Shown here one piece after another: positions 1 through 48,317 of a DNA stretch of 48,317 bases. The DNA comes from Ectocarpus siliculosus (lineage: Eukaryota > Sar > Phaeophyceae > Ectocarpales > Ectocarpaceae), in assembly GCA_000310025.1 (NCBI GenBank), contig FN648480.1:52234-100550 (forward strand), read 5' to 3'. Numbering within the stretch: position 1 is the stretch's first letter; every line of letters begins with the position of its first letter. Below the pieces are notes generated by a model. It was given only the letters and a program-made list of their open reading frames with translations. It was not told the origin of the DNA and searched no databases. The position numbers and the translations under genes are program-made.

Positions 1-330
1 TAAAGCAGGGAAAAAGGGGGATTTTTTTTTCGGGGGTAAGGCCCTTGTTTTTTTGGGGTTTTTTTGAATTGGGAATTGGGCCTCTGGTTAAATGGGGGGG
101 TTGGGCCCTTCTGATTTTTTTGGGGGGTTTGGAGTAAAAAGGGGTTTGGGAAGACGCCCCTTTGGTTGGGGGGGTTTTTCCTTTTTTTGGGTTTTTTCCA
201 AACCCCCACGCCCCCGGCGGCCCCTTGGGTGTTCCCCCCCGTGGGAGGCCCGGACCCCAAAGGGGATAAACCCGGGGGAAATTGGGGCTTTTCCCCCCCA
301 AAAAATTCCCCCCCCCCCCCCCCCCCCGGT
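1..330. other. Homopolymer-rich, probably low-quality sequence at the edge
   Basis: The stretch is almost entirely runs of G, T, C and A (T runs, G runs, and a C run of about 18 just before 328). It carries no recognisable coding or repeat structure, and it passes abruptly into ordinary sequence at about 330. This looks like poor base calls or a badly resolved contig end rather than biology. A genuine simple-sequence tract is the alternative. Confidence 0.6.
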
Positions 331-845
331 GTTTACGATCGGGGTTGGGGTTTCGTCGCTTGGCAACGACGTTGTAAAGCAAGCCGATCGCTTCGTGAGC
401 TCGACAACCGGGTTACCGCTTTTCCCTTTCTTATTGGTTTGCGGTAACCATAATGGTGGTCGAGGAGATGCTGTTTTACGTGGTCGAGGACCCTCACTCC
501 GCGCAAAGGGGATGATCGCACTACGTTGTGTCAAAATGGTCAAGCATCCTCGAGGCAGCTATTCAGTGCGTATAACTTTCCGTGGAAGTAAAAGTTCCGG
601 AAACAAAATTTGTCTTTGAAGTTGTCATCCGTACGCAAGGAAGTAAGCACAAGATGCCGAACACCCCTAGCAGGATGCAGCGCACCCTTCATAAGACTGG
701 CCGAATACCTCACGGCACTTCGCGCTTGGTGATGTGAGAGCCTGGTCCGGCGAGAACCCGGGGTGCTCCGTCCCGGCTTTGTAGAGATGCGAGGTCAATG
801 GTCTAACGACTACGGCATGCACGACCAGGAGTACACTGCCCCCCC
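310..845 (+). repeat. LINE-tail dispersed repeat, copy A
   Basis: The segment matches 24440-24990 in the same orientation over about 500 bases. Both start after a C run followed by GGTGTTT, share the tract around ATGCCGAACACCC, and end in a GGTCAATGGTCTAACGACTA block followed by a C-rich tail. The end block also resembles the 3' end of the non-LTR retrotransposon remnant at 36312-37219 (minus). Inference: these are 3' ends of one non-LTR family with a C-rich terminus. No intact open frame remains. Confidence 0.75.
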
Positions 846-849
846 CACG

Positions 850-1466
850 GACCCCGATTTTCGATTAGTAGGCCTATGTGTCTTGAATAATGTTTCACGT
901 GTACCCTTGTGCTATGACTAATTTTCCTGAACCTCGTCGGGCGTCTCGCGGTGTCGATCAGCTATCGGTCGTCTTCTTCGTGGCTTCAAGAATAACGGCG
1001 GTCATCAACCAACCCACCTCAACAGCGATGGGAAGACCTGTTAGTATCCCGTACCCAAGCTTGCGTTCAGCGATCTCGCCACGGATGTGCATACATGTAC
1101 ATAGTACAATCTCTTTGAAGGATTGACACCACATGCGAAAAGTTGGCGTCAACCTTTCATGTTTATGCAAGAGCGAGGCCACAAACATTTTCGTGTCTCC
1201 TTCGAGCCATGGTTCACCTTCCTCGAGGGCTTTCTATTTCAAGGCCAAGAGGAACCTGTGGATACAAACTCGGGCGGGGTTCGGTGCGGGCTGCTTCCCT
1301 GCGCTCGTTATCGCCATAAAGCACCTCACCGTGGTTGCGCGAAGTACCCCTTTCGTCCTAGAGACGCTGCAGGTGAAACGGGGGTCGGTGCGCCTTTCGA
1401 TAGTTTTCGGAAGCTCATGTATGTGGCAAAACCGCAACACCTCGTTGTGTACTGCAGGCCGAACGT
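850..1466. other. Intergenic, nothing recognised
   Basis: I find no open frame with protein-like composition, no RNA gene and no clear repeat between the LINE-tail repeat and the weak membrane-protein candidate. Confidence 0.5.
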
Positions 1467-2228
1467 TCAACACACCACACCAATTCCCGCCGCCCTCCTC
1501 CGTTTTACGCAATAATATCGAGCCTTGTTTGTCGTAACGGTAAAATGTGTACGTTCTTGATCTTGTCCGCTCTGATTTTGACCGGCCACGGTGGTGCGAT
1601 CCTGTTCGCTTCGGTTACCAGCTTGGGCGGAGCTCCAGGGATGGAAGAGGAATTCAGAAGTCGGTAACTCCCGCATTCCATGGAGTCGCCGTATCTCCGA
1701 AGCCACGACGGGCGTAGTTTCAGCCATAGCTTCGGAGGCAGCGTCATCAGCCATGATCGCGAGGATCAAGGTTATGAATCCGAAGAAGGGGAAAGCAAAA
1801 ACGACGGAACCCGTGCAGGCTGAGGAGCAGGGCGAGATACCGAATGGTAGCCACAGGAGTGGTTGTCTTGGGGACGATCCGATCGAAGTCGTCCCGTTCG
1901 TTAAACGAAATTCCGGGTCGCTCGGTGCTGATAGTATCCGCCACCCCCCGCACCATAAGGCAACAAGAGTGATACCGATTAGTGTGCCGGTGACGGCGAT
2001 TTCCGTAAGTAGCTGCCAGACGAGCAGCCAGTAGCATGACCGACGGACGCAATTAGACTGCCGAGTCTTATAGTCTAGAGACAACATCGAAGAGAAAGGT
2101 GAAGGACGATCGATGTACGTTGTGACACTGGGAATCTGGTCGGTAGCCGTAGTGCGCAAGCGGTTGCGACGTCGGGGACGGGGACCCAGTAAGGTGGGAA
2201 CTTGGGATCGCCAACGAAATATGTTCAT
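1467..2228 (-). CDS. Hypothetical two-pass membrane protein (weak candidate)
   Basis: An ATG-initiated frame of 253 codons. Two hydrophobic stretches stand out: about residues 66-97 (including WLLVWQLLTEIAVTGTLIGI) and about residues 126-158 (including VFAFPFFGFITLILAIMADD). The second is followed by an acidic, then polar and basic, tail. That hydropathy is more ordered than most chance frames here, but I recognise no family, and the first 60 residues are basic and low in character. No introns were modelled and neighbouring sequence gives no context. It may be a chance frame in GC-rich DNA or part of a spliced gene. Confidence 0.22.
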   Translation of the reverse strand: MNIFRWRSQVPTLLGPRPRRRNRLRTTATDQIPSVTTYIDRPSPFSSMLSLDYKTRQSNCVRRSCYWLLVWQLLTEIAVTGTLIGITLVALWCGGWRILSAPSDPEFRLTNGTTSIGSSPRQPLLWLPFGISPCSSACTGSVVFAFPFFGFITLILAIMADDAASEAMAETTPVVASEIRRLHGMRELPTSEFLFHPWSSAQAGNRSEQDRTTVAGQNQSGQDQERTHFTVTTNKARYYCVKRRRAAGIGVVC

Positions 2229-2229
2229 T

Positions 2230-2814
2230 AGCGCTGCCTTTTTCTCCCATTGAGTGAGCTACAGTAGAAGGACCGGGGAACGCCTATCCGTACGAGACAC
2301 ATGATCCCAATATCCAGCGCCGTGTCTTGCGTACCCGGACGTGGACATTTGCTGGCTTCCACGACCCTGGGTGGCTCGCGGTAGTATTATTTGCAAGGTA
2401 CGGGCCAGACCAGGATGCACGTGGCGCGAAAAAGACAATCCTGATAAGTAAATGGTCTGGGGTTGAATGTATTCTACGGAGTCCAGGGTCTGTTGTATCA
2501 TCACCTTGATTTGGCTCATGGATGCCGTAAGACTGGTGACTTATAGGACATCGCACCGAACCAACACGAAAGACCTCCTTTTCGTAAAGCCAAACGACAA
2601 GCATCTGGCATGGTCTATAGTTCAAGACCCTCCGAGGAGAGAGAAGCGGTGCATTCGTTCCATGGCTTTCCGTGTGCCACGCGGGCACGGCATCACTTCC
2701 TCCCACCACTACTGTAACCCTGTCGCGTACTCCCAGGAATCCGTGTCCCCACGAACGGTGAAGCCCAACCACTACTTACGCAGCATGCCTTGATACCTCT
2801 TGAAACTGGTGACG
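2230..2814. other. Intergenic, nothing recognised
   Basis: Overlapping open frames occur on both strands, but none has protein-like composition or a known motif. No repeat was recognised before the minisatellite. Confidence 0.45.
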
Positions 2815-3330
2815 TCCCTGTTCGCTTTCGAGCGGCGCTACATATCGTATTCTTGGGAGAGATCATTTGTCCGTGTTCATTTCGACGGGTAAAAGTTTTT
2901 TGGGCAAATTCATTTGTCCTGGTCACTTTCGAGTGGCCCTTTTTTTGTCTCGGGCGAGTTCGTCGTTCTTATTCACTGTCGAGGGGTACTATCTTCATCT
3001 TGGATGAGTCATTTTGTTCTTTGTTCACTTTCGAGAGGTGCTAATGTTATCTTGAGCGGGTTCATCCGTCCGTGTTCGCTCTCGAGCTGCCGAGTCTTGA
3101 CCTTGGGCGAGCTCATTCGTCTGGTTCGCTGTACCATCTTGACCTCGAGCGGGTTCGTGCGTCCTCGTTCACTTCCGAGCGGTAGAGTACTCTTGGGATG
3201 TTCACTCGTTCTTGTTCGCTTTCGAGCGGAACCTCCTTTGATAATTCGTAGGGCGAGTTCACTCATCCTTCTTTCACTCTTGAGCGGTGCTACTAATACC
3301 TTATTAGCAAATTTATTCGGCTTTCGCGCC
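2815..3330. repeat. Degenerate tandem repeat, period about 51 bases
   Basis: The plus strand repeats a pattern like TTCACTTTCGAGCGGTGCT followed by a CTTGGGCGAGTTCATTCGTC-like half, roughly every 45-62 bases, for about ten diverged units. On the minus strand the period is near 17 codons and the units read as variants of LESERGRMNPLKITLAP; 123 codons stay open between 3009 and 3380. It is an old minisatellite, or a relic of a repetitive coding region. Confidence 0.75.
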
Positions 3331-3455
3331 GCGGCTCTGCGAAGAGAAACACTCTTGCATCCAAGCGACGCTCTGAACACGCGCCCTCACGACAGCGCCT
3401 TGGCGTAGAGGGTCTACGTTTTCGTGTGCCGGCTGTGCATACCGAATCCTTTCAC

Positions 3456-3503
<48 letters not shown>

Positions 3504-3600
3504 TCTTCACATTAAACTCGTGTCAGTTGCTAATCCCAAAATTTAGCAAAGACTCGGCCCGTGGTCACAAAAGTGCTAGAGCCATCTTGTGTGTCCCATC
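3456..3600 (-). repeat. (AAC)n-tailed dispersed repeat, copy 1
   Basis: On the plus strand a pure (TTG)n tract occupies 3456-3502. On the minus strand the sequence before the tract contains TGTGACCACGGG and then TTTAATGTGAAGAAAACAAC. The same two landmarks precede the (AAC)n tract at 29485-29549. Sharing the flank as well as the microsatellite suggests a transposon 3' end with a trinucleotide tail. Confidence 0.5.
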
Positions 3601-3770
3601 CGCTCGTTCATTCCTTTTGGCAGTATTGCGCCGTTGGGCTGAAGGTTCTTTTTACTGTGGCGCACGAAACCGTTGAGTATCCTAATCTGCCATCGTGCAC
3701 AGCTCGATCTACAGAGTCTTCAATTTACTCCTTGGTGTCCTGCAATCTCCTCTCTTGCAGCTGCGCAGCG

Positions 3771-4206
3771 TTAACCCTCCTAGTACTGGAAGCCCAAATG
3801 GGGACACTTGGGGGACACAGCACTCAAAGCCAATTTTGCGGCACTGCAGTCGCCTAGGCTCCGCTGTTTGCAACACACGCGAGAACCCTTGATCTATCAT
3901 GCTTGGCTGAGGTGGTGCGCTTTGTGATATGCTGTGTGAGGCCTCTCCCGGGCCTCTGCCTTGCTGTAACACATCTCCCGACCCGTGTGCCCCCTAGGTC
4001 GTAAAACTGTACATCGCCTGGTTCTGGAAAAATTTGCTGACTTGGCTTCAGTATCGCAAGCGTGGTGGGGACATAGGGCAAAGTCACCCGTTGGCTGGCA
4101 AGGAGCTCAGATTCTTCGGAGGGACTGTAACCCCTCGACCAATTACTGACAAACAAAAACTTGCGACATTGTTTATTGCGGAGGGACTGAGTACTAGGAG
4201 GGTTAA
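3771..4206. mobile_element. piggyBac-like MITE, copy A
   Basis: The element is bounded by TTAA at 3771-3774 and 4203-4206. Its ends are CCCTCCTAGTACT and the exact inverse AGTACTAGGAGGG, a 13-base terminal inverted repeat (17 with the TTAA). It is 428 bases long inside the TTAA sites and encodes nothing recognisable. TTAA target duplication with CCC...GGG termini is typical of the piggyBac superfamily, so this is probably a non-autonomous derivative. A diverged second copy lies at 31052-31483. Confidence 0.85.
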
Positions 4207-6580
4207 GAATAGAGCCCAGAGCCAACGACGTGTTGCATTTTCCATCAGTTTGATGCCCACATCTTGGGGTGTCTGGGATATATCACTTCACACTCCCCGT
4301 GACGGCGACACATGTGAAGGGAAATATGAATCGCATCGTGTGAATGGATTATCATCCTCCAATACAAACGTTTGAAGGGCATGACATACTACTTTGTAGC
4401 AACCCCCGTCCTTCACGACACCAATCGGTGCCTCGTGGCCAAAAGGCTCATCGTCAATGCACTCTGGCTGTACTCACACAATTACCGTCGCTCGCAGAAT
4501 TCGTACTACAGTAGTTCCCGACGGCTTTTATCTCTGACGTGATCCGATTCTAGGCCACATAGACACGACTGCGCTGGCCAACCGGTACGCTTTTCGGGCT
4601 GACGAAGGGATCAACCACATTCAACCTGCATGGCTGTTAACAGCCCCCAAGGGATGCGGTGCTTGATCCATCGCAAGACGTGAGTTGCTATCGGTGTTGT
4701 TGAACGTTCAGATTTGGGCAGTTCTAGGGACGCAAATATATAGTTATCCCGCAGTGCGCGTGAGCGAGCAATGAAAACGCCTCGCCTGGATCTCCAAACC
4801 TTGCTGTACCCTAGAACACAACGTTGAGGGGATACGAACAATCTATGCCATACACGGGCGACCGGCTTCACGAAACAAAATTATCACCAGCAAGCCTCGC
4901 GAACGCATTATATCGTTTGCAAGGGAAGGAGCCATCAACTTCCGGCGAAAAAAAGGTACAGAGCGGTTCCCGCATGGTCTGACCTCAACGCCGGGGGGAA
5001 TGGACCACACGTACCAGGAGCGGGTTCGACGGACAAATCCCGGACACCCTCCCGTTCCTTTCCCCGGAACCTCGAATATATTTTATACGGTCCCCCAGAA
5101 GCTCACACCCTCCAGCGGCTCACAATTTACCACGGAGCACCCCCCTAGCTTGCCTATATTTGGGGGCTCCACAAACAGGGCCTACCCGCCTACTGTAGAT
5201 TGACTGAACGCGTGTGTTCCGGGGTGGAACGGAACGGCAAACCATGGCACACGTCGCGTTTCTCTCCGTCATCGCTTTTTTCTCTTAGTCCTCTTGCCCC
5301 CCTTAGAGGCCTTGGTCTTTCTCCTGATTTGACGTTGCCGGCAAAACAAACCATTACACGGAGAGGCATGATTAGTGAAACGTCATGAGCCACGGCGGTT
5401 GCGGTGGGTGCACGAGACGACCCCGCCTGAGACTGCCAGTAGGCAGAGAGCGGAGATCGATGGCTTCGTAAAACAAGACAGTAACCGCGGAAACAATCAT
5501 CCAACAACTATCGTATACGGCCCATATAGCGGGCACAATGAGGGTGACGCATACAACCTCACCGCTCTTGTGTCAGCTTGCAACAAACCTTCGCCGGCTA
5601 TGCAATCACAATCACAACCACCACCGCAGCCACCACACACTTTCCATTTCGTAAGCCCGCTCTGGTCAGCAAACGTACGGGCAACGGAAACTACCATCAC
5701 CGCCGAAAATTATTGTCCGTGGGGGTCCCGGTTTAGGGAACCAACCCCAATGTCACGACGAAATCTGGCCGCTATTCAGGGCGGGTCCCTAAACTGCAAC
5801 ACCAATGTAGCAGTTAGCAGTTATACTACCGGGGTTCGACGGTGCCGCGAGATTCTATGGTCGCCAAACAGGGCATGTCGCTAACCCGAGAGACCCCCAC
5901 TGTATTCGGACGCAACCAATGGCTAAAGTGGAGCCTGGGGGGATATGTGTTTGGCCAGTGACCCCGTCTGGCCGGTTAGGATGTGACATATCCACCCTAA
6001 AAGTTCTCTCGCGCGTAGTACCTCGCGATGAGATGCTGCGTCGTCAACGGACAGAATGCTGTACCCCGCCGTGATCTGCGCTCGATCGCACGATGGCACG
6101 TGGGACAAAGCCACAGCTGCTGCCCAGAGGCGGTACTACTTTCTAGACCCATCAAAACTGCGGACAAAGAGAGCGCCGAGCTCGTCACGAAAATGTCGCC
6201 ACCACCGCAACGACCTCCTCGAGCCCACGACAAGCACCACAAGCATCACCGCTCATGCAAGAGAACGAGAGAGCCAACCAGGTATGCGGTCGAAACAGCG
6301 GGGCCACATCGATCCGAACAAAAGCAGACAAAAAAATACAACCCCATATCTTAGAGCGTGGAACAAACGATGAGTCTCTCCATCACGTTCTGAAAATTTC
6401 ACATTGTGTGCAGAGCGGGCGCAACAGGGAAAAAGCACACCTCGAAAGAGTAGCCTGCAAGTGACTATGGTAACATTTTTCTCAAGAGCAGAAACGACAG
6501 CATAAAACAAACAAACAAAAAAAACGAGAAAAATCCCGAAATCGACCAGCGACCACGACGTTACCACCCAAAACGCAATT
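4207..6580. other. Gene-poor intergenic region
   Basis: I found no gene, RNA gene or dispersed repeat I could support. Open frames of 60-170 codons occur on both strands, but they have no recognisable domain and overlap each other, as expected by chance in sequence near 52% GC. The stretch ends at the stop codon of the FtsY gene on the minus strand. Confidence 0.5.
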
Positions 6581-8398
6581 TCAAGAAGCTCGCGTGTACC
6601 TGGATTTCGACGCCGGCTCGACGTAGCTCTCGAGCTTGGGCGGGACGTACGGCTCCGCAGCCTGTTGGGCCTTTTTCATCCTCTCCAGCATCCGTGCCTG
6701 CATGACAGGGTTAGCCTCGAAGATGGCCTGTAACCGACTGGCGTCCTCCGGCTGTCGTGTCGCGATAAGTGGCAAGTGGCAAGTGGCAAGTGACATGAAG
6801 AATCATGATCGGTATGGGAGCAGGGGGGGGGGGGTGAGGAACGGTAGGAGAAGACGACAGAGAAAATAACAAAGACAAGCGACTTCGTGAATCGTGCTCA
6901 AGACGATCACTTCGTTCAGGACAAAGAAGTACTCCTATTCACACTAAACGGTGTATGAGCGGACTCGTCTCCATTCGTCTGCTCGCTCGCCAACCCCCCG
7001 CAGCGAGCGAAACACAAAACAGGGAGAGAGAGAGCCGACGAGGAGTTGGCCAGGAAGAAAAACTCCTAAAACCGCCAATCTGTACAAACTCGCCAACCAC
7101 CTTCCAGTGTACAATTGGTAACCAACAGCCCATCTTTCGGTACCACAAAATCGGCGAAACAAAAGCTGGGCTTGCTTCCGCTTCTCCCGAAAAAACAACT
7201 GTCGCCGCTATGCTAACTTGCAGCAACCACGAATACCGCCACTGGACCTTCGATGCAGATGGAGCACCACCCCTACTGCTACCGGTCTAGATGCGAAAAA
7301 AGACGGTCTAGATGCGGAAAAACCGTACCGAGTAGCCCAGCAGCGAGTCCACGAACAGCACCGGCTCGAAGTCCCTCAGGTCGTACAGCGACTCCCCGAC
7401 GCCGATGAGCTTGACGGGTACCCCCAGGTCGCTGACGATGCTAACCACGAATCCCCCTCGGGCGGTTCCATCCAGTTTGGTCACCACCAAAGCCGAGATT
7501 CCCACCTGGACGGGCGAAGGGGGGAAAGAAAGACGCAGCGAGGTGCTGTTGTGGTCAAGTAGAGGACAAGCGGGAAATTGGCAATAGGCTACACCACCTC
7601 GATGGGCGAAGGGGGCGAAGAAAGACGCAGTGCGGTGCCGTTGTGGTCAAGTCGGGGACAAGGGGGGACACGGCAGCGGGCTACATCGCCGAATCAACCA
7701 ACGGGTGCAGTAGTATAAGTTCGGCGGAGCCCCCTTAGGTTCGTGGTTGTTCGTCACCGGGCTGGGGGATGAGTGTGGTACAGCGGTAGGAAGGCGAAAT
7801 ATTCACAGGATTTGAGGCCTGATCAACACCAGCTTAAGCATGGAATACCGATCGGCCGCAGCAGCATACACGCGCCAATTGTTGGGAACGCCCTGGTGGT
7901 AATCGGGAAAAAAAAAAATCGTTGTACTGCTGCAGTGCGTTTAGCCCAGGCTTCGTTGGTGCAAGCGCGAACCGTGTCATGAGAAAAACATTGTTGATCG
8001 TTCCAAGCGTTGTATTCTTATGATTTTATGTACCTTTCCTCGTGCAATCTTTGCCGCAGTACAACAAAACGAACGCTTCGTACTTTTCTCGAGGCTCACC
8101 GCTGCTGTAGTCCTCTCGGTTGGAAATTGTTGACGTTGATGTGGTATTGTCCCGTGATATCAAAACTGGTGGGTTTTGTCCCGTCAAATCAAAACTGGCC
8201 GAGGTTGCACTACTGCCGTAGCTCACCTCTTGCTTCCACGTCCTGGCCTGATCCACAGCGTTCCTACCCACGGAGGCGTCTACCACCAGCAGGGTGTCGT
8301 GCGGGGCCCTAGAAACGGACACAAACACAATACCAGGTATTTGAATTAAAAAACAACACTAAATCAGCACAGAAAACACTAGGTTTCATGGGAACCGA

Positions 8399-8430
<32 letters not shown>

Positions 8431-9032
8431 CAGTAGATATAATGCTTGCGACATCTCACCCCGGGATCCTGTCTGAGAGCGCCTTCTTCATGTCCTTGAG
8501 CTCCTCGTTCAAGCTGTAGTTGTTCGACAATCGCCTGTTGCGTACGACACACACGTCACGTGCATCAGCACACGGAAGTAATTAGCAACGACAGGGTATC
8601 ACGACGGTGTCACGGCTCAAGACGTTCTCGTAGCGGTCGCGCCCTACACGTTGAAATCGCCATGAAGCTTGTACAACGAACGATTGACCGCCTCCTGCAA
8701 ATATCTTGCAAGTAGGTTGGTTGCTGCTGGTTAGCCCCAACGTTGTATCGCTTCCGTAAAGGATTCAGAAAAAAACGTCAGCGGCAGCAAAAAATTCGAC
8801 AACTTCGTCTCCCTTGGGAGTTTCACCCCTGTGCGCACCGACAAGCCGAGATGTCTAGCAGAAGATCGACAACCAGCCTTTAGTCGGCATGAGAAAGCGG
8901 GTGGAATCGAGCACACGCGGGATGTCATGGCCGCTATCGCCCCATCCCGTGCAATTCTGTTCGGTCCGTTCTTGGGAAACCGTAGATTATGAGGTATGTT
9001 CAACCAAAATACTTTTCAGCTCCCCGCTACTG

Positions 9033-9068
<36 letters not shown>

Positions 9069-11521
9069 ACAAGAATCAACCCCTCTCCCTGCTGCTTTCA
9101 CTTAAGACCATGGCAACCATATCTCCGACACGGTTGTTCTCGCGGGCCGACTTCGCCGCCACCAAACATTTCTCTCAATTTCTGGCGACACGAAGCCGGC
9201 AGCAGGGTACCCCAAGTACCCGTGTGTGGTCCAGCCGTCAACAAAAAGCACGCCCTATTCTGATTTCGACCCGTTATTTCGGAAACAAGGACGCCGCGCC
9301 TCCGTCCTGCATCACCGTCTCTTCACGGCGAGGAACCCTGGATAGGAGGCAATGCCGGAAGGGCTGTATCAATGGCAGAGCTACTGGGCAATCAAAGGGG
9401 GAGGGCGATAAGTTATTGGCGCACGCCTGTGTAAACCAAACAAATCACCCTGTTGTCGCCATTGTTGCGCATCTCGCTTGGTGCTTAGCGGCCGCTCTGC
9501 AAGCACCAGAAAGCGTGCCCCGTTTCCTCCACGATACACGATACACAAGAAATAATGAACAGAGGGCACGAAAAAAACATGGAAACAACCAAAACAGCTG
9601 CCTGGGCACGGAAAGGTCAGCAGCCGACTCCGAAAAATAATCTACAGACGATGAGGACGTCTTAGCCCTCTGACAACAATGACACAAAAAAAAAAAAAAA
9701 ACGCTGAAGAAAAAAACACTAGATGCGGGCAGCATGGAGAAGAAAAGCAACGCGTTCGAAACAGAACCTACCCACTGGTGTCGACGATGAGGACGTCGTA
9801 GCCCTCGGACACCGCCTTCTCCGCCGCCCTCGCCACCACGGACGGAGGCCGTTCGTCCTTGTCGAGAGGCACCACGATGTCCGCCCCCGACCGCTCTGCC
9901 CACTCGTTCAGCTGCTCCACCGCCGCTGCCCTGTTAGTTATAATGTGTTTGCGGTTTGGTAGCCCCGGAAACTCCCGCCAACATAAAAGTTGTTCCACTT
10001 CAGTCAAAGTCTAAGATAATTGGTGAAGTAAATCTCCGACTCTCTTGCAAGACTAGTAAGACGCGCCCCGAAGGGTACGCCTCGTCAGCCGAAACCTGGA
10101 ATCGAGCATACGACAGCCAGAAGAAAAAAAAACACACACACATACACATACAACCGCTCCAGTGCCGCAGCGTTTCTAGACTCGACGCGAGGACAGCCAA
10201 AAACAACACAGTACTGCCGCTCCCAGAGTCGCAGCGAGCTTAACCTTCCCCTCTCCCGATCGCACTTGAAGGTGTCCGCGGCCGCGATGAGTACCCTAAG
10301 CCTCAATCCTCAACCCTAACCGTAAAACATCACCACCGCTCCAACGCGGGAGTCGTTCTGGTCTCGAGTTTGACTCAGCAACAGCCAAAAAACAAATCAA
10401 TACCACCACCGCTCCCGGTGCAACGATCATAACCCCAAACCAACACTACCACTTCCGGCGCGGGAGCCTTTCCGGTCTCCATTTGAGTCAACGACAGCCA
10501 AAAAACAAAACTATACTACCGCTCCTGGCGTCGCAGCGACCTTAACATTCCCTTCCACTGATCGCACCTGAACGTGTCCGCGGCCGCAAGAAGCACCTTC
10601 TGGCCCCCGTCCTCTCGCAGTCGCGAGGCCACCTTGCCCACCGTGGTGGTCTTTCCCATCCCGTTGGCCCCCATGAAGAACAGCACCGACGGGACCCCCA
10701 AAGACGGGTCGGCGAAGGTAATGGCCGCAGTGTCGCCTCCGCCCTCGGCGGAAGGCATGGTGCCGCCGTTGAGCACCTGGGTAGCAGCAGCAAGCGACAT
10801 GAAAAATGTGGCGCGTTCTTCGTGGTTTGTCGCACTTACAATGCCCCCTACAAGGCCGCTGAGTCTGCGCTTAGGCATGGCATGTTGAGACTGCTGTGCA
10901 AGACAGTGCTGCTGTGGCTGGACCAAGAAAACTAGTCCAGAATGGCTTCGCATTTTTTCTACATGAGCAGATAAAAGCAGAAAGATGGGTTGGGTACGAA
11001 CTTTGCAATACCTGCCAGCTATTTTCTCTCGATTCCGCGCGGCGCAATGCATCGGGCGCCTTCAGCGGAAAGTTCGCAGCGTGCAAAAATGACTAAAGCG
11101 GTTGGGGACCGAAAAAAAAGTACCAGGGAAAAAATGGAACGTTCTTCTCGCGAAACACACAAAGATAGTTGACGAAACGAACACACAACTTCATCGACGT
11201 TAGGCTTGTTGAGGTACTGGTAGAGACGACGGCATCATCACCAGCTCAGAAGCAGCAGCATGAACAACAGCAGGACCAACGCGTGGGAGTATCTATGCAT
11301 ACATGTGCAGCAGCAGACCTGGATCAGGGTTGCCCGTAGCACGGACTTGATGTCATCGGGCTCCAAGCGTCGGTCCTCGGCCTTGGCCGTGTTCCTGAGG
11401 TCCTCGATGATCTGGAAAGAGGTCGTAGCTCCTAGATCAGCTTGCAACAACGCCTTCAGAAGAGCACCCAGAGAGAGGAGAGACAGACAGACAGACAGAC
11501 AGACAGAGGGAGAGGGAGAGC

Positions 11522-11582
<61 letters not shown>

Positions 11583-14507
11583 TGACAGACAGACAGGAAG
11601 ACAGAGAGAGAGAAAGAAAGAGAGGGAGGGAGGGACAGAGACAGACAGGCAAATACAGAGACAGACAGACAGACAGACAGAGGGTGAGCGCAAGAGCGGG
11701 CGATAGGGTTCTTCCGGCGCGGCATCGACCTGTCGATCCATGCACCCACCCATCCCATCCTACACCGGTCCATCAAAACGAAAACTGCGTGTTCCACTTG
11801 CGCACCTCCTCCAGCTTTTCGAGGGTCTCCTCCAGCGGGCCTGCCATGCCGAACAGGTTCTCCAGGTCTCCCACAAAGCGAAGCCGGCTCTGCGCGAGGC
11901 CGTCCGAAAACTTTGCGTTCCTGGAAGGAAGAGAAGGAAAGAGACACGGGGTACAAAGACAATAACAGACGGGGGGGGGGGAGTGAGATACAGCATCAGG
12001 CAAGGAGGGAGGACACGAGGTCGGGAGGGGGGAGGGGGTAAGCACGGCAATGGGGGCGACAGGGTTGGGCCGGTGAACCCGGGTACAACGAAAACACCCA
12101 AAAGCCTCCAGTTGACATTTTAGACGTCCAGCCGAAGACAAGGGGAGGGAAACCGGCGAAGCAAGTGCTCTTCGCACGCCGGAGGAGCCGCGAAACCGTC
12201 ACGGGGAAACCATAATTTACTTATCCAACCGACGTTGGTGGTGACAACATCAGCACGAGGTGGGGTAGCACCGGCTGCTTCGTACCGACTGAATGCACCA
12301 TCATGCAAGATCAGAGCAGTCAGCGCGCCGCAGCGGCCAAGCGTGCGCGCCTAGGCCGCCGTGCGCGTTGCTGCACGTTGGCGCTGCTGCTGCCCTCAAA
12401 ACCTTTTACATATGACAACAACGCAATAGAATGACCTAGGCCATGGCCTAGAGGGCGGTACACCCGCTGCCCGCGACCCCTCAGCAGGAGTGCCCCCGAT
12501 AGGAGAGGGAGTAAATCCGGCACACGCACAGAAGATTGGCACCATCGTTTTGTCCTATTCGGTACAGCGGTTGGCGGCACTGTACGGCAGAGAAATACGG
12601 GGGCTCGACGTTAACCCCTTTGGGTCTAGGCTGGACTGTCAGATTTTTTTTTTTGCGCCAACTTGGCGCCAAAAAAAAAAAATGAGAGCGAGAGCGAGCG
12701 GGAGAGAGAGAAGTGCAGAGAAAGAGACCAGTGTACTTCTGCACACGCAACAGCTATCTCCACCTGTAGGCCATGAGAGAAGCCGGCGACAGGGTGGTGG
12801 CCACAGACAGGGTCGTAGAAGGGTTGGTGGGTGGTCGCGCTGCGGTCAGTAGGGCAGGTTAGCTGTGTAGCCTTTGAAATGATCAGTCGTCTAGCTGCCT
12901 CAACTAGTCTATTTTCGGTATATTGTAAATGATCAGTCCAGAGAGGGCAAAATGATCAGTGAAGACCCATAGCTTGTATTTGTACTTCTGTACTTCTCTG
13001 TTCTCTGTCCCCCCCCGAAATGTGCCCTGCCAACTCTCTAGAGCTCCTGTGTTTTTCAAACAACAAGCACATCCACCAGCACACACCTGTACCTCGTGGT
13101 TTCCTAGGTTCGGGCGAGGGTGGTATGTGTGGCGCTACGAGTGTGGATGTGTTGCTGATATGTTTTACTCGTCTACAGCAGTAGTAGTAGTGTTGTTGTA
13201 GCGTTCGTTGTAGCTGTTGACACAATGACTGCTGGATCTTGGGAACGATTTTCAAATTGTTGGGAACCACGATATCCTCGATATCTGGGCTTCGGCAGGG
13301 ACTGCAATACCCCTCCCTTTTGCTGTCCTCTGCTCTTTGCAGCAGTGGCTTCCTACGTTCGGGCGAGTGTATGTGTGGTGCTTCGAAAGAACACATATAT
13401 GTATGTATGTATGTACTGTATGCACACACGCGTTCATTGACATGTGCATACGTTGAGAGATTCATGATTTGGCATTGATTGGCCCCATTCCCATTCCCGT
13501 GACCTTGATGTTACCCGCTGTCACTGAAGTCTCTTCATTGGTCAGCCGGTTAGCGTGGATGCTAATAATCTAGACACACCTACCCTATGGACTTGCCAAT
13601 ACACGGCGCGAAGGGCTGCAGGGCGGCAACTCCACGACTTGCCACTACACCAGCATTTGCAAATGATCAATCAATGATCAGTGAGAACGCCTGAAGACTC
13701 AAAAGGGTTAACGTGGAGATATCAGTTCTTGGTTGAACGCCCCACGACGGCAGACACGAAATACTGTAGTCCGCTTTCTTCCTGGTGCGGATTACCCACA
13801 ATAAAGGTGAGTGTGCGCTCATGTACAGTTAGACCCTGCACACCCTGCTGCTCGCTCTGTTAGTGTGTTACAGTCGTACTGGAAGGTCGGTTGAAACGTT
13901 CTTCGTTGACATGCATGCACCTTTATTCCGCGTACTAAATAGCGGTGGTGCTTTGGTATGACTCACAGCTTGAGGTTCGACGTTACTCCCGTCATGGCGA
14001 ACACCAACGATCTAACGACACGCCAGCACATAACTAAATGGGACAGCAGCAGCTGGTTAGGCCGACACAAGACCCCCCCGTATCAGCAGCGGCTCGCCTG
14101 TCCTTGACGTACGCCGAAGTCTCCTTCAGCGCCTCGTCGAGCCGCCCGGTCTGCGCCGCGGTTACCAGGTTCTGCGTCTGCTCCACCCCCTCCTGCGCAC
14201 GCTTCTTGATGAAATCGAACAGCATCACCATGCCACCACCACTACCGCCGCCGCCGCCGCCGCCTTGCTGCTGCCTTCGTCTCCGCTGGGTGGCAGCAGC
14301 AGTACTCCTGGCAGCAGCGTTGCCTGCGGCTGCTGCTGCCTGGGTCAACCGCTTCTCTACAGACTCGGTCGAAGACGACACAAAACCTCGTCTCGAGACG
14401 AAGGCGTTCGAGGCTGCCGATGAGAGCATCGCGGACGGAGCGAATGCATGGGCGTGCGGGAAGCTGGCAGCCCCACACAGGGCGGTGCCCAGCGCCAGCA
14501 TCATCAT
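6581..14507 (-). CDS. FTSY: Plastid signal recognition particle receptor FtsY (cpFtsY)
   Basis: SRP-family GTPase that receives cpSRP54 at the thylakoid for light-harvesting protein insertion. Exons (minus): 14507-14074, 11920-11806, 11453-11319, 10776-10568, 9930-9772, 8534-8460, 8308-8227, 7505-7329, 6751-6581; phases agree throughout, giving 518 residues. The N-terminus has a signal peptide (MMMLALGTALCGAA) followed by AHAFAPSAM, an ASAFAP-like site for stramenopile plastid import. The NG domain follows: helical N part (FSDGLAQSRLRF), P-loop GANGMGKTTT, DTFRAAAVEQL, DTSGR (usually DTAGR), TKLDGTARGG and GVGE. An upstream in-frame stop supports the ATG at 14507. The family normally ends near FVDSLLG; here exon 8 could stop at 7308 (468 residues), or splice in phase to a protein-like 56-residue exon 9. 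Family assignment is certain; the last exon is inferred. Confidence 0.93.
7502..7684. repeat. Two-unit tandem duplication covering the FtsY intron 7 acceptor
   Basis: Units 7502-7592 and 7593-7684 are about 91 bases each and roughly 80% identical (shared AAGAAAGACGCAG and GTTGTGGTCAAGT). The first unit contains the true 3' splice site (minus strand CCCGTCCAG then exon GTGGG). The second carries the corresponding decoy CCCATCGAG then GTGG inside the intron. Confidence 0.8.
8399..8430 (+). repeat. (AAC)n microsatellite in FtsY intron 6
   Basis: About ten AAC units. The flanks do not match the other two AAC/GTT tracts in the window, so this may be an independent microsatellite. Confidence 0.9.
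9110..9640 (+). other. Presequence-like open frame antisense within FtsY intron 5
   Basis: Starting at an ATG in good context (ACCATGG), the frame runs about 176 codons. Its first 60 residues are rich in Arg, Ser, Thr and Ala and poor in acids (MATISPTRLFSRADFAATKH, then more Arg/Gln), like a mitochondrial presequence. The end of that part reads TRYFGNKDAAP. After that the composition loses protein character. It may be a nested gene's first exon, a captured exon fragment or chance. I do not recognise a family. Confidence 0.2.
9647..9676 (-). repeat. Intronic copy of the FtsY exon 5 tail
   Basis: Thirty bases match 9783-9812, the last part of exon 5, at 27 of 30 positions and in the same orientation, 136 bases further into intron 5. 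The copy stops about ten bases short of the donor site. Confidence 0.8.
10150..10600 (-). repeat. Degenerate tandem array built on the FtsY exon 4 donor
   Basis: Units of roughly 60-130 bases contain variants of GACAGCCAAAAAACAAA and ACCGCTCCTGGCGTCGCAGC. The block at 10210-10300 matches 10518-10610 at about 80%, including the end of exon 4: the minus strand reads GCGGCCGCGGACACCTTCAA in the intron and GCGGCCGCGGACACGTTCAG at the true exon end. The decoy therefore encodes AAADTFK followed by a GTGCGATC donor-like sequence. Confidence 0.8.
11482..11690. repeat. Purine-rich (AG)n and (AGAC)n microsatellite block in FtsY intron 2
   Basis: Consists of (GACA)n, then (AG)n at about 11525-11580, then (AGAC)n tracts. 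On the gene strand this is a pyrimidine-rich intron region immediately upstream of the exon 3 acceptor. Confidence 0.9.
12644..12682. repeat. Perfect-stem hairpin in FtsY intron 1
   Basis: Eleven T, then GCGCCAA, a one-base loop, TTGGCGCC and twelve A, forming an almost perfect inverted repeat of about 18 pairs. It could extrude as a cruciform or be a short palindromic insertion. No function can be assigned. Confidence 0.8.
13098..13400. repeat. Short duplicated segment in FtsY intron 1
   Basis: About 45 bases beginning TTTCCTAGGTTCGGGCGAG at 13102 recur near 13350 as CTTCCTACGTTCGGGCGAG, followed in both by TATGTGTGG and a related GCTWCGA stretch. The rest of the region is not recognised. 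Confidence 0.6.
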
Positions 14508-16565
14508 GAACGGACTGACTGCTGGGGCTGCAAGTGTCAATGCTTACCAGGGAGGGGGCCCGCACAATCGAAGGAGTTCGAAACAATTGTTTTGGGACTG
14601 GGATGATGCCCATCAGAGGAAAATTGCGAGCCCGGTCCCACTCGATATCAATCGTATGTATTGTTGCTAACCCTTAACTCCGTGTAGCAGATAGACGGAT
14701 GGATAAGCAGAGGTAACTGTGCCAGGAATTCAAAGCACCTTTAATTTATAGGCATAGCGGGTGGCCACATCCTGTGCTTACTACTCATTCCGCGGCCGGG
14801 TGCCTGTGGGACCAAAAAGATGATAAAAAACGGTTGGATCTTTATGACACATCAATAACCCGACAAATACGTTGTTATTTTAGAGGCAAACACATTGCAT
14901 ACCCGAAACTGCCGTTCTTCCCCTTCCCTCCTCCAAACTACACTACCCTTTCTGGCGAACGAGCTCCATCCAAAAGTATATTCTACAAACTCTCATGTCT
15001 TCTTTCAAATGTGCGGCCGTTACACCGTAATTACTCTCGTACTCACGGCTTCTCGCGAAGGCACAAGAGTCGCATCTAAACTACAACAGTACTACTGTAC
15101 CGAGATGAAGCCAAGGGCACCATAAAAGAACACAGTTCCGGGACATAGAGGAACACCATGGTAATCCTTAGCGTAGATTGCTGTATCTGTGCTACTGCTG
15201 TCAAACAACGGATACGCAGCATCACACAGGCCTACGGAGTGATGGGTGACGGGTAGAAAGAAGCACCCCGCCAGCAACATCTAACCCCCGCGGAGCCCCC
15301 ATGACTTGACCCTTTGACTGCAGGGGCCGCTCAAAGAATATGACGTCTTTATTCTTTGGGGCCGCTTGGCCTCGGCCACTCCCCAGTCCCACACCGTCCG
15401 GAACTGCCTGTTGAACAACGGAAACGACAACCAAACCTGGGCGATGGAGCTGGAGCAGGGGGATCAATCGCCCCGTGGTTCCGTGGCTGAAGAAGTTGAT
15501 GGTCAGGTGAGAGTCTGCGGAGCCGGAGGTGGTTGGACAAGATTTTGGCGAGATCTTGCTGAGCAACGACTGCTGTAGAGAACTGTCCCTGGCCAGCGTC
15601 GTGCGTGCGTGCTGCTCAGCCGATGGCACAGGGATATTAACGAGAGCGCCAGGAAATAGGCAGGATGTAGGATGGGAGCAAGGGTCATACAATCTTGCTC
15701 CGCTGGTGGCGGTGCTGTTGCAGAGGCTCTATCCCACCCGACGCCCGTACTGCTGTCCGACATGATATAAACAGTAGGTAGCTGGTAAAATGCAGTGTCT
15801 GACCGAATGGTCCCGATACATCGGCTAAACAGAAAGGTGGGTTGTTTGTTTTTGCAATAAGACTCAGACATCTCAGATAAATCTGAATTTCCAAAGCTTT
15901 ACCTTTTCCACCCCCCAACAAAAATGTATGTACTCTGATCGTGGCGCGTGTAGGGCCATAAGATTCTACGGGAGAATGGGCAGGCCTCTTGTAAGGTTTG
16001 CCAAGACGCCCGATGTCTTGGGTTATCTCCGTTGTAACTTCAGCATAAAATACCACGGCGATTTCGTGGGGGGTGGAGACCCCTCGTGCCTGATGTTACG
16101 TGTCCAAGCTTCTGGCCTGGATTACTAGGGCATTTTGTCTGTCCATCCATAATAATATAGAAACGAAGCTTTGCAACCAATTTACAGTGTGTGAACAGTA
16201 CAGTCTCCTTTACAGCAGCCAGAAACCGGCTTGTTTGGAAGCTGCCTCTGCTCACCGGCGGACACCTAGCGGTGTACACCAAACTCAACCCAAGACCTGT
16301 AAATCGACCATGGCCACCGGCGTGATGAGTAACGGTGTTGTAGAGCTCGCCAAGTTTTTGGTGGCGGAGGAAGACAGAAGGGTTTTATCGCGGTTGCGAC
16401 GTGGTTGAGGCTGGGAGAAAGTCTTTCCGCAGAGCAGCACCACTCAGATCGGCCTTTTTTTTACTCATCGCGCTTGGGTTGCGAATCCTCGTTTCAAAAG
16501 GCTGACGGCCCAAAGTGCCTCGATCCAAGCGGTATTGATCCTAGACACTAACATCAGGCACGAGG
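14508..16565. other. Divergent intergenic region between FtsY and ANK1
   Basis: This contains the 5' flank of FtsY and then unrecognised sequence up to the foldback element. No gene, RNA gene or clear promoter box could be supported; open frames here are under 160 codons and overlap on both strands. Confidence 0.5.
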
Positions 16566-17432
16566 GGTCTGCGCCTCCCACCAAATCACCATCACTTTTT
16601 GGTGCTCAAGTTGCGGTAGAATGGTGGAGACCCAACAATTCAGGTGTTTCGGGGAAATTCTCACAAAGCCATCTCCCCAGTCCCGCAGAGGGGAGACCCT
16701 TAGGGTAGCATTGGAGTTGGCAGATCTCCTCTTGAGAAAAAAAATCAAGAAATGCCAGCATATCTTGGTTTCCATAGTCTAAATCCAGTACGCATCCACC
16801 ATCGCGCAGCACCCGTCCGCGGATGTCACTCGTGTACAATGCTAACTAAGTTTGTGAGCCCTTCGTTGTCGTAAATGACAGACTTGCGGTCCGCGATTTT
16901 CGATAGGACTCTTTTTTTCGTCGAGTTCGGCGAGCGACAAGCAGGATTTTTCAAGCTGCTAATCGGTCTGATTTTCGAACGCATCAAGCACCTTTATGTA
17001 TGGTTGGCATACTGTACTTAAGGCTGACGCCAGTCATTCAATTAGACTGTGGCGACGAGTAGGATATGTGAGTGAAGAGCTGCGCCGAAGTTTACGGCCC
17101 CACACGCTCTCATAGGCGCTGACCCGCGCTCATTCTGTGCTTGAAGCGTTTGAAAATCGGACCGCACAGCAGCTTCAATAACCCTGCTTGTAGCTCACCG
17201 AGCTCGACGAAAAGAGGTTCGTACGGAAATCGCAGACCACAATCTATGTTGTAGTATCACAAGGGCTACAACCTGACCATATAACTTTTTACAACAGCGG
17301 CGTCAGAGAACGGTTGCTGCGCGATGGTAGATTGGACTTTTGGAAAACGAATGACATCTTCTGGTTTCCAAGAGAAGATCTGCGTGCTCCACCTAGTCCT
17401 AAACAGTCGACCACACGGGGAGGCGCCCAGGA
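16566..17432. mobile_element. Foldback (long inverted-repeat) element, copy 1
   Basis: The left arm (about 16722-16995, possibly from 16566) is the inverse of the right arm (about 17140-17432). Examples are ACCATCGCGCAGCA on the left against TGCTGCGCGATGGT on the right, and the CGCATCAAGC / GCTTGAAGCGTTTG pair at the loop edges. The loop is about 145 bases. Arms and loop are homologous to the element at 40359-41078, but the loop is inverted. It has no coding capacity. The right arm runs into the first codons of the ankyrin gene. Confidence 0.8.
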
Positions 17433-20400
17433 TATGGTCGTTTAGACTAGACTACGTAATACTAGACAAGAATATTGCAAAGAGCTGTGTTGGTCCGTTC
17501 ACATCGATCCGCCAGGATGCAGACGCCATGAACGGACGCATTTTCGAAGTTTGGACGACAAATGTTTCGCCAGCGGTGGATCGTCGCAGGGAATCGTTGT
17601 CATCGAACAAACCCGTCGCCATTCAATCATGGCGTCTCCGTAAACCTGCAAATGTGAAACAGGAGAGGGTGATCTCGGGCGTGCGGCGAATGGAGGAGGA
17701 AGGACAGGGTCATACAGACAAAACGCCAGCAGCGGTTGAGGGGCCAGAGCAGAGGCGTGGTGAGATGGGAGGATTTGGGGTAGTACAGCTCCGGGGGTGG
17801 ACATTGGAGCCATGCGAGGGGGATCCATCAGAAAGTCAGGGGAGAAAGAGAAAGAGCGAAGAATCGACTTACGTACGGAAAGGACAGCAGGGTGCATCAA
17901 GGCCACGACCAAATTTCGTAAAGGGGCGGCAGAGGAAGAGGGCCGCAAAACGCTGGCAGGAGAAGCATGTAAACCTTATGAAAGTCAAGCGGGCGACGAG
18001 AGCAAGGCAGATTGCGTTCGGGGAGGTTGCGGAGATCAAGTCCGGGCTCGGCTACCCGGGGGCTGCTGGCCAGGACTCTTTCGTGAAGCGCGGGGCGCCT
18101 CTGTCAGACGATCCAGAGAATCTTCGACGGCACGCCCGGGCTCCGTGCCATGCCGAGGGCACTAGTGCTGGTGTCCCGAGCCATGACGGTCAAGCCCTCA
18201 TCATGGGATCGGGGGACCATAAGTTAGTGGACAATCTGCTGACCCCCCTAGACAACATCCGAAACATCACCACCGTGAGGACGGCCCTGGCATGCCACGG
18301 AGGCGACAGTGTCGTCGAAAAGTCGATACCCCTGCCGAGCGGAGCTTCCGTGGTTGCCAAGACGGCCGCGGAGTGCCTTGTTGCCGTCCAACTCGCCTCT
18401 TTTGATAGGGTATCCTCCTGTCGATCTCTTCTGGCGATTTCCTTGCAGGAAGTAGTACAAGGTGGCGAGCTACGACAGGCGCCCCTTCCCGACGAGATCG
18501 CGCGTGGTGCAAGCCTGCTCGGAGAACTCAGGCTCATTGTGCCGGGCTGGGCACAGAAAGAACTGAACGAGGAGGACTTGGGCTATCACAGGACTCTCAG
18601 CACCACAGATCGCCACGAACTGGAAAGAGATGGGAGCGCGGACGGGGTGACGGGCCAGGCAGTTGACCGTCGGAACTCTGCCGTTACAGTCACCGCATCA
18701 TCAGCAGCATCAGCACTCCGTCCGCTGTTCGCAGCACTGTCGCGTGGTGGTAGATCAACAAGCGTCATCGACACGCTCCTCGGCCAACGGCGGCGGGAGG
18801 CGACTCCTCAAAGGACGGGCTACGAAGCGTGCGTGGCGGCGCTGTGTAATGCTGTGCTTTCCGATGGCGATCCGGCCGTAACTGCATCTCGTGTGGGGTG
18901 GTTTGCAAGCTCCGGAGCGCGGAATCGAGAACTGCTGTGTGCAGCCTTCTGGGCGGGATGTTCTGGCGCACCAGGAGAGCGTGTCGGCTGCAGCATTGCA
19001 CGAGACGACGGTGGTCTCACGGGCCTTCAGATAGCCGGTTATTTCGGGTGTAGCGGAATGGTTCTCAGGCAGATCTTGAGCGCTGGCACAGCGGTTTTCG
19101 AAGAGTTCAAAGCCGACCGTGGAACTCTGGCTTGGTATCACGAGGACAGATTCGCAGCACAGAGAATTGCCACTGCTACCGAATACCCTGAGGTCGTGCG
19201 GAGGCTGTTCGCGTGCGTGAACCGCGCCACCCGAGCACTCTGTGACGCTGTTCATGGCGACGACGCCGTTGCCATTCGCAGCCTGGTGGAGGGCGGAGCA
19301 CCGGGGTGGGTTCCGGTAAGAAACGATCGCTCTCTGTTGAACGTAGCGGCGAACGTGAGCGCCGGATTTGAAGCCATGTTAGCTCTCCTCGACCTAGGGT
19401 GCGATCCCAACGTCCCAGACATCCATGGGAATAGGCCGCTGCACCACGTCGCCACACGGGGGCACGCGGATGGGGTGGCGTTGTTGATTATTTTCAAGGC
19501 AGATGTCGAAGCAGTCAACCATTGGTGCGAAAGTGCACTGATGTGTGCCGCTCGGCAGGGACATGAAAGCGTAACGCGGGTCCTGCTTGGCGCGGGGGCA
19601 GACGCAGAAGCGTCCGACATGGCGGGCAATACTGCACTAATATTCGCAGCAAGGGAGAGGCATGAGAGGGTGACCCAGATCCTCTTAGAAGCTGGAGCTA
19701 GGTGGGACGTCCGAAACCAGACAGGCGACACTGCGGTTTTGGCAGCGGCGAAAGCCGGAGGCTGTAGTGGTACGCTAAGCGTTCTGAGTCGTGTCGGCGG
19801 AGCCGATGTGAATGCCGTCAACAACCACCGTATGTCCGCCTTGTGCATGGCCATCTTCAACCGCGATGTTGATTCCATCCGCTGCCTGCTGGTTGCGGGA
19901 GCGTCCGTAACTGCTGGCTTCGGTACCTTCGAATCGGCGATATATTTCGCGGCGTGGTGTGCAGATCCAGTCACCAGAACAAGCTCGGACCCTTGCCTCC
20001 GAGCGATCTTAGATTCCGGGGTATCTGTGGATCTAGAAGGGGGCGCGAGCGCGGACAGCCCCCTTCTTCAAGCGGTTCAGAACCAGCAGTATCACCCATG
20101 CAACGTGCTGTTGCATCACGGAGCTTCTGTTTCGCGATTTTACGAGCATGGTGACACCGTTACTCACCACGCGAAAGATGGGTACATGTTGAAGATTTTG
20201 ATGGCCTTCGGGGCCCCCCTCGTCGCCCGCAACCTACTGGGGTTTACCCCGCTGCACGTGGCCGCCGGTGCCACCGACAAGAAAGACATGCTGAGCGTGT
20301 TACTTGAGTGTAGGCTGGTGTGGGAAAATGTGAACGCCAAGACGAACGAGGGGTATACGGCACTCATGCTAGCTGTCCAAGAGTGGAACTATCCGGCGAT

Positions 20401-22856
20401 GATGGCGATGTTCGAATGTGAGTCCACCAGAAACTTCCTCGACATCCGCATTGCTAATCACTGCGGGGCGACGGCGCTTCATTTGGCCGTGGAGCAAGGT
20501 TTCATCGATGCCGTGTATCTGCTTGTCGCGAGAGATATCGGTGCCATGCACCTTGAGGATTTCCATGGGCGGACCCCCTTGCACACTGCCCTTGAGCAGG
20601 GCTTGCCGTTTACGGTCTGGCACACAAAACTGCTGAGATTTTTGCTGTCAAACTATTTTTCTAGGCATCTAAGGTACGCAGACAGGTCGCTCACGCCCCT
20701 TCACATCGCCGCCGCATGCAGAGGGCGTGTCGATGACGTCAAGCTGCACGCCGCATCAGAGTCCGCTGTGTCGAGTCGTACTATGGAAGGCCACACCCCG
20801 CTACATCTGGGCGCAGCTTTCGGCGACGCGGAAGTGGTTCGTGTTCTGCTTGCAGCAGGGTCCTCGCCAACTGCGACGGACAACTCGGGCGGAACACCAC
20901 TGCACATGGCTGCGAAGTTCGGGTGTCACGACACGGTCTTGGCCTTGCTGGAGCATGATGAGAAACTCGTTGGAGCGGTGAACTATCAATGCGAAACGCC
21001 TTTGCACATCGCTGTGAGCCTGAAGGAGCATGTCGGAATCGCCACTGTCGAAGTTCTCCTTTCGTTTGGCGCCTCCACGGCTTGCGTAGACTTGAGGGAC
21101 GAGTCCCCGTTGACCATAGCGGTCCTGCTATCTCGGAAAAGCTACGTGGCCACGCTTGCCGAAGCGCGGTACAACGGGCCAGCTCGGCCAACCGGAACAG
21201 TTGGCGAAGAACGTCAAACGCCGCTACTGTGCGCTGTGGACGCGAACGACGCAGCCATGGTGAGAATGTTGCTTGGTCATGGTGCTCCGGTTAGGCCACG
21301 GAACCCCCACGAAGTGAACCCGCTGAGGCTCGCCTGTGAAGAAGGACGTGTCGCCGTGGCCCGGGCTCTGCTCCAAGGAGGAGCTTCTCCGGGAACCGGA
21401 GGGGAGGAAGGGTTCACCCCGCTCCACGAAGTCAGCTTCCGCGGGTTGACGGACGTGGCTCGGGTGCTTCTAGATGCTGGAGCTATCCCTGGCCACTGCT
21501 TGAACGAGGCACGCGAATCTCCCCTCCATGCCGCTGTCACAGGGGGGCACCTGGGAGCTGTGAAGGCCCTCCTCCCCCGCCTGACGAAGAGACAGGTCAA
21601 CAAGCGCACTCGGGGCGGAAAGACAGCCCTCATGTTAGCGGTGCAAGCTGGAGACAGCAACATGGTTGATCTGGTGAGAAAACCCATCAGATGCGTTGGA
21701 TACTATGTACGGTAGTGTACGCCCCTCCCACCAAAAGCCCGTTTCGCTGCTCCATTGTGGCGCAATGGTATTACAAAATCAAAGGTTGCCTTCGTTACCA
21801 GTCAGCCCGTGCTTTAACTCTTGTATACCGATCGAGTCGCTGAATATGGTGCTAAGCTAGTTGTCATAGAACCACTATTTTCTCGGACAACAAGCACGTC
21901 GATTATTCTCCGTCTTGGAATGGATCGACGGCGCGCGCTCAGTCATGGTTGGCACTTAGACTTCCCAACCTCAATGCCACGTCCATCTTGCTTGCCGTTT
22001 CCATATCCCTGGTCAATCTACTGCCGGCGACGTATTTTCGGGTAGCTCCTAGAGGCGGGCGGAGACCATACCGAGAGAGATATCCTTGACAGGTCGTGCT
22101 TGACGGTTGCGGTGGCCGGAGTAAAGCCGACGCGGCGCTCTGCCAGTGTGGTCCAGGCGCTGCTCAAGTGGGGCGCCGACCCGACGTCGTTCTGTGCCAA
22201 AGGTTTCAACCCTCTGCACCATGCCTGCGCCTCGGGCGTGGACCCAGCAGTTGTTCAGGCGCTTTTGGACGGCGGAGCGGCCGTGGACACGCCCTGCCCA
22301 GGCTACAGGTTTCTTCTGCCCATCCACATGGCCGTGCACAACGAGCACACGGACGTGGTTCGCGTGCTAACGGAAACCTCGGGAGTGGCTTGCGGCCTGA
22401 ACCAGAAGGACCCGGTCCGGAGGTGAGCTATGTAACTTGCGCTCGTCTATCGTTCGAAGCGGCGCGGCCGCCATCGGACAATGCACGACCGTGCTTTCCG
22501 TAGCTCAGATCAGATTTGATCGTTAGTTTCGTGGTGCGTTCCGTACCGCATAACAACAGCCCAGTCATGCTATCTTCTTTGCGACGCGAGTTGGGCCCGT
22601 CCGTCCTCTTGTGCCGTTTCCAACGACGCGCAGAATCTCCCCATTGACGATGGCGATCTCCAACGGCGACGTCAACACCGTACGCGTTCTGCTTGAAGCG
22701 GGGGCACTGCTGGAAGAGAACACGCTAGACGTAGACGGCGTCACAAACTTGGGGTCGCACGTTCATGTTGCCCTCGGTAAAGGGCAGGGGGATATTTGCC
22801 TGCTGCTGCTTCAAGCGATGGCCTTCAAAGAGCAAGCCGAGAAGAATCAGCCGTGA
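17324..22856 (+). CDS. Large ankyrin-repeat protein (ANK1)
   Basis: Exons 17324-21673, 22046-22422 and 22634-22856 join in phase to 1649 residues. The first 560 residues are basic and low in character, with no known domain. From about residue 562 to the end come some 22-24 ankyrin repeats (for example HGNRPLHHVATRGHADGVAL and GHTPLHLGAAFGDAEVVRVL). The first splice restores a canonical repeat, MVDL joined to LLEAGGDHTERD, which supports the model strongly. There is no membrane segment, kinase or zinc finger. Inference: a protein-protein scaffold of unknown partner. A 4.35 kb coding exon is unusually long compared with the neighbouring intron-rich genes. The first 36 or so codons lie inside a foldback element arm, so the true start may be the in-frame ATG at 17528 or an unseen upstream exon. 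Confidence 0.9.
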
Positions 22857-24436
22857 CTCTCACGCAATCTATCGGCTGTTGTTCGGATGAAGGTGATATA
22901 GTGTACTTTCCCTGAGCCGAGGAGGAACAAGATCACAACGGGGCCGATACAGGGTTTGGGTCACAAGGTTGCTCTTGATGATGAACCGTGACGCTGGTGA
23001 CAGTTCAACAGGACCTGGTGCTCCTGCAACGCCAAGAAAGAAACAAGGATGAACAAGACTTGTAGGTGTACCGGGAGAACACGGGAGGCAGGCAAATATC
23101 GAGGGAAACAAATCGGCATCACACGAGATGGATTGTGCTTCAAAACTTATTGGCGGCAATGCGACAACGAATAAAGGCGTTAGATATTGATCCGCCCAAA
23201 TGTTTGAGGGCGCCGCTGGCCTCCCCGAAACGTCCCATGCATGATCCTGTGGAGAGGCGCAAAATGGCACAAACAAAGTTGTTGTCCCTTGATTTATCTT
23301 TTATATGTCCATAGACTATTGTTTTTCTGTGAACACCTATCAATACGATGGCAACGGCAACGCACTCCTAGTGCGCCAACTGACGAAGCCCCCTTCGTCG
23401 AAGTCGGGACGGCCTGGTGGCCGCTCTGCTTGCCGCTTAAGACGAGCCCACGCGCATCTACGTCCCGATGCTTATGCGACCATGGGTCATGTAAGCCTGC
23501 CATGCCGACGCTCTTTGCCATTTCGGGACTTCTCGTACGTCATACTTTAATGGAGCCCCTCGGTGCTCCGCGTGGCGTGCCCATTCTCGCTCTTCTCTGG
23601 GCGTGGTTGATAAACGCGGGGTTTCAGACAGTCACATCTCCTCTCTCCTCTATAAGCCTTGTCCGTGTGCTATAACCGTGTCCAAACGACAAGCCGGGCG
23701 AACACATACGCTGATCATTGCTTCTCGTTTCCCTCAGGCGTGAAAAGGGTAAAAAGAAACAAAAAAAGATCGTGTTGATGGTTCCGGGCGCGTGACTCGC
23801 TCGAGCGTTCGCTTTAGCCACCGCCGGCCTGGGGCGCGGTGGGCCCGGGGAAGGACTTCGACGTTTGTTTTCCCCACACCTCCTCGGCTTCACAGCAGCG
23901 CGGTCCCGGTCCAAGGATTGCTCCGCAGCCCGACCCATGCTCTGACGGACCTTACAAAGACGAAAATATGCGGCGAGATCACATCGTCGAGGCCTCGGGA
24001 TGAGATTTGACATTTTTATCTTTTGGCGAGGTGCCGGAAAGGGTTTGCGACTTATTTACCGCTCCGTGGAGAAATGACTTGCTTGGCGGGCGGCAAGTCG
24101 ATGAGAGTGTTGTTATACGTCGGTATTGGGTAGGGAGTTACAACTCCGGTCTCTCTTGTCTCTGCCTGTTGAGCTATCTGCTCAATCAAGCCAGTCCCTT
24201 GCTGTACAGCTCTAACGAACCAAAGCAAATTTAGGAGCGTTTTTAGGAGCGGTTTCTGGTGGAAACCCGCTAGTATTCGAGCGAGTAACACAGACTGCCC
24301 GGCGGGTGATACGTTCGCTGTGTGACAGGCTTGCTTCAGATTGTTCTTCGAAGACCTGTTTTTTCTGATCTTGGGGTATGCATGAGATAGATATACAGGT
24401 CGCAGGCTGAGGTATCTTCCTTGAAAACATACATTT
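22857..24436. other. Intergenic, nothing recognised
   Basis: Contains the 3' flank of ANK1. Short overlapping frames occur on both strands without protein-like composition, and I see no repeat shared with the rest of the window before the LINE-tail copy at 24440. Confidence 0.5.
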
Positions 24437-24439
24437 TAC

Positions 24440-24990
24440 CCCCCCCCCCCCCTCGGTGTTTGCCATCGGGATCGGGTTTTCGTCCCTTCCCGACCACCTT
24501 GTAAAACAAGCCATTTCACTTCGTGAACTCGGCAACCAGGTTACCGTTTTTTTTTTTTACCTCTGTTTTTTTTTGGCGGTAACCATCATGGTGGTCGAGT
24601 AGATCATGTTGTGCGGGGGGGAGAAACCTCACTCCGCGCAAGGGGGATGATCGCACCACGTTGTGTTAAAATGGTCAAGCATCCTCGAGGCAGTTACACA
24701 GTGCTTATAACTGTCTCTGGAAGTGAACGCACCAATGGTTTAGCTGTCATCCGTACGCAAGGAAGTAAGCACCAAGATGCCGAACACCCTTAGCAGGATG
24801 CAGCGCACCCTTCATGCGACTTGCCGAATAATAATACCTCACGGCGCTTCGCGCTTGGTGATGTGAGAGCCTGGTCCGGTGAGAACCCGGCGTGCTCCGT
24901 CCCGGCTTTGTAGGGATGCGAGGTCAATGGTCTAACGACTACGGCATGCACGACCATGAGTACACACCCCCCCCCCTCCCCCCCCCTCGT
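24440..24990 (+). repeat. LINE-tail dispersed repeat, copy B
   Basis: Diverged direct copy of 310-845, starting at a C run plus GGTGTTT and ending in TGGTCTAACGACTACGGCAT followed by a C-rich tract to 24988. It differs from copy A by substitutions and small indels (for example an added AATA near 24829). See copy A for the link to the reverse transcriptase remnant. Confidence 0.8.
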
Positions 24991-25652
24991 CTCCTTGTCG
25001 AAATTGCAGACCTGACCATCGCTCCGACACACTCTCACGGGACAGACGAGGCATCCGACCGCTCTGGTTCCATCCCCGTTTTTCGTATGTATGTCCTCTT
25101 ACATAGTAACGCCACAGCAGTACACCGACCCACCACTACTGCATGCAAATGCCACGCGTGCGCGGATCATTCACGGATCAACTACAAAAAGGCTCTCTTT
25201 GTACGCCAGAGGGTGTGTGTGTCTCCAGCTACAACACTCTGATATGATACAAGATCCACCCAACTGATTGATCCACCAGATCTTAATTTGACTCGAAATA
25301 TGCCCAGTACCCAGCCGTTTTCCCTCCATTCACTGCAAAGACTCTATCCAACACATCCCGTTCGACTGTGGTTATATCTCGAATGGGTAGTCTTTCTGTG
25401 TTTGTATTTATTTTTCCGAAGATCAACCAGATAGGGGGCCACCCACACCTTGCGACGTCAAGGTCGCACACACCCCCACCCCCGAGAGCTCCATCGTGAT
25501 CTTACTCTCTGCGAGCCCCCCCGACCGGTGTTGACAAGTTGGTGTTGACATCTTTCATTGTGTGTAAGATGCAATAGAGCCTTGCCTTGCCTTTGGCGAT
25601 ACAGTTGACTCGGCGAGGGTCCGACGGACCAGCTCACTCATCGTCTAGACAA
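24991..25652. other. 5' flank of the CEP20-like gene
   Basis: No separate gene is recognised. The last bases before the ATG (GACAAATGGC) give a good initiation context. No TATA-like box could be assigned. Confidence 0.45.
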
Positions 25653-28332
25653 ATGGCATCGAACACGGAGCAGCAGGTGAGAGCAGCACGTTTCATTAAT
25701 ACTGTAAGCCGCATGGTCGGGTGTTGCTTATATGGTGTCAACGCGCGTGCGTCGGCACTACTAGTGCGCGGCAGACAGACTGACGGCAGATGTTGGATAG
25801 GGCGCTTGCTCGGTGTGGGCCTGATCGGTCAGAGGTTATCATGATTGCAATGTTTCAGGGTTTGCTGCAAGCTGCAAGGTGTACGTGGAAACTTGCGACA
25901 CCCAGTAGTTGTACGTCTCAGCTGGGGGCAACAGAGATGAAGATTCAAGATCCACGGCAATTTTATCATTGCAGGTTGCACTGAAAATGCAAGACAACTG
26001 CAGTGATCGCTTCTCCGTGCCGGTCCTCCTTCTCTGTGTTTTGATGTCAAACTTGAACGAATGTGCCAAGCGGCTGACCAATCGGAGGACGTCATTCTCG
26101 GCGGGACTGTCAAACAAGAGACATATGGTATATTCCGCGGGGACCCCATACGACTTGAACCTATTGTACTGATCGATGTGTGTCAAACTTTCTCGGCGGA
26201 AATCGCACCTGACAGTCATGGCATTGGTTTGGAGAACTCTACTGTGTAGGCTCTACAGCAGTAGTCTACTGTACAACGTTAGGTCATATATTGTAGAGTT
26301 CACACTGCACATCTACGTACAACTTCGGCAACGCCCGGGGGGTAGATTTCATGCCGTGGGTAGACCTGGGATTGGTTTAGATCTTGTCGTACGATGTGTG
26401 TCTTGTTCAAGCTATTGTCACTACTCGCAATATAGAGGAGCATCCTACTACTATTGTAGGTCATCCCCGCCGCAATCAGCAGACACATGAGAGTACATCG
26501 TGATATCAACCGCACAACATGCCACCATGTACCTACTGATGACATCGGATGCTTGCCAATGCTTCACAGCGCAGCCAAGGAGAGCCGTTGGAGGGGGGAG
26601 ATGGTACAATCGACGACTTGAAACAGGCGCTTGTAGAGAATCTGGAGCATAGGGGCGTACTCGGCAAGCTCAGAGCGAAGGTAGGAGGAGCAAGAGATGA
26701 GCTCATCATCATGCAGGCCATGACGACCTTGATATTCTGAAGCATTTTTTTATCCCATCCCTGTGGGGGAAGATTGCTTGCGTGCAAGGGAAGAGTGCCT
26801 CATTCCGCCGTTCCATGAAAGTACACGCTAATAGAGCTGTTCACTCTCTTTGTGCAACAGGTTCAACGTTTTCGTATAATGTATGCATAGGTCTCCGCTC
26901 CCAACGCAAGTCCTACGTCCAAACAAGAGTAGGGGTTTGTCTCAACCAAAGCACACGAAATACCGGCAGCCGATGTTTCCACACCTACGTGCTCCAGTCA
27001 TCATTCCCACTGCGGCCGTCCGGAACCACCACGCACACACCTTGTCGTGCATCACAAATCGCGAACAATTTACCAAGCTGATCAGCCGATAGCGCTGCGC
27101 TCGCCAGCACCGCGAGGCAAGTTGAGTTAGTAGTGTCCAACGATTTGCCAACGACAACAACGGCAGTGCTGGACCTTATTTTTTTGGTGTCAGCCAATCT
27201 TCAAATTACAAAAAAAAAAATGCTCGGTCGCAAAAACACGGTCCTCCCTTGTAGTCAACGGATTTTGAAACTTTGAAAAATTTGGGAGCACAACAGTGAC
27301 ATTGCTGCTGTCCAATAACGCCCCTTCACAACGCGTGGTGATGCAGGTGCGAGCGGAGGTTTTCCACACGCTCGAGGGGCCCCAGGAGAGGGTTCTGCCG
27401 ACCCCGCTCTCTAACGACAACCTGCTGATCAACGAGCTCGTGCGGGACTACCTGAGCTACAACGGGTACGCGAACGCGCTGGGCGTGTTCATGGCCGAGT
27501 CCGGGCAACCGATCGAAAGGTCCTTGGACAGGGGGTTTATCCGAGACGAGGTGTGGGCAATATTCTTAACGGGGCGAGACCGACACTGGTCGCGTGGCGA
27601 GGGCTAGCTCGCCCGCTCTTGGCGCTGGTGGTTCGTATCGCTGCGGCCTAACTAAGCGGCACACGGCTGTTGCCGTTTTACTCAGCTTCTGGCCTACTGC
27701 AGATGTAGGCAGGGCTTCTTGAACACAAGGTTGATGAATTTTATACGACGACGACCGTTTGTCCTGCTACATGCACGGCTGTCAGTCCGGAAGGCCCTCT
27801 ACCCCCGATGAACCTCCCTAGACCCACTCTGATTACCGGTTTGTAGCCGCTTGAGCTTGAGCCCACCTCTCGACATTCCGCAAAGAGAATGGCCTGACTA
27901 GATAGGCACACTCCAGCGGCTTGCCTTTTTCTTGCCCCTGTCTGTGATACATGGCGCTCTTGCCCCCTCCAGTTGGGACTATCCGAGCGACTAGATAGCA
28001 TCGACCGCGGAGGAGCTAGGCCTTTGCCTCTGCTCTACGGCATCACGCACGCACTTAAGCGCAGACGAAAAGAGGCATCCGTAAACAACGGGGATTACGC
28101 GGAATGCGAAGAGGAGGAAGAGGAGGAGGGCGGCGGTGAGTGGAAAAATACACTTGTACCTGTTCCCGATTTGCGAGGCTGTCCTCGAGGCCTCATTCTC
28201 CTACCCGACCGCCTTGCATGAATAGGACGAGGGCATGGTCCATGTTTCGTCTCTTGTCGTGTTTTTTTTTTCCAACACCCCATCGCAGCAACGTTTGTAG
28301 GCCGGCGCACGTCACAACTCGTGGCGCTGTAG
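25653..28332 (+). CDS. CEP20: Centrosomal protein CEP20 / FOPNL-like, TOF-LisH protein
   Basis: Small centriolar-satellite and basal-body protein of the FOP/OFD1 family, needed for cilium assembly in animals and protists. Exons 25653-25676, 26570-26680, 27347-27550, 27973-28135 and 28289-28332 join in phase to 181 residues, close to the family's usual length of about 175. Exon 1 encodes only MASNTEQQ. Then come the helical N-terminus (DLKQALVENLEHRGVLGKLR), VRAEVF at the next junction, and the LisH motif at about residues 70-100 (NLLINELVRDYLSYNGYANA, then AESGQP). After these come the LPLLYGI motif and an acidic EEEEEEE patch. The last exon, after a strong pyrimidine tract, adds 13 residues. 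It implies flagellated cells. Exons 2-4 are certain; the tiny first exon and the last are inferred from splice signals and phase. Confidence 0.92.
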
Positions 28333-29387
28333 CATTCTCTAAAGTAAGGTTAGTATTAGGCAAAACCAAGGTATTTTCGTCATACATACTCTGGTATACC
28401 TTTGTTCCGGTATATCCTCTGTGTTAATGGGGCCCTTAATCTTCTACGTTCCCTTTGATTCCATCGCCGGCTGGGTAATTCTTACTGCAGGGGGTCACCC
28501 GGACGTCGGCGGCAGGAATAACATCGACTGGGCCGATCCCGCACCGGTGTTGTTCACAAAGCACAATGGTAGTACCGGCGGCGGTGGCGGTGGCATTGCG
28601 TAACGGGGAAAAAATGTGCAACATTTCCACCATGACCGCTTGTAGTGTGAAGGGCTTATATCCGAGAATTTCATTTGGTGCGGTCGCCTACGAAGTGGAA
28701 GCCGTTTGTATCTTTTTCCGCCAGGCGTCCAATACCGTTTTTGCGGCCGGTGGGTGTACCAGTAATGGCAAGGTCGTCACAGTTCTGCGGCATTGCCGTA
28801 CCTGGTCATAGCGCCGGAATCGAAGCATCGCCTTCTCGAAGGTTCTTCACAAGCCGGGGTGCGGACAACCCGAAGTCTGTCCATCAAGGGTTGCATGGTC
28901 ATACACTCCCGGTGTCTCGTTCCGCAGAGGCTTCCAGAGACTTTACGGGGAGCAAGGTATCCACGGGCTTTTCCGGAGACTTCTCGGGGCGCAAGACACG
29001 ACGACATGGCCTTGAGTTCTAGTCAAGCCTACCATCTCGTTGGGTCGATCTCCGTCGTAGAATCGACTCTAGAGTACCCCGTAGCGTACATGCAGCGCCA
29101 GTTGAATACTTGGGAATATTCATTCGTGTTTCAACAGGCTGGGGTATTTTTGCGTTGCGCATCTACAGTAACCAGCAGGCAGCTACGGTTCAATCCAAGT
29201 TCGCTCGTGAAGGTTTTAGTATTTATTGGACTCGCTCGGTCGCTTTTTAGTGAAGTTTCTGCTTTCCTCAAGTGTCACCTGCTGGCGGTACCCGTAAGTA
29301 CCTCCAGAATATCTGTCGTTGACTTCTATTGACTTGTGGACCCCTCGGGGCCAGTTTATTTAAGTGTACCTTTTTAGGGTAAGTTAG
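28333..29387. other. Intergenic, nothing firm
   Basis: One 179-codon frame (28793-29332, plus) has no recognisable domain. A short direct repeat, GAGACTTTACGGGGAGCAAG and GAGACTTCTCGGGGCGCAAG, lies 39 bases apart near 28937 and 28976. Nothing else is supported. Confidence 0.45.
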
Positions 29388-29484
29388 CCTGTGACCACGG
29401 GAATCGACCGCGTCAAGTGTTGGATCAGTACGGACATACGAAGGTACTGGGTAGAGAGAGATCGGAACGGTTTTTAATGTGAAG

Positions 29485-29548
<64 letters not shown>

Positions 29549-29549
29549 C
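29388..29549 (+). repeat. (AAC)n-tailed dispersed repeat, copy 2
   Basis: TGTGACCACGGG, then TTTTTAATGTGAAGACAAC leading into about 21 AAC units (29485-29549). The minus strand at 3456-3600 has the same order of landmarks. Probably the 3' end of a retroelement with a trinucleotide tail. Confidence 0.5.
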
Positions 29550-30126
29550 CTAGCCGACTCCAAATGTGAGAGACCTTCTTCTGCGCCGGAATGTGTCTGA
29601 TTCGGCGAAAGGATGAGCTCAAGTTAGATTTTTCCATGTTCCACTCATGCACTGAGACATTGGCATGATGCGAATCACACAAGACACAGACACGGGACAT
29701 CGTCCCATCAGTATAAGCGTCAGAGTTCTGAACGGGGCCATGTCAAAGGCGACGCTGCACCTAGAGGGAGCCACGAAAATGATTAATACCGAAACATCCA
29801 AACGCAGGTCCTGCCGCGCGTGTTCGGTCCCATACAGTATCGGATTGCAGTTATCGAATTCCAGGTGAGATTGTTGTGAACAACCATAATAATTTCATCT
29901 CATTTTTACCTTAAGGCTATCTCTGACACGCACATGTTAATTTTCAATATTACCTCATGTAGACAAAACCCTCATATTGCGTGCGCCAAGGTCACCACTT
30001 TTTGCGATTATCAGCTCACCATTCGACATTTTTTCTTCAATTTTTGTCACCCACATCGACTCATGCGAACCCCATCATATACTAATGGTTTTGATAAATC
30101 TTTCATGTCAACGTTTCTCAAATTTT
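29550..30126. other. Sequence upstream of the Helitron remnant
   Basis: Partly AT-richer (about 29860-30126). It may include further decayed transposon sequence, but I cannot align it to a domain. Confidence 0.4.
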
Positions 30127-30527
30127 AACTACAACCGACAGAAGCGAGGACTTCCACACTCGCACATCACGTTCCAACTATGCGACGAACACAAATCGGA
30201 CAACGCGGAATGCATCGACAAGCACATCAGGGCGACGTGGCCACACCGAGAACAAGAACCGGCACTACAAGACGCCGTCAACAAGATCACGACCCCACAA
30301 GAATTGCAACAGCCAACGCCAGCTACGCTACGTGGAGGGAAGGAAACAATGCAAGAAGCGATTCCCCGAAGCCACCTCAACTTACCACCACTTTCGGCGA
30401 GAGGGGCTATCCTTTGCACCGTCGATGCGACGAAGACAGCGACATCGTCCCTGACAACGATACATTGGTTTTGCTGATTGACGCTCACATCAACGTCCAA
30501 GTTTCGGCAACCGTCAGTTTGCGATTC
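30127..30527 (+). pseudogene. Helitron Rep/helicase-like fragment, frameshifted
   Basis: Three frames in order match the Helitron N-terminal replication-initiator region. First is QKRGLPHSHITF with a following charged stretch ending EPALQDAVNKI, from 30139. Second is QCKKRFPEATSTYH around 30350. Third is TTFGERGYPLHRR and then LLIDAHINVQVS up to about 30527. The QKRGLPHxH, CxKRFP, GYPxYRR and HINVxV landmarks are family hallmarks. At least two frameshifts separate them, so this is a dead fragment. No helicase domain or Helitron termini were seen. Confidence 0.82.
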
Positions 30528-31051
30528 GGGCCCCGGCGCCCACTGGGGGCGGAGAGGCCCTTCAATCCCCTAGCACCGAATATGCATACCGCGGTTGAGT
30601 CCAGCTACTGCCGCTGTCGAAACGAAAAAACCTAACCCTACATACCAAACTCACACAAGATTTCACAGTTCGTGACCGATTGGCTGTTGAGCAGCTGTCT
30701 ACATGAAACAACAACCCAACCCCGCGAACGCACCCAACCCGCAGCACAAATCAACAATACCTAACCGATTGGCGCCTCTTGCGACCGGAAAAATACGTCT
30801 TACGGAGTTGCGATAGGCCCGCATCAACTAAAATGGTGACAAACAGAAGCGCTAAAGATCTACAGGATGAAAACTATGTACAGGATGCGGAGCCGACCGA
30901 ATTATGTGTGAAAGTGCCAAAATAACTGTTGACTCAGAAGCGAACAATACTGGTACAGTCAAATCAATTCAAGCAATCGACGTTTGCGCTGCTGGTTTTG
31001 GCGTGGCCTGCGCGATACAAAACGCAACCTACAGCCACGATAGACGTGTTC
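30528..31051. other. Intergenic, nothing recognised
   Basis: No gene or repeat was recognised between the Helitron remnant and the MITE; it may be more decayed Helitron sequence. Confidence 0.4.
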
Positions 31052-31483
31052 TTAACCCTACTAGGACTGGAAGCCCAAATGGGGACACTATGGGGACACA
31101 GCACACAAATGCTGATGTACCGCACCGCGGTCGTCACTATGAATGTACGTGGGAAACCTTGGCCTAGCAAATGCTTGGGTAAGGTGCTGCGCTACGTGAT
31201 ATATGATGATGCCTATGCGCCTCTCCTGGGGATCTGACTTGCTGTACACAATCTCCCAAGCCGCGGGTCCCCTTGTTGGTGAAACTGTAAAGAGCCTAGT
31301 ACTGGAAAAAAATGATGACACTGCTTCAGTAAAGGAAGTGTCCCCCATGCATGTGGGGACACTTTCCATGCTCAAGCCAAGTCAGCCTTCGGCCCTCGGG
31401 ACTGTACAGCCTCTCCCAATGAGCGAACGCGATGTTTTCTGGAGCAATAACCTGTAATTATCTGTGGGTACTAGAAGGGTCCA
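31052..31483. mobile_element. piggyBac-like MITE, copy B
   Basis: Starts TTAACCCTACTAGGACTGGA and shares AAGCCCAAATGGGGACAC with copy A at 3771. The right end GTACTAGAAGGG is a decayed version of the terminal repeat, and the expected TTAA there reads TCCA. The length (about 424 bases) and internal order match copy A, so this is an older, mutated copy. Confidence 0.8.
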
Positions 31484-31652
31484 ACATCAAACATTGCGGC
31501 ACCACCCGTGCGGTGAGGATAATCAGCCTTGACCCATGATAAAATGTGAGCCGTCGATTTTCCGTGGCAATGCCCCCTGCCTTTCCGTCGCTGTCCCTGT
31601 CCCCTGCTCTGTCTCTTGTGTCAATCTCTGTGCCCCCCCCCCCCCCCCCTCT

Positions 31653-31752
31653 NNNNNNNNNNNNNNNNNNNNNNNNNNNNNNNNNNNNNNNNNNNNNNNN
31701 NNNNNNNNNNNNNNNNNNNNNNNNNNNNNNNNNNNNNNNNNNNNNNNNNNNN
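31653..31752. other. Assembly gap of 100 N
   Basis: Exactly 100 N, flanked by C runs and CT-rich sequence. A round-number gap in a homopolymer context indicates an unresolved simple repeat of unknown size. It lies in the 3' flank of ANK2. Confidence 0.99.
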
Positions 31753-31919
31753 CCCCCCCCCCCCCTCTCTCTCTATTCCTCATTCTCCCTGCCCCCCCGG
31801 TCTCACCCCCCCCCTATATTGGAGTTGCATCGCAATATAAGAAATGCTACGGTATTCACGGACCCTAGCTGTCCCTCTATGCCTGTCTCTGTGTCAATCT
31901 GTCTCCCCACCTCCCTCTC

Positions 31920-34900
31920 TCAGAGGCCCGTACGCTGCCGGGGACCCCGACGTCCGGGCGCCAGCCTCCGAGCCTCTCCCAACACCAACACTTCCTCCCC
32001 GCCCTTCCCCTCGCTCAAGAACGACCTTCGCTGAGCCCGCTCACTCCTAGACACCGTTGCCTGAACAACCCTCCCCACTCCCGTCCCTTCCGCTCCCACA
32101 ACGGCCCTGCCGACGGCACCGGCAGCGCCAGCTCGCGCATTCCTTGACACCGTTGCCGCTACCGGCTCAACCGTCCCCGCCTCCTCCTCCTCCTCCGCTC
32201 CGACAACGGCCCCGCCGACAGCGCCGACAGCACCGGCAGCGCCGGCAGCGCCGGCAGCGCCGGCAGCGGCACTGAGACCGCCGACCCTAAACCCCCTGGA
32301 AGCGGCCCACTCTATCGCCCAAGTCTCCGACGAGTCGCGGTCGACGATTGCCCTGGCCATGAGGGCCACCATGTCCCCGCGCCTCATGTCCGCCGCCAGC
32401 CGGGCGAGGGACGTCGCCCGCTCCTTCCCGTCTTGCCCCCGGGGGACCGCGTCGATGGCGGCGCCGGCGTCGACCAGCGCGCGGGCGGCCTCCAGGTGGC
32501 CTTCCTGCACAGCGATCCCGAGCGGCGTGCTCCTGCGCGTGGGATAAGTTTTGGGGTGAGAAGAAGACTCACCGTCGTTTTCGACAAGCGCAGGGTTTTG
32601 GAGCAACAAGGCGTATTCCGTGCAGCGAGCAGCACATATAGCGCCAGCGTACAGTATCATGCGAGGTACATGCTGGGGAGAGAGGAAGTAAACCCAGAGA
32701 CGCACAAAAAAACAAGCGTGGGTCGTCATCGTGCTCGTCGGCGGTAAGTACAAAGTTGGCGATGCCGGTGTCGCGCCGATTTCGGGTGTAGCCGAGAGGC
32801 ACGTCAGTCGCACCGCCACGAACCACTTTAGAAACACACACATCAACAACGGCGACAAGATTCCCATACCAACGTCACCACCACAAAAAAAAAAATAAAA
32901 AATAACAACAACGGCGACCAGATTCCGTTCGATTTCTAACGACACCCACCCGCTAGGATCCCGCGTCTTGACGTCCAGCAGGCACCCTTGGAGCGTCAGC
33001 GCGCCCACGGCCTCCGCGTTCCCGTGCGCCGCGGCCACGTGAAGCGGCCTCAGCATCCTCCTCCTCCCTTCTTCCTCACCGGCCGGATCCTGGGACGCGT
33101 TGACATCGGCCCCTTTCTCGAGCAACGCCTCCACCAATGTTCGCCCGCCGCCGCGGCAGGCGGCGTGGAGCGGGGCGGAGAGGACGCGCGCCGTGCCCGC
33201 GCCAGCAGGGTTATCCTTGAGGAGAGTCTTCAAGACGCTGGTGAGGTCGAGGGACGGAGCCTTGTCGTCCCAGCCGAGGTCGAGGCACGGAGCCTTGTCG
33301 TCCCTGCCGACAACAGCGGCCCCTTTTCGAAGGAGCTTGATCATGAAGGGGTGGGGGGGTGGGGGGGTCGGAGGAGGTCAGTGAATAGATGGAGAGAGAA
33401 CGGAGGGGCGGAGGTCGCCGGAGGAGCCGAAGTGTAGAGGATGAGCGTCGTCCTGTGTTCTGAAAACGGCGAGAAAAAAAAACGAAAACGATCAAGGAAA
33501 TATTTCGCGATCGCGTGTAGTCTACTCCTCCATCGCACATACCGCCGCCCAATGTGGTGGTTGCGACAAAAAAAAAAAAAAAAGTCAACGTCACAAGTAT
33601 TTCTCAACCGTGTGTACTGAATCCCCCAACCAATCACCTGTACCACAACATCGTCGTGGCCGTTCGCGGACGCCACGCCGAGGGGCGTCTCTCCCGCCGC
33701 CGTCGCCGCGTCCACGTGGGTCCCGGGTCGCAGCGCCTCGAGCAGCAGCTCCACCACCTCCGCGTGTCCACCCCTCGCCGCCAGGAACAGCGGGGACTCC
33801 CGCTTCCGGTTCCGCCGATGCGCCGGCGGCGCGCCCGCCGCCAGGAGCACTCTCGCCGCCCCCACCCTGCCGTTCATGGCGGCGAAGTGCAAGGGCGTGC
33901 GGCCTTCCTTCCTTCTGTTAGGACTCGCGACGCCCCTTCGGACGGTGGCGGCGGTGCCGGTGCTAGCCCTTCTCTTTTGGCTTGGCTTCTTCGACAGTGG
34001 GCTCGCCAGAGACGTGGCGAGGGCGGCGGCGGATACCCTGGTGCAGCGGCCCCTGCCCGCGTTAGGGGAAGCGGCGGCGGCGGCCGCCGCCGACGGGGTA
34101 GAGGTGGCGTTGCTGCTTCTTCTCCTGGGCGCCTCGGTGGTGGTGACCCTCACCGCCGCGGCGATCTTGGCCCTCCTGTCGCCTCCCGGCTTGTCTCTGG
34201 CGTTCCTCCCGCCCGCGGAGCTAACGATAACACCACCCCCACCACCACCACCAGAAGCACCAGCAGCATTGGCGGAAGAGGAAGACTCCGTCCCGTCCAC
34301 CGCCGCTACGTCCGCCCCCCTGTCCAGCAGCTCCTTCGCGAACCCCGAGAGCCCCAACGCCGCCGCGAAATGGAGCGCCGTGTGCCCGAGCCCGTTAGCG
34401 ATCCCGACGGACGCTCCGGCGCGAAGCAGAGCCTGTCCGACGCCGATCCGCCGAGTCGCCACGGCCACGTGCAGGGCGGTGTCTCCGTCCGCGTTCGTCA
34501 CGTCCGGGTCCGCCGCCGCCGGCGAGCCAGCGGAAGCAGCACCAGCAGCACAAGCACCATCACCAGCACCTTTGGCAGCAGCAGCAGCAGCGCCAGCACG
34601 AGCACCAGCACCAGGACCAGCGGTGAAAAAGGAAACGACACCGCCGTCGCCGTCGCCGTTGCCGTTGTTCTCCCCGCCTCCCGCGCCCTTGCGGAAACCC
34701 GCGGCTCCCTGGAGGAGCGCCTCCGCGATGCCCACCGACCCCCGCATCTGGCGAGGAAACAAAAAGTGGCGTATTGAGAAAAAGGGGGGGACGGTGGGCC
34801 AAAGACAAAGGTCTAGCGAAAGCTCGTAAGACTGGTCTAAGGAAAACAATGCGGGGGGGGGCATCTTGTCCAACAGAGACAGTGAAGATAGGCACTGGAT

Positions 34901-37900
34901 TCACCGGAACCAATGACCAATGAAGAACAAAAACAGCAAATTAGTGACACCGAGGGCGGAAAGGGAGAGAACAAGCAAGGGGCCCACACAGGTACTCCGT
35001 AGTACAGCGAGAGACGGTGTGAACAACGTGAATGAAACACGGCGACACTGCCGGAAAGGTTGCCAAAGGGTCCTTTTAAGCTAGTCGAGCACGAACGCCC
35101 AACACAAAATAACGAGCGAAGGAGTTTGGCTCAAGCAAGCGCTTGCTTGGGCTAGACGTCCTGCGTCACACTACGACCGCTGCTTACCCGTCTGCGAACA
35201 GCCCGCTCCAAAGCAATGCTAAAGCCAGCAAAGTGTACTGCATCGCAGTCTACGCCAGCCCTCACTTTCTGCAATGCTATCGACACATCCGAGCCCCGAA
35301 ACACGGCGTGCCGAACGGCTCCAACGACGTGACCTCCCACTCATGTTGACAAGACTGTTGACAAGACTGTTGACAAGACTGTCGAAAAGAAGACCGATGA
35401 CATGACCGTTGACTGCCGTTGTGTCACACTGCTGTCCTACGCTGCAATGCTCGAGAGGCAATGCAGGAAGGCAAAGTTCAAAACGTCCCCATCATACCGT
35501 GGCGAAGTGCAGCGCCGTGTAGCCGCGCGTGTCGCCCGCGTTCGGGAATCCCCCGTGCCGCCCGCGCAGGAGAGCCCTGACCACGTCCACCCGCCCGCTG
35601 TCCGCCGCCAGCATGAGCGGCGACAGCGTCTCTCGCACCGCCGCCACCGACGCGGGCGACCCAGCAGCATCTACGGCAGCCGGTGAAGAAACAGCCGCAC
35701 CCTTCCGACCGACGGGCGATGGCACCGGCGCACCGGACGTCTCTCTCGACCGCAACGACGGCGGGACCGCCACCGGCGGCGGCGGCGGCGGCTGGAGGGA
35801 AGCGGTAACGACGGGAACCCCGCCCTCCCACCCGTTGTTCACCAGGCAAGCCACGATCCCGGCGTCCCCTCCCCTCACGGCCTGGTACAAGAGCCCCAGA
35901 TTACCGGAGATCGGGCGAGGCGCTCCCTCCCTCCGGGAGAAGATCTCCCGGACGATCTCCGCGCGGCCGTACCGCACGGCGATGTCCAGCGCCGTCGTGC
36001 CCTGCGCGTCCGCCGCCGTCGCAACGGCCCCGGCCCTCAGGAGGCACAACGGGGTGGTTGTGGCCGGCGCAGACGGGCACTGCACGATGCAGGAGAGGAG
36101 GAGAGGGGTGCGGCCGTCGAGGTCGCAGGCCTCCTTGGCGGCCCCCGCGGCCACGAGGGCTTGTACCGCCGCTAGGTCGGACCGGAGGGCGGCGAAGTGG
36201 AGCGCCGTTCGCCCGCCATCGGTCTCCGCGGCGTCGGGGTCCGCCCCGGCCTCTAGAAGCTGCGGGGGGCACGCGGAGGGGGTGGGGTGGGGGTGAGGGG
36301 GGGGCGTACTCTTATGTTTTGCATGCCTTAGCGGTTAGACCATTGACCACGCGTCCTCGAGAGGACGGAGCATTGTTCCCACAGGACCGATCACCGATGT
36401 CCAATCGTTCCTTCCTACTTTGCCAAAGGTGGCTCAAAAATGTCTTCCCTAGTCTAATTGTCCTAATGATATCCCTTCCCGCCTTTTCAAACCACTTCGT
36501 ACTCCCCAGTACAGCTACCGTCCTCTCCTCTCTATTCCATGCCTCAAACATCTCCCTGTACCTCCCTTGTATCTTTCCCAGCTCAGTCATGTACACTTCC
36601 CTCTCCTTGTACCACTGACATTCCGCGACTACATGAACACGGTCTTCGCATTCGAAGCCGCAATCACATTTGAACATGTCGTCTTCGTCGTCTACCGTCC
36701 TATGTCTTCGTCGACGTTCTCGAAGGCCTATGTCCCCGGTCCTGAATTTGACCTTAAGCTTTGTCCCTGCATCCATTGGTCCATGCAGGTAATCCTTGAA
36801 CCCTACTCCTTCCTTCAACATTCCGTACACTTCTAGACCTCCTTATCCTCGGTATCTTTCCTTAGATTCTGTTCTTCTCTCTCGGCACAAGCAACAGACA
36901 TCTTCTCCTTGAACCCCTGTAGACCCTCCGTTTCCAGCGTTTCATCTTCGTCGATGTCTAACCCCTTCCATACGTCCTCTACAACCTTACACCCATTCCG
37001 TGGGTTGTCTACCCCTCTTGTTGTTTGCCCACTTCGCCTCCCATCCTATTCTCGGCAACCTCTCCTCTCCCATCCCGCACATGCGATACCGCCATGTCAG
37101 CTTCCTTGCGTCTCTTCACGACCGTAGGGATTGGATCCCCAATTCTGCCCTGACGGCTGCATTACTTGTGCGCTTGGAGCATCCTAGGATGATTTTCGCT
37201 GCTTTCATCTGCGCCGCCTCGAGTTAGTTCACTACCTTCTTATTTCCTTCCCATACTTCTCCGGCGTCCTCTAGCGGCGGTACGATTACGCTCTTCAAAC
37301 CCGTCAATTTGGGGGGGGGTTGTTTGCCCTGCCTCCTAGAAATGAGAACGTTTGATAGACATCTCATTTGTGATTCGGAGCGGGTTGGTGGGAAGGCGAA
37401 CGAAAGCTGATATTGTGACGACAGGGAGGGGAAGGGGTTCTCTACGGTAGTCAATAACCGCCTCCATATGATCGTCGGTCTTCCACCGTTGGAGTAGAGA
37501 GTCTTCTCTTGCTTGCTGCGAGATCGGGTGGTGCGGGAAAAATGGCAACGGCCGAACACCGAGCACGCTGTTTGATTGAGTATGTCGACACGAAATACGA
37601 AAACGCTCATAACCCGCCCCGCTCTTGTCATAGCATGAATGTCCCGGTGTAACTCGTCTGCCTCGAATCAGAACTTGAGAGAGCACGAAATTAACATGTT
37701 GCCCCAGGGGCAAACCCCCGTACACAATTGGGTCGCCTTCATTGAGGAAAAATGAACTCGAGTTTGATCCCGAACGAGAGTCATGAGGTAGGTGCCTACG
37801 TAGACTCACCGTGCGAAGGGCGTCCGTGCTACCCGAGAGAGTCGCCCGGTGCAGGGCGGAGAGGCCGCCGGCGCCGGAGGGGGCAGATACGTCGACCCCC

Positions 37901-39576
37901 CTTGCCGCCAACGCTGTGATTTCGTCTGTTGCGAGGTAGAGCAGAGAGAGCAAGAGAAAGAGAGAGAGAGAGAGGGGAAGAGAGGGGCAGACAGTCGGAC
38001 AAGTAGAGCGATTGTTTCGATACGCGTATGGTACGCAACACACATAAGATCGACGTTGTTCGCTGGCTAGTCGACTACGCCGCAGACAGCTGCATGCCGA
38101 ACAATACATCGCATACTATGTACTTCGAAGTTCGACTGTAACATACACTGCTGTGTACGTAGGTGACATGACATATCATACCGTACCCGTTGGACCAGTT
38201 CTCAAAGCTCGATTACTCCCACAATATATCCGCTGGACCAATGCTCAAAGCTACAGTAGACTCCTCCCCAGAAAATAGCCGAAAAGAGTGGCAGTGCTGA
38301 AGCACGGCGCGTTGGTTCTCATTCGAGAGCTTTCCGAAACCATGTCGCTTGATTTTTGCATCCTCTTCGCCGTGGAGTCATCCAACTGTTGTATGAATCG
38401 CTCCAGGGTTGTGTGGTGTCTGTTGGAGTATTTGTGTACAAGTACGACTGGTTCTACTGCACGGGTTCTGTGCAGTATTGTGAAGGCGTGTTTCCAAGTC
38501 TGTAACCCTCAGGTGAAGACAGCTTTGGGTGTGGATAATAAATCACTCTGTGTTTACCCTACCTACACCTCGCATGAACAACGCCAGCAGCTCGAGAGGA
38601 CAGCGTCCCTCGCTGCACAGCGTGAGCCATTCGCCCAACAGTGTCCTGGCGGTGTCCTACTACTGTACAGTCCGTCAACTGCGGCAGTACCGTACGCACC
38701 GTCACCTGTGTGGCATCCTACAGGGAAGATTCGGGAAGTTTACGGTATAATACGAAGCACGCGAATGCCCTTCTATTTTCTTTTTAGGTCTTCATGCAGC
38801 ATCCGCAAAAAACTTCTAGAAATGCTGCCAGAAAACGATCCATGGGTCTATATCGTGCAGAGTTTGCAGCATGGGGCAGCGTGCTGTGCCCGGGTCGTAT
38901 CAACAAAGGGTTGCATGAATTTATCATTTCGGCCGTTGCCCATTTTCATGTGCATGTGCGGCGCGCAATTCCTATCTACAGAGAGCGCCGTTGCATGCCC
39001 ACCACCACCAACAGCAGGCGCGCATCGTAGCAGGAATTGGTCAGTGGCTGGCATGCCCTGCTTGTCTACAGCATCTACAGCAGAAATAGGCCAGTTGCCG
39101 CATTGCCTTGTCGGCACACACTAGTGCGTCGCGGCAGCGGTCGCGTTTGACGGCTGTGAACCGGGGCAACAAACTCCAGCGGTGATGAAACAGAACAAGG
39201 AACCGATCTGCTTCACAACAATCATCGACCGAGGCTCTTGCCGGCGAGTGCCGGCCGGTCCTAGGGTGCAACACAACACAAGTCTACGACAGCAGCAGGC
39301 ACTGCTGTAGCTTCACGCCCGCCCAAGGCGGTAGGACATCGGCGTGCACGCCCGTCTGTCGCGCCACGAAACCGAGAGAGACACCGATGTTATGTTACCT
39401 GCGTTGTTTGCCTCCGCCGCTGTGCCCAACAGGCGGAGCAGCTCTCCGGAACATTCCGGCTGGGAGCTTCGAGATCGCGAGCCGCCCGGTGCGGTGGCGG
39501 AACTGCTGCTACTGCTGCTACTGCTGTTGCTTCGGCGACGCTTCGTGCCTCTCGGCTCACGCGCACTCTCTTCCAT
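31920..39576 (-). CDS. Ankyrin-repeat protein, six exons (ANK2)
   Basis: Exons on the minus strand, 39576-39399, 37925-37810, 36259-35498, 34747-33638, 33335-32950 and 32532-31920, close in phase to 1054 residues plus stop. Exon 1 supplies MEESAREPRGTKRRR and a serine run. Every later splice rebuilds an ankyrin repeat, for example TDALRT joined to LLEAGADPDA and RDPSG joined to STPLGIAVQEGHL. About 12-13 repeats are interrupted by Ala/Gly/Ser-rich inserts in exons 3 and 4. A 33-base tandem duplication gives DDKAPCLDLGW then DDKAPSLDL. The C-terminus holds two copies of a roughly 34-residue Ala/Val/Gly unit. KRRR could be a nuclear signal. The partner is unknown. Its start faces the DUS3 gene. 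The first exon is inferred from phase and context; the rest are clear. Confidence 0.9.
36300..37219 (-). pseudogene. Non-LTR retrotransposon reverse transcriptase 3' remnant in ANK2 intron 2
   Basis: The minus strand reads QMKAAKIILGCSKRTSNAAV, then a stop and frame change, RDARKLTWRYRMCGMGEERL, and YLHGPMDAGTKLKVKFRTGD. It ends with the Cys/His tail CDCGFECEDRVHVVAECQWY and a final RGRVVNGLTAKACKT. The CxC...H...C tail after the reverse transcriptase is characteristic of LINE-type elements. At least one stop or frameshift breaks it, although 36312-36830 is still open. It lies in the same orientation as the host gene. Confidence 0.85.
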
Positions 39577-40358
39577 GTCCTTGCTTTCCAAGATATATGG
39601 ACTGCTCCAGTGACAGGGCACCGCGCGTTCCATCTTGGGGACTCGACGGTTAGGATGGCAGGAAGCCAAAGCTTGAATTCATTTGCCGGGACCCCCCTCA
39701 TCGACAACTTGGACAACAACACAAACAACACAACGCGCAGCAGCTGCACCGTGACACAACCTGCCCCGCGCGGGATCTGCTGTCGGGATAGCACAGACCG
39801 CCATGGAAAACGAAAATCGCCCCCAGGTACGCAGTAGCAAGCGTACCAGGCGAGTAGTGCTACACGGGACTGTACGTTATCTGCTTTTTAGACTTGCGAC
39901 CAAGACGATTGGGTATCGGATCATGTCAGCCAGCCTTAGGCCTTGAGCATGCTGCTGTCCCCTTACGTGCTGGAATCATATCTTCACTCGCATCTCTAAT
40001 CGAGGTTCAACCAGCAATGCTCTAGAGTGTCAGGGGAAGCAACTATTCTCGGGGATGAGGCCTCCACCAGTCAACACAAGAAGACTCAATCCAGGTTCAA
40101 CTACAGCAGCCACCCAACGCGCCTCTCTTCCTTGTTCCAACACACTATTAGTGTAATGATCTACTTTTTGTACATAGGATTCGCGTTTTGGTGTGAACGT
40201 TCCACCACCACCACACACCACACATACACATCTGTTGCATACTCCACATCAGCGTTGCCACAGCCAACGCACCTCAAAACAACATGCACGACATATGTCT
40301 ACCATTGACATTTTTTGTTTATGTGGCTCTCCGACCTGGTGACCTCTGGGTACATCAA
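39577..40358. other. 5' flank of ANK2
   Basis: Divergent intergenic sequence shared with DUS3. No gene or motif was recognised before the foldback element. Confidence 0.5.
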
Positions 40359-41078
40359 GGGCGCACGGGGGATCGCAGTGTCTCCTCTTCAAAAACCCAG
40401 GAAACGCCTGCATATCTCAGTTTTCCAAAGTCTAACGCCAGTAAGAAACTTCCATCGCTAATCGACCGTCCGCTCACCCCCCCTCGTGTACAATGTTAGT
40501 ATCTGAGATTGTAGCCCTTGCGATACACTGCAGATTAGCGGTCCGCGATTGTCCAAAAGATCCTTCTGTCATCGAGATCGGTATGCTACAAGCGGATTTT
40601 TGAAGCTGCTGTGCGGTCCGATTTTGAAACGCTTCAAGCTCACAGAAACGGCGAATCAGGGCCTATGTGAGTGTGTGGGGCCGCGAACTTCAGCGCAGCT
40701 CTTCCCTCACATATCCTACTCGTCGCCATGGTCGGTCTGAATGCGTGGGGTCATGTACATGTGGGTCTGGCCACAACCAAAATTCACTGTTGCTTGAAGC
40801 GTTTCAAAATCGAACCGCACAGCAGCTTCGAAAATACTGGTTGAAGCTCACCGATCTCTATGATAGGAGAATCGCTTAGAGAATCGCAGACCGCTAATCT
40901 GCAGTGTATCGCAAGGGCTACAATCTCGGATACTAACTTTGTACACGCGGGGGAGTGAGCGGACGGATAATTTGCGATGGAAGTCTCCAAGTGAAGTACT
41001 GGAGTTAGAAAAAAACTGAGGTATGCAGGCGTTTCCTGAGTTTTCGTACGAGGAGACAGTGGGATCCCCCGTGCGCCC
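40359..41078. mobile_element. Foldback (long inverted-repeat) element, copy 2
   Basis: The ends are GGGCGCACGGGGGATC and its inverse GATCCCCCGTGCGCCC. The arms (about 40359-40625 and 40790-41078) are highly similar inverse copies, including GATACACTGCAGATTAGCGG at 40523 and its inverse near 40892. The loop is about 165 bases. It is homologous to 16566-17432, with the loop reversed. It has no coding capacity and no convincing target duplication. Confidence 0.88.
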
Positions 41079-41087
41079 ATAAAAAAA

Positions 41088-41215
41088 AATGTGTTTCCCC
41101 CTCTCGCAGTCCCGTTTCGCGCGTCCATGCGTGCTGTACTTCCGCCCCTGCTGAACAGTGTTTCCCCCGTTGGCGGCAGTCCCTTTCGCGCGTCCGTGCA
41201 TACTGTAATCCCCCT
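41088..41215. repeat. Two-unit tandem repeat, about 67 bases
   Basis: GTGTTTCCCCCTCTCGCAGT and GTGTTTCCCCCGTTGGCGGC start the two units. Both continue with a CCxTTTCGCGCGTCC block and a TGCxTxCTGTA block. It sits directly beside the foldback element. Confidence 0.7.
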
Positions 41216-42105
41216 TTACGAGGTATCCCCCCCTGGCTGCTGAATAGCTCACGTTCGAGGTCACACAGAAAAGCCCCTCTAGATCGCATGTTCATTATTC
41301 TGAAGAATAGGCGCAACGGAGTTCCACCAGTCATTGTACCGTAGTAGCGTTTGGGTGGCGCGCCTGACATGCCCCCTGGGTGAAGGAACATGACAACATG
41401 CGTGCACACGCTTCGGTCGGCTGTGCGTGTCTGCAACAACAGCAGAGGGAGTAGCCGCTCTTGTTAGTTGAACACCCACTGTTTTTCTTCATTCCCTTGC
41501 CCCCAGGCACCCTCATTTTGTGTGCTTGTCTGTCTACATCTTCCGGGTTGACATTCCACAGCGGGTCATCGTTATGGCAACCTCGTCGCATCTTGCTGTT
41601 TTCCTTCAGACGCGTATGGGCGTGTGAATTCGTTTCCCGCAACACCACACGCGGTGGTGTTGTTTTTCGAAGCCAACATTCTTTTCCTGTAGGGGCGTGT
41701 TCTCTGGTGTAGTAAGTACGACACACGCACGTGGCTCACTTTCTTCGCCCGCCAGCTGGCTGACTCTCTCGATGAAAAGCACGTGTGCATACGTCTCTTT
41801 TTTCTCGCCATCCTTTCGCCAATCCCAGTAGCCGCCTTCCCTTGTACTCTCGGTTCTGACCCTCCCCTAAGTTCTGCGAAATTCCTGATGTTGGATAATT
41901 TATCATTTCACCTCTGCTGCTACTGCTGCTGCTGCTGCTGATGATGATGATGATGATTTTGATGCGTGAACTCCAGCTCCTGCCGCTGCTGATACTGGTG
42001 GTGAGGATGATCGATGACGATGATTGTGCATGAACCCCGCGCTGCCCCCCCCCTGCTTTTGCCCGTGCTGAAAATACGGTGATGGTTAGGTGGTTCTGAC
42101 GATGC
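41216..42105. other. 5' flank of the DUS3 gene
   Basis: No separate gene was recognised. A CTG/ATG trinucleotide tract lies at about 41919-41957. An upstream non-coding or coding first exon of DUS3 could lie here. Confidence 0.45.
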
Positions 42106-42665
42106 ATGAACCCCTTGCTGCTGCTGCTGCCACCTGCCGGGCAGGTATCGCCGAGCACCGCGGCGGAGGCAACAACAACGGCAGCAGCAGTGGCCGCACC
42201 AGTGAAAGAGGATGTTGCACCGGCGATGCCCTCCTCCGCCGCCAAGCCCGAGGCTAGCGTAGCGCCCGCCACCCCTACTACTGTCGCTATCGCTGCTGCC
42301 ACTGGTACTGGTGCAAGTGCTGATGGCGCTGCCGTTCGCAAGAGCGACGGCTGGGCCCCCATCAAGGCCGAGTAAGTGACGGAGGGGGGGGGGAGTGGAA
42401 TGTCTGGAAATCGGGTGTTCCTTGAGGGCCAAAAGCTTGGGTAGCAGATGCCATCTCCAATGGTGTAGGAACCATCTCTCCGGCTCCGAACGACTCGAGC
42501 ATCGAACACGCTGGATTCCACAACTGCCGTGCATGCTCCGAATGACAAGGGCGCACCTGGTGTACATGTGGATGTGAAACTGGAACCTCTTCATCCCTTG
42601 AATCTTACGTTAAGGCGCCTTTCTTGAGGGCTGAGGTTAGGTTGAGGTCTAAACTCAGATGCATA

Positions 42666-42697
<32 letters not shown>

Positions 42698-45600
42698 TCC
42701 CGTCTCTCTCTCTCTCTCTAGTTTCTCGAGTTTCTCTCTCTCCCAGCCAACTCCGCCGGACGCGTTCGTTCTTTTCCTTCTTCGACCCAACACAACTCCG
42801 CACACACCACAAAGAACACACACACACACGGCATGCGTTCTCCCTACAACCCGACGACTTGACACATCCATTGTCGCCCCTGCCACCACCATGTCCGTGT
42901 CTTGGCCATGTCGCCATCATGCCGCAGGTTCATCAGGTCTAAGGAGGAGATGCAAGCTGTTGCGGAAGCTGCCAAGCTCAAGGATGCCGAGGGTGAGCTT
43001 AACCCCCCACCACGACCATTTTGGGCAAACCCCTCACGCCGGGAGGTGGTGGCACCACTGCTGTGGAGGCTCCGCGTGTACCCGTTTTTTTTTTTAATGC
43101 CTTGTGCCTTGGTCGTTTTGCGTGGAAAACGTTTTTTTGTCCGGGGAGCGTCTAGACAGTTTTGTGCCAGCTCGATTGACCGAATAGAAATGGTTTGTTG
43201 AGCCTGACATGTTTCCCCCCTCGTGCGTGCCATGTGAAGGTGGTGTTGTATTCGCTGAAAAATACCTCATGGGCGTACACCCGCCTGCTCCATCTGCCCG
43301 GCCCTTACGACGGCATCAACGAAATCATTTCCCTGTCTGTTTTTTTTAAGTCAATGGCTATGACAGCACCAAACTCGCATTCAGAGGGTAGATGCATCAG
43401 GCTATTCCTACACTGGCTGTGACAACGCAACAAACGCACTCAACGGGTAGATGTATCATGCTCTTCCCGCACTGGCTGTGTCACCACAACATACGCACTC
43501 AAGGACTGGTTCGGTCCCTGTTGCTCGAATGTCCCAACCATGTATTCTGCTCTCCCCGCACTCTGAACAGCGGCTTCGGTGGGCGACTCTGTAGAGACCG
43601 GCACTCCGTCCGAGAACACGAACGGCAACAAGAACGGCAAGGATAAGGGAGGAGGCGATTGGGGAGGAGGCAAGAAGGGAAAGCGGGGCCGCAACAAGAA
43701 GCGGCCGAAGGACGACCGCCCCGCCCAAGCGGACACTCTCTGCCAGCACCTGTCTGATGGGCGACCCTGCACCTACGGCGAGAGGTGCGGATACTTGAGT
43801 CGGTAGTCGACGCGACGTTTTGTTTTTTTCTGCTTCGGAGTTGTCAGTGCCGCCCTGTTGTTGTTTGTGTATGCACAAGTCTATCGTGTTTTTGTGGAAG
43901 GTTTGGGGCATACCGCTAGGTTAGAGGCATCGTGTTAATAAGGGCACTCGAAATTGTCAATGTCACCCTGTTGTATTGATACCAATGTGTATGTCTATCG
44001 TGTTTTTGTTTTTAACGTTTGGGGCATAGGTTTGAGCACCGCGTTAGTACTTCCGTTCGGCGGTGTCAATGTTGCGTTATTGCTTTGATACTAAGAGTAA
44101 GCCTATCGCATTTGTTTGGGGGAGATATTGGCATCTTGTTGGTACGGGCGTTCTGAGGCGCTAATGTCGCCTTGTTGATCTGATACATGTCTATCATGAT
44201 GTTTGTACGGCGGACGTCTGGCCATCGAACGTCCTCCCTACCGCGGTATACGATCCGGTTGTCACTTTTTTGTTGCAAGTATCGTTCGTTCTTCCAGGGG
44301 ATGCATGTGCTCCATCGTTTCCGAACGTGCCGCTCGTACCCGTCAAGTGGCGTTGCGTGTTGCTTGCTTTATTCAATCTTCCAATATCGGTGTCTTTCTT
44401 GCCTTGGAGGTATGTTGCATCACTTCGTTCACTCTTGCAATATCGGTGTCTTTCTTGCCTTGGAGGCATCGTTTCGCCCAACAAGTGGTGTATGAAGCCT
44501 GCTTTGTTCATTCAATATGTGTTGGTGTCTTTCTTGCCTTGGAGGTATCGTTTCGCCCACGACTTGATGTTGCCGATGATTCTCTGTACGTGAGGGCACG
44601 TTGCCTGCTTTGTTCACTCTTCACGCAACATGTGTCGGTGTCTTTCTTGCCTTGGCGGTGTGTTGCCATTGTTTCTAAGCGCCTCACGTGTGGTGCGCGC
44701 CTTGTTCGCTTCTTGCATTGCCGCTGTGTGTCTTGCCTTTCAGGTGTCGTTTCGCCCACGATGTGAAGGCGTACCTTGAGAAGAAGCCCCCCGACATCGC
44801 AGAGACTTGTCCGATCTGGGATGCTCGCGGGGTGAGTGGGTTAGCCTTACCTTTACATAGCTGCCGTCGTTGCTGGTGCCACCTCTTATTTTGCAAGGGT
44901 AAATACACGACGTTTCGATCCCTTTGCTTGTGAGTCGCGAAGTCGTTGCCCCGTCAGATTTTTTCTTGAAAGATTGTGTTACTGCGAATCAATTGTATTG
45001 GTACCGGCTTTGAAACAGTTGTGGAGAACGGTCCAAGCAATCATCAATTCTCGGCACATTTATGACCCGTTGGTTGGTCTGGCTGCCGAGCTTCGAAAAT
45101 CGACCCGACCTAGCTCATCTTGCGCTACCTACGGCGGTGGTAGCGACACCCTCATTTTGTGACCCTGCTTTCTCTACTATTTTAATTTTCAACTTCTTAT
45201 CGTTTGGTAAAGTTTTTTACCTTCCGGTCAAGACCAAAGTGCCAAAGCGGTCACTTTTCCAAGCCCCCCCCCCTCCCCCCCCCCCGCGCTCCTCCAGAAC
45301 TCTCCTCCGATTGTCCCGCTGTTTTTTTGCTACCGTCTGTTGGCACTGCGGCATCCCTCGGTCACTCAATGCCCCCGCTCGGGTGTCGATATATTTTTTT
45401 ATGGTTCACTAGAGTTGCCCGTCGGGGCTAAAGTGCCGGTTCGGCGGCGCCCACACGGACCTGGAGACGCTCAAGCCGGTGGTCCGGGAGGGTGGTCCGG
45501 CCCCGTCCTCCTTCAACTACATCAACGATCTTTCCAGGTCGGTGCTCTGCTATGCATCTGGAAGCCGAAATCAAACCGACAGACTCGGCAGCCAACCACG

Positions 45601-46513
45601 AGACTGGTCGGTCTAGTCTCTCGGTTTGATTCGCTGACTTCGCTGACTAATGTGATTGATTTCGTCTTCTGCGATGTGCAGTGTGTGTTAGTGCAAACAC
45701 TTTGATAATATGTTGTTGGTGGTAGGTTGTCCGGGCGAGTGCTCCAGGTCCGTCTCCCTTCAAGAACTGCATCTCTTTCGAGAACTACAGCAGTACAGCA
45801 GTGGTAGATCCGTTTTCAAAAAAAAAAAATCCCTTTCCTTGATTTTGTTGCCGTGTTGTCATTCCAGGGATCTTCAGGGCAAGCTGCGGCGCAACCAGGT
45901 GCCGTTCGCGTGCGACCGCAATGGCTGGCCGGCCTTCCTAGCCTCCCTGGACAAAGACTACGCGCCGCAGGCATCGCAGCAACCCCCGTCGTCGGATGCG
46001 CCTACCGCCGCCGCCACCGCCGCAAACGGCGTCACCGGTGACGGTCAGCAAACGACGGCCGCACCAGCAACGGCCGCGTCAGCGGCGGGGACCGGGGCGG
46101 CCGACAAGGGGGGGGGCGGGATGGACATCGAGGGTAGCGATGGTGGTGGTGGTGGTGGTGGTGGTGGTGGCAGCCCGCCAGCAGCGAAGCGCGCTAAGGT
46201 GGAAGCTACCGCTGCCGATGCTGCGGCTGGTGCCCCCGCCGCCGCCGCCGCCGACGCTGCCGACGCTGTGGGAGGTGGCGTTGAGGCGGCCGGGGCAGCG
46301 ACTAGTGCGGACACTAGCACGCCCACCGTTGCCACTCCTGCTGGCGGCGCATCCGCGAACGGCAAGGACAAGGGGGGGGGTCGGGGGGAAGGGGAGTGGG
46401 TGCGGTCTTGCCTGGAGGGGGCGGAGCCCAGGGCGCAGAAGCGGACAGTGGACTTTGAGGGCAAGGTGTACATTGCGCCGCTGACAACGGTCGGAAACCT
46501 GCCTTTCAGGCGA
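42106..46513 (+). CDS. DUS3L: tRNA-dihydrouridine(47) synthase, DUS3-like, N-terminal part
   Basis: FMN enzyme that reduces uridine 47 of tRNAs. Exons 42106-42371, 42928-42992, 43571-43784, 44744-44831, 45413-45537 and 45868-46513 join in phase to 468 residues; the gene continues beyond the window. WAPIKAEFIRSKEEM matches the eukaryotic DUS3 N-terminal motif. Two CCCH fingers follow: CQHLSDGRPCTYGERCRFAH (C-x8-C-x5-C-x3-H), and CPIWDARGSCPSGLKCRFGG followed by AH, each completed only by splicing. Then come LQGKLRRNQVPF and a 150-residue Ala/Gly-rich linker with a Myc-like nuclear signal PAAKRAKVE. The start of the catalytic barrel is KVYIAPLTTVGNLPFRR. The catalytic Cys and FMN site lie outside. 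An in-frame stop precedes the ATG at 42106, but an upstream first exon is possible. The final donor may be GTGTCA at 46514 or a GC donor at 46510. Confidence 0.93.
42668..42740. repeat. (CT)n tracts in DUS3 intron 1
   Basis: Two pure CT runs separated by CCCGTCTC, followed by a TTTCTCGAG repeat. Simple microsatellite. Confidence 0.9.
44361..44760 (+). repeat. Tandem array copying the DUS3 exon 4 acceptor region
   Basis: Four intronic units precede the true acceptor. Each has a GCTTTGTTCACTCTTGCAAT-like head, then GGTGTCTTTCTTGCCTTGGA and GGTATCGTTTCGCCCA-like ends. The genuine junction (44725-44758) reads TGTGTCTTGCCTTTCAG then GTGTCGTTTCGCCCACGA. Copy three keeps an AG at 44543-44544 and 14 exon bases unchanged; using it would give RYRFAHD and then a stop. 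Confidence 0.85.
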
Positions 46514-47170
46514 GTGTCAATGATGGCGTGGACGTGGGAACGTGTGTGTTCGTACCGTTTGCTCTTGCGCCGGCCAGTCTACACGCCTCTTTTGGGTGTA
46601 ACATCCGATTTTTATGGGAGCATACATAGGAGTCGCGAGAAAAGTTGAAGTTTTCGACCTCTTCTCGGAGTTTTTCCCATGTACGCTCTTTTCGAGAGCA
46701 AAACGTCCCGCCAAAAGTTTTGAATCTTTTTTTCTTTCGACAAGAATCGCGCGCTCTGGAGCACAATAGTAATAGTTTGCAAAGTTTTCCCGCGAAAAAA
46801 AGTGTCGAACAAAAAACTCGCGGCGAGACTTCCGCCAATTCACGTTACGCACCTTACCCCTGTACCACACGCGTAGACCCTCTACCGCCACACACACGCG
46901 TACGATCCACGCAAAAGATGAACGGCCAAGTCAGAATGCTCGAATGACGAGTTAGAATTGCCTGCGACGGCTGCAACTGTGTAGAATGCATAGACTATGT
47001 ATGTTTGTAGAGTCTACATCAACAATTCATGTGGAATGTGGCTGGCTCTCGCACTTTCATACCATCGGACAGACTACAAGAAACTCTCAGTGCTATTTAT
47101 GGACACAGGCTTTCCCTTTTTTTTTCGATTTCTTGAGGGGCCGCAGGGGTGGGGGGACGAGGGGGGACAG
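46514..47170. other. DUS3 intron 6 sequence
   Basis: No further DUS3 exon and no other gene was recognised between the last visible donor and the foldback at 47175. Confidence 0.5.
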
Positions 47171-47174
47171 CATA

Positions 47175-47662
47175 GGATGATGATGATGATGATGATGATG
47201 CAAAGCCCAACCCTCCCATCCCCGGCTGCCGCTCCTATCGTGGAGATGCTGCAACAGCTCATTCATTGATGGGACGGATTCTCCTCAGTGGCTCATGTCC
47301 GTTGCGCTGCCCGCCTTCTCAAGGAAGAGGGATGCTGTACGCTGTGGCAGGGACTCCTGTACGGGCACGAGCCCACCGTTGAGCAGTGAGCGTAGCGCCC
47401 GTCCGGACCTCATGCTTGACAATACGCGCAAGGTCCGGACGTGAACTGCCCTCACTGCTAACCGGCGGGTTCGTGCCCTACAGCAGTGCCAGCTACGAAG
47501 TTCGGCATCCCTCTTCCCTGAGCCGGCGGGCGGCGCGGTGGGCGTGAGCCATTGAGGGGGTTCCGTCCATTGACAATGGCGCTGTTGCTGTTGCAGCATC
47601 TCAACGATTGGGGCGGCGGCCGGCGATCTAGGCCAGAGGTGGGCTTGCGTCATAATCATGTC
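47175..47662. mobile_element. Third foldback, short-loop inverted repeat
   Basis: The left arm (about 47175-47426) and right arm (about 47429-47662) are imperfect inverse copies. GAGATGCTGCAACAG at 47240 is answered by CTGTTGCTGTTGCAGCATCT near 47583, and CCGGACCT / AGGTCCGG closes the centre. The two arms also share AAGGAAGAGGGATGC and GCACGA blocks. It is unrelated to the other two foldbacks by inspection. Confidence 0.72.
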
Positions 47663-47769
47663 ATGTGTTATGTCCTCCTCCCCGGGTCCATGCGCCGGCC
47701 CCTCAGTGGCGGCGTTGGGGTGCGCCGCCCCATCGGCATCTCGAGCGGCGTTGTCATCGTCTCCGTCGG

Positions 47770-48190
<421 letters not shown>

Positions 48191-48317
48191 GTGACACCGA
48201 AGCGAGAGGGTAGGGATGCCCAAAATACCTCCTACTCCCCATCTCCGCAGGTGGTGTTGAAATGGTCGTATCCATTATTGATAGTTTTTTTTGCGGTTGA
48301 ACCATCAGGAAGATACT

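Follow-up and report, generated by a model that had tools for sequence, protein, structure and literature searches.

Introduction

Duplications that cross a splice junction are a proposed route by which introns grow and are gained. For intron gain, one study puts forward the same route and speaks of few proven recent cases (PMC4974935). In the potato RdRp gene, a tandem duplication across an intron-exon boundary gave rise to one more exon together with a new intron, as confirmed by RNA-seq (PMC4974935). A related system is provided by the dual-specific AGGT repeats of the human genes UBC and VCX3A, whose expansions, the authors suggest, are less harmful in that they can be spliced out (PMC10809524).

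Here we describe an array of four decoy acceptors in the third intron of a gene for DUS3L. As in potato RdRp, the duplicated unit joins an intron's 3' end, pyrimidine tract and AG included, to the start of the next exon; unlike the potato gene, DUS3L holds four decayed copies inside one enlarged intron, with no new intron evident (PMC4974935). Copies 1 and 3 and the real site resemble the units of UBC and VCX3A in having an AG/GT at the splice junction (here and below, a slash marks the junction). UBC and VCX3A, however, are tandem-repeat genes with the site lying within the units, whereas the copies in DUS3L sit in an intron, are uneven in length and have weakened splice signals (PMC10809524). 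As in human internal tandem repeats, units of tens to approximately 200 bp alter introns and exons, although the human cases are differences between paralogues in segmental duplications, and the DUS3L copies are decayed decoys at an acceptor (PMC2812944). Among the matches listed from open-licence papers, judged by title and opening of the abstract, no report of acceptor-decoy arrays in brown algal introns appears, which is weak evidence of absence.

Results

The DUS3L gene and its third intron

The window, that is, the whole 48-kb stretch of DNA analysed here, is G000:C81:52234-100550 in a 189-Mb assembly of 492 contigs. The DUS3L gene call and the intron coordinates of the initial annotation hold. 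The joined exons match zf-CCCH_DUS3L (E 3.2e-18), and a match of 30.1 bits to an exon of Dus, the dihydrouridine synthase domain, lies on the same contig past a run of N (C81:106847-106954), so that both the CCCH finger and the synthase domain that mark DUS3L are found. The run of N, several kb long and past the window end (L010), falls within the gene and separates the finger exons from the synthase exons. No second gene copy or haplotig was found: a 123-residue query from the finger region hits C81 alone, in four exon pieces.

Both junctions of intron 3 read AG/GT, and the reading frame across them restores the finger C-x8-C-x5-C-x3-H, which fixes donor and acceptor independently of transcript data. 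From reading frame and zinc-finger motif, we infer that the AG at 44743 is the working acceptor. A first self-trained coding model, which called exon 4 non-coding, was set aside; a second one fed the test of 111 sides reported below. The features discussed in this paper are collected in Table 1.

Table 1. Features of the DUS3L and FtsY genes, in window coordinates.
Feature	Position	Strand	Junction point	Remarks
DUS3L intron 3 (959 nt)	43785..44743	+		donor GAGAG/GTGCGG, acceptor TTTCAG/GTGTCG
Separate degenerate tandem array, first half of intron 3	43835..44108	+		period ~113 nt, traces to ~44200; 67% over 175 columns
Decoy copy 1	44359..44418	+	44409	tract, TTGGAG/GTATGT; without exon start
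Decoy copy 2	44423..44480	+	44465	tract, TTGGAG/GCATCG; GAG/GCATCGTTTCGCCCA
Decoy copy 3	44502..44562	+	44544	tract, TTGGAG/GTATCG; GAG/GTATCGTTTCGCCCACGA; best exon-start match, 19/20 from AG
Decoy copy 4	44600..44666	+	44657	tract, TTGGCG/GTGTGT; without AG, without exon start
Real 3' splice junction, parental unit	44711..44761	+	44743	TTTCAG/GTGTCG
Exon 4, first DUS3L zinc finger (CRFAHD...)	44744..44831	+		CRFAHD lies inside the zf-CCCH_DUS3L match
FtsY acceptor region	7502..7593	-		CCAG/GTGGGA, exon starts 7505
Tandem copy (92-bp) of FtsY acceptor region, upstream	7594..7685	-		decoy TCGAG/GTGGTG, GAG for CAG; 81.5% identical; ~4 exon bases
FtsY exon end and donor	10493..10587	-		TTCAG/GTGCGA
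Intronic copy (95-nt) of FtsY exon end and donor	10192..10285	-		302 nt downstream; decoy TTCAA/GTGCGA; 83% identical
Intronic copy (29-nt) of FtsY exon end	9647..9675	-		source 9783-9811; 93%; 136 nt downstream; ends before donor

An array of decoy acceptors

The initial annotation had reported four copies of the 3' splice region upstream of the acceptor, and we find the tract core GTCTTTCTTGCCTTGG there at 44392, 44448, 44527 and 44640. Its spacing of 60-100 bases was not borne out, the successive junction points, up to and including the real one, lying 56, 79, 113 and 86 nt apart. The repeat unit had also been taken to span the tract, the AG and the exon start. This description fits copies 2 and 3, each of which consists of the tract followed by approximately 15-18 exon-like bases and so crosses the boundary; it does not fit copies 1 and 4, in which the tract runs into a different continuation with no exon start. 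The exact 14-mer CGTTTCGCCCACGA from the exon start recurs upstream at one place (44549), and the shorter TCGTTTCGCCCA at two (44469 and 44548).

The last 25 bases on the intron side are identical at 23-25 of 25 positions among copies 1-4, versus 18 of 25 when the copies are compared with the real acceptor, and the flanks of the copies diverge more than this tract does. A tract so nearly identical could mean constraint rather than recent copying. The similarity between copies breaks off sharply and at differing points, as is expected from several small duplications of unequal length. As for the direction of copying, the CRFAHD encoded by the exon is the conserved state at the end of the finger, which makes the exon ancestral and the intron copies derived; on this coding evidence, the copying is from exon to intron.

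An AG was said to be kept by the third copy, which is correct, but that copy is not the sole one: three decoys (copies 1-3) keep it, each time as GAG with a G at -3, and copy 4 has GCG instead. The junction reads AG/GT in copies 1 and 3 as at the real site, and AG/GC in copy 2. It is conceivable that the array would act as a ratchet of dual-specific sites that takes the intron out in steps, with every decoy used first as an acceptor and, once regenerated, as a donor. The forms AG/GTATGT of decoy 1 and AG/GTATCG of decoy 3 speak for such use, an AG/GT-phased array also occurs at the L050 donor described below, and human cells do use dual-specific AGGT sites with weak motifs (PMC10809524). The AG/GC of copy 2 and the missing AG of copy 4 nonetheless argue against the ratchet, as does the length of the intron, which at just 959 nt does not evidently need steps, and we regard this reading as improbable.

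Use of a decoy would lead to an early stop, as the initial annotation had stated and as far as the frames can be read. Entry at copy 3 allows 15 codons before a stop. The same stop awaits entry at copy 1, whose frame is that of copy 3, and copy 2 lies in the open frame that closes at 44766, which is 23 nt into exon 4. Between copies 1 and 3, the 135 nt at 44410-44544 are stop-free in the gene's frame. These might form a small exon of an incipient intron gain, with copy 1 as its acceptor and the AG/GT of copy 3 as a new donor, for which potato RdRp is a precedent (PMC4974935). The resulting insertion of 45 residues would, however, disrupt the C-x5-C spacing within the finger, and the acceptor would be a GAG; we consider such a gain extremely unlikely.

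The same stops raise the question of a regulatory poison array, in which the decoys would compete with the real acceptor so that early termination puts a controlled brake on DUS3L expression. Three decoys do present an AG behind a pyrimidine tract that is nearly the same in all four copies, and the AG-free stretches upstream of the decoys that keep an AG (60, 54 and 45 bases) resemble that of the real site (62). Every decoy, on the other hand, is GAG or GCG, unlike the 11 acceptors that we placed in DUS3L and FtsY; the array's RNA fold is ordinary (z -0.69); and similar echoes occur in FtsY, an unrelated gene. Such a function is therefore very improbable. The positive evidence for tuned expression, for splicing in steps and for an emerging new intron does not go beyond the form of the sequence.

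The quality of the decoys as acceptors bears on a further claim of the initial annotation, namely that near-identical acceptors force a choice on the spliceosome. Twelve acceptors are listed for DUS3L and FtsY, and all 11 that we placed are YAG, a count that is partly circular because frame and motif guided their placement by eye. No decoy is YAG, neither in DUS3L (0/4) nor in FtsY (0/1), and the GAG, GAG, GAG and GCG of DUS3L thus fail to match the local acceptor consensus set by the 11. GAG and GCG are poor acceptors. The claim is weakened, since the decoys read TTGGAG, with purines at -4 and -3, or lack an AG, while the real site reads TTTCAG.

Comparison with chance and with the rest of the genome

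We asked how closely the intron matches its own acceptor. Scored against its own intron, with the last 60 nt of the intron left out, the 50-nt window around the junction reaches 49, and the best of 288 control windows reaches 24. The 19 exon bases alone score 31 against a control maximum of 20, while the tract alone scores 24, a value reached by 5 of the 288. The controls are overlapping windows of 899 nt from 19 sampled stretches of the same genome, each at least 52% pyrimidine (the array is 63%). With 60 dinucleotide shuffles, run under slightly different limits, the corresponding figures are 49 versus 26 for the junction, 30 versus 22 for the exon and 31 versus 28 for the tract. The decisive element is the exon copy; the pyrimidine tract by itself is not exceptional. 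In the comparison with CT-rich sequence that the initial annotation had proposed, closeness to the exon start therefore survives for the exon part of the units and does not for the tract taken by itself. Its suggestion that the array is a by-product of duplication at the junction gains support, because exon letters occur in the intron far above background.

Across the assembly, the 19-mer core with GAGG is found with up to two mismatches at no fewer than eight places, four of them in the array (0-1 mismatch) and at least four elsewhere (all with 2), versus at least five places for a reversed control pattern. The exact 16-mer ATCGTTTCGCCCACGA is found in at least one place, namely in copy 3. 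Allowing one mismatch adds at least nine further places, including the real exon, versus at least four for the control. A 430-base stretch of the array has one match in the assembly.

Three other readings of the array found no support. A mobile element is set aside because the 430-base stretch has a single match in the assembly and the places listed for the core elsewhere all have 2 mismatches, about as many as for its reversed control. For a structured RNA, no Rfam family reaches its gathering score in the window, and the fold of the array is unremarkable (z -0.69). A Rogers-type birth of the intron by exon duplication is not supported since, by eye, the sequence before the decoy AGs is unlike the end of exon 3.

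Exon-edge copies in other genes

The same window contains FtsY on the minus strand (SRP54 GTPase domain, E 1.9e-64), and three of its exon edges have intronic copies nearby: an acceptor region with its tandem copy, an exon end with its donor, and a further exon end (Table 1). The intron that holds the donor copy also shows a tandem duplication of its own, 10430-10546 versus 10317-10433. Outside the window, a DEAD-box gene (L050:276-583) carries four tandem units of approximately 65-70 nt, each beginning with AG/GT, of which the first lies at the putative donor, placed by where the domain match ends; the gap contains three stops in the exon's frame. Since exon-edge copies are present at three FtsY sites and one DEAD-box donor, the duplication process is not special to DUS3L.

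Altogether, a copy of an exon edge or junction is present in 5 of 32 introns or inter-exon gaps (DUS3L intron 3, three in FtsY, and L050), a proportion that includes the focal intron and was obtained with thresholds that were unequal across loci (34 bits and 600 nt versus a raw score of 40 and 900 nt). The 32 comprise 4 from DUS3L, 6 from FtsY, 17 from DEAD/AAA genes and 5 from Dus, bounded by homology or reading frame. Of the 22 DEAD/AAA and Dus gaps, 21 were checked, and stops or a change of frame interrupt each of them; the L036-L032 gap was checked over part of its length. Six interior duplications were seen as well (DUS3L introns 2 and 3, L043, L047, L049 and L036).

A search for exon-like segments elsewhere found an echo at 1 of 111 sides and at 0 of 307 control sides, but the exon matches it requires are longer than those of DUS3L, which would have escaped it. 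Local duplication clusters number 26 in 238 kb, the 48-kb window accounting for 10 and the other 190 kb for 16, and 10 of the 19 sampled stretches have none. Because the window is richer in duplications than average, we claim no genome-wide excess at junctions. When 692 pyrimidine-preceded YAG sites in the 238 kb were screened, 12 rows scored 36 or more, DUS3L and FtsY included, although several of these 12 are clearly no splice junctions.

Discussion

The array is likely what remains of short tandem duplications that recurred at the 3' end of intron 3, a neutral by-product that has since decayed. Some of these duplications would have reached across the junction, taking in approximately 15-18 bases from the start of exon 4. 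If the most downstream AG stayed the acceptor throughout, the extra copies would leave with the intron and the duplications would be tolerated. One decoy may have changed from YAG to GAG and been amplified afterwards, a course suggested by the TTGG common to all four copies. Hypothetically, occasional use of decoy 1 or 3 would also rebuild a donor-like AG/GT, which could be re-spliced to the next acceptor in a self-correcting step. A dedicated regulatory role is not needed, and the array is probably harmless to DUS3L. Tandem duplications in the first half of intron 3 and in intron 2 support the by-product account. The former (Table 1) gives no blastn match to the acceptor array at E up to 1; the latter has a 59-nt period (43352-43502 in the window).

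This neutral account is also the simplest one. Local duplications occur in introns, and those that cross a junction would survive because the extra copies then become intron, given that the outer splice site is kept in use. The same suggestion has been made for dual-specific AGGT repeats (PMC10809524). Both of the genes resolved in the 48-kb window, DUS3L and FtsY, have decayed copies of exon edges in their introns, and if the same were true genome-wide, then the rate of such duplications, the silencing of decoys and the preference for AG/GT would become measurable.

A more general conjecture, which we hold to be unlikely, is that introns here may commonly grow by duplications phased on AG/GT junctions, at acceptors and donors alike. 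The AG/GT would make such growth nearly free, since copies used wrongly would rebuild a splice site and go in a second step, and the leftovers would then be silenced at a critical base. In the four junction-spanning cases (DUS3L, the FtsY acceptor, the FtsY donor and L050), the real junction is AG/GT in 4/4, and the decoys are changed at a splice-critical base, again in 4/4. Under neutral divergence, the joint chance of such a change in all four is ~0.11, with the divergence of L050 entered as an estimate, and is not significant. At L029:5648-6090, a multi-copy array of pyrimidine tract and CACCAG lies upstream of an exon that by eye resembles a RING finger. The YAG decoys of this array are intact rather than weakened, which counts against silencing, although its units are not copies of the junction of the downstream exon.
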